Made by a program: the position numbers and the translations under genes. This document shows positions 1 through 64,000 of a stretch of DNA of 64,000 nt, piece by piece. Positions within the stretch are counted from its first letter, which is position 1. Each line of letters starts with the position of its first letter. The notes beneath the pieces were generated by a model that saw only the letters and a program-made list of their open reading frames with translations, had not been told where the DNA came from and searched no databases. The DNA comes from Elusimicrobiales bacterium (GTDB lineage: Bacteria > Elusimicrobiota > Elusimicrobia > Elusimicrobiales > UBA9959): NCBI GenBank assembly GCA_028713125.1, contig JAQTOU010000007.1, positions 1 through 64,000 of the forward strand. The letters are read 5' to 3'.

Positions 1-1
1 G

Positions 2-1192
2 GACATCAAAGCCCTCCCCTGCGACACCTCCTACCTCGACTCGATGGAAGGTATCCGCTTCCGCGGCTTCACCATCCCCGAAGTCAGGGAGAAGCTGCCC
101 AAGCCCGCTCCCGGCGCCGTTCCGTCCCCGCTCGCCCTGTGGCACCTCCTCCTCACCGGCGAAATGCCCACCGACGCCGCCGTGCAGGAGCTCGAGGCGG
201 AAGTCAGGAAGCGCGCGGAACTCCCAGCTTACGTACTGGACACCCTGCGCGCCCTCCCCAAAGACATACACCCCATGGTACAGCTGTCCATCGGCGTGCT
301 GGCGCTGCAGAAAGACTCCGTCTTCGCTAAGAAGTACAGCCAGGGCTTCAAAAGGGACGAGCACTGGGACGCGATGTTCGAGGACTCGCTGACCCTCCTC
401 GCCCGCCTGCCCGTGATCGCGGCCTTCATCTACCGGCGCTCCTACAAGGACGGGAAGATGATCCCCGCCGACAATAACCTCGACTGGGCGGCCAACATGG
501 CGCACATGATGGGCGTGGAGAACAAGGATTACCAGAACCTCGCCAGGCTCTACCTCCTCCTCCATTCCGACCACGAGAGCGGCAATGTCAGCGCCCACAC
601 CGGGCTGCTCGTCGGCTCCGCCCTGTCCGACATCTATTACTCGGTCTCGGCCGCGCTTAACGGCCTGGCCGGCCCGCTGCACGGCCTCGCCACCCAGGAA
701 TGCCTGAACTGGATCATGGGCCTGATGAAAGCTTACGGCGGCACGCCCACCAAGGAGCAGGTGGAGGCTTACGCCAAGAAGACCCTGGCCGACGGCCACG
801 TGATCCCGGGCTACGGCCACGCCGTGCTCAGGAACACCGATCCGCGCTACGTAGCCCAGCGCGAATTCGGCGCGAAGTACCTGCCGGAAGATCCCATCTA
901 CAAGACGGTAGAGAACATGTTCGAGGTCATTCCCCCGATGCTCAGGGCCCTCGGCAAGGTCAAGAACCCGTGGCCCAACGTGGACGCGATGACCGGCTGC
1001 CTGCAGCAGCATTACGGCGTGACCGAGACTGACTTCTACACCGTCATCTTCGGAGTTTCACGCGCGCTTGGCATCACCGCGCAGGCCGTCTGGGCGAGGG
1101 GAGTTTTCTTCCCTCTTGAGCGCCCCAAGTCGGTGACGACGCAGATGCTGAAAGACATCGCCGCCAAAGCCAAGGTAGGAACCCCGGCTTAA
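2..1192 (+). CDS. gltA: Citrate synthase, eukaryote-like type (5' end outside window)
   Basis: Condenses oxaloacetate and acetyl-CoA to citrate in the cytoplasm. The reading frame is open from base 2, so the N-terminus lies upstream of the window; the visible part starts with DTSYLDSMEGIRFRG, which is internal citrate synthase sequence. Catalytic motifs are present: a first histidine in SDHESGNVSAHT, a second in GYGHAVLR, and the aspartate in NVDAMTGCLQQHYG, followed by the C-terminal FPLERPKS signature. These motifs match the mitochondrial-like form (also known from Geobacteraceae) rather than the E. coli hexameric type. A hairpin terminator follows, so this is the end of a transcription unit. 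The family call is secure; the citrate (Si) versus 2-methylcitrate specificity is inferred from motifs. Confidence 0.95.
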   Translation, partial: DIKALPCDTSYLDSMEGIRFRGFTIPEVREKLPKPAPGAVPSPLALWHLLLTGEMPTDAAVQELEAEVRKRAELPAYVLDTLRALPKDIHPMVQLSIGVLALQKDSVFAKKYSQGFKRDEHWDAMFEDSLTLLARLPVIAAFIYRRSYKDGKMIPADNNLDWAANMAHMMGVENKDYQNLARLYLLLHSDHESGNVSAHTGLLVGSALSDIYYSVSAALNGLAGPLHGLATQECLNWIMGLMKAYGGTPTKEQVEAYAKKTLADGHVIPGYGHAVLRNTDPRYVAQREFGAKYLPEDPIYKTVENMFEVIPPMLRALGKVKNPWPNVDAMTGCLQQHYGVTETDFYTVIFGVSRALGITAQAVWARGVFFPLERPKSVTTQMLKDIAAKAKVGTPA

Positions 1193-1208
1193 GCAGCCGC
1201 AGACGCAC

Positions 1209-1255
1209 AAAAGGGGCCGCCGTTAGCGCAGACGCGCAATGGCGGCCCTTTTTCT
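1209..1255 (+). terminator. Rho-independent terminator after citrate synthase
   Basis: GGGCCGCC and GGCGGCCC arms with flanking A and T runs (AAAAGG...CTTTTT) form a GC-rich stem followed by a T tract, 17 bases after the gltA stop codon. Confidence 0.75.
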
Positions 1256-1324
1256 TGCATAGGTACCGCAATAGTAGCTATCATTTATACTGGTCCGTCG
1301 TATATTTCAGACGCAGGAGGAAAG

Positions 1325-2437
1325 ATGGAAATCGAAAAAGGCTCCAAGTGGGTAAAGTTCGAAACTATGGAGCGGTTCATGGCCGACGTGCTGAAGGGCG
1401 TAGGCGTGCCTCCCGCCGACGCGGCGGTCTGCGCCGACGTGCTTATAACGGCGGACAAGCTCGGCATCGACTCGCACGGTATCTCCCGCCTCAAGACCAT
1501 CTACTACGACCGCATCAAACAGGGCATACAGTTCCCGAAAACCAAATTCGAGATAGTCCGCCAGACCCCGACCACGGCGGTCATAGACGGCCACAACGGC
1601 ATGGGCCACGTGATAGCCAAGCGCTCCATGGAGATCGCCATACGGAAGGCGAAAAAATACGGGCTGGGAATGACGGCGGTAAGGAACTCCACCCATTACG
1701 GCATCGCGGGCTACTACGCGCTGATGGCCGCGGAAGCCGGCATGATCGGCATCACCGGAACCAATGCCAGGCCCTCCGTAGCTCCCACTTTCGGAACGGA
1801 GAACATGCTGGGCACCAACGCCTTTACCTTCGGCATGCCGACCGACGAGAAATTCCCTTTCCTGCTCGACTGCGCCACCTCCACCACGCAGCGCGGGAAA
1901 ATAGAGGTTTACGCCAAGCTCGGAAAGAAGATGCCGAAGGGCTGGGTCATCAACCACAAGGGCGAGTCCAGGACGGACTCCGGCGCCGTGCTCCACGAGC
2001 TCGTGGCCGGCACCGCCGCGCTCGTCCCGCTGGGGGGGATAGGCGAGGAGATGAGCGGGTATAAGGGCTACGGCTACTCCACCGTGGTGGAGATACTCTC
2101 CGCGGCGCTGCAGCAGGGCGCGTACATGAAAATGCTGCTCGGGCTGAAGGACGGCAAAAAGGTCCCGTACCACCTGGGACATTTCTTCATGGCCATAAAT
2201 ATCGAGGCCTTCACCACGCTCCGCTCCTTTAAAAAAATCACCGGCGACATCCTGAGAGAGCTTCGCGCTTCAAAAAAGATGCCGGGGGCCAAAAAGATCT
2301 ATACGGCCGGAGAAAAAGAGCATCTCGCCCGCCTGTACCGCAAGAACAGGGGCGTGCCCCTGAACCGGGAGACCCAGAAAGAAATACTCGGCATGCAGGC
2401 GGAACTGGGCCTTAAAAACTATAAATTCAGTTTCTGA
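1325..2437 (+). CDS. Malate/L-lactate/ureidoglycolate dehydrogenase family (Ldh2)
   Basis: A 370-residue NAD(P)-dependent 2-hydroxyacid dehydrogenase of the pfam02615 fold. Family signatures seen: DSHGISRL near residue 49 (catalytic His region), NSTHYGIAGYY around residue 119, GTNA, and the LDCATS motif in the C-terminal half. The start is supported by AGGAGG four bases before ATG. The family includes malate dehydrogenase (MdhA-like), lactate dehydrogenase and AllD, which oxidises ureidoglycolate to oxalurate. The citrate synthase next to it suggests malate. The AllFGH-like genes 16 kb away, which would use oxalurate, make AllD an alternative. The C-terminus after about residue 290 is unusually basic and I could not match it to a subfamily. 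Confidence 0.85.
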   Translation: MEIEKGSKWVKFETMERFMADVLKGVGVPPADAAVCADVLITADKLGIDSHGISRLKTIYYDRIKQGIQFPKTKFEIVRQTPTTAVIDGHNGMGHVIAKRSMEIAIRKAKKYGLGMTAVRNSTHYGIAGYYALMAAEAGMIGITGTNARPSVAPTFGTENMLGTNAFTFGMPTDEKFPFLLDCATSTTQRGKIEVYAKLGKKMPKGWVINHKGESRTDSGAVLHELVAGTAALVPLGGIGEEMSGYKGYGYSTVVEILSAALQQGAYMKMLLGLKDGKKVPYHLGHFFMAINIEAFTTLRSFKKITGDILRELRASKKMPGAKKIYTAGEKEHLARLYRKNRGVPLNRETQKEILGMQAELGLKNYKFSF

Positions 2438-2440
2438 ACC

Positions 2441-2469
2441 TTTATTTTGAGCCAAGTTTTTGATATACT
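2441..2469 (+). promoter_or_regulatory. Extended -10 promoter candidate for the tRNA gene
   Basis: TGATATACT at 2461-2469 is a TG-n extended -10 (TATACT), with a poor -35 (TTTATT, 2441-2446) at 17-base spacing. It lies about 60 bases before the tRNA in an AT-rich island between genes. Confidence 0.45.
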
Positions 2470-2528
2470 TTAGCTTCACCCGAGGACATGGGTCTCCGGT
2501 GATGAAACCAGCCCGCCATGGATTTCGT

Positions 2529-2602
2529 GGCACCGTAGCTCAGATGGTAAGAGCGGGCGTTTCATAAGCGCTAGGTCGGAGGTTCGATTCCTCCCGGTGC
2601 CA
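2529..2602 (+). tRNA. tRNA with CAU anticodon (elongator Met, or Ile2)
   Basis: A complete cloverleaf can be drawn: acceptor GGCACCG/CGGTGCC with discriminator A, D arm GCTC/GAGC, anticodon stem GGCGT/GCGCT with loop TTCATAA (anticodon CAT, 2563-2565), and T arm GGAGG/CCTCC with loop TTCGATT. The first pair is G-C, so it is not the initiator tRNA (which has a 1-72 mismatch). A CAU tRNA may be elongator Met or the lysidine-modified Ile2; sequence alone does not decide. The terminal CCA is not encoded. Confidence 0.95.
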
Positions 2603-2665
2603 CAAATTTTGTTTGTGCCGCGACAGGGCTATGCCCGTCAGGCGGCCAAATTTCACGCAAGCCCT

Positions 2666-2709
2666 GTCCCGCAAGACAGCAATGCAAAAGCGGGACGGTG
2701 CTTTTTTTT
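2666..2709 (+). terminator. Terminator between tRNA and greA
   Basis: GTCCCGC (2666-2672) pairs with GCGGGAC (2690-2696), followed after five bases by eight T. An overlapping longer dyad, ACAGGGCT (2623-2630) with AGCCCTGT (2660-2667), could compete with it. The stem and T run sit between the tRNA and greA. Confidence 0.55.
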
Positions 2710-2726
2710 AACGGGGGGGTCTTAAA

Positions 2727-3200
2727 ATGCCGGATGTATACCTTACCAAAGACGGCTTTGAAAAGCTGCAGGCGGAGCTGACGGAGCTTAAACGCCAGAA
2801 GAACGAGCTTTCCCTTGAAATCAACGAAGCGCGCGAGCAGGGCGACCTCAAGGAGAACGCCGGCTATATCTACGGCAAAGAGAAGCAGAGCCAGGTAATG
2901 TCGCGCATCAACGAGCTGGAAGTCCGGCTGCGCTCCGCGAAGATAGTGGACAATTCCCTCGCCATCAACAAAGACGAAATACGCCTTGGCGCCACCGTGA
3001 CCATGCGGGACGAGAACACCAAGGCCACCCTCACCTATACCCTTTCAAGCGCGGACGAGGCGGACCCCTCGGCCGGGAAGATCTCGGTCAGCTCGCCGCT
3101 GGCGCAGGGCCTGCTCGGCTCCGGGGCCGGGACCACGGTAAAGGTGCGCCTGCCGAGCGGCGAAAAAGAGCTCGCCATCCTCAAGGTTGAGTACAAATAA
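2727..3200 (+). CDS. greA: Transcription elongation factor GreA
   Basis: A 157-residue, full-length Gre factor that binds the RNA polymerase secondary channel and stimulates cleavage of backtracked transcripts. The N-terminal half is the antiparallel coiled coil, with the acidic tip motif GDLKENAGY at about residues 41-49 carrying the catalytic Asp and Glu. The C-terminal half is the FKBP-like globular domain ending in AILKVEYK. A G-rich run (GGGGGGG) 10 bases before ATG is the only Shine-Dalgarno candidate. It lies after a terminator and before a promoter, so it is probably a single-gene unit. Confidence 0.95.
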   Translation: MPDVYLTKDGFEKLQAELTELKRQKNELSLEINEAREQGDLKENAGYIYGKEKQSQVMSRINELEVRLRSAKIVDNSLAINKDEIRLGATVTMRDENTKATLTYTLSSADEADPSAGKISVSSPLAQGLLGSGAGTTVKVRLPSGEKELAILKVEYK

Positions 3201-3216
3201 TTTTAAGTGTTATAAT
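3187..3216 (+). promoter_or_regulatory. Promoter for the PilB/GspE-like gene
   Basis: TTGAGT (3187-3192), an 18-base spacer, and a perfect TATAAT (3211-3216). The predicted start leaves a leader of about 45 bases before the ATG at 3267, with AGGAG close to the start codon. Confidence 0.6.
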
Positions 3217-3266
3217 TAGGTGTCATCGGTTAAGGCGGTTTCTTCCGCCCTCGCTAGGAGAAAAAC

Positions 3267-4607
3267 ATGGCATTCTGGGGAAACAAACAGGAAGGCGAAA
3301 GCCCCCTGCCGGGCCAGCAGGCGCAGGTAAATGTCGAGGGAACCCTTGAAGAGGGCTACAACGACATCGTCAAATCCAAAGGCAGGGCGCCGGGCATCGA
3401 CCTGGCGATAAAACTCAGCGACATGATCCTCGAGCACGCCGTAAAAGAGCGCGCCAGCGACGTCCATATAGAATCCCAGGGCGCCAACCTCCGCGTGCGG
3501 TTCCGCGTGGACGGCATCCTGCAGGACATGCTCTCCTCCCCGAAGAATTCCGACATCCCGCTTACCCAGCGCATCCGCGTGCTCGCCGGCTTCGACCCCG
3601 AGCCCCCGACCTCTTTCCGCAACGAGGAAGGCCGCTTCCAGAAGATGCTGGCCGGCCGCGCCATCCAGGTGCGCGTCTCCTCCTTCCCCACCGTCAACGG
3701 CGAGAAGCTGGTGCTGCGCGTGCTGGACCGCCAGCAGCTCGGCCTGGATCTGGAACAGGTCGGCCTGGACCAGGACGCGATGACGCTGATCAAAAAGCTA
3801 ATCCGCAACCCCTACGGCATATTTTTCATAACCGGCTCCACCGGCTCAGGCAAGACCACCTCGCTCTACGCGATCCTGAAGAACATCAACACCCCGATGA
3901 TCAACATCATCACGCTCGAGGACCCCGTGGAATACCGCCTGGAGGGCATAAACCAGGCACAGATCAGCGCCAAGACCGGCTTCACCTGGGCCGAGGGCCT
4001 GCGCACCATCCTGCGCCAGGACCCCGACGTCATCATGGTGGGCGAGATCCGCGACTTCGACACCGCCGAGATAAGCCTGCGCTCCGCGCTCACAGGCCAC
4101 CTGCTTTTCACCACCATCCACACGATCAACTCGGCCAGCATCATCGAGCGCCTGTTCGAGATGGGCGTGCCGCCTTTCCTGATAGGATCCTCCATGCTCG
4201 GCGCCATGAGCCAGCGACTGGTGCGCAAGGTCTGCCCCAAGTGCGCCCAGCCGGCCGCGTCCCCGTCCGAGCCGGTCGTGAACGAATTCATAAAGAACAT
4301 GGACCCCGAAGAGGGGAAGATAGTGAAAGAGCTTATCCTCAAGCCCGGCGCCGCCTACAAAGTGGAGAAGGGCTGCCCCGAATGCCGCAACACCGGCTAT
4401 ATGGGCCGCACCGGCATCTTCGAGCTGATGCTGATGAACGAGGAGATCCGCAAGCATATCCTGGACCGCGCCCCCACCGACGAGATCAAGCGCACGGCGA
4501 TACGCACCGGCAAGATGCGCACCCTGCTGATGGACGGCATACTGAAGGCCCGCACGGGGGTAACGACCCTGGCCGAGATCATCCGCGTGACCGCGACGAT
4601 GGTTTAA
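3267..4607 (+). CDS. Type II secretion / type IV pilus assembly ATPase (GspE/PilB family)
   Basis: A 446-residue hexameric traffic ATPase that powers pilus or pseudopilus extension from the cytoplasmic face of the inner membrane. Motifs in order: an N2-type domain with HIESQGANLRVRFRVDG, Walker A GSTGSGKTTS near residue 195, Asp box, Walker B DPDVIMVGEIRD, His box GHLLFTTIHT, and a tetracysteine metal-binding loop (CPKC ... CPEC). It lacks the N-terminal MshEN/GspE-N1 domain, so it is shorter than typical PilB/GspE (about 560 residues). No other pilus genes are in the window. GspE and PilB cannot be separated here; PilT is less likely because of the tetracysteine loop. Confidence 0.9.
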   Translation: MAFWGNKQEGESPLPGQQAQVNVEGTLEEGYNDIVKSKGRAPGIDLAIKLSDMILEHAVKERASDVHIESQGANLRVRFRVDGILQDMLSSPKNSDIPLTQRIRVLAGFDPEPPTSFRNEEGRFQKMLAGRAIQVRVSSFPTVNGEKLVLRVLDRQQLGLDLEQVGLDQDAMTLIKKLIRNPYGIFFITGSTGSGKTTSLYAILKNINTPMINIITLEDPVEYRLEGINQAQISAKTGFTWAEGLRTILRQDPDVIMVGEIRDFDTAEISLRSALTGHLLFTTIHTINSASIIERLFEMGVPPFLIGSSMLGAMSQRLVRKVCPKCAQPAASPSEPVVNEFIKNMDPEEGKIVKELILKPGAAYKVEKGCPECRNTGYMGRTGIFELMLMNEEIRKHILDRAPTDEIKRTAIRTGKMRTLLMDGILKARTGVTTLAEIIRVTATMV

Positions 4608-4622
4608 CCGCCTAAGGCGGTC

Positions 4623-5603
4623 ATGAAAATAATAATAATCAAATTCGGCGGAAGTTCCCTGGCAGACCCGGGGAAGATCCGCCGCGCCGCGGCCATGGCC
4701 CTGGCCTCCCGGCGCCGGGGCTTCTCGCCGGTAGTCGTCGTCTCCGCCCCGGCCGACACCACCGACGAACTCCTGGGCCTGGCCGCCATCACAGGCGGAA
4801 AAAGTCTTAGCCCGCGGGAGACCGACGCCCTGCTTGCCGCCGGGGAACAGATCAGCGCGGCCCTGCTCGCGCTGGCGCTCGAAGCCGAGGGCGCCAGGGC
4901 GGTTTCCCTGACCGGCTTCCAGGCCGGCATACTTACCGACGAAAACTTCTCGGCGGCCGGGATAAAGTCGGTCGACGCCCGGCGCCTTAAAAAAGAGCTT
5001 AAAGCCGGGCGCGTCCCGGTGGTAGCCGGCTTCCAGGGCCTTTCCTCAGCAGGGAACCTGACCACGCTGGGCCGGGGCGGCTCGGACCTGACGGCCGTAA
5101 CCCTGGCCCGCGCGCTGGGCGCGGCGCTGACGGAATTCCGCACCGACGTAAAGGGTATCTACACCGCCCACCCCGCCATAGTGCCTGAGGCCCGCAAGAT
5201 CAGCAATATTTCCTATAAGGAGATACTCGCGCTGGCGGAGCTCGGCACCGAAGTCCGCCAGCTCCGCGCGATCGAGTACGCGAGAAAATACTCCCTGCCC
5301 CTGCACCTGAGGTCCTCTTTCCACGACGAGAGCGGCACGCTGGTAACCGCCCAGGGAGGAAGGCCCGGCGTCACCTGCCTTTCCCTGAAGCGCGAAGGCC
5401 GCTTCGCCCTCGTTTCGGCTATCGGCCTCGAGCTGACCTCAGTGCACGCCCGCAAGGCTGCGGCCGCTGCCGCCGCGGCGGGACTGCGGCCCGTGGCGCA
5501 AAAGATCTCCAGGGAAACGATACTCCTGCGCGTGCCGGCGGCCGGGGGGGAAAAACTTCTGAGGGCCCTCCATTCGGCCCTGCTCGGGCCAAAGGGCCAT
5601 TGA
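4623..5603 (+). CDS. Aspartate kinase (short form)
   Basis: Phosphorylates aspartate, the first step to lysine, threonine, methionine and diaminopimelate. The 326-residue protein begins with the amino-acid kinase signature KFGGSSL and contains LAAGEQISAALLA, the LGRGGSDLTAV active-site loop and TDVKGIYTAHP. The catalytic domain runs to about residue 240. Only a short C-terminal stretch resembles ACT sequence (RFALVSAIGLELTS), whereas most LysC proteins are about 400 residues with two ACT domains, so the feedback-regulatory part is reduced. It starts 15 bases after the PilB-like gene, with AAGGCGG as ribosome-binding site. Confidence 0.9.
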   Translation: MKIIIIKFGGSSLADPGKIRRAAAMALASRRRGFSPVVVVSAPADTTDELLGLAAITGGKSLSPRETDALLAAGEQISAALLALALEAEGARAVSLTGFQAGILTDENFSAAGIKSVDARRLKKELKAGRVPVVAGFQGLSSAGNLTTLGRGGSDLTAVTLARALGAALTEFRTDVKGIYTAHPAIVPEARKISNISYKEILALAELGTEVRQLRAIEYARKYSLPLHLRSSFHDESGTLVTAQGGRPGVTCLSLKREGRFALVSAIGLELTSVHARKAAAAAAAAGLRPVAQKISRETILLRVPAAGGEKLLRALHSALLGPKGH

Positions 5604-5628
5604 CAATATCGGGATAGCCCTTTATACT
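5600..5628 (+). promoter_or_regulatory. Near-consensus promoter giving a leaderless transcript
   Basis: TTGACA (5600-5605), a 17-base spacer and TATACT (5623-5628). The -35 overlaps the aspartokinase stop codon. The expected start site is about base 5635, and the ATG is at 5636, so the mRNA would have essentially no leader. Confidence 0.7.
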
Positions 5629-5635
5629 TAAATAT

Positions 5636-7450
5636 ATGACTTCACGTCCGATGAAAGCTTTGATAGCCGCGGCCTTCGGCCTGATGCTGCTGGGGCCCTC
5701 CCGGCCGGCTTACTCCCAGCTGACGGAGCAGGATTCTAAATTCCTGGACTCCTGCTCCGAAAACATCACCAGGAAGATCTACTCCCCGACCAAAGCCGAG
5801 AACTGCCTTATCGGCCTCGACGAGAACGACCATGCCCTGCTGGACAGGGCCAAGAGCTATAAGGAAGTAGAACTCTCCCGGCTTATGGCCTATATGAACG
5901 CCTTGAAAGACCTGGGCGATTTTTACAAGGACGCGGAAGACGAATATGTGATCAAGCAGGGTTTGCTGGTCCGCCTTGAGGCCACGCCATGCGTTCTTTG
6001 CCGCCTCGAACTCGGCCCGCAGCCGGACAAGCTCTATAAATGGATCGACATCTACGCGCAAAAAAAACTGCCGGACACGAAAAAAGCCGCGATGGACTGG
6101 GACGGGCTGACCCCGCCGGCGCCGGAGCAGCTGGCCGCGCGCGGGCAATCCCGCGACGCCTGGGCCGGGCTGACCATCTCCGAGCGCCAGAGCGAGCTTG
6201 AAGCCTGGGCCACGGAGAAATTCGACGAAATGCTGCCCCCGGGGGCAAAAGGCCTGGACACCGATAAGTATTTTCCTACGCTTAAAGCTATCTGGCCTTA
6301 CCTTACTGAAGCCCAGCGCACCCGAATGAACGAAGTTCTTAACGGCATGAAAGAGACCATGGCGGCCGCGAAGAAAGCCGCCGAAGCGGGCGGGAAGAAA
6401 AGCGGCGCCCTGGAAAAGAAGTATGAGGCGCTGACACAGAAAGTGCAGGGGCTCAACGCGAGCCCGGGCGGCGCCGCCGGCTTCCTGAACGGGGCTTTCG
6501 ACAACTCCAGGGCCGGAACCGATACGCCCGGCCCGGCGTCAGCGAAGACCCCGGCCGGCGGCTCGTATACGCTCACGGACGCCCAGGCGGCAAAGCTTTC
6601 GCCGCGCGTCCAGCAGGCCCTGCTCGGCCCCAAAGGAGAACTTGCCGACACCGCCATAGGCAAAGAGGCTATAGCCTTCACGAATGCGCCGGGCGGAGAA
6701 TTGAAATTTTCGGTGGCGAGGCTCGACAGCGACAATACCCGCGGGGTTTTCTATCCGAGCAAATCCGAAGTGAAAGTAAACCTGACCTATCTAGAGACGG
6801 CCATGCGCAAAACAGGCGTAACGGCCGACCAGCTGATGGACGAGAAAAATACCGACGCCCTGAAAAAAGTCAGCCGGTACGTGGCGCCTACCTTCGTACA
6901 TGAATATGACGGCCACCAGAAGCAGACGGCATGGGCCGACAGCAAGAATATCCCCGACCACTACTATATCGGTCAGGAAACGGAGGCCTTCTCAAAAGGC
7001 TCGCTCTTCGTCCTTCAAAAAGCCCAGGCGGAGCAGAAAAAGGGCAACCCATATTATTCCACGCAGATAGCGGAATCCGACGTGGACAAAGCCAAGCTGC
7101 TAAAGGCCGAAGGAACGGCCGGCGTGGGCAGATCCGTGATGTATTACAAGGTCCCGAGCAGGGAGGGAGTGGCGGCGAAGACTTTCGCGGAATACGAAGA
7201 CCTGAAGAAAGAACTGACCCTGCGCCAGCTCGCGGCGTCCAAAAACCCGGAAGAAGAAGCGCGGATCGACGCGGCCAGGGGCTACGGGAAGACCACAGCG
7301 GAACTGAATAAAAAATATAACGCTATTTACCCCTGGTACAAAGAGAGCATGAAGAAGTCCGCCGAGGAAGCCAAATATTTCCAGAAGGCCATCAAGGACC
7401 TGGACGGCGAGGAAAAGAGCGACTTTGTAATGCCGGGGATGGGCGGTTAA
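5636..7450 (+). CDS. Secreted protein of unknown function with an HExxGH motif
   Basis: A 604-residue protein with an N-terminal signal peptide (MKALIAAAFGLMLLGP..., cleavage likely after PAYS). I do not recognise the family. Residues about 225-275 are Ala/Lys-rich and helical, and 275-310 form a Gly/Pro/Ala linker. The C-terminal part contains HEYDGH (His422, Glu423, His427) followed by GQETEAF with Glu448 and Glu450. HExxGH is the zinc-binding form of the M49 dipeptidyl-peptidase III family (HELLGH with a later EExxAE), so a metallopeptidase is possible, but the spacing to the second motif is shorter and the rest does not look like M49. An alternative start is Met6 (base 5651). It is probably co-transcribed with the next secreted protein. 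Confidence 0.75.
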   Translation: MTSRPMKALIAAAFGLMLLGPSRPAYSQLTEQDSKFLDSCSENITRKIYSPTKAENCLIGLDENDHALLDRAKSYKEVELSRLMAYMNALKDLGDFYKDAEDEYVIKQGLLVRLEATPCVLCRLELGPQPDKLYKWIDIYAQKKLPDTKKAAMDWDGLTPPAPEQLAARGQSRDAWAGLTISERQSELEAWATEKFDEMLPPGAKGLDTDKYFPTLKAIWPYLTEAQRTRMNEVLNGMKETMAAAKKAAEAGGKKSGALEKKYEALTQKVQGLNASPGGAAGFLNGAFDNSRAGTDTPGPASAKTPAGGSYTLTDAQAAKLSPRVQQALLGPKGELADTAIGKEAIAFTNAPGGELKFSVARLDSDNTRGVFYPSKSEVKVNLTYLETAMRKTGVTADQLMDEKNTDALKKVSRYVAPTFVHEYDGHQKQTAWADSKNIPDHYYIGQETEAFSKGSLFVLQKAQAEQKKGNPYYSTQIAESDVDKAKLLKAEGTAGVGRSVMYYKVPSREGVAAKTFAEYEDLKKELTLRQLAASKNPEEEARIDAARGYGKTTAELNKKYNAIYPWYKESMKKSAEEAKYFQKAIKDLDGEEKSDFVMPGMGG

Positions 7451-7451
7451 T

Positions 7452-8063
7452 ATGAAGATAAAATTCACGCGCGCCGCGCTTACGGTCCTTATTCTTGCCG
7501 CCCTGCAGCCGGGCCTGCCGGCCCAGCAAAGCGAAAGGAGCCAGGCTATGCCGGCAGGATTCCAGGAATACACCTCGGACGGAGCTTTCTTTACCGCCCA
7601 AGTCCCTGTCGACTGGGACAAGAGCGAATCGATCAGCGAAGGCCGCCTGAACAGGGAGTTCGGGGTGAGCCTGAAAGGCCCTAAAAGCAAAGACGGGGCC
7701 TATCTGCGAATTACCCTCCTCTACTACGCACCGGACCACGCCAGGTTCAAGACCGTAGAGAAGTACCTGCGACTCAACTCGCGGCCCGACCCGCTACTGA
7801 CGATAAAGGGCGAGACCTATAGCCGGGTAAGCGCGATAGTGGTGGCCCACCGTCCGGCGAAGCAGTTCGAGCGGCGAACCTTCGATTTTATCCCGCCCTA
7901 CGGCGTGGACCCTAAAAAAGTACCTGTCTACGAATACCGCGTGGTCTTCCCAGGCAAAAAAGAAGGGATCTACGTCCTGATCTACCACGCCCCTGAGGAC
8001 CTGAAGAAAGAGAACCTTGCCGTTTTCAAGAAGATCATGGCGAGCTTCAAGCCGGCCCGTTAA
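7452..8063 (+). CDS. Secreted protein of unknown function
   Basis: A 203-residue protein starting one base after the preceding stop codon, so it belongs to the same transcript. It has a clear signal peptide (MKIKFTRAALTVLILAALQPGLPAQ). The mature part begins with a segment like PsbP/DUF1795-type folds (YTSDGAFFTAQVPVDWDKSE, then VSLKGPKSKDGAYLRITLLYY), but the match is only by eye. There are no cysteines or recognisable catalytic residues in the mature part. Its pairing with the HExxGH protein suggests a joint envelope or extracellular role. Confidence 0.7.
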   Translation: MKIKFTRAALTVLILAALQPGLPAQQSERSQAMPAGFQEYTSDGAFFTAQVPVDWDKSESISEGRLNREFGVSLKGPKSKDGAYLRITLLYYAPDHARFKTVEKYLRLNSRPDPLLTIKGETYSRVSAIVVAHRPAKQFERRTFDFIPPYGVDPKKVPVYEYRVVFPGKKEGIYVLIYHAPEDLKKENLAVFKKIMASFKPAR

Positions 8064-8085
8064 GAAGTTTTCCCTGCCGGCTTTG

Positions 8086-8114
8086 TTGACTTAATTTGGC
8101 TTAAACTATAAAAT
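8086..8114 (+). promoter_or_regulatory. Promoter giving a leaderless transcript (8121 gene)
   Basis: TTGACT (8086-8091), a 17-base spacer and TAAAAT (8109-8114). The ATG begins at 8121, seven bases after the -10, where transcription would start. No Shine-Dalgarno sequence is present before this ATG. Confidence 0.6.
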
Positions 8115-8120
8115 AAACTA

Positions 8121-8357
8121 ATGGCTAATATCATACGGGGAGTATTCGCGATATTCTGGGTAGTGGCGACCGGCTTCCTCGGTTTCCTGGCCTATATCGT
8201 TCTCCAGACTGAATCAAACCCGCAGATGCTCTGGGCCTGGCTGGTAATGTGCGCTTTCACCTTCGTTTCGGCTACCTTCCTGGCTTACGTAATAATCTTC
8301 GGGCACCACGAGAGGGACATCGACCCTCACCACCACTCTCAATTAAATAAGGCGTAA
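8121..8357 (+). CDS. Small two-helix membrane protein of unknown function
   Basis: A 78-residue protein with two predicted transmembrane helices (about residues 5-27 and 36-60) and a His-rich C-terminal tail (GHHERDIDPHHHSQ). I do not recognise it. It ends one base before the hydantoinase start and probably shares its transcript. The His-rich tail could bind metal, or may simply be a soluble tail; no function can be assigned. Confidence 0.65.
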   Translation: MANIIRGVFAIFWVVATGFLGFLAYIVLQTESNPQMLWAWLVMCAFTFVSATFLAYVIIFGHHERDIDPHHHSQLNKA

Positions 8358-8358
8358 A

Positions 8359-9753
8359 ATGGACGCTGACCTGGTCATCAGGGGGGGCAAAGCCGTTATA
8401 AACGGCAAAGCCGTCCCGCGAGATATCTTTGTTAAGGGCGGCAGGATAGCCGCAATACGCCCGCACTCAACTAATTCCAGGAAGGCCTCACGCATTATAG
8501 ACGCGCGCGGCCTGCTTGTTCTGCCGGGGATAATAGACGCCCACGCCCATTTCCGGCTGCGCCTCGGCCCAGGCAAATACACCGCCGACGATTTTACCTC
8601 CGGGTCCGCCGCCGCCGCCTGCGGAGGGGTTACGACCTTTATAGACTATACGGGGCAGGGGCCCGGCGAAAGTCCTCTTGCAGGTCTTAAAGCGCGCATT
8701 AAAGAAGCCGCCGGCAGGACTTACACGGATTTCTCTTTCCACTGCATGCTTACGGGCTGGGAGAAGATGAAAGACCCGGCCGCGCAGATGTCAAAGTGCG
8801 TGAAGTCCGGGGTTCCGACCTTCAAGATGTTCACGGCCTACGGAGCACGCGGACTGATGGCTGGTGACGCGGCGCTTTTCGCGGCGCTGAAAGCGGCCCG
8901 CGGACTGGGCGCGCTTATCTGCGTCCACGCCGAGAACGGCCCTGTTATAGATCTGCTGACCGAGACCTATGCCGGGAAAGAGGGGATAAAAGCGCTTCCT
9001 CTTTCCCGCCCGCCTTTCACTGAGACGGAAGCTGTGGGCCGTGTCGCGGTGCTGGCGGCCTCTGCCGGGGCTCCTGTATATTTCGTCCACCTCTCCGCCG
9101 CCGGCTCGGCGGCTATCATAGCCTCCGCGCGTGCTTCCGGACTCAAGGTGCTTGGGGAAACCTGTCCGCAGTACCTCGCGCTGGACGAGAGCCGCTTCAA
9201 GGGTAAGGACGGCTATCTATATTCCTGTTGTCCCCCGATAAGAACAAAGGACGATAATGCGGCGCTCTGGTCGGCTGTGAAAAAGGGTCAGCTCCATGTG
9301 GTCGCCACTGACAACTGCACTTTCACCCGCGCCCAGAAGAAAGCCTGGGGGAGAGATATCAGGAAGCTCCCGATGGGCATGCCCGGCGCCCAAACCCTTC
9401 TGGCTGTAGCCTACACCTACGGCGTAAAAGCCGGCAAGATCTCCCTCGGTAAGCTGGTCGAAGCCCTCTGTGAAAACCCCGCGCGCATCATGGGCCTCTC
9501 CGCCCGCAAAGGCTTCATCCGCCCCGGCGCCGACGCCGACTTCGCCCTGATAGACCCCAATGCCTCCGTCAAAGTGGACGCCCGCAAATTGCAGCACAAC
9601 ACCGACTTCTCCCCCTGGCAAGGCCAGACCCTCTCCGGCTTCCCCAAATACACCATCCTCCGCGGCCAAATAATCGCCGAATCCGGAGAACTCACCGCAC
9701 CCAAGTCCTTCACAGGCCAATTCCAGCACCGCACCAAACCGCAGATAATATAG
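8359..9753 (+). CDS. Dihydropyrimidinase / D-hydantoinase
   Basis: A 464-residue cyclic-amide hydrolase of the amidohydrolase superfamily; it opens dihydropyrimidine or hydantoin rings to N-carbamoyl amino acids. Metal ligands are visible: HAH in DAHAHFRL near residue 61, the lysine to be carboxylated in FKMFTAYG, His in CVHAENG, His in FVHLSAAG and the catalytic Asp in VVATDNC. Binuclear zinc is expected. Allantoinase is an alternative, but the FKMF/GETCPQYL pattern fits HydA/DHPase better. It probably acts with the ureide/carbamoyl catabolic operon at 17843-27246, though it is separated from it by the nusA operon. AAGGCG precedes ATG. Confidence 0.88.
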   Translation: MDADLVIRGGKAVINGKAVPRDIFVKGGRIAAIRPHSTNSRKASRIIDARGLLVLPGIIDAHAHFRLRLGPGKYTADDFTSGSAAAACGGVTTFIDYTGQGPGESPLAGLKARIKEAAGRTYTDFSFHCMLTGWEKMKDPAAQMSKCVKSGVPTFKMFTAYGARGLMAGDAALFAALKAARGLGALICVHAENGPVIDLLTETYAGKEGIKALPLSRPPFTETEAVGRVAVLAASAGAPVYFVHLSAAGSAAIIASARASGLKVLGETCPQYLALDESRFKGKDGYLYSCCPPIRTKDDNAALWSAVKKGQLHVVATDNCTFTRAQKKAWGRDIRKLPMGMPGAQTLLAVAYTYGVKAGKISLGKLVEALCENPARIMGLSARKGFIRPGADADFALIDPNASVKVDARKLQHNTDFSPWQGQTLSGFPKYTILRGQIIAESGELTAPKSFTGQFQHRTKPQII

Positions 9754-10079
9754 GAACCGCGAGATGCTAAGTCGGAGCCTGCCGCAGGGGCAGGAACGAA
9801 AAACACGTTCGGCCGCACGACGGAGGCTCTAGGCACGTGGGCGGCCTACCGTGGGGATAGCTCGATTTGCGAAGGATGTGCTGGCGGATATATTGAATGG
9901 AGGGGTGGCAAGGGTATGGGTTCGGAGCGACCTCTCGGAGGCCCGAGATTGCACAAGCGCGGAAAGGGCCGGGTGGCCAGCAGGCCACTGCAGTGAGAGG
10001 AGGCGCGGCCACGGTGTGGCCGACGCCGTGAGCGACGAGCCCATACCCTTGCCGCCCCGACTTCGATTCTCGCGGTCTT
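9754..10079. repeat. Palindromic element A (partial + full copy) between convergent genes
   Basis: This non-coding block fills the whole space between the stop codons of two convergent genes. A forward full copy has outer arms at 9903-9920 and 10040-10057 (18 positions, one T-G wobble) and the conserved GGCCACGGTGTGGCC hairpin near its 3' side. A truncated reverse copy lies at about 9780-9813 (GGGGCAGGAACGAAAAAC). The block's two outer ends are inverted copies of each other (ACCGCGAGA...GAAGTCGG). The same units occur at 17451-17842, 21654-21767 and 49531-49870. Confidence 0.85.
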
Positions 10080-10973
10080 CTATTTAAAGTACTTGCGGGC
10101 GGCGGCGATGTCGGATTTGATGTGGAGGATGAGGGAGTCCAGGGAGTGGAATTTGCGTTCGGGGCGGATGTGTTTCAGGAAGGCGACCTCCATGGTCTTG
10201 CCGTAGATCATCCGGGAGAAGTCGAGGATGTGGGCTTCGAGGACCATTTTGCAGTCGAGGGTGTCTACCGTCGGGCGGCGGCCTACGTTCAGGACGGCTT
10301 TGAAAGTTTCGCGGCCGATCTTTACTTTGGCGGCGAAGATGCCAGGGGGGAGGATCTTTGCGGGGTGGGCGCCGATATTTGCCGTCGGGAAGCCGATCTT
10401 GCGGCCCAGGCCGGCGCCTTTAATAACAGGACCGCTTACGGTATAAGTCCAGCCCAGGCAATGGTTAGCTTCCTCCACCGCGCCGGCGCGCAGGTGGGCG
10501 CGGATAAGACTTGAAGAGATCTTGTGGCCGCCGCGGCGGGCGAAGGGAACGGACTTGAAAGCTATACCTGCTTCCGCGCTGGCGCACTTCAGATAATCCA
10601 GGTGACCTTCACGGCCGCGCCCGACGGCGAAATCCGGGCCCACACACAGACCGCCGGCTTTGTACTTCACCAGGATCACGCGCGAGAAAAACTCGTCGGC
10701 GGTCATCGAGGAGAGCGCGGGATCGAAATGAATTGGTTCCACCGATCCTACGCCCATATCCTTGATAAGCTTTTCGCGCTCCTCAGGAAGAGTTATAAGG
10801 CAATTAGCGGTTTCGCCGGAGAAAAAGAATTTGGGAGGGCGGGGGAAATAAACCACCAGGCTCTTCATGCCGAGACGACCGGCCTCGCGCACGGCGGCGC
10901 CTATTATCTTGCGGTGCCCCAGGTGGACGCCGTCGTAAGTTCCTATAGCCAGGAAGTTACGCATGAGCGGCAC
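10080..10973 (-). CDS. ribF: Bifunctional riboflavin kinase / FAD synthetase
   Basis: Converts riboflavin to FMN and then FAD. The 297-residue length is normal. The N-terminal nucleotidyltransferase domain carries GTYDGVHLGHRKII, and the C-terminal riboflavin kinase domain shows GLGRKIGFPTANI and the VLNVGRRPTV stretch. The start shown is GTG; an ATG three codons later (10964) is about as likely, since no strong Shine-Dalgarno sequence favours either. It overlaps truB by 17 bases and is the last gene of the nusA operon. Its stop codon sits directly against the end of palindromic element A. Confidence 0.95.
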   Translation of the reverse strand: MPLMRNFLAIGTYDGVHLGHRKIIGAAVREAGRLGMKSLVVYFPRPPKFFFSGETANCLITLPEEREKLIKDMGVGSVEPIHFDPALSSMTADEFFSRVILVKYKAGGLCVGPDFAVGRGREGHLDYLKCASAEAGIAFKSVPFARRGGHKISSSLIRAHLRAGAVEEANHCLGWTYTVSGPVIKGAGLGRKIGFPTANIGAHPAKILPPGIFAAKVKIGRETFKAVLNVGRRPTVDTLDCKMVLEAHILDFSRMIYGKTMEVAFLKHIRPERKFHSLDSLILHIKSDIAAARKYFK

Positions 10974-11670
10974 CAGTCACCGGAAGCAATCTCGCCAGGG
11001 CGGCTTCACGCGGCATTGCCGCGAGCTCCGCCGCGGTAATAGAGTCTTTGACGCTCCAGGTACCGATAGACAGGCGCCGCAGCACCGAAAGATGGGCCCT
11101 GGAGCCAAGCGCGCGGCCCATTTCATGGGCCACCGAGCGCACATAGGTCCCGCCGGAGCAATCTATCTCGAAATCGAGCGCCGGGGACCTTACCGCCCAG
11201 GAGATCCAGCGGACCACAACTTCCCGCTTAACCTCCGGCATGACCTGGTTGGCGCGGGCCAGCTTATACATATGCCTGCCGTTCATACGGACAGCGGAAT
11301 AAGGCGGGATCTGCTGAACTATCCTCCCGTTGAAAGCCTCGACAGCCTTTTTAACGGCTTCCTCTCCCAATTCCGGGACTGGAGCCTCCGCCGTCACTTT
11401 GCCCTCGGCGTCCCAGGTATCCGTTTCAGCGCCGAACATAATGGTCCCGCCGTAGATCTTGGCCAGGCCCTGCATCGCGGACTGGCCCGAGGTGGCGGAG
11501 CCGACCATAAAGATCAGCAGCCCCGTAGCCATGGGGTCCAGCGTGCCGGTATGGCCTATTTTTTTGATGGAAAGTTTGGCGCGCAGCAGTTCTACCGCGT
11601 CGTGCGAAGTTATTCCCTTCGGCTTGTCGAAAAGGAACAGGCCGGAAGGCTGCGGGTAATGGGGGATCAT
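10957..11670 (-). CDS. truB: tRNA pseudouridine-55 synthase
   Basis: Makes the universal pseudouridine in the tRNA T loop. The 237-residue protein has the catalytic Asp motif HTGTLDPMATGLL, the KPKGITSHD motif at the N-terminus, and RSVAHEMG. It is slightly short for TruB because it lacks a large C-terminal PUA domain. It overlaps nrnA upstream (4 bases) and ribF downstream, so translation is probably coupled. Confidence 0.95.
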   Translation of the reverse strand: MIPHYPQPSGLFLFDKPKGITSHDAVELLRAKLSIKKIGHTGTLDPMATGLLIFMVGSATSGQSAMQGLAKIYGGTIMFGAETDTWDAEGKVTAEAPVPELGEEAVKKAVEAFNGRIVQQIPPYSAVRMNGRHMYKLARANQVMPEVKREVVVRWISWAVRSPALDFEIDCSGGTYVRSVAHEMGRALGSRAHLSVLRRLSIGTWSVKDSITAAELAAMPREAALARLLPVTGAAHA

Positions 11671-12668
11671 GGCTTAGCTGTCAGAAGCCGCGTAAGCACG
11701 GAGAGGACTTTTTCCCGGGCCGCGTGCAGGGAGCCCTTCATCCGGCAGCCGGAGGCGTTGCGGTGTCCGCCGCCGCCGAAGGTTTTGGCCACCGCGCTGA
11801 CATCCAGGTGGCCGCGCGAGCGGAAGGTCACGCCGATGCGGTCGTGCTCCTCCCGGAACATCACGGCGGCCTTGACGCCGGGGGGCATCAGGCCGAAATT
11901 TATCACGTTCTCAGTATGCTCGGCGCGGGCCCCGTGGTCCTTGAAATCCGAAGCTTTAATCGTAAGCACGGCGAGCTTGCCGCCGGCCTTCAGCTCCAGG
12001 CTTTCAAGCGCCCGGCCGAGGATCTTAAGTCCTTCGCAGGCCTTGGTGGCGTAAAGGAGGTCGTTAACGCGGGAAAATTTGAAGCCGGTCTCCAGCAGGC
12101 GGGAGGCCACCTCCAGCGTGCGCGGGCTGGTGGCGGGAAAATGGAAGCGGCCGGTGTCGGTGACGATCCCTGTGTAAAGGCAGGCGGCCTCGCGCTTGGT
12201 CACGTGCACGTTCATATTGTAGAAAAGCCGGTAGACGATCTCGGCGGTGGAGGAGGAATGAGGCTCGACGATATTGATGTCGCCGTAAAACTCGGAAGTC
12301 TTATGGTGGTCGATGTTCACCACTTTGGCGGACCGTTTCAGCACCGGTTCCAGGTTGCCGCCGCGCGCCGGGTTGGAACACTCCAGAAGTATGGCGGCGT
12401 CGAATTTGGCCGAGGCGGAGGGGAGGCGCGAGCGGATGCTTTTGGCCTGGGGGAGGAAGCGCAGGTTCTCGGGAACAGGGTCCTGCGAGAACATGCGCAC
12501 CTTCTTGCCAAGCCGCTTAAGGACGGAGCCGATGGCCAGCATGGAGCCTATGCTGTCCCCATCCGGATTAAGGTGCCCGGACAGGAAAAACGTCTCGGAA
12601 TTCTCTATCAGGTCCTCGAGACGCTTGAACTCGGTCTCGAGGTCCAGGGTTCTCATCGGGGTTTTCAT
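11667..12668 (-). CDS. nrnA: DHH-family oligoribonuclease / pAp phosphatase (NrnA-like)
   Basis: A 333-residue DHH/DHHA1 phosphoesterase that degrades nano-RNAs and dephosphorylates pAp. The N-terminal DHH domain shows SGHLNPDGDSIGS and VNIDHHKTS; the C-terminal DHHA1 domain shows the GGGGHRNASG motif. The position between rbfA and truB is the standard place for this gene in many phyla. Start and stop overlap both neighbours by 4 bases. Confidence 0.9.
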   Translation of the reverse strand: MKTPMRTLDLETEFKRLEDLIENSETFFLSGHLNPDGDSIGSMLAIGSVLKRLGKKVRMFSQDPVPENLRFLPQAKSIRSRLPSASAKFDAAILLECSNPARGGNLEPVLKRSAKVVNIDHHKTSEFYGDINIVEPHSSSTAEIVYRLFYNMNVHVTKREAACLYTGIVTDTGRFHFPATSPRTLEVASRLLETGFKFSRVNDLLYATKACEGLKILGRALESLELKAGGKLAVLTIKASDFKDHGARAEHTENVINFGLMPPGVKAAVMFREEHDRIGVTFRSRGHLDVSAVAKTFGGGGHRNASGCRMKGSLHAAREKVLSVLTRLLTAKP

Positions 12669-13012
12669 TCTTCAGAGCGTATCTGCTTGAATATGTTCTC
12701 TATGTGCGCGGCCTTCTCCGGGGTCTCGTCGAACTTGAAGACCAGTTCAGGGACGTTCTTTACGCACAGCCGCTTGAAGAGCTGCGTGCGTATCTCCCGC
12801 GAATTGGCCTTGAGGAGGAACTCCTTGCGCTGCCGCTCCGCGTCGGTGCCGAGCACGGAGTAGTAGACATAAAGAACCTTGCTGTCCTTGGTGAGTTCTG
12901 TCCCGGTCAGCGTCAGGATACCGTTGGCGTTGATGCCGTTGATATTCCTGATCGCCGCGCTGATCTCCTGGAGATACAGCTCCTTAAGCCTCTGGTTGCG
13001 TTTTACGCCCAT
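12665..13012 (-). CDS. rbfA: Ribosome-binding factor A
   Basis: Late 16S rRNA/30S maturation and cold-shock factor. The 115-residue KH-fold protein has the N-terminal RNQRLKELYLQEISAAI and central LTGTELTKDSKVLYVYYSVLG segments typical of RbfA, and ends with the helix containing PELVFKFDETPEKAAHIE. It starts six bases after infB with no clear Shine-Dalgarno sequence, as expected for coupled translation. Confidence 0.93.
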   Translation of the reverse strand: MGVKRNQRLKELYLQEISAAIRNINGINANGILTLTGTELTKDSKVLYVYYSVLGTDAERQRKEFLLKANSREIRTQLFKRLCVKNVPELVFKFDETPEKAAHIENIFKQIRSEE

Positions 13013-13018
13013 ATAGAA

Positions 13019-15473
<2,455 letters not shown>

Positions 15474-15502
<29 letters not shown>

Positions 15503-16835
15503 TTTTTACCTCTTCTGTCTTGGGGGCTTCTTCCTGTGCGGCGGCTTGCCCGTAGTTAGGGTTCTCCTCGAGAAATTTCTTCGCGCCCGCGATGATCTTC
15601 TGGGCGGTCTTCTCCCCTATGCCCTCGAGGGAGCAGAGCTCCTCCTCGGTAAGGCCGGCGACCGTGCGGATATCCAGCACGTTCATGGTGATCAGGGTCT
15701 CGGCCACTTTGGCGCCGATGCCGTCGATCTTGAGGAGGTCCTGCATGGCCATGTCGGTCGTGCGCTTGTTCTCTTCGAAGCGCTGGCCCTCGGACTTCAC
15801 CTCGATCTCCCAGCCGGTCAGGCGGCTGGCGAGGCGGATGTTCTGTCCCTCGCGGCCGATGGCCATAGCCAGCTGGTCGTCGGGAACTATGATCTGCGCT
15901 CTCTTGCTCTCCTTGTCCAGGATCTTCACGGAGCTGACCGTGGCGGGGGAGAAGGACTTGGCTATCATGGTGAGCGTGTCTTCGATATAGGGGATCAGGT
16001 CGATCTTCTCGTTGGCGAGCTCGTTCATGATGACGCGGATGCGCGAGCCGCGGATGCCGACGCAGGCGCCCACGGGGTCAACCTTGGGGGAATTGCTGCG
16101 GACCAGGACTTTGGCGCGGAAGCCGGGGTCGCGGACCACGTCCAGGATCTCGATGACCTTCTCGGAGATCTCGGGAACCTCGGCCTCGAACAGGGCTTTC
16201 AGGAAAGCGCCCGAAGCGCGGGAGAGGACGATCTGCAGGCCCTTGTTCTCTTTGTCGACGCGGTGGATGATGGCGCGGACGCGCTGGTTAACGCTGTAAT
16301 GCTCGCGGCGGATCTGCTCGGAGAAGGGGAGGATGGCCTCGGCCTTGCCCAGGTCGACAAAGATGTCGCGGCCGGCCACATGGTGGACGAGCCCGGTGAC
16401 GACCTCGCCTTCGCGGGGCTTGTACTCGTCGTAGACGCGGACCTTTTCGATCTCGCGAATTTTCTGTATCAGCACCTGCTTGGCGGTCTGGGCCGCGATA
16501 CGGGAGAAATCCTGTATCGGGACGGGGATATGGACGTCGTCGCCGAGCTTCGCGTCCGGCTGGTGGACCTGGGCTTCGGCCAGGGTTATTTCCAGCTCGG
16601 GGGTGATGACGGGATCCGAGACTTTCTTGACCAGGAAGCCGGCCATCTCGCCGGTATCGGGGTCTATGCCGGCCATGATCTGGGCGGTCTTGCCGAAATA
16701 TTTGCGCAGCGCGCTCACCAGCGAGTCGGTGATGGTCTTGAAGACATCCTCGCGCTTGATATTCTTCTCGCGCTCAAGCTGTTCGAGCGCCAGCAGAAGG
16801 TCGGATTTGTTCTTTTGTTCCTTGTTAGTAGTCAT
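15474..16835 (-). CDS. nusA: Transcription termination/antitermination factor NusA
   Basis: RNA polymerase pausing and termination factor. In its 453 residues: N-terminal polymerase-binding domain, S1 domain (GLVHHVAGRDIFVDLGKAEAILP), KH1 and KH2 (PVGACVGIRGSRIRVIMNEL and AIGREGQNIRLASRL), and a C-terminal helix-hairpin-helix pair (KIDGIGAKVAETL, LEGIGEKTAQKII) followed by an acidic tail. It follows rimP by 17 bases. NusA may autoregulate this operon through the leader terminator found upstream of rimP. Confidence 0.97.
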
Positions 16836-16852
16836 TTTTCTTTACCCCTGTT

Positions 16853-17317
16853 TTATTTTCTTTTGAAGATCTCGTCGTCGGCGGGATGCAGTCTCGCCTC
16901 TTCGATATCCTCAAGGTTGAATTTTAAGCCGCCGGACAGGAGGGCCTGTCCGTTCTCAAAGCCGTCGATAGCGCCGTAGTAGACGCGCGAACCGTTGACC
17001 GGCCGCTTCAGGCGCACTTTTACCTGCTGCCCCGCGAAGCGTTTGAAATCTTTTTCTTTCTTTATAACGCGGTCCACGCCCGGGGAGGAAACTTCCAGGA
17101 AATAGCCGTCCTCGTAAACGTTGTTGGCGTCCAGGTACTCGCCTACTTTCTCGCTCAAAGCCGCGCAGTCGTCCAGGTTGACGCCGCCGACTTCCCTGTC
17201 CACGAACAGCTGGAGGAGGGGCTTGCCATTATGGCTGGCCGTGCGCAGATCCACCAGCTCAAAGCCGCTGGTCGCCACCGCGTTCTCAACTTCAGTCTCT
17301 ATTTTAGCCCTGTCCAT
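16853..17317 (-). CDS. rimP: Ribosome maturation factor RimP
   Basis: 30S assembly factor; 154 residues, normal length. Features seen are the N-terminal alpha-beta domain with LVDLRTASHNGKPLLQLFVD, the conserved YFLEVSSPGVDR segment and the C-terminal SH3-like domain (VKVRLKRPVNGSRVYYGAI). It is the first gene of the rimP-nusA-infB-rbfA-nrnA-truB-ribF operon. AAGGGA three bases before ATG is the ribosome-binding site. Confidence 0.93.
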   Translation of the reverse strand: MDRAKIETEVENAVATSGFELVDLRTASHNGKPLLQLFVDREVGGVNLDDCAALSEKVGEYLDANNVYEDGYFLEVSSPGVDRVIKKEKDFKRFAGQQVKVRLKRPVNGSRVYYGAIDGFENGQALLSGGLKFNLEDIEEARLHPADDEIFKRK

Positions 17318-17343
17318 ATATCCCTTAAAAGCGCGTCCGATAC

Positions 17344-17370
17344 AAAAAAAAGCGGCTGAACTTCAGCCAC
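17344..17370 (-). terminator. Hairpin terminator in the rimP leader (possible attenuator)
   Basis: On the minus strand GGCTGAA-G-TTCAGCC is followed by GC and eight T. It lies between the predicted rimP promoter and the rimP ATG (27 bases further on), so it is an intrinsic terminator inside a leader rather than at a gene end. Confidence 0.65.
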
Positions 17371-17381
17371 CTTCCATATAT

Positions 17382-17410
17382 ATATTAGCAATTAGCCTGG
17401 AAAAATACAA
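17382..17410 (-). promoter_or_regulatory. Promoter of the rimP-nusA-infB operon
   Basis: Minus-strand TTGTAT (17410-17405), a 17-base spacer and TAATAT (17387-17382). Transcription would begin just before the leader hairpin at 17370-17344. Confidence 0.5.
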
Positions 17411-17450
17411 GAAAAATCAGCGGAAAATGGCTTTATGGACGGATTTTGCT

Positions 17451-17842
17451 TGGCGGCATAGCGTGGCGACCGGAACGCAAAAACGTTGTCGGAGCATTGT
17501 CGCTTCGCTCCACACGCACACCGTGCTCGCAACTCCCGCTCACTGCAGTGGCCGCTGCGGCCACCCGCCCTTTCCCGCGCTTACGCAAGCGTCGGGCTCC
17601 GAGAGGGTTTTGCTAACCCGGTCGCACGCTCTCCGCCAGTCTACTCGTTTTAATGAAGAGCGTGCAGACAAGAAAGCCGTACGGAGGGGAGACCACAGGG
17701 GCAGGATAAGAAAAACCGTCGTTGAGCCCGCCGGTTACATAGCCCGGCGGGCGAATACCGAGTGAGGCCACGGTGTGGCCGAACATGTTTTTCGTTCCTG
17801 CCCCTGTGGTAGGCCCCGACTGGGCTTCTCGCGGTCTTCTTC
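17451..17842. repeat. Palindromic element B (two opposed copies)
   Basis: The block fills most of the space between rimP and the DUF1116 gene. Copy B1 (reverse) has arms GCGACCGG (17466-17473) and CCGGTCGC (17618-17625). Copy B2 (forward) has a perfect 15-bp arm pair at 17692-17706 and 17796-17810. Each carries the short CAC-GGT-GTG hairpin. The 3' flank (GCCCCGACT...CTCGCGGTCTTC) matches the flank of element A and runs up to the DUF1116 stop codon. B2 and D2 are nearly identical internally. Confidence 0.85.
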
Positions 17843-19237
17843 TTACTTCAGATTCCGCGCAAAGTACTCGAAAGCTTTTGCGAAGGGCTCGGGGGGGGCG
17901 CTGAGGACGCCGGCGCCTACCTGGCCTATGCCGGCTTTTTTATGGGCTACGCCGGTGTCGATGAACGGCAATATGCCTGACTTGGCCACCTTTATCACGT
18001 CTATCCCGGTGGGGGTTCCGCGGAAGTTGAGGTAGGGGATCTTGTAGATATTATTCTCGCCCACGGTGATCTCGTACATGGCGAGAGTGTAGCTGACCGC
18101 GTCGGCCGCCGTGCCTCCGACGAACTGGACTATGGCGGGGGCGGCGGCGATGGCGAAGCCGCCCAGGCCATTGGTCTCGGTGATGGCGGAGTCGCCGATA
18201 TCCGGGTTGGCGTCGGCCTTGGTGTAGCCGGGGAAGTAGAGAGCGTCGGGGACCTGGGCCGGGCCGGTGAACCACTTGCCCCCGGTACCCGAAAGCTGCA
18301 CGCCAAAATCGGTACCATTGCGCGCCATAACTACGACCAGGCTGGAATCCTTCACTCCGCGGCCGGCGTCCAGAGAGGCCTTGGAAAGCGCCATAGAAAG
18401 ATTCAGGAAGAAATGATCGTTGCCGTTGATAAATTCCAGGACCTTGGCGGCGGTTTCAGTATCCCGCGCTGTCTTTATAACGGCGGGCGCTATAGCCCGG
18501 TAAAACAAAGAAGTCGCGGCGCGGTTGCGGTTGTGCACTTCGTCGCCCATGTGCAGCGCCTGCGCCACTATGGCCTTCAGATCTATCGTTCCTAGCAGCT
18601 CTATCGCGGCTTTCAGTGTCGGATAAAGCGCGGCCTCCATCCATTTGAGGCGCTCTATAACGTCGGGCGAGTAGGCGCCGTAGCGCAGCACTTTGCCGAG
18701 CCCCTCGTTCTGCGTCGCGTAGGCGTAATTACCCGCCGCCTCGTTCTTTATAATAAAGACCGGCATGGAGGCCGAGATGATGCCGGCCATTGGCCCGACG
18801 GCGCCGTGTTCGTGGCAGGGCTCGTATTTAATTTTACCGGAAGCGGCCAGTTTCTCTGCTTCTTTGGGATCTTTAGCCAGGCCCTCGTACATCAGGGCCG
18901 CCATAATGCCGCCGCGCATCGGGCCGCACATTCGTTCCCAGGTCACCGGGGGGCCGGCGTGAAGTATGAGGTCCCTTTTCATGCCGGGGATAACGTCAAG
19001 CGCCGCGCCCATGCCGACAAGCGCCGGCTTCGCCTCGAGGATTTTCGCCAGGGCCTTTTCATTCGCCTTTCCGATGCGGGCGGAATATTTAAGGACTTTC
19101 GAAAAAAGCTCCGCCTCGCCGGAGAGTGGGGGCTTGAACTGGGCCTGGACGCTTTTCACGCCGGAGTCGGAAAGCCCCTGCCTGAACGACTCCAGGCCGA
19201 TATTGACGACTTTGAGTTCGGATTCAAAGAGTTTCAT
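17843..19237 (-). CDS. DUF1116 protein, AllG/YlbE-like carbamoyltransferase subunit
   Basis: A 464-residue protein of the DUF1116 family (E. coli YlbE, now associated with the oxamate carbamoyltransferase AllFGH). Conserved-looking segments include GAALDVIPGMKRDLILHAGPP, CGPMRGGIMAALMYEG, YEPCHEHGAVGPMAG and NGLGGFAIAAAPAIV. The open frame extends 17 codons upstream, but ATG at 19237 is preferred because it overlaps the FdrA stop as ATGA and gives the family N-terminus (MKLFESELKVVNIGLE). By analogy it helps convert a carbamoyl compound (oxalurate in E. coli) plus phosphate to carbamoyl phosphate. No carbamate kinase is present in the window. Confidence 0.88.
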   Translation of the reverse strand: MKLFESELKVVNIGLESFRQGLSDSGVKSVQAQFKPPLSGEAELFSKVLKYSARIGKANEKALAKILEAKPALVGMGAALDVIPGMKRDLILHAGPPVTWERMCGPMRGGIMAALMYEGLAKDPKEAEKLAASGKIKYEPCHEHGAVGPMAGIISASMPVFIIKNEAAGNYAYATQNEGLGKVLRYGAYSPDVIERLKWMEAALYPTLKAAIELLGTIDLKAIVAQALHMGDEVHNRNRAATSLFYRAIAPAVIKTARDTETAAKVLEFINGNDHFFLNLSMALSKASLDAGRGVKDSSLVVVMARNGTDFGVQLSGTGGKWFTGPAQVPDALYFPGYTKADANPDIGDSAITETNGLGGFAIAAAPAIVQFVGGTAADAVSYTLAMYEITVGENNIYKIPYLNFRGTPTGIDVIKVAKSGILPFIDTGVAHKKAGIGQVGAGVLSAPPEPFAKAFEYFARNLK

Positions 19238-20795
19238 GAATTCACCTTCTTCGCGCCCAGCCTGACGATCTCGCCGGCCAGCCGGCACGCCCCGGCATTG
19301 GACGGCATTACCAGAACTCCCGCCGCCTCGAGGCCTTTCACGACTTTAGAGCGCACCTGCGGATCGGTCTCGGTGCCGGTTACGGAGGCGACTATAGACA
19401 GCTCGCGGTTGCGGAGGAACGCCTCCGCTATGGCCGGCACTATGTCTTCCAAGGGCTTAAGGTTGGATCCGTAGCCCAGCACGACGTCAAGCAGCAGCAC
19501 CGAGACTTAGGCTTTCTCGCTTCAGAAACTATCATTTTATTGCGCAGGCTGAAGTCTATCATCGGGTGCGGACGGCCCACGGTAAACTCGTCCTCGCCCA
19601 TGTCAATCACGGCGTTCCCGGACAGCTTCAGCGAATCTTTAAGCTTCCATTTCTTATCGAGCGGGGCATTGGACCAGGTATCGCCGATCAGTTCCGGCAG
19701 TATCAGCTGCGCCTCGCTGACGAAAGTGCCTCCGGAAAAAAGGCCGCGCAGGCGCGAAGCCTTCTTTTTTTTAGCGGCTTCCTTCTTCGCCAGCTCGCCG
19801 ACCTTCAGGGTCATGTCGTAGATTATCTCGCGCGCCCTCCCCAGCTTCCACCCCTTGCCGAGGCAGACGGCTTTGTATGCTGCCTCTTCAAGAGTTTTAG
19901 CCGGATAAAAGTCGTCCTTTATCTTTTCTTTTATCTCACCGCCAAGGAATACGGCAACTACCGGCTTCCTTATTTTCTTTATTTCCGCGGTTATCTTTTT
20001 GAGCACCTGCAGATGGGGGGGCTTGGAAACTATAAGCAGGACTTCCGTCGCCGGGTCGGCTGCCAGCATTTTCAGGGCCTGCAGGAGCGTGAGCGCTCCG
20101 ATCTCGATCTTTACGTCGCGCGAGCCGGTGCCTATGGCCTGCGAGATCCCGGCTCCCTCGTTGGAGATCAGGACGGTAACTTCCTGGAGGCCGGTCCCGG
20201 AGGCAGCGACGACCCCGATATTCCCGCGCCTGACCGAGTTGGCGAAAGCTATGGGCGCGCCGTTTATTATCGCGGTGCCGCAGTCCGGGCCCATCAGGAG
20301 CAGACCTTTTTTAACCGCCGCCGTCTTCAGGGCCAGCTCGGTCTCGACCGGGACATTGTCGGAGAAGAGCATTACGTTTAAATTTTTATCCAGGCAGTCC
20401 GCGGCCAAAGCGCCGGCGAAGCGGCCCGCCACGGAGATAACGGCGAGGTTGGCGCCGCCCAGCATTTTTACCGCGTCGTCCAGCCCGGCGGCTTTGCGGT
20501 CCGCGCCGGAGGCCGCCTCGGAGGGCTTCTTGTTCAGGAGGTCGTCCGCGGCCTTCAAAGCCGCCGCGGCGGCCTCTTGGGTTTTGGCGCTGACCGCTAT
20601 CGCCAGGTCGCTGTCTCCCGCGCTTAGGATCTCCTGCGTGAGGAGTCCGGAAGCCTTGATTATGCCCTTGTTCTCTTTAGTGGCCATGACCACGGCGGAG
20701 TCTATTACCCCGGAGATGGCGTTAATTTTTTTCGCCACCTGCATCAGCGAAACCGAGTCAAAATATGCGCCTTTTTTAATAACCGTCTTTATCAT
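19234..20795 (-). pseudogene. fdrA: FdrA/AllF-like protein, frameshifted near 19500-19510
   Basis: Rossmann-type CoA-ligase-like protein, a subunit of the AllFGH-type carbamoyltransferase. The first 440 or so codons are one frame, with LMGPDCGTAII, VVAASGTGLQEVT and PVVAVFLGGEI. After SEARKPKS the frame turns to low-quality sequence (RCCCLTSCWATD), while the -1 frame continues the family C-terminus (VLLLDVVLGYGSNLKP ... GEIVRLGAKKVNS). The total of 1562 bases is one short of 521 codons, so a single lost base restores a 520-residue protein. The cause may be a true mutation or an assembly error; the site is not a classical slippery sequence. Both flanking partners are intact. Confidence 0.85.
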
Positions 20796-20814
20796 ATGTT
20801 CTCCATAGGCAATA

Positions 20815-21636
20815 TCAGGCCGTAAGCACGTCGAGCAGCGCGAAGACCAGGCCGGCGCAGAAATCCGCCCCGGAAGTATGCCCGCTTCTAAGCGCGTCCG
20901 CGGCCGCCGCCTCCAGTTCCTTCCTGCTCTTTCCGGACAGGGCCTTAAGAAGCCGGCGGACCTTCGCGTTAACCTTTCCTTCGTAGGCGCAGCGCAGCGA
21001 AACGTTCGAGATGAGGTTATTGCCCTCGGCGTAAAAGAAGATCTGCTCTATCCGTGCTTCCGTGTCAAAACGCAGGTTCCGGAGCGCGAAATTAAATCCC
21101 GTCAGCAGGCCGCTGATAAAGTCATCTCCGGACGGAGTAAGCCCGAGGCCAAGGCCCCGCAGTATCCTGACTGCATGCGAATAGTCCCCCGCGTACAGGT
21201 ATACGACGGCTTTTTTAAACCGGGCCAGGAGGTGTTTTTCGAAGACGCGGGTGAAGGCTTTTTCCAGCTCCGGGTAGTAAATGAAAGCGAGGCTCATGGG
21301 CGGGGCCTTGCGCACGAGTATTTCGGTCAGCGCGATCGTATTGGCCTTTACGGTTTCCGGCTCGGCGTCCAGCCGCGGCATGCCGGAGGAATAAAGCACG
21401 GCCGGCTCCTTGCGCAACCGGTTCTCGTCAACATAGAAATAGAACCGCGAGGCGCGCAGGCGGGAGGCTCCCGCGGGCAACTGTTTCAGGACCAGGTTGA
21501 ACGGCCCGGCGCCGGTGCGCGGCGGCACAAGAGATACGATGATCCTGCCCTTCCGGAAGTTCAGGGCGTTGGCGAACGCCGAGTGCAGGCGGTAATCGCC
21601 CTCGGGAATGCTGTCGCCGTAAGAAAGTAGATCCAT
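20815..21636 (-). CDS. DUF2877 protein, AllH/YlbF-like carbamoyltransferase subunit
   Basis: A 273-residue DUF2877 protein (E. coli YlbF). The characteristic segment is GLGLGLTPSGDDFISGLLTGF near residue 155, with a C-terminal motif SGHTSGADFCAGLVFALL. It is the third member of the FdrA-DUF1116-DUF2877 set and starts 20 bases before FdrA. In E. coli the order is fdrA-ylbE-ylbF; here DUF2877 comes first. A palindromic element (C) separates it from the amidase gene. Confidence 0.85.
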   Translation of the reverse strand: MDLLSYGDSIPEGDYRLHSAFANALNFRKGRIIVSLVPPRTGAGPFNLVLKQLPAGASRLRASRFYFYVDENRLRKEPAVLYSSGMPRLDAEPETVKANTIALTEILVRKAPPMSLAFIYYPELEKAFTRVFEKHLLARFKKAVVYLYAGDYSHAVRILRGLGLGLTPSGDDFISGLLTGFNFALRNLRFDTEARIEQIFFYAEGNNLISNVSLRCAYEGKVNAKVRRLLKALSGKSRKELEAAAADALRSGHTSGADFCAGLVFALLDVLTA

Positions 21637-21653
21637 ATTATTACACCGCGCGA

Positions 21654-21767
21654 GGAGCTGACCGGGTTAGCAAAACCTTCTTGAGGGCGAGGCTTGCATA
21701 GCGCCGAGCCCGAGAGATGAGGGAGGCCACGGTGTGGCCGACCGCGTTTTGCGTTCCGGTCAGCTCC
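21654..21767. repeat. Palindromic element C (single forward copy)
   Basis: The simplest copy: a perfect 12-bp outer stem, GGAGCTGACCGG with CCGGTCAGCTCC, then GTTAGCAAAAC against GTTTTGCGTT, and the GGCCACGGTGTGGCC hairpin at about 21733-21748. It lies three bases from the stop codon of the nitrilase-family gene and inside an otherwise tight operon. Confidence 0.85.
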
Positions 21768-21770
21768 GAA

Positions 21771-22532
21771 CTACTGCCAGGGGAAAACTTTTCTTTCGCC
21801 GATGAACGGGAATCTTTCCCGTGATTTGGCCACAAGTCCCTTGTCCACCGGGACCTCGGAGATAAAAATTCCCTCGGCCGTGCCGGCGTCCACCACGGTC
21901 TTTCCGAGCGGGTCGAAGCACATGGAGTTGCCGGAATACTCGAGCTTGCCTTCAAGCCCGACGCGGTTCACGCCGATGCAGTAGGCCTGGTTCTCGATGG
22001 CGCGGGCGCGCAGCAGCGTCATCCAGTGCTCGGAGCGGCGCATTGGCCAGGCCGCGATGACGACATAGACGTCCGCCTTCTTGGCCATGTTCCAGAACAG
22101 GTAGGGAAAGCGCAGGTCGAAACAGACGGCGGGCATCACGCTCAAGCCCTCGAGCTCGAACACTTCCTGCTTCGTGCCTGGCGTGTAGTGCTTATCTTCC
22201 CCGCCGAAAGCGTAAAGGTGTATCTTGGAATAGGTGTTCACCCTCTTCCCTTTCCGGTCCAGGGTGATCAGGTTGTTATAGCCCTTCTCCACGCCGCCGT
22301 AGGAAACGTTGAAGTTATACTCCGCGGCAAGGCCGGAAAAAAAAGCGTGGTCCTCGTCCGTAAGCTCGGCTACCGCGGTATCCATAGTGAAGCCGCTCAG
22401 CGTCATCTCCGAGAAGACCAGCCAGTCGATGTCCCCGGCGCATTTGCAGGTGGCCAGCAGGTAGGCTATCTTCTTCTTGTTCGCTTCTTTGTCTTCCCAT
22501 TTCTGATCGTACTGGCACAGCGCGAGTTTCAT
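21771..22532 (-). CDS. Carbon-nitrogen hydrolase (nitrilase family, omega-amidase-like)
   Basis: A 253-residue amidase with the Glu-Lys-Cys triad: Glu in FSEMTLSGF (about residue 41), Lys in TYSKIHLYAFGGED, and Cys in AVCFDLRFPYLF. The CFDLRFP form and the length resemble omega-amidase/YafV, which hydrolyses 2-oxo-dicarboxylic monoamides; beta-ureidopropionase is an alternative. In this operon it could remove an amide or carbamoyl nitrogen from a ring-opened intermediate. It starts 29 bases after xdhA, with AAGGAGAAAAT before ATG. Confidence 0.88.
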   Translation of the reverse strand: MKLALCQYDQKWEDKEANKKKIAYLLATCKCAGDIDWLVFSEMTLSGFTMDTAVAELTDEDHAFFSGLAAEYNFNVSYGGVEKGYNNLITLDRKGKRVNTYSKIHLYAFGGEDKHYTPGTKQEVFELEGLSVMPAVCFDLRFPYLFWNMAKKADVYVVIAAWPMRRSEHWMTLLRARAIENQAYCIGVNRVGLEGKLEYSGNSMCFDPLGKTVVDAGTAEGIFISEVPVDKGLVAKSRERFPFIGERKVFPWQ

Positions 22533-22560
22533 ATTTTCTCCTTAAAATTCCGGGAAGCCG

Positions 22561-24960
22561 CTACTTTTTGGCCGCTTTTACCGCCAGCGCGACTTTTTCT
22601 TTGGTGACCGGCATCGATTTGATGCGTACGCCGACGGCGTCTTCCACCGCGTTGGCGATCAGCGGCGCGCACGGGATCATGGTATGTTCGCCCACGCCGC
22701 GGGCGCCGAACGGGCCGTCGGGCTGCGCGACCTCGATGATGATCGGGACCACCTGGTCCGGCATGTCCATCACGGTAGGGATCTTGTAGTCCGAGAAGTT
22801 TGGATTGAGCAGCCTGCCCTTCTCGTTATAGCGCATATCCTCGTAAAGCACGGTGGCGAAGCCCTGCAGCAGGCCGCCCACTATCTGGCCCCTGACGAGG
22901 TCCGGGTTTATAGCCTTGCCGCAGTCCACGGCCAGCGCTACTTTCTTGATCTTCATCTTTCCGGTCTCGCGGTCAACTTCCAGGATGATGCCGGCCGAAC
23001 CCGTGGTGTAGTGCACGTTCGGGTGGCCGCCCTGGCCGGTCTCGGGGTCGCTGATGGCCGAGGCGAACTCGGGCATGAACACGCCGGAACCCATGATCGG
23101 GCCGCCCTTGAAGGTATGGTCTTCGGCCTGGATGCCGTTAATGACGAAGTCGCTGAAGCGCAGCGCGAAGTCCGGCTTTGTGCGGCACTTCACATGCTGG
23201 TCCTCAAGGTAAAGGGCGCTCTTGTCGAGACAATGCACCCGCTGCACCAGGTCCAGGATGCGTTCGCGCGCTTCGAGCGCTGCGCGTTTGACCGCATTGC
23301 CGCAGCCCCAGGTCACGTGCGAGCCGACGGTCTGCCACTCGTACGGGTTGCGGTCGGTGTCGGGGGTCTCGACCCGGATCTTGCTCACGGGGACGCTCAG
23401 AACTTCGGAAGCTATCTGCGCCATCACGGTGAGCAGGCCCTGGCCGATCTCCATCCCGGAAACGAGGATATTGATGCTGCCGTCCTCGTTGAACTTCAGG
23501 AAAGCGCTGGAGCTGGCATTGGGCGGCATGGCGGGGGATTTCCAGAAACAGACCTGGGCCTTGCCGATTGCTTTCTTCGGGTCTTTGGATTTTTCCTTAA
23601 CGCCCCAGCGGATCTCCTTCCGTACGCGCTCGATGGCGTCCCTGATGCCGGTGGGGTTCATGTGCGCGCCGTAAGGCAGGGTGTCTCCCTCCTTGATCGC
23701 GTTCTTCATGCGGAACTCGACGGGGTCGAGGCCCAGTTCCCGCGCCATCCGGGTAATATGGGACTCCAGGCCGAAAAGGAATTCGGAATAGCCGAACCCG
23801 CGGTAGGCGCCGCAGGGCGGGAGGTTGGTATAGGTGCACATCGAGTCGATGCTCAGATTATCCACCTTGTAGGGGCCGCTGGCCGAAAGGCCGGCAGCGT
23901 TCACGACGTTGGCTCCGTACTCTACGTAAGCGCCCGCGTCCCAGTGCAGCTTGAAGTCCAGGGCGGTGATCTTGCCGGCCTTGGATACGCCCATTTTTAT
24001 TTTAGCGGTGCACCCGAGACGCTGGTAAGTGTTGTAGAACTCCTGCGCGCGGCTCCACAGGAGCTTCACGGGCCGCCCGGGCACGGTGAGGGCCAGCGCG
24101 GCGGCGATGATCTCCATCGTGACGCCGGCCTTGCCGCCGAAGCCGCCGCCGATGTAGGTGCTGATAACGCGAACGTCCTTGTGGCTCAGGCCGAAGGATT
24201 TTAGGGTTTCAGCGAACACGTGGCGCTGCGTGAAGGGGGACTGCGAAGAGGTCCACATCGTCAGGCGGCCGGAGGCGTCGTAGAGACCTATGGCCGAGTG
24301 CGGCTCGATAGCGCAATGCGCGTAGCGCGGCACGGAATAGGTATCTTCCATCACCAGGTCGGCGTCCCTGAAACCCTTGGCCAGGTCGCCCTTGCGGATC
24401 TTGCGCCAATGGGCGATATTGGTGCCCGGCTTGGGAAAGAACCAGGGCACGTGCGTATAGCTTTTCAGGTCGGGGTGGACCAGCGGGGAATCCTTCTCCA
24501 GCGCCTTCACCGCGTCCATCACCGCGGGCAGTTCCTCATATTCCACCTTCACTAGCCCGGCGCCGCGGAGGGCTATCTTAGGGTCGGTGGCCACTACGGC
24601 CGCCACCTGCTCGCCGACGAAGCGCACGGTGTCGGTGGCGAAGACGTAGCGGTCGTTCATGTACAGCCCGAACTTCTGCGTAAAGTTGCCGCCCGTGACC
24701 ACTTTCACCACGCCGTGCAGCTTCTCCGCCTTCGAGATGTCGATGGATTTTATCCGGGCGTGCGCGAACGGGCTCTCCACCAGCGCCGCGTAGAGCAGGC
24801 CCGGCCCGAACTCCAGGTCGTCAGTATACTTGGCGGCGCCCTTTATCTTTTCCCAGCCGTCTATGCGCGGGACGGACTGGCCGACTACGGTAAGTTCTTC
24901 CCCGGCCCTTATAGATTTGGCGCCTTTCTTAGGCTTGGTAATAAGTTTCTGCAGGTCCAT
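22561..24960 (-). CDS. Molybdenum hydroxylase, Mo-cofactor subunit (XdhA-like)
   Basis: A 799-residue large subunit of a xanthine dehydrogenase/nicotinate dehydrogenase-type enzyme that hydroxylates N-heterocycles with water-derived oxygen. Seen: N-terminal alpha/beta hammerhead domain (GAAKYTDDLEFG), the YIGGGFGGK motif, the PPCGAYRGFG segment with the substrate-site Arg, METGQG-like GMEIGQG, and the catalytic Glu in GARGVGEHTM near the C-terminus. These identify the family but not the substrate. It is followed by the amidase and preceded immediately by the [2Fe-2S] subunit. Confidence 0.92.
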   Translation of the reverse strand: MDLQKLITKPKKGAKSIRAGEELTVVGQSVPRIDGWEKIKGAAKYTDDLEFGPGLLYAALVESPFAHARIKSIDISKAEKLHGVVKVVTGGNFTQKFGLYMNDRYVFATDTVRFVGEQVAAVVATDPKIALRGAGLVKVEYEELPAVMDAVKALEKDSPLVHPDLKSYTHVPWFFPKPGTNIAHWRKIRKGDLAKGFRDADLVMEDTYSVPRYAHCAIEPHSAIGLYDASGRLTMWTSSQSPFTQRHVFAETLKSFGLSHKDVRVISTYIGGGFGGKAGVTMEIIAAALALTVPGRPVKLLWSRAQEFYNTYQRLGCTAKIKMGVSKAGKITALDFKLHWDAGAYVEYGANVVNAAGLSASGPYKVDNLSIDSMCTYTNLPPCGAYRGFGYSEFLFGLESHITRMARELGLDPVEFRMKNAIKEGDTLPYGAHMNPTGIRDAIERVRKEIRWGVKEKSKDPKKAIGKAQVCFWKSPAMPPNASSSAFLKFNEDGSINILVSGMEIGQGLLTVMAQIASEVLSVPVSKIRVETPDTDRNPYEWQTVGSHVTWGCGNAVKRAALEARERILDLVQRVHCLDKSALYLEDQHVKCRTKPDFALRFSDFVINGIQAEDHTFKGGPIMGSGVFMPEFASAISDPETGQGGHPNVHYTTGSAGIILEVDRETGKMKIKKVALAVDCGKAINPDLVRGQIVGGLLQGFATVLYEDMRYNEKGRLLNPNFSDYKIPTVMDMPDQVVPIIIEVAQPDGPFGARGVGEHTMIPCAPLIANAVEDAVGVRIKSMPVTKEKVALAVKAAKK

Positions 24961-24961
24961 A

Positions 24962-25429
24962 TTACTTCCCCTTGACCGTCTCTTCTATGGCTTCCACTAT
25001 CGGCTCGTAGCCGGTGCAGCGGCAGAGGTTCCCGGCGATGGCTTCTTTTATGTCATGTGTGGTCGGCCTGGAATTGTTCTCGAGCAGCTCCGTCGCGGAA
25101 AGTATCACGCCGGGCGCGCAAAAACCGCACTGGAAAGCGTTCTTTTCGTGGAAAGTCTTCTGCAGCCTCTGCGTCCATTTGCGGCTGTTGGCGCCTTCGA
25201 GCGTCACGATCTCGGCCCCGTCGGCCTCGACGGCCAGGGCCAGGCAGGAGCGGATGGTCTTGCCGTTCATCAGCACCGTGCAGGTGCCGCAGTCGCCGCG
25301 GTCGCAGCCCGCCTTGGGGCTCTTGATGCCGAGTTTCCCGCGCAGCACGTCCAGGAGCACGTCGCTAGGCTCGACCTGCAGCGAGACTTTTTCTCCGTTC
25401 AGCCAGAATTGTATATTGTGTTGTTTCAT
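24962..25429 (-). CDS. Molybdenum hydroxylase, [2Fe-2S] subunit
   Basis: A 155-residue electron-transfer subunit with two [2Fe-2S] clusters. Cluster motifs: plant-ferredoxin type GCDRGDCGTCTVL in the N-terminal half and the C-terminal CGFC ... CRCTGY four-helix type. It sits one base before xdhA and 11 bases after the FAD subunit, so the three subunits form one unit. Confidence 0.93.
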   Translation of the reverse strand: MKQHNIQFWLNGEKVSLQVEPSDVLLDVLRGKLGIKSPKAGCDRGDCGTCTVLMNGKTIRSCLALAVEADGAEIVTLEGANSRKWTQRLQKTFHEKNAFQCGFCAPGVILSATELLENNSRPTTHDIKEAIAGNLCRCTGYEPIVEAIEETVKGK

Positions 25430-25440
25430 GGTTAGCGCTC

Positions 25441-26334
25441 CTAGCAGATATTCTCCGTCCCATATTTCGCCCCTTTCCCGAAAAGGCGGGCCACGGCCGA
25501 CCCGAGCGCGCGGCCGAGCATTATCTGCGTCATATGCAGGCGGTACTCTTTTGAAGAGCGGATATCGCTGATAGGGGAAACTTCGCCGAGGATCGTTTCT
25601 TTTGCTTTGGAAAGCAGCTTCTCGCCAAGCCTGGCGCCGCTAAGGACGGCCTCTGTACCGGGGCAGCGGGCCGGCTTTGGACCGAGTGCGCAGGTGGCCA
25701 GCCGGTAAGTATTGTCCGCGAAGGCCAGGACGGCGATGCCGCCCTGCGCCAGGTCCTCTCCCTCGTAGCGGGAAAGCTTCATGTAGCACCCGGCGTGCTT
25801 CTTCTCCGGCAGCTTCAGCTCGATAGAGGTAACTATCTCTTCCGGCAGGAGCGCGGTTTTTTTAGGGCCGGTGAACCAGTCCGCGATGGGGATGCGGCGC
25901 TCGCCCTTCAGGCTGCGGGTCAGCACTTCAGCTTCATAGACGGCCAGTACAGGGGCGGAGTCGGCCGACGGAACGGCAGAACAGATATTCCCGGCCACGG
26001 TAGCCCGGTTCCTCACGCCGACCGAGGCTACCGTCAGCGACGCCTCCCAGAGGAGGGGGAACTTGCTCTTGATGAGCGGGGAGGCTATCAGGTCGGAGAA
26101 AGTTACCAGCGCGCCCAGGCGCAGGGTCCCGTCCCGCAGCGTAAAGCCGGCCAGCTCCGGCAGGGCCTTTATGTCCACCACGACCTCGGGGCGGGCAAGG
26201 TTTTCCTTAAGGTGAACCACCAGGTCCGTGCCGCCGGCGAGAACCCTGGCCTTCTCCTTGTAAACCGAAAAGACATGGAGAGCTTCGTCCATGTCCTTCG
26301 GCTTAATGTATTCAAATTCCGTGGTAATGGGCAT
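25441..26334 (-). CDS. Molybdenum hydroxylase, FAD subunit
   Basis: A 297-residue FAD-binding subunit passing electrons to NAD or another acceptor. The FAD site shows VLAGGTDLVVHLKE at the N-terminus and TVAGNICSAVPSADSAPVL in the middle, then the CO-dehydrogenase flavoprotein C-terminal domain. I did not see extra cysteines for the 4Fe-4S insertion of 4-hydroxybenzoyl-CoA reductase. It is separated from the cyclase-family gene by 96 bases containing an inverted repeat. Confidence 0.9.
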   Translation of the reverse strand: MPITTEFEYIKPKDMDEALHVFSVYKEKARVLAGGTDLVVHLKENLARPEVVVDIKALPELAGFTLRDGTLRLGALVTFSDLIASPLIKSKFPLLWEASLTVASVGVRNRATVAGNICSAVPSADSAPVLAVYEAEVLTRSLKGERRIPIADWFTGPKKTALLPEEIVTSIELKLPEKKHAGCYMKLSRYEGEDLAQGGIAVLAFADNTYRLATCALGPKPARCPGTEAVLSGARLGEKLLSKAKETILGEVSPISDIRSSKEYRLHMTQIMLGRALGSAVARLFGKGAKYGTENIC

Positions 26335-26371
26335 ATTTCCTCCACTGCGGTCTAAAATCGCAAATCGAAAA

Positions 26372-26412
26372 TCGAGAATCGGCGGTTCCCTTCCGGGATT
26401 TTCGATTCTCGA
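26372..26412. repeat. AATCG-rich inverted repeat between cyclase gene and FAD subunit
   Basis: TCGAGAATCG (26372-26381) is repeated in inverted form as CGATTCTCGA (26403-26412), in a stretch made of AATCGN hexamers. It could be an mRNA hairpin dividing the operon or a small dispersed repeat. Confidence 0.55.
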
Positions 26413-26430
26413 CCTTAGATTCCAGATTAT

Positions 26431-27246
26431 TTATGCGGTCCAGGCGACGACACGGCCCATGGCTGATTCCAGTTCCATGCCCTTAAGCGGGAAGAAGCCC
26501 AGCCAGCAGCGCTTATTGGAAAGCTTCTCGATCTCGCCGCCTATGTTCTCGGCGTGGACCAGGCGCTTGGGGAACAGCTTCAGGTGCATGACCTGGTAAT
26601 AAATATCCTGGGGGAACATTTCGTCCCATTTCTTGCCGTAATTAGCCACGAGCTTGTTCTCGGCCTCAACGAAGAGCTTCGGGTGCCAGTTGCGGATGAT
26701 AGTGTTCATCGGGTGGTCGGCGCTGCCGCAGTCCACGCCTATCCACTTGAACTTCATATCCAGCGCCCACTTATGGAAGCGCGGCCCGGGGCCCGGGTGC
26801 TTGCAGAAATAGCGCACCTCGTCGCAGGTTCCTTTTTCGTACCAGGCGTACTTATGATAGCCGGTATTTATGATCAGGATATCGCCCTTCCGGATGTCGG
26901 CGCGCTTCATAAGGAGCTCGGGCTCATAAAGGTCGTAATCCCCTACGTCCTTGGAAATATCCACGACGACAGCCTTACCGACCCATTCCTTCATCGGAAC
27001 TTCGCCGATAGTGCGCCCGGCGCTATAGAAGTGGATCTCGCCGTCCATGTGGGTACCCACGTGGTTGGAGGTGGTCATTATCTGGCCGTTGGCGCCCTGG
27101 CCCATATGGGCTCCGGCTATGCGCTTGAAATACTGGAGCTGCAGCGGCATATAGCTGGGCCACGGCGGGGTATGGATGCTCAGCGGCTGGGTAAGGTCGT
27201 ACATTTTGGCCTTTTCCATGAATTTCATAAAGTCGTTGGGTTTCAT
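26431..27246 (-). CDS. Cyclase-family metal-dependent hydrolase (kynurenine formamidase fold)
   Basis: A 271-residue pfam04199 hydrolase. The metal-binding motif HVGTHMDGEIHF near residue 62 matches the family pattern HxGTHxDxPxHF with Gly-Glu replacing the usual Ala-Pro region. Members include kynurenine formamidase and isatin hydrolase, which open cyclic or N-formyl amides. GVDCGSADHPMNT is the second conserved block. It is first in the catabolic operon and has its own promoter and a GGAGG ribosome-binding site. A likely role is hydrolysis of an oxidised heterocycle; the substrate is unknown. Confidence 0.85.
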   Translation of the reverse strand: MKPNDFMKFMEKAKMYDLTQPLSIHTPPWPSYMPLQLQYFKRIAGAHMGQGANGQIMTTSNHVGTHMDGEIHFYSAGRTIGEVPMKEWVGKAVVVDISKDVGDYDLYEPELLMKRADIRKGDILIINTGYHKYAWYEKGTCDEVRYFCKHPGPGPRFHKWALDMKFKWIGVDCGSADHPMNTIIRNWHPKLFVEAENKLVANYGKKWDEMFPQDIYYQVMHLKLFPKRLVHAENIGGEIEKLSNKRCWLGFFPLKGMELESAMGRVVAWTA

Positions 27247-27283
27247 CGCGGGACCTCCATTGAGTAGCGCTGCCTATAGGGAA

Positions 27284-27312
27284 ATTCTAACAAATGCAGG
27301 GGGGTAAATAAA
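27284..27312 (-). promoter_or_regulatory. Promoter of the catabolic operon
   Basis: Minus-strand TTTATT (27312-27307), a 17-base spacer and TAGAAT (27289-27284), about 38 bases before the cyclase-family start codon. I saw no regulator gene or clear operator next to it. The rest of 27247-27373 holds nothing else I can identify. Confidence 0.5.
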
Positions 27313-27373
27313 GGATATAAGGACGCAGGGAAATGCTGGAGAACGGCCTGCCCGCAGAGACGGGTTCAGAGGG

Positions 27374-27958
27374 CTAATCGCAGTGGTCAGGGTAAAGCTT
27401 TTTTGCGCAGGAAGGGCAGAGGCCGTGCGAGAGCGTAATCCCCTGGATATTGCGCTTCATATAGCCCTCTACGCTCTCCCAGGTATCGTCCTCGGCGCGT
27501 ATCTTCTTGCAGGAAGCGCAGATCGGCAGCAGCGAGCGAAGCTCCGCCAGCTCGGAGATATCCTCGATGACCATCAGGGAGTATAGCCTCTCCTCGAAGC
27601 TGAACGGGGAAACCGAGATCAGGGCCGGTATATTAAGAATTTTCTTATCCGCCTGGATAGTAATGTCCGCGCGCTGGCGATAGACCTTCTTGCCTGAAAA
27701 AGCATCTTTGACGGAATTGCGGACCAGACAGTCGGCGCAATGCGGTCCCTGCCCGCAGCCGCCCTCGGCGTCCGTAGAGTGAACACAGTGCATTATGTCG
27801 CCGGCCCGGCTGCCGTAGAGTTTCTCGCCTTCTAGCAGAGCCTTGGCGGCTTCATTCCTGTAAACGATGCGCACATCCTCGTCGGTCACCATAACCAGGG
27901 ATGGGATAGCGTCCAGCGCGTGGCGCATGAAGACCGCGGTATTGAAAATATTATCCAC
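27374..27958 (-). CDS. PAS-domain protein with two cysteine clusters
   Basis: A 194-residue soluble protein. Residues about 10-130 form a PAS domain carrying CVHSTDAEGGCGQGPHCADC (about residues 58-77), a Cys-rich insertion known in some PAS sensors. The C-terminus is the LLPICASCKKIR ... SHGLCPSC module, a CxxC-CxxC zinc-ribbon-like tail often found at the end of response regulators and PAS proteins. There is no kinase, GGDEF or DNA-binding domain, so it may be a redox or ligand sensor acting through a partner. It follows proS by 24 bases. Confidence 0.8.
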   Translation of the reverse strand: MDNIFNTAVFMRHALDAIPSLVMVTDEDVRIVYRNEAAKALLEGEKLYGSRAGDIMHCVHSTDAEGGCGQGPHCADCLVRNSVKDAFSGKKVYRQRADITIQADKKILNIPALISVSPFSFEERLYSLMVIEDISELAELRSLLPICASCKKIRAEDDTWESVEGYMKRNIQGITLSHGLCPSCAKKLYPDHCD

Positions 27959-27982
27959 TTGTTTACCTTGCGCCGCTCCGGC

Positions 27983-29539
27983 TCAGTACGATTTAGACAT
28001 CAGCACTCTCTGCTTAGAGGGCTTGCCGGTGAGAATACAGAGGCCCTCTCCCTTGGCCTCGGCGGGGATCTGGTCCTCGAACGGGATGCAGCGGATGCTG
28101 GTTTCGAAGCGCTTGGCCATCTCTTCTTCCTGCTCCGCGCTCCCGGCCCAGTGCACCCAGGCGAAACCTCCGCCCTCGCCCTTGAAGAACTTCTCATAAT
28201 CCTCTATCTTATCCAGCACCCGGGTCCGGTCGGACCTTAAAGCGCGGGCCCGCTCCAGCAGCTCTTGCTGCATGGCTCCGAGCGTGGGGACGATCGACGC
28301 GATCGCTTCCGCCCTGGGCAGGAAAGATTTGCGGCGGCGGCGCTGGGCGTCGGGCGCCTCGCCTTTTATCTCGGGAACGAACCGGCGCGCGATGCAGAGA
28401 GATCCTTTCTCAAGGTCCTTCGGCCCTACTTCGATCCGGAGCGGAACGCCCTTGCCTTCCCATTCATAATACTTCGCGCCCGGCATGATGCCGTCCCTGT
28501 CGTCGAGGCGGACGGCGACGCCGAGGGCCTTGAGTTCCGCGAGAACTTTCTTCGCCTCTTCCACGGTCCTGACCCGCTCCTCCTCGGTTTTGAAAATAGG
28601 GATAACGATGACCTGTATCGGTGCGAGCTTCGGAGGAAGCACGAGGCCGGCGTCGTCTGAATGCGTCATGATAAGCGCGCCCACTAGCCTGGTGCTGACG
28701 CCCCAGCTGGTGGCGTAAACATACTCGAGCTGGCCGCTCTTGTTCTGGAACTTGACATCGGCGCCCTTGGAAAAGTTCTGCCCCAGGTAATGGCTGGTGC
28801 CCATCTGCAGGGCTTTGCCGTCCTGCATCATGCCCTCTATGGCGAGCGTTTCCAGCGCCCCGGCGAAGCGCTCGCCCTCGGTCTTGCGGCCCTTTATGAC
28901 AGGCACCGCCATCACGTTCTCGGCGAAATCGGCGTAGACGTCGAGCATCCGCCAGGTCTCCTCCAGCGCCTCGGCCTCGGTGGCGTGGGCGGTATGGCCC
29001 TCCTGCCAGAGGAATTCCGCCGTGCGCAGGAACAGCCGCGTGCGCATCTCCCAGCGCACGACGTTCGCCCACTGGTTTATCAGCAGCGGCAGGTCGCGGT
29101 AGCTCTGGATCCAGTTCTTATACTGCGCCCAGATGATGGTTTCGCTGGTGGGGCGAACTACGAGCGGCTCCTCGAGCTTGGAGTCGGGGTCGGGAACGAT
29201 CTCGCCGTTCACGGATTTAAGCCGGTGATGGGTGACCACGGCGCATTCCTTCGCGAACCCGGCGGAATGCTTCTCCTCGCGTGAAAAGAAAGACAGCGGG
29301 ATGAAAAGGGGGAAATAGGCGTTCTCATGGCCGGTGGCCTTGAAGCGGTCGTCGAGCTCGCGCTGCATCTTCTCCCAGATGGCGTAGCCGTGCGGCCTGA
29401 TCACCATGCAGCCGCGCACCGAGGAATGCTCGGCGAGCTTGGCGTTGCTGATGACGTCCAGGTACCACTGGGAGTAATCCTGCGCCCGGGGCGTGACCGC
29501 CGCCGCTTCCGTCTTCTGTTTGTTCTCTGGTTTGTTCAT
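27983..29539 (-). CDS. proS: Prolyl-tRNA synthetase, archaeal/eukaryote type
   Basis: Charges tRNA-Pro. It is 518 residues long with no editing (INS) insertion between motifs 2 and 3, and begins the catalytic core with VRGCMVIRPHGYAIWEKMQ. The protein ends in KSY; a C-terminal Tyr following a zinc-like domain is characteristic of the archaeal/eukaryotic class. This class is found in a minority of bacteria. It is the last gene of the long rpsB operon before the PAS gene. Confidence 0.95.
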   Translation of the reverse strand: MNKPENKQKTEAAAVTPRAQDYSQWYLDVISNAKLAEHSSVRGCMVIRPHGYAIWEKMQRELDDRFKATGHENAYFPLFIPLSFFSREEKHSAGFAKECAVVTHHRLKSVNGEIVPDPDSKLEEPLVVRPTSETIIWAQYKNWIQSYRDLPLLINQWANVVRWEMRTRLFLRTAEFLWQEGHTAHATEAEALEETWRMLDVYADFAENVMAVPVIKGRKTEGERFAGALETLAIEGMMQDGKALQMGTSHYLGQNFSKGADVKFQNKSGQLEYVYATSWGVSTRLVGALIMTHSDDAGLVLPPKLAPIQVIVIPIFKTEEERVRTVEEAKKVLAELKALGVAVRLDDRDGIMPGAKYYEWEGKGVPLRIEVGPKDLEKGSLCIARRFVPEIKGEAPDAQRRRRKSFLPRAEAIASIVPTLGAMQQELLERARALRSDRTRVLDKIEDYEKFFKGEGGGFAWVHWAGSAEQEEEMAKRFETSIRCIPFEDQIPAEAKGEGLCILTGKPSKQRVLMSKSY

Positions 29540-29592
29540 AATAAGATCTATCCTCGTAGCTGCGCGGCACGTTAAGCGGCTCCGGCGCCGCT

Positions 29593-30693
29593 TTATTTAG
29601 CGCTCCTGATCTTGCGGATGACTTCGTTCACCCATTCGGATTCTTTCACCACTTTGATCTGCTTGCCCTTCTCTATCCAGATGCCGCGGCCCTTGCCGCC
29701 GGCGACGCCGAAGTCGGCGGAGCGGGCCTCGCCGGGGCCGTTCACGACGCAGCCCATCACGGCTATCTTCATCCCTTCGGACTGCTTCAGCAAATTGCGG
29801 TCGGAATAGATCCTGTCTTCCAGTTCGTGGATCACCTTGCCGACATTGACCTGGCAGCGCCCGCAGGTGGGGCAGGAGACCAGGTCCGGCCCGTAGAGGC
29901 GCAGCCCCAGGCTTTTGAGGATCTCGTAAGCGGCGCGCACCTGCATGGCTGGATCTTCGGTCAAAGACACCCTAACGGTGTCGCCGATCCCCCTCGTGAG
30001 CAGCAGGCCTATCCCCAGGGAGGACTTTACCGTGCCGGCCAGGAAGCTGCCGGCCTCCGTAACCCCGAGATGCAGGGGGATGTCGGACTTGGAGGCGAAA
30101 AGCGTATTGGCCATCACGGTGCGCTCTATGTCGTCCGCCTTCAGCGAAACAACGATGTCGCGGAAATTAAGCCGCTCAAGGGTGCGGACTTCGTCCAGGG
30201 CTTCCTTTACCATCTGCCTGGCCCAATCAAAAGGTTTCCAGGCGGGGCGGGGCTTGTCCTTCAGCGCTTTGAGCGAGCCCGCATTGACGCCGATCCTTAT
30301 CGGGATGCCGGCGGACCTGCAGACCCCGACGACTTCTTTGACCTTGTCCCTGTCCCCGATATTGCCCGGGTTTATGCGCACTTTGTCCACGCCCTGGCGA
30401 ACGGACTCTATGGCCAGCCGCCAGTCGAAATGGATATCCGCTACGAGGGGGATGGAGATAGCGCGCTTTATGCGGCCAAGGTTGGAGGCGGCCTCCATGT
30501 CCGGCACGGCCACGCGGATAATTTCGCAGCCGGCCTCCTCGAGGCGGCGTATCTGGTCCACGGTGGCTTTAAGGTCCCGCGTGTCCGTGTTGCACATCGA
30601 CTGCACCGACACGGGGCTCGAGCCGCCTATGCTGAAGCGGCCGACCTTGACTTTGCGGGTCTTGCGCAGTTTCCCGTGGGAGGAGCAGCCCAT
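29593..30693 (-). CDS. ispG: 4-hydroxy-3-methylbut-2-enyl-diphosphate synthase
   Basis: Penultimate step of the MEP isoprenoid pathway; a [4Fe-4S] enzyme. The 366-residue protein shows the TIM-barrel N-terminus (VQSMCNTDTRDLKATVDQI) and the cluster-binding SCPTCGRC plus GCVVNGPGEA near the C-terminus. It starts directly after the rseP stop and works with dxr, 1.2 kb upstream in the same operon. Confidence 0.95.
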   Translation of the reverse strand: MGCSSHGKLRKTRKVKVGRFSIGGSSPVSVQSMCNTDTRDLKATVDQIRRLEEAGCEIIRVAVPDMEAASNLGRIKRAISIPLVADIHFDWRLAIESVRQGVDKVRINPGNIGDRDKVKEVVGVCRSAGIPIRIGVNAGSLKALKDKPRPAWKPFDWARQMVKEALDEVRTLERLNFRDIVVSLKADDIERTVMANTLFASKSDIPLHLGVTEAGSFLAGTVKSSLGIGLLLTRGIGDTVRVSLTEDPAMQVRAAYEILKSLGLRLYGPDLVSCPTCGRCQVNVGKVIHELEDRIYSDRNLLKQSEGMKIAVMGCVVNGPGEARSADFGVAGGKGRGIWIEKGKQIKVVKESEWVNEVIRKIRSAK

Positions 30694-31893
30694 CTATTTC
30701 TCCTGCGGCTGCGCGGCGGCCGCTTTCTTGGCGGCGTGGGAAGAGACTATGCGCGCGATATCGTTGTAGGTGGCGAAAAGCAGTATCGAGAGCAGCATCG
30801 CCATCCCGGCCCCGTTCACGTACTGCATGATCTTCCCGGTGAGCTTGCGCCGGGAGATCCCCTCGTAAAGGTAGAGCACGGCCCAGCCGCCGTCCAGTAT
30901 CGGGATGGGCAGCAGATTGAAGAAGCCTACTGCCACGGAGATGAGCGCTATCAGGAAGAACAGGTCGGTAAGGCCGGTATGGGCGGCTTTGCTGACGATG
31001 TTCACTATGCCTATCGGGCCGGCCAGGTCCGGCTTTTCCCGCTTCTCGAAATTGGACTTCAAGGTCTTTACCGTGAAAGCGGTCCAGTACCAGCACTGGT
31101 GGGCGCCCATGGCTATGCCTTTAAAGAACGGCACTTTTTTATAGCTGTAGTCCATCGTATGGGCTATGCCGATCACGCCGCGCGCGGAACCGTCCGGGGA
31201 CTTGCGGGTCTTAAGTTTTACCGTGGCCTCCGCGCCGCCGCGGCGGTAGGTTATGGAGATCTCTTTATCTACCTTCTTGTATATCCTTTCGGCCATGTCG
31301 GACCAGGTCGCCACGGCCACGCCGTCGAGCTTGGTCACCAGGTCGCCTTTCTTCAGCCCTGCCGCCTCGGCGGGAAAACCCTGCGAGATCTCTCCCAATA
31401 CCGGCAGCTCCGAGAGCATCGGCTCGCCGACAAAGAGGATCACTCCGGAGAAAAGCACGAAGGCAAGCAGGTAATTCATGAAGGGCCCGGCAAAAACCAC
31501 GCCCAGCCTGACATACCAGGGCTTCGCGAAATACATATACGGGGCCAACACCGCGTTCTCCGCCGGGACCGGCACTGCATCGGTTTTTTCTGCCACAGGA
31601 CGGCTACTGCTTTCCAATAAAACAGAAGGCTTGGAATTCTCCAGAAGTTTTTTCTGCTCGGCAAAAACTTCTTCGATATCCTCACCAGCCGGTTTGACAT
31701 ATCCGCCAAGAGGAATAAGCCTGAGAGAATACCGCGTATCACCCCGAGTAAACCCCAGAAGCTCTTTGCCAAACCCGAAGGAGAACGCGTCAACTCTTAT
31801 GCCGACGAGTTTGCATACGGCGAAATGTCCAAACTCGTGAAGAAAAATAACCAGGCCGAAAGTGAACAAGACCGCAAGTATCGAGATGATCAT
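30694..31893 (-). CDS. rseP: Site-2 (M50) intramembrane metalloprotease RseP-like
   Basis: An inner-membrane protease that cleaves transmembrane regulators. It has 399 residues with HEFGH in the first helix (about residues 20-24), the GGYVKPAGED strand, one PDZ domain (GLKKGDLVTKLDGVAVATW) and the LLPIPILDGGW motif in the C-terminal helix. It carries one PDZ domain where E. coli RseP has two. A ~50-residue hydrophilic insert lies between the first TM and the second conserved region. It overlaps dxr by 4 bases. Confidence 0.92.
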   Translation of the reverse strand: MIISILAVLFTFGLVIFLHEFGHFAVCKLVGIRVDAFSFGFGKELLGFTRGDTRYSLRLIPLGGYVKPAGEDIEEVFAEQKKLLENSKPSVLLESSSRPVAEKTDAVPVPAENAVLAPYMYFAKPWYVRLGVVFAGPFMNYLLAFVLFSGVILFVGEPMLSELPVLGEISQGFPAEAAGLKKGDLVTKLDGVAVATWSDMAERIYKKVDKEISITYRRGGAEATVKLKTRKSPDGSARGVIGIAHTMDYSYKKVPFFKGIAMGAHQCWYWTAFTVKTLKSNFEKREKPDLAGPIGIVNIVSKAAHTGLTDLFFLIALISVAVGFFNLLPIPILDGGWAVLYLYEGISRRKLTGKIMQYVNGAGMAMLLSILLFATYNDIARIVSSHAAKKAAAAQPQEK

Positions 31894-33071
31894 TTTTTAC
31901 CTCTTAATCTGTCCGCAGTTTCGGCGGCTTTCTGCCGCGCCCAGCTGTCGGCTTCAACCGCGCCGGCCAGCGTAAGGCGCTCGCGCGAATCGCCGCGGCA
32001 GGCCGCCAGCACTTTTTCAACCACCGCCGGGATATCTATGAAGCGGAGCCTGCCGGCGATAAAACGCTCCACCGCAACCTCGTTGGCGGCGTTTAGCGCC
32101 GCCGGGGAAATTCCGCCGCGCTTCGCCGCTTCGAAAGCGAGCTCGAGGCACGGGAACCTGCGGAAATCGGGGCGGGCGAAGTCCAGCCTTGAAAGCTTGA
32201 AAAGGTCCAGCGGCTCCGCCAGGGAGCGGGCGCGGTCGGGCCAGGTCAGCGCGTATTGTATCGGCAGCCTCATATCTGGCGGGGACATCTGGGCCAGCAC
32301 AGACCCGTCCCTGAATTCCACTCCCGAATGGACCACGGACTGCGGATGGATGACCACCTCTATTTTCGAGACCGGCAGCGAGAAAAGATTTTTGATCTCT
32401 ATGGCCTCAAGGCCCTTGTTCATCAGCGTCGAGGAATCCACCGTGATCTTAGGGCCCATGCTCCAGCGCGGGTGCCTGAGGGCCTGCGCCGGGGTGACTT
32501 TGGCCAGCGGCCCTTTGACCGCGTAGAATGGGCCGCCGGAAGCCGTCAGGAAAACCCTCGAGACCTCGGCGTCGTACTGCCCGGGCTTTATTCCGGCCAG
32601 GCACTGGAAAATAGCGGAGGGCTCTGAATCCACCGGGATGATCCTGGCCTGCCAGCGCGCGGCCTCCTTCATCAGCAGCTCGCCGGCCATTACCATCGGC
32701 TCCTTATTGGCCAGCGCTATATGTTTCGAGGCGCGGATAGCGGCCAGGAGCGGGCCGAAACCGACGGCCCCGGTAACGGCGCTCAGCACGATATCGGCCT
32801 CTTTCAGGGAGGCCAGCTCGGCCATACCTTCCACTCCGGGCGCCAGCAGTTTCACGCCGCGCGGGACGGCTGCGCTGAATTCTTTCCAGGCCGCGTAATC
32901 GAAGATCGCAAGGTAAGCCGGCTTCACTTCCCTGACCTGCGCCCGCAGTGCTTTAAGATTGGAATTAGCCGCAAGCCCGAGCACCCGCCAGCCTTTGCCG
33001 AGGTTCCTGACGGCTTTGATGGCGTTGGCGCCTATGGAGCCGGTGGAGCCGAGTATTACGACGTTTTTCAT
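31890..33071 (-). CDS. dxr: 1-deoxy-D-xylulose-5-phosphate reductoisomerase
   Basis: NADPH-dependent second step of the MEP pathway. The 393-residue protein has the dinucleotide fold ILGSTGSIGANAI at the N-terminus, the LANKEPMV motif, the metal/substrate site PVDSEPSAIFQCL, and TASGGPF. It lies between cdsA and rseP. Confidence 0.95.
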   Translation of the reverse strand: MKNVVILGSTGSIGANAIKAVRNLGKGWRVLGLAANSNLKALRAQVREVKPAYLAIFDYAAWKEFSAAVPRGVKLLAPGVEGMAELASLKEADIVLSAVTGAVGFGPLLAAIRASKHIALANKEPMVMAGELLMKEAARWQARIIPVDSEPSAIFQCLAGIKPGQYDAEVSRVFLTASGGPFYAVKGPLAKVTPAQALRHPRWSMGPKITVDSSTLMNKGLEAIEIKNLFSLPVSKIEVVIHPQSVVHSGVEFRDGSVLAQMSPPDMRLPIQYALTWPDRARSLAEPLDLFKLSRLDFARPDFRRFPCLELAFEAAKRGGISPAALNAANEVAVERFIAGRLRFIDIPAVVEKVLAACRGDSRERLTLAGAVEADSWARQKAAETADRLRGKK

Positions 33072-33086
33072 TGCTATGTGCCGGGG

Positions 33087-33896
33087 TCAGCGCGCGAACA
33101 CCGCGTAGTAGTAGATAACCGGGGCCAGGAAGATATAGGAATCGAAGCGGTCCAGTATGCCGCCGTGGCCGGGCAGCAGGCTGGAGGAGTCCTTGGCGCC
33201 CACGGCGCGCTTGAGCATCGACTCCGCGATATCCGAAACCTGGCCGAAGATCCCGATGAGCACGCCCGCCCCGGCGGCGAAAGCGGGGGAGACGGTGCCG
33301 CCCGTCAGCCTGCTGACCCCCCAGGCGGTAACGATCGCGGCTATAAAGCCGGCGGCCGCGCCTTCCCAGGTTTTCTTGGGGCTGATGGTGGAAAGCTGGC
33401 GGCGCCCGAAGGACTTCCCGAGGAAGTAGGCGGCCGTGTCCATGATCCAGACGGTCACTATCAGGATCAGGGTCAGGGCGAAACCGTCCGGCCTTATGTC
33501 GCGTATGGCGACCAGGTGGAAAAGGCACCACGAGATCATGAAGATCCCCAGGAGGGTGAGGCCTATGCGCTCCAGGTACTTTTTGGGCGAGAACAGCTCG
33601 TAGCTCATCACGCCTATTACCGTAAGCGCCAGGACGAGGCCGGTGAAATTATTCCCGCCGGCCTGCGCCGCGCTGTACCGGTCGAAGTACAGGGCCGCCG
33701 GGATCAAAAGGCCGAAAAGGAACAGCGTGGGCGTCTGTACGGGCTTCGCCCCGAGCTTCATCAGCGTGGAGTATTCGTACAGCGACAGCGCTATGATGGT
33801 GAGGACGAAAACCGCGTAAGCCTGACCGCCGGTGTGGATCAAGAACAGAACTACCGGGATGCCGAACAGTGCGGTAAGTACCCTGGGTAAAAGCAT
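33087..33896 (-). CDS. cdsA: Phosphatidate cytidylyltransferase
   Basis: Makes CDP-diacylglycerol in the inner membrane. I place the start at the ATG at 33896, giving 269 residues (MLLPRVLTALFGIPVVL...), because it overlaps the uppS stop (TAATG); the frame is open further upstream but that part is uppS sequence. About seven hydrophobic helices, and the signature SPKKTWEGAAAGF with the final LLPGHGGILDRFDS motif, are clear. Confidence 0.94.
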   Translation of the reverse strand: MLLPRVLTALFGIPVVLFLIHTGGQAYAVFVLTIIALSLYEYSTLMKLGAKPVQTPTLFLFGLLIPAALYFDRYSAAQAGGNNFTGLVLALTVIGVMSYELFSPKKYLERIGLTLLGIFMISWCLFHLVAIRDIRPDGFALTLILIVTVWIMDTAAYFLGKSFGRRQLSTISPKKTWEGAAAGFIAAIVTAWGVSRLTGGTVSPAFAAGAGVLIGIFGQVSDIAESMLKRAVGAKDSSSLLPGHGGILDRFDSYIFLAPVIYYYAVFAR

Positions 33897-34609
33897 TATT
33901 TTCCTCTCCTTCTTTCGCGCTCCTGGTATTCCAGCAGGGCTTTCGCAAATTCTTCCTCCCGGAAGTCCGGCCAGTAGGTGTCGGTAACGTAGAACTCGCT
34001 GTAGGCCGTCTGCCACAGCAGGAAATTGGAGATCCGCATCTCGCCGGAGGTCCGTATCAGCAGGTCCGGGTCGGGCAGCGAGGGGGAATAAAGCAGTTTG
34101 GAAAAGGACTCCTCGTCGACGCTTTTCAGACCGGAGGCCAGCGCCCTGTTGGCGGCGTCCAGTATTTCCTGCCGCCCGCCGTAGTTGAGGGCGATGTTCA
34201 GGACCATGCCCGTATTGCCCTTAAGGCGCTCTTCCGCGGCGCGCAAGGCTTCGCGCGCCGGGCGGGGCAGCTCCTCGATGCGCCCGCTCAGTATAAGCCT
34301 AACGCCCTCCCTGTCCAGTTCGTCGGCGTAGGAGATGATGGTCCGCTTGAGCAGGAACATCAGAGCGCTGACTTCAAGCTTCGAGCGGCGCCAGTTTTCC
34401 GTGGAAAAAGCGTAGATGCTGAGCGCCTTTATGCCGGCGCGGCTGGCGAAGCGGACTACCGCGTGCACGGAATCGACGCCGGCCTTGTGGCCGGCCACGG
34501 AGGGCAGGCCCCGCTTTTTAGACCAGCGCCTGTTGCCGTCCATGATTATAGCGACATGGGCGGGAAGGCGGGCGGGATCTAAAGTATCGGTTTTTTTCAC
34601 GGCAGCCAT
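33896..34609 (-). CDS. uppS: Undecaprenyl diphosphate synthase (cis-prenyltransferase)
   Basis: Makes the C55 lipid carrier for the cell wall from IPP. The 237-residue protein shows the catalytic Asp motif IIMDGNRRWSKKRG, HKAGVDSVHAVV and the C-terminal RTSGEMRISNFLLWQ and YWPDF segments. It lies between frr and cdsA, linking the isoprenoid genes to lipid synthesis. Confidence 0.96.
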   Translation of the reverse strand: MAAVKKTDTLDPARLPAHVAIIMDGNRRWSKKRGLPSVAGHKAGVDSVHAVVRFASRAGIKALSIYAFSTENWRRSKLEVSALMFLLKRTIISYADELDREGVRLILSGRIEELPRPAREALRAAEERLKGNTGMVLNIALNYGGRQEILDAANRALASGLKSVDEESFSKLLYSPSLPDPDLLIRTSGEMRISNFLLWQTAYSEFYVTDTYWPDFREEEFAKALLEYQERERRRGK

Positions 34610-34672
34610 TTGACACTATGAAAACGCGGGGCAGGGCCGGGACCTCTGCGCTGTGCACCATCCCGGCGGCCG

Positions 34673-35242
34673 CTAAATAGTGAGGAGGTCTTTTTCCTTC
34701 GCGGCTACTATCTCGTCCACGGTCTTGACGTTGGCGTCGGTCAGCTTCTGCACGGCTTCCTCGTTGCGCTTCTGGTCGTCCTCGGAGACTTCCCCGGCCT
34801 TCTGAGCCTTCTTCACCTTTTCCAGCGCGTCCCGGCGGACGTTGCGCATCTGCACGCGGGAGTCCTCGCCCATGCTGTGCACCACTTTTACCATCTTCTT
34901 GCGCTGGTCCTCGGTCATCGGGGGGAGGTTAATGCGTATCACTCCGGAGTTGCGCGAGGGGGAGGAGCCGAAATCCATTTTCCGCAGGGCTTCCTCGACG
35001 GCGTCCACGGCGCCGGCGTCCCAGGTGCGGACCTCGATGGTGCGTGGCTCGGGTATCGAGATAGCGGCCACCTGCTTAAGGGGGACCTTGGAGCCGTAGT
35101 ATTCCACGTAGACGTTATCGAGCAGCTGCGGGTTGGCCCTGCCGGTGCGCAAAGACATCAGCTCGCGCTTGAATTTCTCCACTTTCTCGAGCATTTCCAT
35201 CTCAGCTTCCGCGATTACATCTTCCATTGAAAATTCCGCCAT
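34673..35242 (-). CDS. frr: Ribosome recycling factor
   Basis: Splits post-termination ribosomes with EF-G. The 189-residue protein has SLRTGRANPQLLDNVYVEYYG and IRINLPPMTEDQRKKMVK, both diagnostic. AGGAGG lies eight bases before ATG. Upstream, minus-strand TATAAT occurs twice (35311-35301), so frr may have an extra promoter, though no -35 is clear. Confidence 0.95.
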   Translation of the reverse strand: MAEFSMEDVIAEAEMEMLEKVEKFKRELMSLRTGRANPQLLDNVYVEYYGSKVPLKQVAAISIPEPRTIEVRTWDAGAVDAVEEALRKMDFGSSPSRNSGVIRINLPPMTEDQRKKMVKVVHSMGEDSRVQMRNVRRDALEKVKKAQKAGEVSEDDQKRNEEAVQKLTDANVKTVDEIVAAKEKDLLTI

Positions 35243-35330
35243 AAAAGCCCCTCCTGTGCGTTCGCCGGTATTAAATGCAGGGACCGGCCTCGCAAGGATA
35301 ATTATATTATATTTAAAGGGGGCCGGCTGT

Positions 35331-35900
35331 TTACTGAGCCGCTACGGCGTCCTCAACAAGTTCGCAGATTATATGGGCCGCGAGGATGTGCATTTCCTGC
35401 ACGCGCGGGGTGTCGGTCTCGGGGGCCAGGAAGGCCAGGCCGCAATGAGGCAATATGGAGCCGCCTTTCTTCCCGAAGAAACCTACTACCTGCATGCCCA
35501 GTTCCCTGGCCTTCACGGCGGCCTTAAGCACGTTCGGGCTGGAGCCGGAGGTGGAGATAGCCAGGAGAAGGTCGCCGGGGCGGCCCAGCGCCTCTACCTG
35601 GCGTTCGAAAACGCGGTCGAAGCCGTAGTCGTTGCCGAGGCAGGTCAGGATGGAGGTGTCCGTGCTGAGCGCGACGGCGGCGATAGCCCGGCGCTCCTTT
35701 TTAAAACGCCCTACGAATTCCCCGGCTATATGCTGGCTGTCGGCCGCGGAGCCGCCGTTGCCGCAGATAAGGATCTTGCCTCCGGCGAGAGCCGTTTTAG
35801 CCATGGCATCGGCGATGGCTTCGATGGCGGAAGGGTCCGCCGCCAGAGCGGCGGCGGCTGCCTGGTGCTGCATGATCGCGGAAAGTATTTTTCCTTCCAT
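35331..35900 (-). CDS. gmhA: SIS-domain sedoheptulose-7-phosphate isomerase (GmhA/DiaA-like)
   Basis: A 189-residue SIS protein with the phosphosugar-binding [21 protein letters not shown] signature near residue 50 and [10 protein letters not shown]. The [11 protein letters not shown] continuation is typical of GmhA, which makes D-glycero-heptose 7-phosphate for LPS core; DiaA, a DnaA-binding homologue, is the alternative. Its position between pyrH and frr is unusual. No other heptose genes are seen here. Confidence 0.88.
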
Positions 35901-35901
35901 A

Positions 35902-36612
35902 CTAACCCTGCTTTATCAGCGTGCCGACTTTCTCTCCGGCCAGGGCTTTGCGTATGTTGCCCGCCGTATGGAGGTTGAAGACCAGTATCGGGATATGGTT
36001 TTCCATGCAGAGCGTGAGAGCGCTGGCGTCCATGAACTTGAGGCCTTTGTTTATGGCGGACATGTAGGTAATGTCCTTGATGAGTTTCGCCTTGGGATCT
36101 TTTTTGGGGTCGCCGGTGTATACTCCGTCCACCTGCGTGGCCTTGAAGATCACGTCGGCGTTTATCTCGGCGGCGCGCAGCGCGGCCGCGGTATCAGTAG
36201 TGAAATAGGGGTTGCCGGTGCCGCCCGCGAAAATGACTACGCGCTCTTTTTCCAGGTGGCGGAGCGCGCGGCGGCGGATGAAGGGCTCGGCCAGGCGGGA
36301 GATCTCGATGGCGGTCTGCACGCGGGTGGAGACGCCCTCGTGCTCGAGGGCGGACTGAAGCGCCATCGCGTTGATGATAGTGGCCAGCATGCCCATATTG
36401 TCGGAGGTGACGCGGTCTATCTTGCCGTGCCCGTCGCGGGCGCCGCGCCAGATATTGCCGCCGCCGATCACGATGGCCAGGCGCGTGCCGCGCTTCAGGC
36501 CCGAGGAGATCTCTTTAGCGATGTAGGTGAGGGAAGCGGGGCTGATAGAACGGCCGTCGCCGGGCGAGCCCAGCGCTTCCCCGGAGAGTTTCAGAAGCAC
36601 GCTCTTGTACAT
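35902..36612 (-). CDS. pyrH: UMP kinase
   Basis: Phosphorylates UMP to UDP. It is a 236-residue amino-acid-kinase fold with [25 protein letters not shown], the [18 protein letters not shown] catalytic segment and [24 protein letters not shown] precedes ATG. It lies one base upstream of gmhA and after the tsf-pyrH spacer hairpin. Confidence 0.96.
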
Positions 36613-36652
36613 AAGCCTCCCGTAAACGATGCTAGTCTAGAACCGGAAATCT

Positions 36653-36704
36653 GGAACCGGGGAGGGGAGGGGATCAAAATTCCCGGCTCCCGCCCCCCGG
36701 CTCC
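36653..36704. repeat. GC-rich inverted repeat between tsf and pyrH
   Basis: GGAACCGGGGAGGGGAGGGG faces an imperfect complement, CCCGGCTCCCGCCCCCCGGCTCC, with an AT-rich loop. It has no T tract on the minus strand, so it looks like an mRNA hairpin or processing site within the operon rather than a terminator. Confidence 0.45.
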
Positions 36705-36712
36705 GTGCAATG

Positions 36713-37612
36713 CTATTCTATGCCGACCAGGAAGCAGCTGAAGCGGGTGACGGCGACATTGCCGCCCAGCTTCGTCCCCAGGTTCTTTACCGCCTGGCTG
36801 ACGGTCAGTTTGGAATCGCGGATCGAGGCCTGCTCGAGCAGGCAGGATTCCTGGAAGAACTTGTTGACGCGGCCTTCCAGCATCTTCGCGATGGCCTCTG
36901 CGGGCTTGGCCTTGTAGGGCTTGCCCTGCTCGGCCGCTTTAGCCTGCGCGTCGGTTTCGTCCTTTTCCATCTTGGCGCGGTAGATCTCGCGCTCCTTGTC
37001 GACCAGGTCCGCCGGGACCTCCTCGCGCTTGAGGTACTTGGGGCTCATCGCCACGCTCTGCATTCCCAGCTCCTTCGCGAGGGCTTCGAGGTCGGCCTTG
37101 GCGGCGGCCATGCTGCCGTCGAAGGAAAGCTCGACGATGGCGCCTTTGCGGTTGTCGCTGTGGACGTAAAAGTTGGAGACGGTGTTCGCGGAAGCGGTAT
37201 AAACGACGCCGCGGCGTATCTGCATGTTCTCGCCCATCTTCATGGCTACGGCCTGCAGGCGCTCTTTGGCCTTCTCGCTCTCGGCCGGGTTGGCCAGGGA
37301 CGCGTCGGACAGCATTTCGGCGGCGAGGGCCGAGGCGAAGCCGCTTACGTCGGGGTTCTTGGCCACGAAGTCGGTCTCGCAGTTGATCTCGAGCAGGGAA
37401 ACGGCCGAGGGGGAGGCCTTTGCCACGACCACGCCTTCCTTCATCGCGCGGCCGGCGCGCTTGGCGAGGCCGGCGAGGCCTTTCTTCCGCAGAATGTCCA
37501 CGGCCTTGGCGATATCGCCGCCGGACTCGTTGAGGGCGCCTTTGCAGTCCATTATTCCCGCTCCGGTCTGGCCCCTGAGCGTCATCACCTGTTCGCTGGT
37601 TATTGCTGCCAT
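36713..37612 (-). CDS. tsf: Translation elongation factor Ts
   Basis: Nucleotide exchange factor for EF-Tu. The 299-residue protein has an N-terminal UBA-like domain with TGAGIMDCKGALNESGGD, the core INCETDFVAKNPDV, and the C-terminal dimerisation part. AAGGAGATTAAAT lies before ATG. It is paired with rpsB as usual. Confidence 0.96.
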   Translation of the reverse strand: MAAITSEQVMTLRGQTGAGIMDCKGALNESGGDIAKAVDILRKKGLAGLAKRAGRAMKEGVVVAKASPSAVSLLEINCETDFVAKNPDVSGFASALAAEMLSDASLANPAESEKAKERLQAVAMKMGENMQIRRGVVYTASANTVSNFYVHSDNRKGAIVELSFDGSMAAAKADLEALAKELGMQSVAMSPKYLKREEVPADLVDKEREIYRAKMEKDETDAQAKAAEQGKPYKAKPAEAIAKMLEGRVNKFFQESCLLEQASIRDSKLTVSQAVKNLGTKLGGNVAVTRFSCFLVGIE

Positions 37613-37691
37613 ATTTAATCTCCTTAAGAAGTGAGTTAAGCAAAAGGGGCGCCGGCGTAGTCAGCCCGCGCCCCCCGAATTCGAAAAACAG

Positions 37692-38501
37692 TTACTCTTC
37701 GGTCCTGACGGGCTCTTCCACGACGGGCTGCTGTTCCTCGCCCTCGGGCTGGGCCTCGCCGGCCTGCACCGCTGTCGCTTCCTGGGTAGCCTGGTAGGCG
37801 GCGGCTTTCTCGGCCTCCGCTTCGGCGCGGCCGTCTATCACGGCGTCGGCCATAGTGGCGCAGAACAGCCTGATGGAGCGGGCGGCGTCGTCGTTGCCGG
37901 GGATGGGCCAGTCAAGCTGGTCGGGATCGCAGTTGGTGTCGCAGACGGCCACGACCTGGATCTTGAGCTTGTGGGCTTCCTTCAGGGCGTTCGCCTCGTT
38001 TATAGGGTCCACGATGAACATTACGTCGGGCAGGGCGCGCAGGTTGCGGATGCCGCTGAGCAGCTTCACCAGGCGGGCCTGCTCCTTGCTGAGGCGGGAA
38101 ACTTCCTTCTTGGACATGACCTTGAAAAGGCCGTCCGACTCGAATTTTTCGAGTTCCTCGAGGCGCTTGAGCGACTTGCGCAATGTCTCGAAGTTGGTGA
38201 GCGTGCCGCCCAGCCATTTTTCGTGCATACAGGAGACGTCGGCGCGGATGGCTTCCTCGCGGATGATCTCTTTAGCCTGCTTCTTGGTTCCGACAAAAAG
38301 GAACGTCTTGCCAGCTTTGGCGCTGTCCTTGACGAAGGTATAGGCCTTTTTTATTTCCTTCACGGTCTTCTGAAGATCCAGGATGTGTATCCCGTTGCGC
38401 TCGCCGAATATGTAGCGGGCCATCTTGGGATTCCACCGGTAGGTCTGGTGGCCGAAATGGACGCCTGCTTCCAACATGCTTTTCATTGATACGTTTAACA
38501 T
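37692..38501 (-). CDS. rpsB: Ribosomal protein S2
   Basis: 30S protein, 269 residues with the start at 38501 ([20 protein letters not shown]); the open frame runs 22 codons further but CGGAGG eight bases before this ATG and the family N-terminus decide it. Motifs: [20 protein letters not shown] and [19 protein letters not shown]. An Ala/Glu-rich C-terminal tail of about 40 residues is an extension. It is the first gene of the operon running to proS. Confidence 0.96.
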
Positions 38502-38574
38502 TTTTACTATCCTCCGTTCTCGTGTACTATTCGTTTCTTTTCCCGCCCTCTCGGGGCAGGATTTCAACGCTTCT

Positions 38575-38604
38575 ATAATATCATATAGGCGCCCCCGGTT
38601 TCAA
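38575..38604 (-). promoter_or_regulatory. Promoter of the rpsB-to-proS operon
   Basis: Minus-strand TTGAAA (38604-38599), an 18-base spacer and TATTAT (38580-38575). The predicted leader of about 65 bases contains CCTGCCCCGAGAGGGCGGG, which can form a short hairpin. The region 38502-38639 holds no other feature I can name. Confidence 0.55.
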
Positions 38605-38639
38605 CGGGGCGGGGCGCGGGGGCGGCGGACTGGCGGGGC

Positions 38640-39095
38640 TCACTTCGTAAAATCGAAGCTTTTGGGGGGCCTTGAGCCCCTGTAAACTATCTTCCGGTCC
38701 TTCGAAATTATCAGGGTGGCCGGCAGCCCCATGACGCCGTACTTTTTCGCCACCGCCTTGTCCTTGTCGAGGACAACAAGATACGGGTATTTGGTCTTTG
38801 CGACGAACTTGGAGGCCTTGGCCTCGTTGTCTCCCACATTGACCCCGACGAAGAGGACCTTGTCGGCGCCGGGGCTCTTCATAAAGGCGGCCAGATCGGG
38901 AACCTCCTCTTCGCAGGAGGCGCACCAGCGGGCCCAGAAATTAAGGACTATATAGCCTTTACCCAGGTTCTCCTCGAGCTTGAACTGCTTGCCGTCGAGT
39001 TTAGCCAGCGTGAAGTCGCTGACCGCTACCTCCCCGGCGTAAAGCAGACAGCCGGCCGCCAGGACCGCGAACGCTGAAATAATTATTTTCTTCAT
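38640..39095 (-). CDS. TlpA-like periplasmic thiol-disulfide protein
   Basis: A 151-residue thioredoxin-fold protein with an N-terminal signal (MKKIIISAFAVLAAGCLLYAG; LAAGC could act as a lipobox) and active site WCASC in NFWARWCASCEEEVPD. It probably reduces periplasmic disulfides with electrons from CcdA, which precedes it by 18 bases, and serves the ApbE/DUF3570/DUF4266 genes in the same cluster. Confidence 0.88.
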   Translation of the reverse strand: MKKIIISAFAVLAAGCLLYAGEVAVSDFTLAKLDGKQFKLEENLGKGYIVLNFWARWCASCEEEVPDLAAFMKSPGADKVLFVGVNVGDNEAKASKFVAKTKYPYLVVLDKDKAVAKKYGVMGLPATLIISKDRKIVYRGSRPPKSFDFTK

Positions 39096-39113
39096 AAATG
39101 TCCTCCAGTCTTC

Positions 39114-39791
39114 CTAGGCCAGCTTTCCGGCCGCGTATATGAAATAGATGCCGGCGCCGAGTATCAGGAAGGCCAGCGCCTTTTTCACCTTGACCATCCA
39201 CGCCCCTGATTTCGGCATCAGGCTGCCGGCGAAAAAGCCTATGATGAGCAGCATGCTGCTCAGCCCCATGGAGAAAGTGAAAAGAAGCAGCGTCCCGGTA
39301 ACCACCGCTTTTTTAGCGGCGACATAGACCAGCAGGGTACCAAGCACCGGGGCCGTGCAGGGAGAGGCCACCATGCCCGAAGTCAGGCCCATTACAAAAG
39401 GGCCGATGAAAGGGGACTTCTTCAGGGACTCCGGGGCCAGGCCCGGGAGATGCGGCATCGGGATATAGTACCAGTCCATCATGCTGCCGCCGAGAAAAAG
39501 GAGCAGCACACCGAAGGCCAGGTAGACGTAGGTGTTGGTGGTCAGCGAGCCGAAGAGCGAGCCGGTCAGGGCGGCGGCCATACCGAGCGCCGAGTAGACG
39601 AGCGCCATGCCCAGGATATACGAGAGGCTGGCGATGAAGCGGCTGCCCGCGGTGCCCTCGCGCGAGCCGAGATAGCCGACGACGATCGGCAGCAGCGGGT
39701 AGACGCAGGGCGTAAGGGAAGTAAGCAGCCCGGAGACGAAAACCGCCAGAAAAGTCATGAACGAAACTGTTTCAAGATTAATTTGCGGCAT
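39114..39791 (-). CDS. ccdA: CcdA-type membrane thiol-disulfide transporter
   Basis: Carries reducing equivalents from cytoplasmic thioredoxin across the membrane. The 225-residue protein has six predicted TM helices and the paired conserved cysteines in LTPCVYPLLP (first helix) and ASPCTAPVLG (fourth). It overlaps apbE by 14 bases and feeds the adjacent TlpA-like protein. Confidence 0.92.
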   Translation of the reverse strand: MPQINLETVSFMTFLAVFVSGLLTSLTPCVYPLLPIVVGYLGSREGTAGSRFIASLSYILGMALVYSALGMAAALTGSLFGSLTTNTYVYLAFGVLLLFLGGSMMDWYYIPMPHLPGLAPESLKKSPFIGPFVMGLTSGMVASPCTAPVLGTLLVYVAAKKAVVTGTLLLFTFSMGLSSMLLIIGFFAGSLMPKSGAWMVKVKKALAFLILGAGIYFIYAAGKLA

Positions 39792-40734
39792 ACGCTTTAA
39801 CTCCCTTATGCTCGGCTGTCTTCATATTGCAGTTAGTGACCGCGCCGGACGAGGCGATGATCACGCCTGAGGCCTCGCGCCTGCGGCGGAGGAAAGCCGC
39901 CCCGTCCTCCGGGCCCAGCGCCATCGCGGAAATGGTGTAGGCGTTGGCGAGCGCCGCGGTGGACGCCAGCACCGTTACGCTGGCGATGTCATCCCTTACC
40001 CCGCCGGTGCGGGCGTCGATTATGTGGTGATACTTTTTACCCTGGTGGATAAAATAGCGCTCGTAATCGCCCGAAGTGACCAGCGCCCCGCCGCGCAGGT
40101 CCATGAAGGCGGCCGCCCTGCCGTCTTTCGCGAAGGGATTCTTGACCGCGATCCGCCAGGGGCGCGGGGCCCCGGGGCCCGAGGAGACGCGGAGGTCGCC
40201 GGCGCCGTTAACGCAGAAATTTTCAAGGCCGAGATCTTTCATAACGCGGAAGGCCCTGTCCACTCCGTAGCCCTTGCCGATGGACCCCAAGCCGATGCGC
40301 ATGCCCTTTTCGGGCAGGCGTATCGTGCAGGCCGCCCTGTCCATCTCTACTCTTGAATGATCCACCAGGCGCATCGCCTGCTCCAATTCCCCGGGGGAGG
40401 GGGGAATCCCGGTGCGGAAAGCCTCGCGCCAGAGCATGCCCGCGGCGGCGAAAGTTATATCGAAAGCGCCCCCGGACTCCCGGCAGATCTCCAGAGCGAA
40501 AGAGACCAGGTCTAAAAGCTCGGCGGAAACTTTTACGGGGGGGCCGCCGGCCGCGGCGTTCAAGGCGTTCAGGGGGCTGTCGCGGAAATCGGTGAGCAGC
40601 GCCTCCACCCTTTCGATCTCCGCATAGGCCGTCATGACAGCCGCCCCGGCGGCGCCGGAAGTCCCTCCCGGGTAGGCGGTTATTTCGAAAGGGGACCCCA
40701 TGCAGGTCCGTGAGACGATCAGCGGTTCGGCCAT
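39778..40734 (-). CDS. apbE: FAD:protein FMN transferase
   Basis: Covalently attaches FMN from FAD to Thr/Ser of target proteins. The 318-residue protein shows MGSPFEITAYP at the N-terminus, GSIGKGYGVDRA, NGAGDLRVS, and the catalytic/FAD region TSGDYERYF ... HHIIDARTGG. It has no visible signal peptide, although many ApbE proteins are periplasmic lipoproteins; targets are therefore either modified before export or in the cytoplasm. It is co-encoded with DUF3570, its start overlapping the DUF3570 stop. Confidence 0.93.
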   Translation of the reverse strand: MAEPLIVSRTCMGSPFEITAYPGGTSGAAGAAVMTAYAEIERVEALLTDFRDSPLNALNAAAGGPPVKVSAELLDLVSFALEICRESGGAFDITFAAAGMLWREAFRTGIPPSPGELEQAMRLVDHSRVEMDRAACTIRLPEKGMRIGLGSIGKGYGVDRAFRVMKDLGLENFCVNGAGDLRVSSGPGAPRPWRIAVKNPFAKDGRAAAFMDLRGGALVTSGDYERYFIHQGKKYHHIIDARTGGVRDDIASVTVLASTAALANAYTISAMALGPEDGAAFLRRRREASGVIIASSGAVTNCNMKTAEHKGVKAYAAN

Positions 40735-41912
40735 CAGAATTTCATGTTAAGCGCCGCCTGGAAGACCAGCGCCTGCAGGTCGTTAGAGCGCTTGTAATAA
40801 AGCGCGGTGCCGCTCCACGACCACTCATGCCGGCTGTTCCCGCCCTGGTCCAGGGCGTAGGAGACCTGGACGCCGGCCTCGTTAGCGGTAAATTTATCGA
40901 GGTCAGAGTCCGAAGTCATCCTGCTTTTGATCCCGGAAGAAAAAGAATCGGCGTAATATCTGGCCGCCGTCTGGGAATAGCGGCGGTAAAGGACGCGGAA
41001 AACGCCTTTTTCCTCCGAGAACGAAACCGCCAGAGAGGGTTCCCAAGTGTGGGCGCGTATAGCCCAGCTGTCCGTGTAATATCGGTAGTCCAGGTGCAAG
41101 GCCAGTCTCTCGCCGAGGCTGCGGACATAGCGCGCATTAGCCGTGAACTTGTCGCGCCCCTGCGGAAGGACTTCGTTCGCCCGGTCGGTAACTACCGTGC
41201 CGGTGCTGACCGTGTTGCGGGTGCCGCCGAGAAAGCCGGCCTGACGGGTATAACTTAAGCCGCACAGAATAAGGTCCTTCTCGCTGAGGAGCTGCGAGGC
41301 GCTGATATTAACGGAGTTAGTGGCCTTGGATTTGAAACCAAGGAATCCGGCTTTGCTCAGGCTCCACTGATTGGCGGAATCGGAAAAATGAAAAACTCCG
41401 GCCGAAAGGACGAAATTATCCTCGGCCATGAATTTCTGCACGTTCAGCCCGCCGTGAAGGGACCTGTAGGAAAGCTCGCTGGAATAACCCGCAGTGGGAG
41501 TGAAAACCCAGGTGCCTACCTTCTTCGAATAGCCGCCGTCGAGGCCTATGCGCGTCTGCCAGCCGGGAAGGAGACTTTCTCCTCCTCCGCCTTCGCCCTC
41601 TCCTCCCGCGGCCGCGTTGCCGCCCGAGGCGCCTGTCCCTGAATCGAAGGCCTTGGCCGAAGCCGAGCTCAGGGCGTCGAACACCACGCTGCCGAAAATG
41701 CTGGTGTTATGGTCTATCTGCGAGTTGATATAGAGCACCGGCTCGTAGAGGTCGATGGACTGGTCGCCGGAGCCGTCGTAGACCTGCTTGCCGCCATGCC
41801 CGCTCTGGAACATGGTGTTGACGGCAAATTCCGTATTGACTTTGGAAAGGGCAGCGCGCTCAAAGCAGAGCATAAGCGCGACGGTAAAAAGGAAGCGTCT
41901 AATTGCAGCCAC
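40734..41912 (-). CDS. DUF3570 outer-membrane protein, possible ApbE substrate
   Basis: A 392-residue protein with a signal peptide (to about residue 23) and a C-terminal part of alternating beta-strands ending in ALNMKF (terminal Phe), as in outer-membrane barrels. It belongs with DUF3570 by context and sequence character. Residues 79-85 read DALSSAS and residues 90-96 DSGTGAS, each close to the ApbE flavinylation consensus D-x-x-(S/T)-G-A-(S/T). A Gly/Glu-rich linker follows. It overlaps the DUF4266 gene by 14 bases. The flavinylation is a hypothesis. Confidence 0.82.
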   Translation of the reverse strand: MAAIRRFLFTVALMLCFERAALSKVNTEFAVNTMFQSGHGGKQVYDGSGDQSIDLYEPVLYINSQIDHNTSIFGSVVFDALSSASAKAFDSGTGASGGNAAAGGEGEGGGGESLLPGWQTRIGLDGGYSKKVGTWVFTPTAGYSSELSYRSLHGGLNVQKFMAEDNFVLSAGVFHFSDSANQWSLSKAGFLGFKSKATNSVNISASQLLSEKDLILCGLSYTRQAGFLGGTRNTVSTGTVVTDRANEVLPQGRDKFTANARYVRSLGERLALHLDYRYYTDSWAIRAHTWEPSLAVSFSEEKGVFRVLYRRYSQTAARYYADSFSSGIKSRMTSDSDLDKFTANEAGVQVSYALDQGGNSRHEWSWSGTALYYKRSNDLQALVFQAALNMKF

Positions 41913-42123
41913 AGCCGCCTCCCGCGCTCTGGCCCACGCCGCCCGAAGCGCCCTCTCTTATGGAGTGAAAATCGTTCAGAAAAGCCTGGCGGCCGCCCAT
42001 CGGTTCGAGCTGCATGATCTGCCTGGAAAGAGTTTCCCGGTCTACCTGGTGAACCCGCACGCAGCCGCAGGCCAGCGCGGAAAGCGCGGCCAGAACAAGG
42101 ACCCTGATATTTTTTCGACTCAT
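41899..42123 (-). CDS. DUF4266 small lipoprotein with CGCN C-terminus
   Basis: A 74-residue protein that starts at 42123 (MSRKNIRVLVLAALSALACGC). The signal ends in a Cys consistent with a lipoprotein. The mature part has RETLSRQIMQLEP, HSIREGASGG and a glycine-rich C-terminus finishing GGGCGCN, the DUF4266 hallmark. The family accompanies DUF3570, ApbE and thioredoxin-like genes; the role of the CGCN end is not known to me. It is first in this minus-strand cassette. Confidence 0.85.
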   Translation of the reverse strand: MSRKNIRVLVLAALSALACGCVRVHQVDRETLSRQIMQLEPMGGRQAFLNDFHSIREGASGGVGQSAGGGCGCN

Positions 42124-42186
42124 AGATCTCCAAGTCAAAGTATATTAGTATAAGTGTACCAGATTAAACCGCGTCCCGCAAGGCTT

Positions 42187-42216
42187 TTTACACGTCCTCT
42201 CTATATTTTCTATACT
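42187..42216 (+). promoter_or_regulatory. Promoter of nadE
   Basis: TTTACA (42187-42192), an 18-base spacer and TATACT (42211-42216), 25 bases before the nadE ATG. On the opposite strand, TATACT sequences near 42136-42150 may serve the DUF4266 cassette, but no matching -35 is clear. Confidence 0.6.
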
Positions 42217-42241
42217 AGCATACTGGCGAATGCCGGAGAAT

Positions 42242-43924
42242 ATGAAAATAGCCATAGCGCAGATCAATCCGAGAGTAGGGGACATTCCCGGCAATTTCCG
42301 GCTTATCGAGGATTTCGCCCGCGCGGCGCAGGTGCTTGGCGCGGACCTGGCCGTTTTCCCGGAACTGGCGCTGACCGGCTATCCGCCGCTCGACCTGCTA
42401 GAGAAGAAAAATTTCATCGATGAAAACCTTAAAGCACTCAAGGCCCTCGCCGCGCTGAAGCTGGATATCGGGATCGCCGTCGGCTACGTGGGACGCAACC
42501 CCGCAAAAAAAGGCAAGCCCCTCCACAACGCCATCGCTCTCATACACTCCGGCAGGATCGCCGCAGTCAGGCACAAATCCCTGCTTCCCACGTACGACAT
42601 TTTCGACGAGGCCCGCTATTTCGAGCCCGCCGCGCGGAACGCCCCGGTCAGGTTCAAAGGTGAGGTCCTGGGTCTCACCGTCTGCGAGGATATCTGGGCG
42701 GGCACCGCACTGCTGCCGAACCGCCAGCTGTACCGCGACAACCCCGCCAGGACCCTGTGCGCCGCCAAAGCCTCGATCGTGATAAATATCTCCGCCTCTC
42801 CGTTCTACCGGGGCAAGAACGCGCTGCGGCGCCGGATACTTTCCGGCCTCGCGAAGGACCTCGGCGCCCATTTGATCTACGTTAACCAAGCGGGCGCTAA
42901 CGACGAGCTTATCTTCGACGGAAACAGCTTCGCCCTGTCGCCGGCAGGCAAGGTGACCGCGCGCGCCAAAGCCTTCGGCGAGGACCTGGTGCTCGTGGAC
43001 ACCGGGACCCGCGCCGCCGCCGGCCAGTACGGGTCCGAAGGGCAGTATGGTTCTTCCCCTGCGCAGCTATCGGAAGATGTGACCGCGGAGATCTGCGCCG
43101 CGCTGACATTGGGAATAAAAGATTATTTCCGCAAGCTCGGCTTCAGCAAGGCCCTGCTCGGCCTGAGCGGGGGGATAGACTCCGCCGTGGTCGCGGCGCT
43201 GGCCGCGGGCGCGCTCGGCCCGGAAAACGTCACGGGCGTGCTGATGCCCTCGGAATTCACCTCCCGGCAAAGCGGCGAAGACGCCCTGCGGCTGGCGCGC
43301 AACCTCGGAATAAAGACGAAAACTATCCCGATCAGGAAAATATACAAGGCCTTCCTCGGCGGGCTTAAAGCGGAAGCTTCCCCGGGGCAGGTGACGCTTA
43401 CCATGCAGAACCTCCAGGCGCGCTCCCGCGGCAGCCTCCTGATGGCCCTCGCCAACGCTAACGGCTGGCTGAACCTCGTCACAGGAAACAAGTCGGAGAT
43501 CGCCGTGGGCTACTGCACTCTTTACGGCGATACCGCCGGGGCCCTTGCCCCCATAGCGGACCTTTTCAAGACCGAGGTTTACAGGCTGGCCGCTTACCTT
43601 AACCGCGGCGGGGAAGTAATACCGAACGCGATAATAAAACGGCCGCCCACAGCGGAGCTCAAGCCGGGACAGAAAGACCAGGACGACCTGCCGCCCTACG
43701 GGCAGCTGGACGAGATCCTCCGGCTTTACCTCGAGGAGAATAAAACCCCGTCAGAAATAGTAGGCCGCGGCTTCGGGCGGAAACTTGTGCTCTCGATACT
43801 GCGGCGCGTGGAAATTAACGAGTACAAGAGGAAGCAGCTTCCGATAGCCCTTAAGGTTACGGAAAAATCATTCGGTTACGGCAGGAAGATGCCGATAGTG
43901 AAAGCCCTGCACTTCATAAAATAA
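42242..43924 (+). CDS. nadE: Glutamine-dependent NAD+ synthetase
   Basis: Final step of NAD synthesis. The start at 42242 (MKIAIAQINPRVGD, after GGAGA) gives 560 residues. The N-terminal nitrilase-type glutaminase domain has Glu in FPELALTGYPP, Lys in RHKSLLPTYDIFDE and Cys in LTVCEDIWAG; the C-terminal synthetase has the ATP loop LSGGIDSAVVAALA and NKSEIAVGYCTLYGD. The two-domain form produces ammonia in situ. Confidence 0.97.
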   Translation: MKIAIAQINPRVGDIPGNFRLIEDFARAAQVLGADLAVFPELALTGYPPLDLLEKKNFIDENLKALKALAALKLDIGIAVGYVGRNPAKKGKPLHNAIALIHSGRIAAVRHKSLLPTYDIFDEARYFEPAARNAPVRFKGEVLGLTVCEDIWAGTALLPNRQLYRDNPARTLCAAKASIVINISASPFYRGKNALRRRILSGLAKDLGAHLIYVNQAGANDELIFDGNSFALSPAGKVTARAKAFGEDLVLVDTGTRAAAGQYGSEGQYGSSPAQLSEDVTAEICAALTLGIKDYFRKLGFSKALLGLSGGIDSAVVAALAAGALGPENVTGVLMPSEFTSRQSGEDALRLARNLGIKTKTIPIRKIYKAFLGGLKAEASPGQVTLTMQNLQARSRGSLLMALANANGWLNLVTGNKSEIAVGYCTLYGDTAGALAPIADLFKTEVYRLAAYLNRGGEVIPNAIIKRPPTAELKPGQKDQDDLPPYGQLDEILRLYLEENKTPSEIVGRGFGRKLVLSILRRVEINEYKRKQLPIALKVTEKSFGYGRKMPIVKALHFIK

Positions 43925-43972
43925 GCCGCCCGCCGGGCCGATTCCCGCCCGGCACGGACACGATCCAGCCCC

Positions 43973-45328
43973 ATGCCAAAGCGCCTTCTCATTTTTTTCC
44001 TGGCTATCGGTTTTTGCGCCGCCACAGCCTCCGCCCAGCAGGCGAAGAAACGCGTGCTGGTCAAACACGGGCCAAAGGCCAAGGAAGAGCTGGTAAAGCC
44101 CGAACCCAGCACCAGGGAAGACATCATGAAGACGGTGGACCGGCCGGCACCGAAGGAGGGCCTCCTTGCCAGGATGCTGAGCGCCATCACGATAGACACC
44201 CCCAACGGCCCTATCATCCCATTCCCCGTAGTGGACTCCAGCAAGGACCTCGGCCCGAGCTTCGGCATGATGCCGGTAATAGCCATCAAGGACAAAAAAA
44301 CCAGCGAGCTGAAGTCCGTGATAGTCCCGTCCGTCAGCTACAATGAGAACCTGCGGACCACGCTTACCTACCGGCACTATATCTTCCCCGACGAAAAGCG
44401 CTATTTCATCCTGCGCGCCTCGCGCTCGGAGCGGGTGGAGCGGGAGCTGATGTCGTACTATTACACGCCCAGCGTTTTTTCCTCCGGCTTCCGCCTGAGC
44501 CTGGAGGCCAAGCACTGGATCACCGGGAAGCCGTCCTTCTACGGCTTCGGGATCAACTCCCGCCGGGGCGATAAAGCCAACTACGCGCTTCAGATGACCG
44601 GCGGGGAGGTCATCCTGGACGTGCCCCTGGGACGGGAATTGTTCATTAACCTCAACAGCTCGCTGTATGATAAGAAGATCGGTGAAGGCCCGGTCAGCAA
44701 CGGTCAGATCAGGGAGATCTTCCCGTCCGACTATGCCAGGGCCGCCGACCTCGACCGCTTTCTGACCAACCGCGTCTCGCTGGTGTACGACAACACCGAC
44801 CATCCCTACCTGCCCAAGGTCGGAACCTACGCCAGCGCCTCGGTACTTTATTCCAATAAAAAGCTGGGCTCGGACTACGAGTACCGGACTTACGCTTTCC
44901 AGGTGAAGAACTACTTCAATTACAGGAACCAGGGCCGCTTCGTCACGGCCGTGCATTACCTGCTGCAGTTCCAGCGCGGCGACGCCCTGCCTTTCTACGC
45001 GATGCCCCAGCTGGGCGAGAGCACGGGCCTGCGCATGGCGGGAGACGGCCGCTTCACGGGCCGCGGCAAATTCGTCTTCAACATCGAAGAGCGGATCACG
45101 CTGTCCAAAACCCCGTTCCTGAAGTTCATCAGCGAAACCGAGATCGCGCCTTTCCTCGACGTGGGAACAGTATTCGACAGGGTCTCGGATTTCCGCGCCA
45201 GCGAATTGAAATACGGGCCGGGCATTTCAGCCCGCCTGGTCATCCGCCCGCAGCTGGTAGCGACCGTAGACTTCGCTTATGGCTCGGAAGGGACCAACGC
45301 CATCATAAAAATAGGCTATCCGTTCTGA
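43973..45328 (+). CDS. Omp85-superfamily outer-membrane barrel protein
   Basis: A 451-residue protein with a signal peptide (MPKRLLIFFLAIGFCAATASAQ) and a C-terminal beta-barrel ending in IKIGYPF (terminal Phe). Strand motifs such as LVYDNTDHPYLPKVGTYASAS and the final ISARLVIRPQLVATVDFAYG fit the bacterial surface antigen (Omp85) barrel. There are no full POTRA domains in the ~130-residue N-terminal part, so it is not a standard BamA. It may be a TamA- or patatin-associated-type barrel, or a calcium-type Omp85 homologue; function unknown. Confidence 0.85.
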   Translation: MPKRLLIFFLAIGFCAATASAQQAKKRVLVKHGPKAKEELVKPEPSTREDIMKTVDRPAPKEGLLARMLSAITIDTPNGPIIPFPVVDSSKDLGPSFGMMPVIAIKDKKTSELKSVIVPSVSYNENLRTTLTYRHYIFPDEKRYFILRASRSERVERELMSYYYTPSVFSSGFRLSLEAKHWITGKPSFYGFGINSRRGDKANYALQMTGGEVILDVPLGRELFINLNSSLYDKKIGEGPVSNGQIREIFPSDYARAADLDRFLTNRVSLVYDNTDHPYLPKVGTYASASVLYSNKKLGSDYEYRTYAFQVKNYFNYRNQGRFVTAVHYLLQFQRGDALPFYAMPQLGESTGLRMAGDGRFTGRGKFVFNIEERITLSKTPFLKFISETEIAPFLDVGTVFDRVSDFRASELKYGPGISARLVIRPQLVATVDFAYGSEGTNAIIKIGYPF

Positions 45329-45333
45329 CCGCG

Positions 45334-45804
45334 ATGACGCTCAAAAATAAAAAAGTGCGGATCTCCGCCAAGGCTATAATTATAAGGAAAGGCAAACTGC
45401 TTCTGATGCGGGCGCGCGACCGCTCCGGAGTTTATTACCTGCTTCCGGGCGGGGGGCAGAACAACGGGGAAACCCTGCACGAAGCGCTCGTAAGGGAGTG
45501 CCTGGAGGAGACAGGGATTCTGGTCCGGCCCGGAGTGCCGCGCTATATCCGCGACTACGTGGCGAAAAACCATGAATTTTCAGCGGCGGACAAAGGCTTC
45601 CACCAGGTGGAAGTCATGTTCCTCTGCGAGTATATCAAGCGGGTAAAGGGCGGGACCAGGGAGCTGGACGCGAGGCAGACAGGCGTCAGCTGGATACCGC
45701 TGAAGAAACTGGGGACTATAAAGCTTTACCCTTCGCCGCTGAAAACGCTCATCGGCCCTACCGGCCGGCTGAGCGGCCAGATCTACCTGGGAGACAGCAA
45801 TTAG
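45334..45804 (+). CDS. NUDIX hydrolase
   Basis: A 156-residue NUDIX protein. The Nudix box is complete: GGGQNNGETLHEALVRECLEETGI (G-x5-E-x7-REUxEExGU) near residue 45. The preceding LLMRARDRSGVYYLLPGG segment binds substrate. The substrate (nucleoside diphosphate derivative) cannot be told. It starts five bases after the barrel gene and ends convergently 14 bases from glyS. Confidence 0.9.
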   Translation: MTLKNKKVRISAKAIIIRKGKLLLMRARDRSGVYYLLPGGGQNNGETLHEALVRECLEETGILVRPGVPRYIRDYVAKNHEFSAADKGFHQVEVMFLCEYIKRVKGGTRELDARQTGVSWIPLKKLGTIKLYPSPLKTLIGPTGRLSGQIYLGDSN

Positions 45805-45818
45805 CGGCAGGCTCCGGC

Positions 45819-47894
45819 CTACTGCAGCTGCGAAAGGTCCGCCACTCCCTCGAAGAGGTTCACGAGCGACTTTATCAGGTTGAGCCTGTTGTCGCGCACT
45901 TTAGGATCCTCGTCCATCACCATCACCTTCTCGAAGAAATTATCCAGGCTGCCCTTTATCGAAAGCAGTTCCGAGAGGCCGCCGGCATAGTCGCGGTTGT
46001 CGATATGCGCCTTAAGCCTGCCGGACATGGCCTTTATAGCGCCGTAAAGGGCGCGCTCCTCGTCTTTCTGGAAAGAGCCCTCGTCGGGAGAGCCGCTGAG
46101 CGGGGCTTTTGCCTGGCGCAGGATATTCTTGGCCCGCTTGAAAGCCATGGCTATGCCGGCGAAGTCCGGGTTGCCGCGCAGGGCATTGATGTCCTTCACC
46201 CGGCCCTGGCAGTCCAGCAGGTCGCCGCCGCTCATGAAAAATTCCCTGACGGTCTTGACTTCGTCGAAGCGGTAGCCGGCCTCGGCGAAAACCACCTCGG
46301 CGCGCTGCCAGATGAAATCCAGCAGCGGTTCCGCGGCCCTTCCGGAAGCTTCGGGAGGGAGCTGGTCGAAGGCGGCCGAGACCGCGGCGCGCAGGTTCAG
46401 GCGGAAGCCGTTCTCGAGGATGATGCGTACCGCGCCAAGCGCCGCCCGGCGAAGGCCATGGGGGTCTTCGCTGCCGGACGGGATCTGCCCCAGGGCGAAG
46501 TCGGAGGCCAGAGTATCCAGCTTCCCGGCCAAGGACACAAGGCCGCCCTCTTTGGAGGACGGGAGGAGGGACTTGGCGGACATGGGCCAGTAAAATTCCC
46601 CTACGGCGCGGGAGGCGTTCTCGCTCATGCCGGCGTTCCTGGCGTAATAGTACCCCATTATGCCCTGCAGCTCGGTGAATTCTTTTACCAGGTTCGTCGT
46701 AAGGTCGGTATAGACGTGGGCGGCCGCTGCCGTGACGTCTTCCTTATTGACGGACGCGCCGCAGCTGCCGCAAAGCCAGGCGGCCAGTTTTTCAACCCGG
46801 GCGGTCTTATCGGCCATCGTGCCGAGCTTGGCTTGGAAGGTTATAGCCGCGAGCTTTCCCTTGAAATCGGCCAGGGGGACGGCCAGGTCGCGGTTATAGA
46901 AGAAGAACGCGTCGTTGAACCGGGCTTCCAGGACATTTTTAAAGCCCTCCTCTACGTTGCGCTGCCCCTTGGAGACGCCGTCGCGGATCCCCACGAAGTA
47001 GGGCTGCAGAACGCCTTTCGCGTTGGCCACGGTGAAGAACTTAAGCTGCTTCTTCATCACCAGGTGCACCAGCTCATGGGGGAGCTTGAGGAAATCCTGG
47101 GAGTATCCCGCCATCACGCAGACCGGGTACTCTATAAGGTAAAGGTTCTCGCTGAGCAGTTCGGGGTCGGCCTCCACCACCAGCTTCATACGCTTCGAGA
47201 GCGCCGCTATCTCGCCGCGCAGCATTTCCAGGCGCTCCGCGTCCTTAACTATAACATTGGCATGCTCGAGCGTCTTGAAATATTTATCCGCGGAGCTTAT
47301 CTTCAGCTGGCGCGAACCCTTGGCGCTCAGGCCGACGGTCAGGCGTCCTGACTTTATGCCGGCTATGCTGAAAACCACGGACTTATCGCCGTATAGCGCA
47401 AGCAGGCTGCGTATCGGGCGGGCGAAGCGGAAGCGGGTCTTCTCCCAGACCATGTTCTTGGGGAACTGGAGCTTGGCGATGACCTGCGGGAAGATCTCGG
47501 CCAGGGCCTTCACCGACGGGCGGCCGGGTATCTTTGTCTCAAAGACCAGAACTTCACCCTTGTTGGGCACGGTCTCCACTCCAAGCTTGTCGGGGGTAGT
47601 GCCGCGCGAGCGGGCGAAGCCGGCGGCCTGGGGGGTGAAATCGCCTTTCTCGTCCTTAAGCAGGCGGGCGGCGGGGCCGTAGGATTTCTGCAGCTTCTCC
47701 TCGGTCTTAGCCGGAACGCCGGTAAGGTGGAGCACCAGGCGCTTATAGGTGCCGTAGGCTTCTATGCCGGCGCAGGGCAAATTGGCTTCGGCCAGCAGTT
47801 CGGCAGCGTATTTCTTCAGCTGCTCTTCGGCGGAAATGACGAAGCGGGCGGGGATATTCTCGATGCGTATCTCAAGCAGGGCGTCTTTAAGCAT
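45819..47894 (-). CDS. glyS: Glycyl-tRNA synthetase beta subunit
   Basis: The tRNA-recognition subunit of the bacterial alpha2beta2 GlyRS, 691 residues. The N-terminus [14 protein letters not shown] and the HD-type central region ([19 protein letters not shown]) are typical, and the C-terminus has the DALR-like anticodon-binding part with [16 protein letters not shown]. It overlaps glyQ by 8 bases. Confidence 0.96.
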
Positions 47895-48759
47895 TGGAGG
47901 GCTCCTTCTTTTCCGAAGGCTCGTTGTGCTCCACGTAGGCGGTCGCGCAGGCTTTGGCGATGTCGCGGATGCGCTTGATCAGCACGGCGCGTTCGGAGAC
48001 GGAGATCGCGCCGCGCGCGTCGAGCAGGTTGAAATTGTGGGAGCACTTCATCACCAGGTCGAAGGCGGGAAGGTAATAGCCTTTGGCCGCGAGCCCCCTT
48101 ACTTCTTTTTCCCAGTGGCCGAAGTTGGAGCGCAGGTTCTCCACGTCAGCTTCCTCGAAATTGTAATGAGAGAACTGCTCCTCCTGTCCCTTGTGCACGT
48201 CGCCCCAGGTCAGCCGGTCGGTCCACATTATGTCGGAGATGCGCTTCTTCTTCTGCACGAACATGGCCAGGCGCTCGAGGCCGTAAGTGATCTCCACGCT
48301 GATCGGGTTAAGCTCGTAGGAAGCCATCTGCTGGAAATAGGTGAACTGCGTGACTTCCATCCCGTCCAGCCAGACTTCCCAGCCCACGCCGGAGGCGCCG
48401 AGGGTGGGGGATTCCCAGTCGTCCTCGATCCAGCGGATGTCGTGCTCCGCGTGGTCTATGCCGACGGCTTTGAGGGAGTCCAGGTAGATCTGCTGTATGT
48501 TTTCCAGCGGCGGCTTTATGATGACCTGGTACTGGTAATACCTGCCGACGCGGTTGGGATTCTCGCCGAAGCGGGCGTCGCCGGGGCGGCGGCAGGGCTC
48601 GACGTAAGCAACGCTGTTTGGCTTGGAAGTGAGGGAGCCGAAGAAGGTGGCCGGGTTGAAAGTGCCCGCGCCCTTCTCGAGGTCGTAAGGCTGTATCAGG
48701 GCGCAGCCCTGCTTGGCCCAGTACTGGTTCAATTTTAAAATGTAATCCTGGAAATTCAC
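47887..48759 (-). CDS. glyQ: Glycyl-tRNA synthetase alpha subunit
   Basis: Catalytic subunit of tetrameric GlyRS; 290 residues with the start at GTG 48759. This start gives [19 protein letters not shown] and is preceded by GGAGG at five bases; the frame is open 11 codons further upstream but without a ribosome site. The motifs [28 protein letters not shown] and [10 protein letters not shown] are diagnostic. Confidence 0.96.
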
Positions 48760-48813
48760 TGTAGCCTCCGGTAAGCCGCCGCCGGGCGGCACTTATATTT
48801 GTGAATATTATAC

Positions 48814-49440
48814 CTATTTAACGAAAGGCAGGGTGCGCAGCTCGATCCCCAGGTGTTCGCCGAAAAAGCGGTTAAAAAGGCCGTCGATGAAATCCGCGGT
48901 GGCGGCGTCCTCCTTCAGCGCCCGGACGGCTTGCCAGGTGCCGGCATGAAGCGTTTCCCAAAGCTCCGCCTCCGGCCCCGCGGCCGTTTCCCTGAAGCCG
49001 AAACCGGCCAGCTCCAGCGCGCGCAGCGTGAAGGCCCGGCGCAGCCAGAAGGCCGTGCCGTTCTCGTCGAGGTCCTGGAGGGCGCCGAGCAGCAGCTCGT
49101 ATTTCTCCGGCGAGGGGCTTTGGGCGGGCGTGATCTTGTTCACCACTTCGCAGTAATGCTGGGCCAGGTAAAGGCTCTCCAGGTCCTTCCGGATATTGCT
49201 GAAGACGCCGAGCGTCCGCCCGCCGGTGCAGACGGGGAAATTAGAGCCCTTCTTTAAAAAGAAACGGTAGTCGCCCCAAGTCACCGCCTCGCTGAGCGCC
49301 CGCAGCTTGCCCTTGGCCAGCCGCACGCTTTTGAAGTTCACCTCGAGCTTCCCGTGCTCCAGCGTGAACACAGTGACGATCCTGTCGCTCTCGCGCAAAG
49401 GCCGCCGCTGCAATACAATCCCGTAATCACAGAAAATCAT
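48814..49440 (-). CDS. recO: DNA repair protein RecO
   Basis: Recombination mediator that loads RecA with RecR. A 208-residue protein with the N-terminal OB-fold (GIVLQRRPLRESDRIVTVFTLEHGKLEV) and a helical C-terminus. The four-cysteine zinc site of many RecO proteins is missing, so it is a short variant. No Shine-Dalgarno sequence precedes ATG, and TAAAAT sits about eight bases upstream, so this too may be leaderless. Confidence 0.85.
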   Translation of the reverse strand: MIFCDYGIVLQRRPLRESDRIVTVFTLEHGKLEVNFKSVRLAKGKLRALSEAVTWGDYRFFLKKGSNFPVCTGGRTLGVFSNIRKDLESLYLAQHYCEVVNKITPAQSPSPEKYELLLGALQDLDENGTAFWLRRAFTLRALELAGFGFRETAAGPEAELWETLHAGTWQAVRALKEDAATADFIDGLFNRFFGEHLGIELRTLPFVK

Positions 49441-49464
49441 TTGTATAATTTTACTACTTTAGAG

Positions 49465-49492
49465 TTGGGCGCGGTTAAGTTGCCAGTATAAT
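49465..49492 (+). promoter_or_regulatory. Promoter candidate reading into element D
   Basis: TTGGGC (49465-49470), a 16-base spacer and TATAAT (49487-49492). The downstream 450 bases contain no gene, only element D, so this would transcribe the element as a non-coding RNA. Confidence 0.4.
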
Positions 49493-49530
49493 ACTGTGGA
49501 CGCAAAAGCGGAAGAGTATGCGCTCGCTCG

Positions 49531-49870
49531 GGCGGCCTACCGTACGGGCAGGAACGCAAAACCGGCGTCGCGCACACCGTGCGCGCGCCTGCCGGTCTCG
49601 GCCTCCGCGCTTACGCAAGCGTCGGCCTCCGACGGGCTTTTGCTAACCCTGCCCGCACGGTCTCCGCCCAGGTCACTCTATTTAACGAAAGACATTCCGG
49701 CCTTCAAAGCCGAGCGGAGGGGAGACCGCGGGGGCAGGATAAGAAAAACCGTCGTTGAGCCCGCCGGTTGCATAGCCCGGCGGGCGAATACCGAGTGAGG
49801 CCACGGTGTGGCCGAACGTGTTTTTCGTTCCTGCCCTCGCGGTAGGCCCCGACTTCGCATCTCGCGGTCC
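49531..49870. repeat. Palindromic element D (two opposed copies)
   Basis: Copy D1 (reverse) has arms at 49539-49552 and 49648-49661 with one A-C mismatch on the plus strand (a G-U pair on the minus strand). Copy D2 (forward) has arms at 49725-49739 and 49829-49843. Relative to B2 the D2 stem has two compensatory pair changes and one G-U wobble. Both copies contain the CAC-GGT-GTG hairpin. The locus lies between divergent recO and rpmH. Confidence 0.85.
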
Positions 49871-49910
49871 GTAAGTCATGCCGAAACAGGTGCAGTCCAC
49901 ATTTCCTCCT

Positions 49911-49939
49911 TTGCTTTTTATCAGATTTATTTATATAAT
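49911..49939 (+). promoter_or_regulatory. Promoter of rpmH, near-leaderless
   Basis: TTGCTT (49911-49916), a 17-base spacer and TATAAT (49934-49939). The rpmH ATG is at 49949, nine bases after the -10, leaving at most about three leader bases and no Shine-Dalgarno sequence. Confidence 0.65.
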
Positions 49940-49948
49940 TAAAACACT

Positions 49949-50095
49949 ATGCTACCTACTTACAGACCAAATGTCCGGAAACGGGCGAAACATATCGGCT
50001 TCCGCGCAAAGATGAAAACCGCGGGCGGCAGGAAAACCCTCGCCCGCAGGCGCGCCAAAGGCCGCTGGCAGTTAATACCCATAAAACCCGCGTAA
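49949..50095 (+). CDS. rpmH: Ribosomal protein L34
   Basis: A 48-residue basic 50S protein too short for ordinary ORF cut-offs. The pattern [20 protein letters not shown] followed by [17 protein letters not shown] is unmistakable L34. It has a short LIPIKPA tail beyond the usual end. It leads the rpmH-rnpA-yidD-yidC-khpB cluster. Confidence 0.97.
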
Positions 50096-50122
50096 AACGG
50101 CAAGCCCGTGCGGGTTTAAACA

Positions 50123-50482
50123 GTGAAACAGTTCGCCTTTTCAAGAGCTTCACGCCTGCGCCTCAAAAAAGAATTTGAGGCCGTTTTCGCGGCAGGGAAA
50201 AAGACCGTCACCAAAGATCTGGTGGCCTGGCATTCCCCGGCCGGCGATAAAGAGAAGAAGATCGGCCTCATGGTTTCTAAAAAGACCGGCGGGGCGGTGA
50301 AGCGGAACAGGTTAAAAAGGCTTCTAAGGGAAGCTTTCAGGCTGACTAGAAAAGAGTTAAAGGAAGGCACGCGCCTCATCATCTACCCTAAAGCGGGCTG
50401 CGCCATGAGAACTCTGGCACAGGCCCGGCAAGAGCTGGATACGCTCCGGCTGAAGGCGCGCCTTAACGATGACGGTAAATAA
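50123..50482 (+). CDS. rnpA: Ribonuclease P protein component
   Basis: Protein subunit of RNase P; 119 residues. Seen: RLKKEFEAVFAAGKK near the N-terminus and the RNR motif in VKRNRLKRLLREAFRLTRKEL. It overlaps yidD by 14 bases and lies 27 bases after rpmH. Confidence 0.94.
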   Translation: MKQFAFSRASRLRLKKEFEAVFAAGKKTVTKDLVAWHSPAGDKEKKIGLMVSKKTGGAVKRNRLKRLLREAFRLTRKELKEGTRLIIYPKAGCAMRTLAQARQELDTLRLKARLNDDGK

Positions 50483-50711
50483 GACCGGATCAAAAAATCT
50501 TAAATCACTGGCGCTTGTTACGCTGCGCTCGGCATACAGGACTATCAGGCCGGCCCTCGGGCCCGGAACCTGCAGGTTTGAACCCTCCTGTTCCGACTAC
50601 GCGTTCCAGGCGCTGGATAAACACGGGATTTTAAAAGGGACCAGGCTGGCCGCAGGCCGCCTGTCCCGCTGTCGTCCTTTCTCTCCGGGCGGTTACGACC
50701 CGGTGCCCTAG
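50469..50711 (+). CDS. yidD: Membrane protein insertion efficiency factor YidD
   Basis: An 80-residue protein supporting YidC-dependent insertion. The motif GTCRFEPSCSDYAFQALDKHG and the later RLSRCRPFSPGGYDPVP are diagnostic. It starts inside rnpA and ends 37 bases before yidC. Confidence 0.95.
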   Translation: MTVNKTGSKNLKSLALVTLRSAYRTIRPALGPGTCRFEPSCSDYAFQALDKHGILKGTRLAAGRLSRCRPFSPGGYDPVP

Positions 50712-50748
50712 CGCCCTCCCTGAAGCCTCCAAACGCGACGGAGGTTAA

Positions 50749-52293
50749 ATGCAGAAGAATCTTGTACTCGCGGTCGTCCTTTCCTCGCTGGTTTATATCG
50801 GCTGGTACTCCTACATGGAGAAAAAGATCCAGCCGCCACAGGCAGCCCAGGCGCAGCAGCTCGGCACGAAGGTGGACGGAACTCCGCCCGCTTCCGCCGC
50901 CGCTCCCGCGCCGGCGGCAATACCGGTGAGCGCCGACCTCAAAAAAGATACCGTTTCCATTAAGGCCGGGAAAGCCGAATTCGTATTCTACTCCGGCATA
51001 GCGGCGATGAAAAGCGTGATTTACCAGGGTCCCGTCGCCCCTGTGGAGCTCATCCCCGACCAGGAGACGGGCTTTTTCGCCTCCTCTCTGCCCGGAGCCT
51101 TCAGGCTCAAGTCCAAGACCGCGGACTCCCTGGAGTTCGAAGCCAGCCCGCAGCCCGGGCTGGTCCTCACCAAGAAATTCACTTTCTCTCCGGACAACTC
51201 CCTGAATTCCCTGTCCATAACCGCTTCCAATACCTCCTCCAGGGCCCAGGTGCTGCCCGCATGGGAGCTTTCTATCGGCCCCGGCCTGGGCACGGTTAAA
51301 AGCGAAGAGAAGGAAAACCCAAAGCTCTGGAAAGCCGAATACACCTACAAGGAAGAGGGCCGCAAGCATCCCACGATCAAGGATCTGAAGGACCTGAAAG
51401 ACGAGCCGGCCCGCGCGGAGTGGGTCTGGGCCGGCATCAACAACCGCTACTTCCTTACAGCCCTCACCGGAGACGGGCTCACCGGCATCAGGCCGGTGCG
51501 CAGGGAAACGCTGATAAAGGAAAATAAGGCTCCGCTGCTGGCGCTACAGGTTCCTGCCGCCGAGCTCAGGGCGGGGGAAAAGCGGACTTGGGAAACCCAG
51601 TTCTACATGGGCCCCAAGAATTACGCCAAGCTGCAGGCCCTCGGCCATGGCCTGGACCGCTCGGTGGATTTCGGCTTTTTCTCGCCGCTGGCGAAGCTCG
51701 CGAATTCCTCAATCGTGTTTTTTCACAAGCACACCGGGAATTACGGCGCGGCCATCATAATCCTCAGCGTGATCATCCAGCTGCTGCTGACGCCGCTCAG
51801 CTTCAAGAGCTTCAAAGCCATGGCGGTGATGAAGAAGATCCAGCCCGAGATGCAGGCTATCCAGAAGAAATACAAGGACGACCCGAAGCGGATGAACACC
51901 GAGGTCATGGACCTTTACAAGCGCCACGGCACGAACCCGCTGGGCGGCTGCCTGCCAATGCTGCTGCAGATCCCCGTCTTCTTCTCGCTCTTCACCGCGC
52001 TGCGCAATTCCTGGGACCTCCACGGGGCTCCTTTTATCTTCTGGATAAAGGACCTCTCGGCGAAGGACCCTTTCTACGTGCTGCCAATAGTGATGGGCGG
52101 GATCATGTTCCTGCAGCAGAACCTGAGCCCGCAGACCGGGGACCCCTCGCAGGCGGCCATGATGAAGTGGATGCCCGTGATCTTCACCTTCATGTTCCTG
52201 ACCTTCCCTTCGGGGCTGGTGCTTTACTGGCTCATAAACAGCACCTGGGGCTTCGCGCAGACCATGTACCTGCAGAAGACGATGGGCAAGTAG
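50749..52293 (+). CDS. yidC: Membrane protein insertase YidC
   Basis: A 514-residue inner-membrane insertase of the Gram-negative form: N-terminal TM (residues 4-20), a large periplasmic beta domain to about residue 320, then the conserved five-helix core with MKKIQPEMQAIQKKYKDDPKRMN and GTNPLGGCLPMLLQIPVFFSLFTAL. The periplasmic domain supports a diderm envelope. GACGGAGG precedes ATG. Confidence 0.96.
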   Translation: MQKNLVLAVVLSSLVYIGWYSYMEKKIQPPQAAQAQQLGTKVDGTPPASAAAPAPAAIPVSADLKKDTVSIKAGKAEFVFYSGIAAMKSVIYQGPVAPVELIPDQETGFFASSLPGAFRLKSKTADSLEFEASPQPGLVLTKKFTFSPDNSLNSLSITASNTSSRAQVLPAWELSIGPGLGTVKSEEKENPKLWKAEYTYKEEGRKHPTIKDLKDLKDEPARAEWVWAGINNRYFLTALTGDGLTGIRPVRRETLIKENKAPLLALQVPAAELRAGEKRTWETQFYMGPKNYAKLQALGHGLDRSVDFGFFSPLAKLANSSIVFFHKHTGNYGAAIIILSVIIQLLLTPLSFKSFKAMAVMKKIQPEMQAIQKKYKDDPKRMNTEVMDLYKRHGTNPLGGCLPMLLQIPVFFSLFTALRNSWDLHGAPFIFWIKDLSAKDPFYVLPIVMGGIMFLQQNLSPQTGDPSQAAMMKWMPVIFTFMFLTFPSGLVLYWLINSTWGFAQTMYLQKTMGK

Positions 52294-52325
52294 TTTTTTT
52301 AACTGAAAGACTAGGAGATACTCAA

Positions 52326-53474
52326 ATGAGAGAAACAAAGACAGAAGCTAAAACGATACAGGACGCCGTCGAGAAGGGCCTGGCGGAAATGGGCCTTCGG
52401 CGCGACCAGGTGGAAGTAGTGGTGGTAAGCGAAGGCACGAAAGGATTCCTCGGCTTCGGCTCGAAGAAAGCCTGCGTTATTTTGAGGGAGAAACACTGGC
52501 CCGGCGGCCGCGGCGGCGACGAGCCCCGCGAGAGCCGCGGACCCAGGCGCGACGGGCGCGGGCCCAGGCGCGACGGCAGGGGAGGCGGACCCAGGCGCGA
52601 CGGGCGCGGACCCGCGCCCAGCCGCGACGCCCGCCCGGCTTCGTCCGCGGCCCCCAGGCGCCCCGGCCGCTACGGCTACGAGGACGCCAGGCTCCCGCCG
52701 CAGGAAGAGCAGCCCCGCCAGGAGCGCGGCAGCTCAGAGGGACAATACAGCGAAAACAGGCGCCCGCGCGAAGACCGCCACCGCACCGAGCGCGTCTACA
52801 AAGAGGAGCCCCTCAGCGCCGATTACATCGCCCTGCAGCCGGCGCAGGACCCCGTAGAGCACGCCAGGACCGCCCTGCTTAAAATGCTCTCCCTGATGGG
52901 CATGCAGGCGACCGTAACGGAAGCCAGCCTTGACCAGTCGGAAAACCTGCTGTTCATCCGCTTCGACTGCCCCGACTCCGCCGTCTTCACCGACGAAAAC
53001 GGGCGCGGCCTCCAGTCGCTGCAGTTCGTGCTCAACTCCATAGTCAGCCGCAAGCGCGAGCCTCACCTGGCCCTGCGCCTGGACACCGGCGGCTACTGGG
53101 ACAGCAAGGAAAAAGAAATAGCCGACCGCGTGGAGCAGGCCGTGAACGACGTCAGGACCAATAACAGGCCCAGCCGCCTGGACCCGATGCCCGCCTCGAT
53201 GCGCAAAATAGTGCACAACCTGATAAAGACCAAATACCCCGACATGGAAACGGCGTCGGAGGGAGAAGGCCGCTGGAGAAAGGTCGCGATACATAAGATA
53301 GAGCGGACCCAGCCCGCCGTTCAGCAGGCCGCGCAGCAGCCGGCGGAACAGCCCGCGCAGGCGCCTGCCGAGCAGCCCGTACCGGCTCCGGCCGAGCAGC
53401 CTGTACAGGCCCCGGCCGAGCAGCCCGCTGAAGCCGCCGCCCAGCCGGAAGCGCAGACCACCGAGCAGAAGTAA
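52326..53474 (+). CDS. khpB: RNA-binding protein KhpB (Jag/EloR family) with RG-rich insert
   Basis: A 382-residue protein starting at 52326 after AGGAG. In order: Jag_N domain (TIQDAVEKGLAEMGL ... KGFLGFGSKKA, residues 1-50), an RG-rich disordered region with three GPRRDGRG repeats (about 65-100), KH domain (about 175-250), R3H domain with LDPMPASMRKIVHNLI, and a C-terminal PAEQPVQA-type repeat tail. KhpB regulates mRNAs and cell elongation with KhpA. The RG-rich insert and repeat tail are longer than in the Firmicute proteins I know. Confidence 0.9.
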   Translation: MRETKTEAKTIQDAVEKGLAEMGLRRDQVEVVVVSEGTKGFLGFGSKKACVILREKHWPGGRGGDEPRESRGPRRDGRGPRRDGRGGGPRRDGRGPAPSRDARPASSAAPRRPGRYGYEDARLPPQEEQPRQERGSSEGQYSENRRPREDRHRTERVYKEEPLSADYIALQPAQDPVEHARTALLKMLSLMGMQATVTEASLDQSENLLFIRFDCPDSAVFTDENGRGLQSLQFVLNSIVSRKREPHLALRLDTGGYWDSKEKEIADRVEQAVNDVRTNNRPSRLDPMPASMRKIVHNLIKTKYPDMETASEGEGRWRKVAIHKIERTQPAVQQAAQQPAEQPAQAPAEQPVPAPAEQPVQAPAEQPAEAAAQPEAQTTEQK

Positions 53475-53489
53475 GCTGTCTGGTCAACC

Positions 53490-53528
53490 CGGCGTGACGG
53501 CGCTTGCGCTGTCACGCCGTTCGTTTTT
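53490..53528 (+). terminator. Strong terminator between khpB and mnmE
   Basis: A near-perfect stem, CGGCGTGACGGCGC with GCGCTGTCACGCCG and a TT loop, followed by TTCGTTTTT. It ends the rpmH-khpB unit. Confidence 0.75.
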
Positions 53529-53537
53529 AGGAGAAGA

Positions 53538-54911
53538 ATGAAACTGCCGGAAACGAGCGACACCATAGCCGCGCTGGCCACCCCGCCGGGCGCCGGCGCC
53601 CTCGCGATAATACGCATCTCCGGCCCGGCCGCCTTCAGCACGGCCTCCTCCTTTCTCGCTCCCGCGCAGCGCGACCCCGAGCATTCCGCCGCCAGGCTCC
53701 TTTCCGTAAAGAACGGGCCAGCCCTGGTGGACAGGGCCGTAGTCGTTTTTTTTCGCGCGCCGGCGAGCTACACCGGGGACGACACCGTGGAAATTACCTG
53801 CCACGGCTCCCCGTACATAATCAGGACCATACTTAACCTGGCCGTAAAGAGCGGCGCCAGGCCCGCGGAGCCGGGAGAATTCACCCTGCGCGCTTTCCTC
53901 AACGGCAAGATGGACCTGGCCCAGGCCGAAGCCGTCGGAGAACTTATCGCCGCCGGTTCCGCCGGCGCCCACCGCGCCGCCATCACCCAGGCGGAGGGCG
54001 GCCTTTCGGCGGAAGTGCGCGGGATCCGGACCGCCCTTGCCGGGCTGCTCGCCGAGATCGAGGCCCGCCTCGACGATTCCTACGAGGAGATCCCCGCCCT
54101 GGAGACAAGGGCTTTCGCGCGCCGGGCGGCGGCCGCCCGCGGGAAAACGCTTTCGCTGGCCGCCGGCTTCGGAGCGGGGAGGGGCATACGCGACGGCGTC
54201 AAGGTGGTAATAACCGGCGCGCCGAACTCCGGGAAATCGTCCCTCCTGAACGCCCTGCTGGGCTACGACCGGGCGATGGTTTCGCGCCGGGCCGGAACCA
54301 CGCGGGACACGCTTGAAGCGTCGCTCGATATCGACGGCTTTTCGATCCTCTTCACCGATACCGCCGGGCTTAACGCGCGCGCGGCCTCTCCCCTGGAGCG
54401 GGAGGGGATAAAGCGCGCCGAAAAAGCCATCGCTCTGGCCGATACCATAGTGCTGGTAAAGGACGCCTCTGTTAAAGAAAGCCCTGGCGACCGGAGGGCT
54501 GAACGCGAAACCGCGCGGCTCGCCCTCAAGGGGACCCGGCTGCTGCGCGTCCTTAACAAAGCGGACCTGCTCACGGGAAAAAGCCGCCGGGCCCCCGGCT
54601 GCCTTCTGGTGTCGGCCAAAACGGGAGATGGGTTACCGAAGTTTAAAGCCGCCTTGGTAGCCGAGCAAAAGAAAGTTTTCCGGGACGGGGCCCAGGCGGT
54701 GGTGACTTCGGCGAGGCATTTCGCCGCCCTGTCCGGGGCGGCCGCCGAGCTGGCAGGGCTCGAGGCGGTCCTGAAAAAGAATAGACCCCCGCTCGAGCTG
54801 GCCGCGGAACACCTGCGCGGCGCGCTGGCGGCCCTGGCCTCTCTCCTGGGCGAGACCACGCCGGAAGAAGTGCTCGGGAATATCTTCAAAAATTTCTGCG
54901 TCGGAAAATGA
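53538..54911 (+). CDS. mnmE: tRNA modification GTPase MnmE
   Basis: With MnmG makes the cmnm5U34 modification in tRNAs. The 457-residue protein has the folate-binding N-domain, a GTPase domain (GAPNSGKSSLLN, DTAGL, NKADL) inserted in the helical domain, and the essential C-terminal FCVGK (FCIGK motif) as its last five residues. AGGAGAAGA precedes ATG. mnmG follows after the YIP1-like gene. Confidence 0.96.
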   Translation: MKLPETSDTIAALATPPGAGALAIIRISGPAAFSTASSFLAPAQRDPEHSAARLLSVKNGPALVDRAVVVFFRAPASYTGDDTVEITCHGSPYIIRTILNLAVKSGARPAEPGEFTLRAFLNGKMDLAQAEAVGELIAAGSAGAHRAAITQAEGGLSAEVRGIRTALAGLLAEIEARLDDSYEEIPALETRAFARRAAAARGKTLSLAAGFGAGRGIRDGVKVVITGAPNSGKSSLLNALLGYDRAMVSRRAGTTRDTLEASLDIDGFSILFTDTAGLNARAASPLEREGIKRAEKAIALADTIVLVKDASVKESPGDRRAERETARLALKGTRLLRVLNKADLLTGKSRRAPGCLLVSAKTGDGLPKFKAALVAEQKKVFRDGAQAVVTSARHFAALSGAAAELAGLEAVLKKNRPPLELAAEHLRGALAALASLLGETTPEEVLGNIFKNFCVGK

Positions 54912-54936
54912 GGCCCGGGAGCGGATCCGCCTAACT

Positions 54937-55704
54937 ATGGTAAAAGATTTTTTTCCGGCTAAGGTTTTATTAAGGCCCTCCGAGACTTTCTCCGCCATCG
55001 CCTCGGGGAAGACCGGCTGGGGCTGGCCGCTCGCCCTTTACGCCGTATCGGTCGCCGGCTCCGCCTTCCTGCTTTCAGTCCTGCCGCCGCAATTCATCGC
55101 CGAGTCTTTTGAGGGGGCGGCCCTGCCGCTGGGGCGCGGCTTCTGGTTTTACTTCGCAGTCTCGCTGCCCGGCGGCTTTCTGACCGCGCTTTTTACCTGT
55201 GCCATCCTTTCGGCCTTTACCGTCTTCCTGCGTGAAGGCCGGCTTTCGCTCCGGCTGCCGCTCGCGGCGCTGGCGACAGGGGCCTGCGGCCTGCTCGGGG
55301 CGGCCCTGCACGGCTCGGACGCGCTGCGCCCGGCCGGCTACGCGGCGGCGCTCGCCGCGGCCGCCTTCGCTCTCCGGACGGCGCTCGGCGACAGGCGCCG
55401 CTACGCCGCCATCCTGAAAGCAATGCTTTCCCTCTCCGCCGTAAATATAACCGCCGACCTGGCCGGGGGGGCCGCGATGCTTGCCGGCTCGGTCGGGAGC
55501 TACACCGCTTCGCAGTATTTTTTCTCCTTTTTCTCCCTGATATGGCTGTCCAGGGCCGCCGCGGCGATCTACGATACCGCCCGCCCCAGGGCCGCCAATG
55601 CCGCGGTGCTGGCCATCCTGGCGTCAGCGGCTTTTATTTTCCTGCTGTTCAATCTGCATCTGCTTCCGCAGGAGCTTTTCCAGGTGCTGCTGCTCGGCGC
55701 ATAA
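54937..55704 (+). CDS. YIP1-domain-like membrane protein
   Basis: A 255-residue protein with five or six hydrophobic helices. The opening FFPAKVLLRPSETFSAIASGKTGWGWPL resembles YIP1-type proteins (FxPxxxFxxIA pattern). The gene lies between mnmE and mnmG, an uncommon position. The function of bacterial YIP1 proteins is unknown; the assignment is by pattern only. Confidence 0.65.
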   Translation: MVKDFFPAKVLLRPSETFSAIASGKTGWGWPLALYAVSVAGSAFLLSVLPPQFIAESFEGAALPLGRGFWFYFAVSLPGGFLTALFTCAILSAFTVFLREGRLSLRLPLAALATGACGLLGAALHGSDALRPAGYAAALAAAAFALRTALGDRRRYAAILKAMLSLSAVNITADLAGGAAMLAGSVGSYTASQYFFSFFSLIWLSRAAAAIYDTARPRAANAAVLAILASAAFIFLLFNLHLLPQELFQVLLLGA

Positions 55705-55707
55705 CTT

Positions 55708-57468
55708 ATGACGGCCTTCAATTACCCTGACTCTTTCGACGTGCTGGTGATCGGCGCGGGACACGCCGGGTGCGAAGCCGCCCTGGCCGCCGCGCGCATG
55801 GGCGCGCGCACGCTGCTCCTCACCCAGGACCTGGACGCCATCGGGCTCATGCCCTGCAACCCCTCCATTGGAGGAGTTGGGAAAGGCCAGTTGGTTCGCG
55901 AGATAGACGCTCTCGGCGGAGAAATGGGCAAAGCTACCGATCTTTCCATGCTCAGCTGCCATATGCTGAACACCTCCAAAGGCGCGGCGGTGCGTTCGCC
56001 GCGCGCGCAGTGCGACAAGAAGATGTACCAGGCAGCGATGAAGCGCGCGCTGGAGCGGGAGCCCAACCTCCGGGTAGTACAGGACGAAGCGGCGCGGATC
56101 CTCACTAAGGGCCGAAAAGCGGCGGGAGTCCTGACAGCCCGAAATACCCGCTATAACTCCAGGACCGTGATCCTTACCGCCGGAACTTTCCTGCGCGGCA
56201 TCATCCATATAGGCATGGACTCGTTCCCGGGCGGCAGATACAACCACCCGCCTTCGAACCTGCTCTCAAAAAGCCTGTCCGGCCTGGGCCTCAAGCTGGG
56301 CCGGCTCAAGACCGGCACGCCGATGCGCCTGCACGCGCGCGGCATAGATTTCTCCAAGTGCGTACGCCAGGACCCGGATTCTCCGGCGGCGCCATTCTCT
56401 CACTTCACCGCCGAAATTAAAAATACCCTGCTGCCCTGCTGGATAACCCGCACCGGGAGCGCCACCGCGGAAGTAATAAAGGCCGGCCTGCACCGCTCCC
56501 CGCTTTACAGCGGCAAGATCAAATCGACGGGTCCCCGCTACTGCCCGTCGATTGAGGATAAAGTGGTGAAGTTCCCGCACCACGGCGCGCACCATCTCTT
56601 CCTCGAGCCCGAGGGGTTCAGCACCGAGGAATATTATGTGAACGGGCTGTCCACCAGCCTGCCCGAGGAAGTGCAGGTCGCCATCGTGCGCTCCGTCCCC
56701 GGGCTCGAAAAGGCCGAAATAATGCGCGCCGGGTACGCGATTGAGTATGATTACTCCGACCCCTGCCAGCTCGACTACACGCTTGAGACGCGCGCGCTGA
56801 CCGGGTTTTACATGGCCGGGCAGGTGAACGGGACTACCGGCTACGAAGAGGCGGCCGGCCAGGGCCTCGTCGCTGGCATCAACGCCGCTCTGAAAGTTTC
56901 CGGCCGGGAGCCGCTGGTGCTGCGCCGGGACGAGGGATATCTCGGCGTTATGATCGACGACCTGGTCTCCAAAGGCGTGGACGAGCCGTATCGGATCTTT
57001 ACTTCGCGCGCCGAATTCAGGCTCCTGCTCAGGACCGACAACGCCGACCTGAGGCTGGCGCCGCGCGGCTTCGCTCTGGGGCTCCTGGACCCGGCGCTTA
57101 AGGAAAATTTCGAGGCCTACCGCGCCGCCGCGGAAACCATCCTGGCCGGGGGCAAGCCGGCGAAGCTTCCGCCGGGGCCCTGGACGATGGAAAAGGCCCG
57201 GGCTACTTCAGCGATAGAAAAGATCTACGCCATGTACGTCCAGCGCAACCGCAAAGAAGCCGAGAAGATGAAAAAATTCGAGCACCTGCGCATCCCCCCG
57301 GATTTCAGCTACGCCTCCGCGAAGGCCCTGCCTAACGAAGCGAGGCATAAGCTCGAGAAGAACCGGCCGCTTTCGCTGGCGCAGGCCGGCAGGATACCAG
57401 GCATCACCCCCGCCGACGTGCAGCTGCTCTGGGTCCTGCTCGAGAAGCGCAAAGGAGGCCGACCATGA
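55708..57468 (+). CDS. mnmG: tRNA uridine 5-carboxymethylaminomethyl modification enzyme MnmG
   Basis: FAD-dependent partner of MnmE. The 586-residue protein has the FAD motif VIGAGHAGCEAALAAARMG, the CNPSIGGVGKGQLVREIDALGG signature, GQVNGTTGYEEAAGQG and a helical C-terminus. It is somewhat shorter than the usual 620 residues. It starts four bases after the YIP1-like gene and overlaps rsmG as ATGA. Confidence 0.96.
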   Translation: MTAFNYPDSFDVLVIGAGHAGCEAALAAARMGARTLLLTQDLDAIGLMPCNPSIGGVGKGQLVREIDALGGEMGKATDLSMLSCHMLNTSKGAAVRSPRAQCDKKMYQAAMKRALEREPNLRVVQDEAARILTKGRKAAGVLTARNTRYNSRTVILTAGTFLRGIIHIGMDSFPGGRYNHPPSNLLSKSLSGLGLKLGRLKTGTPMRLHARGIDFSKCVRQDPDSPAAPFSHFTAEIKNTLLPCWITRTGSATAEVIKAGLHRSPLYSGKIKSTGPRYCPSIEDKVVKFPHHGAHHLFLEPEGFSTEEYYVNGLSTSLPEEVQVAIVRSVPGLEKAEIMRAGYAIEYDYSDPCQLDYTLETRALTGFYMAGQVNGTTGYEEAAGQGLVAGINAALKVSGREPLVLRRDEGYLGVMIDDLVSKGVDEPYRIFTSRAEFRLLLRTDNADLRLAPRGFALGLLDPALKENFEAYRAAAETILAGGKPAKLPPGPWTMEKARATSAIEKIYAMYVQRNRKEAEKMKKFEHLRIPPDFSYASAKALPNEARHKLEKNRPLSLAQAGRIPGITPADVQLLWVLLEKRKGGRP

Positions 57469-58136
57469 ACGACGCCGTGACCAAAACTCTCCAGGACTGG
57501 GGCCTGCAGCTTACCGAGGAAAGCCTGCGCAAGCTGGAGATCTTCTCGGCGGCGCTTAAAGAGAAGAACGCCGTACAGAACCTGGTCTCCGAGAAGGATA
57601 TGCCGCAGCTTTGGGAGCGCCATATGCTGGACTCGCTGGCCGCGGCGCCGCTGCTGCGCCGCAGCCTCAAGCCCGGCGCGCTCATAGCCGACGCCGGCTC
57701 CGGCGCAGGCTTCCCCGGCCTGGCCCTCGCCGCGGCGCTCCAGGAATTCAATTTCCAGCTGCTCGATTCCCGCATCAGGCGCTGCGACTTCCTCGGCGAA
57801 GCCGCCGCCGCGATGGGCGCCCGCAACGCCGCGGTCTTCAACCGGCGGGTCGGCGAGGGGGGCCCAGGCTCCGAGCAGCGCTACGCGGCCGTTACCGAGC
57901 GCGCGATGGGACAGCTTGAAAACATACTGCCTCAATGCTTAAATATACTGAGCAAGGGCGGGCTCTTCCTGGCCTGGCAGAGCGCGGCCCAGCTGGCGCA
58001 GCCCAGGCCAGCCGTGGAAGCTGCCCTGGCTAAGGCCGGGGGGGAGCTTGCGGAAACCTTACCATACAGGCTGCCGGGAGAGCAGGAAGACCGCTATATA
58101 CTCGTTTTTAGAAAGCAGGTGAGAGGGGGCCGCTAG
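57465..58136 (+). CDS. rsmG: 16S rRNA 7-methylguanosine-527 methyltransferase RsmG
   Basis: A 223-residue SAM-dependent methyltransferase. The motif IADAGSGAGFPGLALA binds SAM; NLVSEKDMPQLWERHMLDSLA precedes it. AAAGGAGG lies before the ATG, which overlaps the mnmG stop codon. It is the usual mnmG partner. Confidence 0.95.
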   Translation: MNDAVTKTLQDWGLQLTEESLRKLEIFSAALKEKNAVQNLVSEKDMPQLWERHMLDSLAAAPLLRRSLKPGALIADAGSGAGFPGLALAAALQEFNFQLLDSRIRRCDFLGEAAAAMGARNAAVFNRRVGEGGPGSEQRYAAVTERAMGQLENILPQCLNILSKGGLFLAWQSAAQLAQPRPAVEAALAKAGGELAETLPYRLPGEQEDRYILVFRKQVRGGR

Positions 58137-58143
58137 GAAACTT

Positions 58144-58704
58144 ATGCATATACTTAATTATTATTTCACGCCGTTCGCCGTCATACTGATATTCTTCGCC
58201 ATCTTCTTCTCCGAGCCGGAGCGGTCCGTTACCTACGCCTCCTTCGGCATACTGGCCGCGGCTTTCGTCGCGACTTACTGGCTGGGCAAGAACGTGTACC
58301 GCTTCATGCGCTGGAGCCGCCACATCCGCGCCGTGACCGTCTGGATAAACCTGGTAGTCAGCGCCGCCCTGTTCTACCTGCTCTCCTCGTACTGGGCCCC
58401 GATGTGGCTGCTCTTCCTGACCGCCCCGGCCGCCAGCGCGATGTACATGAAGAAATGGCAGGTCTTCGCCACCGCCGTCGCCTCCTCGGCGATAATGATG
58501 GGTATCTATCTCTATAAGGGCGTAGCTTTCGCGATGATGGATGAGTCGGGCGGGGTAACCCTGGCGGCCGCCCTGAAGCAGGCTCTGGACAATTCCCAGA
58601 TCTGGGGGATGGCGCTTACCCAGGCCGTCTTCATAATCTTTTTTTCGATGTTCACTTCGGCCATGGCCGAGATGATAGTGAAAGTGAGGGACTCTAACAG
58701 GTAG
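58144..58704 (+). CDS. Membrane protein of unknown function
   Basis: A 186-residue protein with about five predicted TM helices and a short charged tail (MIVKVRDSNR). I do not recognise a family. It follows rsmG by seven bases, so it is probably in the same transcript. Confidence 0.65.
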   Translation: MHILNYYFTPFAVILIFFAIFFSEPERSVTYASFGILAAAFVATYWLGKNVYRFMRWSRHIRAVTVWINLVVSAALFYLLSSYWAPMWLLFLTAPAASAMYMKKWQVFATAVASSAIMMGIYLYKGVAFAMMDESGGVTLAAALKQALDNSQIWGMALTQAVFIIFFSMFTSAMAEMIVKVRDSNR

Positions 58705-58772
58705 GTAAAAGCGGTCAGGCGCCCGGCTAAGTCACGCCTGCGCCCGATCCCTGCTACTGACATCCTGCCGCG

Positions 58773-59891
58773 ATGGACATACTTCATAAACTTCGCATAC
58801 TCTTCTGGGGCCTTGTGATAGGCCTCTGGGGACTTTTCATGTACCAGTACATGAGCGAGGATATGTCCTCACTGAAGAGCTTCAAGATCGGGAAGAACCC
58901 TTTATCCTCAAGCTCCGAGCCCCGCCCGACCCTGCATAAATATCCCATCCCCGCCCCTTTCGTCCCGCAGCAGCCGCAGGGAGCGGCCCCGCAGCAGCCC
59001 GGACCGGCGCCCAAGCCCCAGAGCTCGCTTAATTTGGTCGAAGCCGGCGACGTCAAGGACGTGGTCAGCACGCCCCTGATCCCAGAGCACGCGGCCGGGG
59101 AAAAAGCCGCCGCGCCGAACGAAGCGGAGGAGGGGAACTACCCGGCGGCCCCGGCCGGCTTCGCGATGAAGGTGACGCAGCATTTCGTTGTTTACGAGGA
59201 GGGCGCGGAAGTTTCCGAACAGCTTTACGAAACGCTCGAGTCGCTGCACGGCAATATCATGCTCGACCTGGTGGCCTTCTCGCCCTGGACGCGCGAAAAG
59301 AAAGTCTATATCTATTATTCCCAGACCCCCGAGGCTTACCGCCGCCTCACGGGCCGCCCCAACTGGTCGGGCGGCGCGGCCTCGCTCAGCGAGCGCAAGA
59401 TCTACGTCTACAAAAGCGACGAGGCCTTCGGCATCCTGGCGCACGAGCTGACCCATATTTATTTCGACAGTTTCTTCCCGGCCTCCAACCCCAGCCCCCT
59501 CTGGCTGAGCGAAGGCATAGCCACCTACATCCAGTCGGAGCGCGGCTATTCGACGCCCAACTGGCTGGAGCAGAACCTGAAGCTGCTCGAGGGCGGCAGC
59601 GGCTTCAAGCTGAACGACCTGGTGCGCATCGAGGACATGCACGGGGCGGACGAGGACAATGTGCGGCTATGGTACGCGCAGTCCTACAGCGTGGTGCGCT
59701 TCCTGATGAAGCTGAAGGCGGGCAACGCCTTTTATACCTTCTGCAAAAAACTGCGCGAGGGCAACCCTGCCCACCAGGCGCTGTACCAGGCTTACGGCAT
59801 GCCGTACAACAAGCTTACCTCGCTCGAATACGCCTGGCGCTACGACCTGAAGACCGGCAAGATCGCCGGGATAAATACCATAAGGCAGTGA
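58773..59891 (+). CDS. Membrane-anchored gluzincin-like metallopeptidase
   Basis: A 372-residue protein with one N-terminal TM helix (residues 9-28), a Pro/Ala/Gln-rich linker (about 45-130) and a C-terminal peptidase-MA-type domain. The zinc motif is HELTH (His224, Glu225, His228), and the third ligand is probably Glu247 in WLSEGIATYIQ. The following helix WYAQSYSVVRFLMKLK is also typical. The active site should face the periplasm. It is the last gene before the dcw promoter and might act on the envelope; the substrate is unknown. Confidence 0.82.
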   Translation: MDILHKLRILFWGLVIGLWGLFMYQYMSEDMSSLKSFKIGKNPLSSSSEPRPTLHKYPIPAPFVPQQPQGAAPQQPGPAPKPQSSLNLVEAGDVKDVVSTPLIPEHAAGEKAAAPNEAEEGNYPAAPAGFAMKVTQHFVVYEEGAEVSEQLYETLESLHGNIMLDLVAFSPWTREKKVYIYYSQTPEAYRRLTGRPNWSGGAASLSERKIYVYKSDEAFGILAHELTHIYFDSFFPASNPSPLWLSEGIATYIQSERGYSTPNWLEQNLKLLEGGSGFKLNDLVRIEDMHGADEDNVRLWYAQSYSVVRFLMKLKAGNAFYTFCKKLREGNPAHQALYQAYGMPYNKLTSLEYAWRYDLKTGKIAGINTIRQ

Positions 59892-60060
59892 CCTCTGGCG
59901 GCGAAACCCGCGGCCGCCTGACAATATATAACCTCGCTTTTTTCCTCTTTCCTATTCCTTATATATAGCGGTTGACAAATATCAAGCTGTTTTTAGGCTT
60001 GTTCTGGCACCCTCATTTAATAAAATACGCCGTTAGAATAAGCGTTTTTTTTCACAGGTA

Positions 60061-60089
60061 TTGACAAGATAGGGGGGTTACTGTATACT
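60061..60089 (+). promoter_or_regulatory. Near-consensus promoter of the mraZ/dcw operon
   Basis: TTGACA (60061-60066), a 17-base spacer and TATACT (60084-60089); predicted start about 60096. A second TTGACA at 59972-59977 has only a weak -10. Between 59892 and 60060 I see only a possible weak hairpin with a T8 run (60022-60052). Confidence 0.75.
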
Positions 60090-60096
60090 TGGTTTC

Positions 60097-60136
60097 AGTG
60101 GTGGGAAGTGGTTAACAGTGTTTTATAGTGGCTAAT
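60097..60136 (+). promoter_or_regulatory. MraZ-box array: four 10-bp direct repeats
   Basis: AGTG begins at 60097, 60107, 60117 and 60127; three repeats read AGTGG and one AGTGT. The exact 10-base period and GTGG core match the known MraZ operator, and the array starts at the predicted transcription start, so bound MraZ would repress the dcw operon including its own gene. Confidence 0.8.
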
Positions 60137-60183
60137 TAATGTTGTAAACTGTAGAAGCGCAAAGAACAGATTTAATTAAGATC

Positions 60184-60633
60184 ATGAGCTCACTTTACGG
60201 AGAATACGAATACGTGATGGACGCGAAAAGCCGCGTCTTCGTTCCTTCGCGTTTCCGCGACGAGCTCCGCAAGGAAGAGAAGAACTATTTCATGCTCAGT
60301 ATCGGCCTGGACCATTGCCTGTATATTTTTCTCCCGTCGAAGTGGGAAGAACTTATAGCCAACAATATGGAAATTTTCAAGTCCGAGAACAAAGAGGACG
60401 AGCGCGCTTTCAAGCGCTTCTTCTTCGGCAATGCCGCGGAAGCTCAGCTGGACGACCAGGGCAGAATTTTAGTGCCGCAGAATCAGAAGACGTACGCTTC
60501 TCTGAAGAAGGACATACTGATACGCGGCGTGGGCAATAAGGCTGAAATATGGGATGCGCAGGCTTGGACAAAATACAAAAAAGACGTAATGGGGCCCTCG
60601 GTGGAAAAGTTCAGCAAGATCTTCGACCTATGA
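60184..60633 (+). CDS. mraZ: Transcriptional regulator MraZ
   Basis: A 149-residue dcw-cluster repressor with two SpoVT-AbrB-like halves. N-terminal YEYVMDAKSRVFVPSRFRDEL and the second-half DDQGRILVPQNQKTYASL show the DxKGRixvP-type signature twice. It heads the cluster and is preceded by its own operator array. Its stop overlaps the rsmH start (ATGA). Confidence 0.95.
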   Translation: MSSLYGEYEYVMDAKSRVFVPSRFRDELRKEEKNYFMLSIGLDHCLYIFLPSKWEELIANNMEIFKSENKEDERAFKRFFFGNAAEAQLDDQGRILVPQNQKTYASLKKDILIRGVGNKAEIWDAQAWTKYKKDVMGPSVEKFSKIFDL

Positions 60634-61514
60634 CGGAGTATTCACACGTTTCCGTCCTGGCCGCAGAGACAGTCAACCTGCTGATAACCGAAAAGAAGGG
60701 GACCTACGTCGACGCGACGCTGGGGATGGGCGGCCATACCGCGTGCCTCCTCAACGCCCTCCCGCCGGAAGCCAGCGTGCTGGGGATAGACTGGGACCCG
60801 GAAATGGCGGGGGTCGCGGCGAACAATCTCAAGCCCTTCGGCGACCGCGTAAAGATAGCCCAGGGCAATTTCGCCAATATCGACGAGATCGTGACGCGCG
60901 AGGGGATACGCTCGCTTTCGGGCGTACTGTTCGACCTCGGGATCTCCTCGCTGCACTTCGACAAGCCCTCCCGCGGCTTCAGCCTGAAGCACGACGGGCC
61001 GCTGGACATGCGCATCAACCCGGACAACCCGCTTACCGCCTACACCATCATCAACCAGTGGCCGTACGAGCAGATAGAGCACCTGATCCGCATCTGCGGC
61101 GAGCGCCATTCAAGGCGCCTGGCCCGCGCGATCCTCGAATCCCGCCGCGTGAAGCCGCTGGAAACCACCGCGGAGCTGACCGCGCTGATAGAGCGCGTGG
61201 CGCCGGCCAGGGGGGAGAAGATCCACCCGGCCACCAAGACCTTCCTGGCGCTGCGGGTCGCGGTCAATTACGAATTCGACAACCTCACCCGCGGCATCCA
61301 GAAAGTGATGCCGCTGCTCAAGCCGGGCGCCCGGATGGGGATAATAACTTTTCACTCACTGGAAGACCGCATCGTGAAAGAGACCTTCCGCCTGATGGCC
61401 AATATGGGCGGCTGGCAGCTGGTGACAAGGAAGCCGGTTAAGCCCTCCGAGGAGGAGATAGCCTCCAACAAGAGGGCGCGCAGCGCGAAGCTTAGGGTTA
61501 TAGAAAAGCTGTAA
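60630..61514 (+). CDS. rsmH: 16S rRNA N4-methylcytidine-1402 methyltransferase RsmH
   Basis: A 294-residue SAM methyltransferase. Start at 60630 (MTEYSHVSVLAAETVNLL), overlapping the mraZ stop. Motifs: DATLGMGGHT (SAM), LFDLGISSLHFD, RGFSLKHDGPLDMR and ITFHSLEDRIVKETFR. Its place after mraZ is canonical. Confidence 0.96.
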   Translation: MTEYSHVSVLAAETVNLLITEKKGTYVDATLGMGGHTACLLNALPPEASVLGIDWDPEMAGVAANNLKPFGDRVKIAQGNFANIDEIVTREGIRSLSGVLFDLGISSLHFDKPSRGFSLKHDGPLDMRINPDNPLTAYTIINQWPYEQIEHLIRICGERHSRRLARAILESRRVKPLETTAELTALIERVAPARGEKIHPATKTFLALRVAVNYEFDNLTRGIQKVMPLLKPGARMGIITFHSLEDRIVKETFRLMANMGGWQLVTRKPVKPSEEEIASNKRARSAKLRVIEKL

Positions 61515-61536
61515 AGCGGAACTATAAGGAGGCACT

Positions 61537-61707
61537 ATGTATCCTGAAAACATCCTCAAGGTTGGCGCCAAGTTCAACAAGCTCATCCACGGCAAGTCGG
61601 CCAGGACGAAGTTCAACGGGCTTAAGGCTTCGATGAACCCCACCAAGATCTTCTACCTCTGGGAGAAGCACGGGATAAAGCGGATAGAACTGTTCAGCAT
61701 GGAATAA
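61537..61707 (+). CDS. 56-residue protein of unknown function in the dcw cluster
   Basis: A short ORF with an excellent ribosome-binding site (AAGGAGG, five bases before ATG), lying in the 220-base gap between rsmH and the ftsL-like gene. The product is basic and soluble (MYPENILKVGAKFNKLIHGK, then ... KIFYLWEKHGIKRIELFSME). I do not recognise it. The strong ribosome site and conserved operon position suggest a real gene, perhaps a lineage-specific division factor. Confidence 0.7.
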   Translation: MYPENILKVGAKFNKLIHGKSARTKFNGLKASMNPTKIFYLWEKHGIKRIELFSME

Positions 61708-61731
61708 ACTACTTTTGGAAGGACAACACAA

Positions 61732-62067
61732 ATGCTTAAGAAGACAAGGAACCTGAGGCTGGCGGCGCTCGTAGGAATCTGCATGGTGGGCTTTTTGTTC
61801 GCCTGGCAGAACGTGCAGGCCCTGAAATACGGGTACAGCATCGAGAAGATACGCCGGGAGATAAAAGACCTGGAGAGCGCCAACACCTACCTGAAGAAGG
61901 AAATACAGGCTTCCCTGTCGCCGGAGAAACTGGAGGCCGAGGCAGTGAAGCTCGGCATGGTTTACCCGGAGCCCGGCGCCGTCGTCATCCTGGACGGCCC
62001 GCCGGCAGCGGCCAAGGCGGGCCGGGGCTGGCTGGCTAAGCTTTTCAATTTCAATAAGGCATCGTAA
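61732..62067 (+). CDS. ftsL: FtsL/DivIC-like cell-division protein
   Basis: A 111-residue bitopic protein: short cytoplasmic N-terminus, one TM helix (about residues 11-27), then a coiled coil (YSIEKIRREIKDLESANTYLKKEI) and the LGMVYPEPGAVV pattern typical of FtsL/septum-formation initiators. The position between rsmH and ftsI is canonical. The C-terminal GPPAAAKAGRGW tail is additional. Confidence 0.85.
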   Translation: MLKKTRNLRLAALVGICMVGFLFAWQNVQALKYGYSIEKIRREIKDLESANTYLKKEIQASLSPEKLEAEAVKLGMVYPEPGAVVILDGPPAAAKAGRGWLAKLFNFNKAS

Positions 62068-62178
62068 AGCCGCCGCCTCCGCCGGGAGAGTACATGGCGG
62101 ATACAAACAACCTCAGGAATCTGTTCGACAGAATCCCCGTCCACGGGGAATCCGGCTTCGCCCGGGTGGCAGCCGTTC

Positions 62179-63870
62179 ATGATAGCTCAAACCTTAAAAA
62201 AAAGAATACAGATCTGCGCCGGTATAGCCGCGCTTCCGGCCTTTCTGATCTGCGCCAGGCTGTTCTGGCTTCAGACTTTTCGTCACGAAAATCTTTCCGC
62301 TACCGCTTCTAAGGAGTTCAACAGGACCGTATCCGAAATAGGGCCCCGGGGCCGCGTCTTCGGCGCCTCCGGCGACCTGCTGGCCGAGTCGATAATGGCC
62401 TGGGACGCCGGGCTTTTCAAGAAAGACATGAACGAGCCCGCCCGGGCCGTCGCCGACCTTGCCCGCATACTTTCATTGCCTCCTTCTTTCCGGGAAAAAT
62501 TCCGGAAAGCCAAAAATTTCGTCCCGCTGAAAAGGGGCCTGGACAGACAGACTTACGAGCGCGTCAAAGCCCTTAACCTGAAAGGCGTGGTCCTGGACCC
62601 GGTGCAGAGCCGCTATTACCCTTCCGGAGATCTCGCCAGGAGCATAATAGGCGTTACCCGCGAAGATAAGGGGCTCACCGGGATAGAACTTCTTTACGAC
62701 AAGGTCCTCAGCGGCCGCGTCAGCAGGCGCGAGGTGGTGCGCGACGCCTCCGGCCGCGTGATCTTCCAGGCCAAAGAAGAGGAGTCCCGGCCCCGGGACC
62801 TGCATCTTACCATCGACAAGAACATCCAGTATTTCGCCCAGGAGGCCTTGCGCAAAGCGGTGGAGAAGAGCCGGGCGGACCTTGGCATGGCATTAGTGCA
62901 GGACCCCCGGAGCGGGCGTATCCTGGCAATGACCTCCTGGCCCCTGGACCTGGAAAAGATAGAGTCGGTCGAGTGGGTCTACGAGCCCGGCTCCACCTTT
63001 AAATCCGTGACCCTGGCCGCCGCGCTTGAAAAAGGCATCGTAAGCGAGAACTCCACGTTCTTCTGCGAGAACGGGGCCTGGGCCTTCAACAGCAAGGTAA
63101 CCCTGCATGACCACGAGCCCGAACAGACGCTCACTCTTTCCGGGGTAATAGAGCGTTCATCCAACATCGGCACCGCCAAGATAGGCCTCAAGCTCGGCGT
63201 CAAGGATTTTTATCTTTACACCAAAGCCTTCGGCTTCGGGGCGAAGTCGGGGCTTGGCTTCGTCGGGGAATCCGCAGGCATCCTGCGGCCGCTGGAGCGC
63301 TTCAAGCAGATAGACCTGGCCGTGGGCTCTTACGGGCACGGCATCGGCGCCACGCCGCTCCAGGTGATAAACGCCTATTCCGCCATCGCGAACGGCGGCA
63401 GGCTTTACGAGCCGCGCCTGGTGGAGAAGATAACCGAATTCGAGGGGGAGGAAGTGTTCAAGAGCGAGCCGGCCGTGATCAGGCAGGTCATCAGCCCGGG
63501 CATCTCCGGACGCGTCAAGGCGATACTCCGGGCCGTGGTGGTAAAAGGCACCGGCAAGCCGGCGGACGTACCGGGATATTCCATCGCGGGCAAGACGGGG
63601 ACTTCGGAGAAGATAGACCCGGTGACCGGCAAGTATCAGAAAGGCAAGAGCGTAGCCTCCTTCGCGGGCTTCTTCCCGGTGCCGGAGCCGCAATACACCA
63701 TCCTGGTGGTCCTGGATAACCCTAAAGGCCGGACCTACGGCGGAGAAACGGCCGCCCCGGCCTTCCGCGAAATAGCCGGGAAGATAATTAACCTCAGGGG
63801 CCTGAAACCGGATCTGCCGCTGCCCCGGCAGGGAAAGGAGCCGGAGGCCGCCCTTCCGGTGTCGGATTGA
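62179..63870 (+). CDS. ftsI: Class B penicillin-binding protein (FtsI)
   Basis: Septal peptidoglycan transpeptidase, 563 residues. One N-terminal TM helix, PBP dimerisation domain (GPRGRVFGASGDLLAESI), then a transpeptidase domain with STFK in EPGSTFKSVTL, SSN, and KTGTS in AGKTGTSEK. No PASTA domain. No good Shine-Dalgarno sequence precedes ATG 62179. The 111 bases before it hold a different open frame from 62094 that I regard as doubtful. Confidence 0.94.
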   Translation: MIAQTLKKRIQICAGIAALPAFLICARLFWLQTFRHENLSATASKEFNRTVSEIGPRGRVFGASGDLLAESIMAWDAGLFKKDMNEPARAVADLARILSLPPSFREKFRKAKNFVPLKRGLDRQTYERVKALNLKGVVLDPVQSRYYPSGDLARSIIGVTREDKGLTGIELLYDKVLSGRVSRREVVRDASGRVIFQAKEEESRPRDLHLTIDKNIQYFAQEALRKAVEKSRADLGMALVQDPRSGRILAMTSWPLDLEKIESVEWVYEPGSTFKSVTLAAALEKGIVSENSTFFCENGAWAFNSKVTLHDHEPEQTLTLSGVIERSSNIGTAKIGLKLGVKDFYLYTKAFGFGAKSGLGFVGESAGILRPLERFKQIDLAVGSYGHGIGATPLQVINAYSAIANGGRLYEPRLVEKITEFEGEEVFKSEPAVIRQVISPGISGRVKAILRAVVVKGTGKPADVPGYSIAGKTGTSEKIDPVTGKYQKGKSVASFAGFFPVPEPQYTILVVLDNPKGRTYGGETAAPAFREIAGKIINLRGLKPDLPLPRQGKEPEAALPVSD

Positions 63871-63928
63871 GCGAAAAAAGCCGGGCCCGGCTGTTCCGGA
63901 GCCGCCTCAAATTTTCTATCATTTAACG

Positions 63929-64000
63929 ATGAAGCTGTCCCGCATACTGGAGAATTCCGGAATAAAACATTCCGGGGCGGACCCTGACATAACCGCCGTC
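63929..64000 (+). CDS. murE: Start of murE (UDP-MurNAc-tripeptide synthetase), cut by window end
   Basis: Only 24 codons are visible (MKLSRILENSGIKHSGADPD...). The KLSxxL opening and the place directly after ftsI are those of MurE; the remaining sequence is outside the window, so the call rests on synteny and this opening. Confidence 0.6.
   Translation, partial: MKLSRILENSGIKHSGADPDITAV

Follow-up and report, generated by a model that had tools for sequence, protein, structure and literature searches.

A predicted doubly flavinylated DUF3570 barrel in an Elusimicrobiota genome and its signal-less ApbE

Analysis of the window, that is the whole 64,000-nucleotide stretch of an Elusimicrobiales contig (JAQTOU010000007.1) considered here, points to its DUF3570 protein as the substrate of the FMN transferase ApbE encoded next to it. 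In the explanation that we regard as probable for the system as a whole, ApbE would add FMN to the DUF3570 precursor at two serines (Ser85 and Ser96), most likely in the cytosol and on the unfolded polypeptide. After export, the flavinylated precursor would fold as an outer-membrane barrel of 16 strands that carries both flavins at the outward-facing end, where a DsbD-type route would supply them with electrons. That DUF3570 is an ApbE substrate has in essence been published: Meheust et al. 2021 reported that a pair of motifs is conserved in 228 DUF3570 proteins, and the DUF3570 protein of Chlorobium luteolum was flavinylated in E. coli by its own ApbE, a modification that was lost only when both serines were mutated (PMC8238504). 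The window holds a further member of this known system. An earlier sequence-only reading had proposed both the substrate and the barrel, which are supported, but had missed the published precedent. Two points deserve notice here: an outer-membrane protein likely receives its FMN in the cytosol, and ApbE has asparagine in place of a catalytic aspartate.

Examination of the locus reveals five closely packed genes on the reverse strand, with three overlaps and one 18-base gap at their junctions. The DUF3570 gene (40734..41912) has a GTG start and encodes 392 residues that match the family (PF12094, E 1.6e-23) with 83.6 bits against a curated cut-off of 25. It overlaps by one base (TGATG) the gene for the FAD:protein FMN transferase ApbE (39778..40734; PF02424, E 1.9e-69), which scores 234.6 bits against a cut-off of 25.6 and has homologues in the PDB. 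The sequence-only reading had seen this overlap correctly while overlooking the three other genes, which code for a small DUF4266 lipoprotein (41899..42138; PF14086, E 2.5e-13) with a C-terminal GGGCGCN containing a CxC pair, a predicted inner-membrane thiol electron carrier of the CcdA/DsbD_TM type with two PC cysteine sites (39114..39791; PF02683, E 1e-43), and a TlpA/ResA-like, predicted extracytosolic thioredoxin with an N-terminal signal and a CASC active site (38640..39095; PF00578, E 1.5e-25). The cysteines of the DUF4266 tail, of CcdA and of the TlpA-like protein are all intact, a GGCGC-ending tail is common to DUF4266 genes adjoining DUF3570, and the relatives that make up the f1 family show the identical five-gene arrangement. 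The clustering of DsbD, a thioredoxin-like protein and DUF4266 with DUF3570 has already been described (PMC8238504, Figure 4D), and the window, where CcdA/DsbD_TM, a thioredoxin-like protein, DUF4266, DUF3570 and ApbE all occur, carries the Elusimicrobiota copy of that system; it differs in that its thioredoxin-like protein matches the AhpC-TSA/TlpA family rather than PF13899. The DUF4266 protein was itself considered as an additional flavinylation target on account of its tail (EGASGG), and was rejected since the serine is replaced by alanine in several homologues.

Elsewhere on the same strand of the window (17843-26334) lie genes for the oxamate carbamoyltransferase subunits AllG and AllH, with a CoA-ligase-type protein between them that we take to be FdrA-like, along with a carbon-nitrogen hydrolase and molybdopterin hydroxylase subunits. 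This cluster looks like one for allantoin or purine degradation in an Elusimicrobiota genome.

Two tandem motifs mark the predicted attachment sites of the DUF3570 protein, and their placement at 41625-41678 proved exact. Site 1 is DALSSAS (residues 79-85; 41658..41678, reverse strand) with Ser85 as the predicted FMN acceptor, and site 2 is DSGTGAS (residues 90-96; 41625..41645, reverse strand) with Ser96 as the predicted acceptor. Their resemblance to the ApbE target consensus holds: site 2 matches D-x-x-[S/T]-G-A-[S/T] exactly, and site 1 does so with serine in place of glycine. A scan of the non-overlapping open reading frames of the window for D-x-x-[ST]-[GS]-A-[ST] recovered the DUF3570 protein only, twice, and when the mature protein was shuffled with its composition kept, one motif arose in 1.5% of the shuffles and two within 15 residues in 0.002%. 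The rest of the genome was covered through the known substrate families: it encodes a single DUF3570 copy, and searches of the entire genome (listed completeness 100%) found no FMN_bind/NqrC/RnfG, DUF2271, PepSY_TM or NqrB/RnfD member. The absence of another known substrate or partner, first remarked for the window, thus extends to the whole genome.

As sources of homologues we used 295 genomes from the phylum, DUF3570 being present in 12, and one scan of genome contigs that gave 51 loci; the removal of near-duplicates left 47 proteins, and the C. luteolum protein stands outside this alignment. As the Pfam match spans only residues 187-376, the placement of the motif region rests on the multiple alignment. 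Site 1 fits [ST]-[GSA]-[AS]-[ST] in 47/47 homologues, with an acceptor serine or threonine in every one, so that the loss of the motif, which would have spoken against the assignment, is not seen. Compared with C. luteolum, which shares the family, two motifs of the same type and an apbE gene in the cluster, the window differs in having SSAS at site 1 in place of [S/T]GA[S/T]. Serine at the glycine position is, however, the commonest form among the homologues (33/47), indicating that the site 1 of the window is typical rather than degenerate. A relaxed site 2 is found downstream within the loop in 38 of the 47, and both acceptor sites are retained in every barrel of the f1 family. Against flavinylation we count the serine for glycine at site 1, and that both acceptors of the window are serines and not the preferred threonine. 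Together, the conservation of the two sites and the C. luteolum precedent lend good support to DUF3570 as the ApbE substrate, and we infer that the protein of the window is flavinylated at Ser85 and Ser96. The number and place of the predicted flavin sites vary across the family, and betaproteobacterial members belong to those with a single site at these two positions. Three loci from Burkholderiales (Limnohabitans; L071, L072 and L074) have an extra DSKSGAS about 38 residues upstream of site 1 and are without site 2.

The DUF3570 protein has an N-terminal signal peptide, as seen by inspection. A sequence search of the PDB found no solved DUF3570 structure, and an AlphaFold2 model built on an alignment of 39 homologues shows 16 strands (pLDDT 83.7, pTM 0.79). 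VIA-align relates the model to BamA, PelB-type, BcsC, CymA and OmpG barrels with Z of 17-22 over 225-299 residues at 3.5-4.2 A, and Foldseek and VIA-align agree in retrieving outer-membrane barrels generally, with no one family foremost. We accordingly find the barrel supported as a fold prediction, with DUF3570 predicted to be a 16-strand outer-membrane beta-barrel. Strand parity puts the four longest loops of the window protein (14, 35, 25 and 26 residues) together on one side, opposite turns of 2 to 9 residues. In outer-membrane barrels the long-loop side is usually extracellular, and given that all four longest loops sit there we take it to be so in DUF3570. In the model, strand 3 ends with site 1, and the long loop that leads on to strand 4 holds site 2, in a part of low confidence (86-113). 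Conserved positions lie mostly in the outer half of the barrel, and the invariant ones mostly on the same side as both sites. The model would thus place both flavin sites at the outward-facing end.

In light of these features, we propose that electrons probably pass from cytosolic thioredoxin to CcdA, from there to the TlpA-like protein, on to the CxC tail of DUF4266 and so to the two FMNs, from which they would reach an acceptor located on the outer membrane or beyond it, with iron, perhaps ferric, the most plausible one. The first of these steps probably hold, since the gene families and the published model imply them, whereas the acceptor and the final steps are more conjectural. Extracellular electron transfer by DUF3570, as the sequence-only reading had imagined it, is a guess that the modelled position of the sites would allow. 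We give a considerable, if clearly less than even, chance to a flavinylated system that serves not extracellular acceptors but redox handling within the envelope, either in metal assimilation or in thiol homeostasis. The published survey, in which the function of DUF3570 is given as uncertain, lists 25 DUF3570 clusters with the ferrous iron transporter VIT1 (PMC8238504), and the examined part of the window showed no recognisable multihaem or nanowire gene; both points favour such a role, but both flavin sites and most invariant residues are modelled on the long-loop side, which would be the extracellular one.

Two features of the window ApbE had escaped the sequence-only reading, namely the missing signal peptide and a changed active site. 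The triad of the Listeria FmnB consists of Asp301, Ser257 and His273, with Asp301 binding Mg2+, and alanine substitutions, that of Asp301 among those tried, strongly reduced or abolished activity (PMC8906456). In the window ApbE the serine (Ser221) and the histidine (His237) are present, and the Asp301 position is occupied by Asn264 (39943..39945, reverse strand), as established from an alignment to 7esa, the family alignment and a check of the residue itself. Asparagine at this position is common to all f1-family ApbEs and counts against the explanation that we favour. This could be read to mean that ApbE in this clade is inactive or altered in activity, in which case the barrel would lack covalent FMN here and work as a thiol-linked redox protein, and the related f19 genome could be cited in favour of this reading: of the two ApbEs in its one DUF3570 region (L017:3499-4500 and L017:5033-6076), a signal-less one of the Asn264 type adjoins CcdA and an exported one with aspartate adjoins DUF3570. 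We hold such a loss to be unlikely, given that the remaining core motifs are kept, that ApbE is conserved within the f1 family, whose barrels all keep both acceptors, and that asparagine or glycine at the triad aspartate recurs in other ApbE lineages; other signal-less lineages have glycine there, and the signal-less ApbEs of Bacteroidota have aspartate. On homology, then, the window ApbE likely functions as an FMN transferase.

Only 11 residues precede the conserved core of the window ApbE, and the frame is open for just 4 further codons upstream, so that the protein cannot carry a signal peptide; neither a signal peptide nor a lipobox, the marks of an exported ApbE, was found. This, along with the asparagine at the catalytic aspartate position, sets it apart from the C. 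luteolum system, whose cognate ApbE is described as signal-peptide-truncated (PMC8238504). The window ApbE is in wide company: judged by N-terminal hydrophobicity in the set used for the tree, a signal peptide is absent from 35/46 DUF3570-linked ApbEs and present in 11/46, the two states being cleanly separated and changing few times on the tree. As a control, ApbEs unlinked to DUF3570 were taken from 18 genomes of the DUF3570 set, and all of those checked (14/14) carry a signal peptide, a lipobox, a twin-arginine signal or a membrane anchor, as against 11/15 linked ApbEs of the control genomes that are without any of these (Fisher p 5e-5, a value inflated by near relatives).

The missing export signal makes it most likely that FMN is attached in the cytosol, to the unfolded precursor. 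As the sites are predicted to face outside, where neither a cytosolic nor a periplasmic ApbE could reach them later, modification would in any case have to precede barrel assembly. The ApbE motif is a linear tag of which seven residues suffice (PMC12052999), and DUF3570 with its signal truncated became flavinylated in the cytosol of E. coli though mostly insoluble (PMC8238504), both of which argue that attachment to an unfolded precursor is feasible. We would extend the proposal to most of the sampled DUF3570 systems besides this one, with a chance that we put only just below even: a cytosolic ApbE would add FMN ahead of Sec export, and the flavinylated polypeptide would cross both SecYEG and the BAM pathway to display its flavins at the surface. 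No description of cytosolic FMN attachment to a DUF3570 precursor was found in the papers on DUF3570 and ApbE that were consulted, including a review in which the only cytosolic ApbEs are those of Klebsiella pneumoniae, acting with a soluble fumarate reductase, and of trypanosomatids (PMC12052999). The K. pneumoniae enzyme resembles the window ApbE in lacking a signal peptide, but its substrate stays in the cytosol, whereas that of the window is predicted to be a signal-bearing outer-membrane protein.

The genome encodes two other ApbE homologues (L080:6348-7382 and L081:6522-7592), both with lipoprotein signal peptides, and exported ApbEs are used by some DUF3570 clusters; one might hence suppose that one of these lipoproteins, and not the adjoining cytosolic ApbE, flavinylates the barrel in the periplasm. 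This appears improbable to us, as the two are very distant paralogues (branch length 4.57) without the TSGDY and IGKGY core motifs and without the canonical catalytic aspartate, and as relatives too keep the linked ApbE in the operon. No recognised substrate family for the two was found in the genome, and they may not be FMN transferases at all. The supply of FAD bears on the same question. Exported ApbEs need extracytosolic FAD, for which Listeria uses the EetB-FmnA route (PMC9973259), and no member of the EetB family (PF07456) was found in the genome of the window, which further argues against a periplasmic reaction. The FmnB/PplA/EetB system of Listeria monocytogenes (PMC8906456, PMC9973259) is akin to that of the window in using covalent FMN for electron transfer outside the cytosol, but its FmnB is extracytosolic and depends on FAD export by EetB-FmnA. 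Among Elusimicrobiota genomes, EetB is present in 3/3 with an exported linked ApbE, in two of them inside the cluster, and in 0/9 with a signal-less one (the genome of the window and eight others); the association (Fisher p 0.005) is phylogenetically confounded, and EetB was not found in Bacteroidota with either exported or signal-less linked ApbEs, for which reasons we treat it as suggestive support.

Two of the DUF3570 clusters with exported ApbEs (L016:3507-5114 and L018:4953-6504) also contain genes for NusG_II and EetB (Hpre_diP_synt_I, PF07456) proteins. Large lipoprotein-like proteins adjoin DUF4266 at L017:7984-9507 and L018:8671-11904. The former combines fibronectin-type and DUF2271 domains, which gives its cluster a second predicted substrate of ApbE, and the start of the latter resembles it.

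Finally, it is very improbable that the two motifs are random sequence of a Ser/Ala/Gly-rich loop, a notion to which the Gly-rich tract of low model confidence after site 2 might give rise, but which the conserved position of the acceptor, maintained across phyla, and the shuffle frequency (2e-5) refute.

When ApbE flavinylates exported proteins, the reaction is generally regarded as extracytosolic and reliant on exported FAD. If attachment in the DUF3570 systems precedes Sec export, they would not need a periplasmic supply of FAD, and genome surveys restricted to ApbE or FMN-binding proteins with a signal would undercount them. Flavins on the surface side, where the model places them, would make the DUF3570 barrels a flavin counterpart of the outer-membrane cytochrome conduits.
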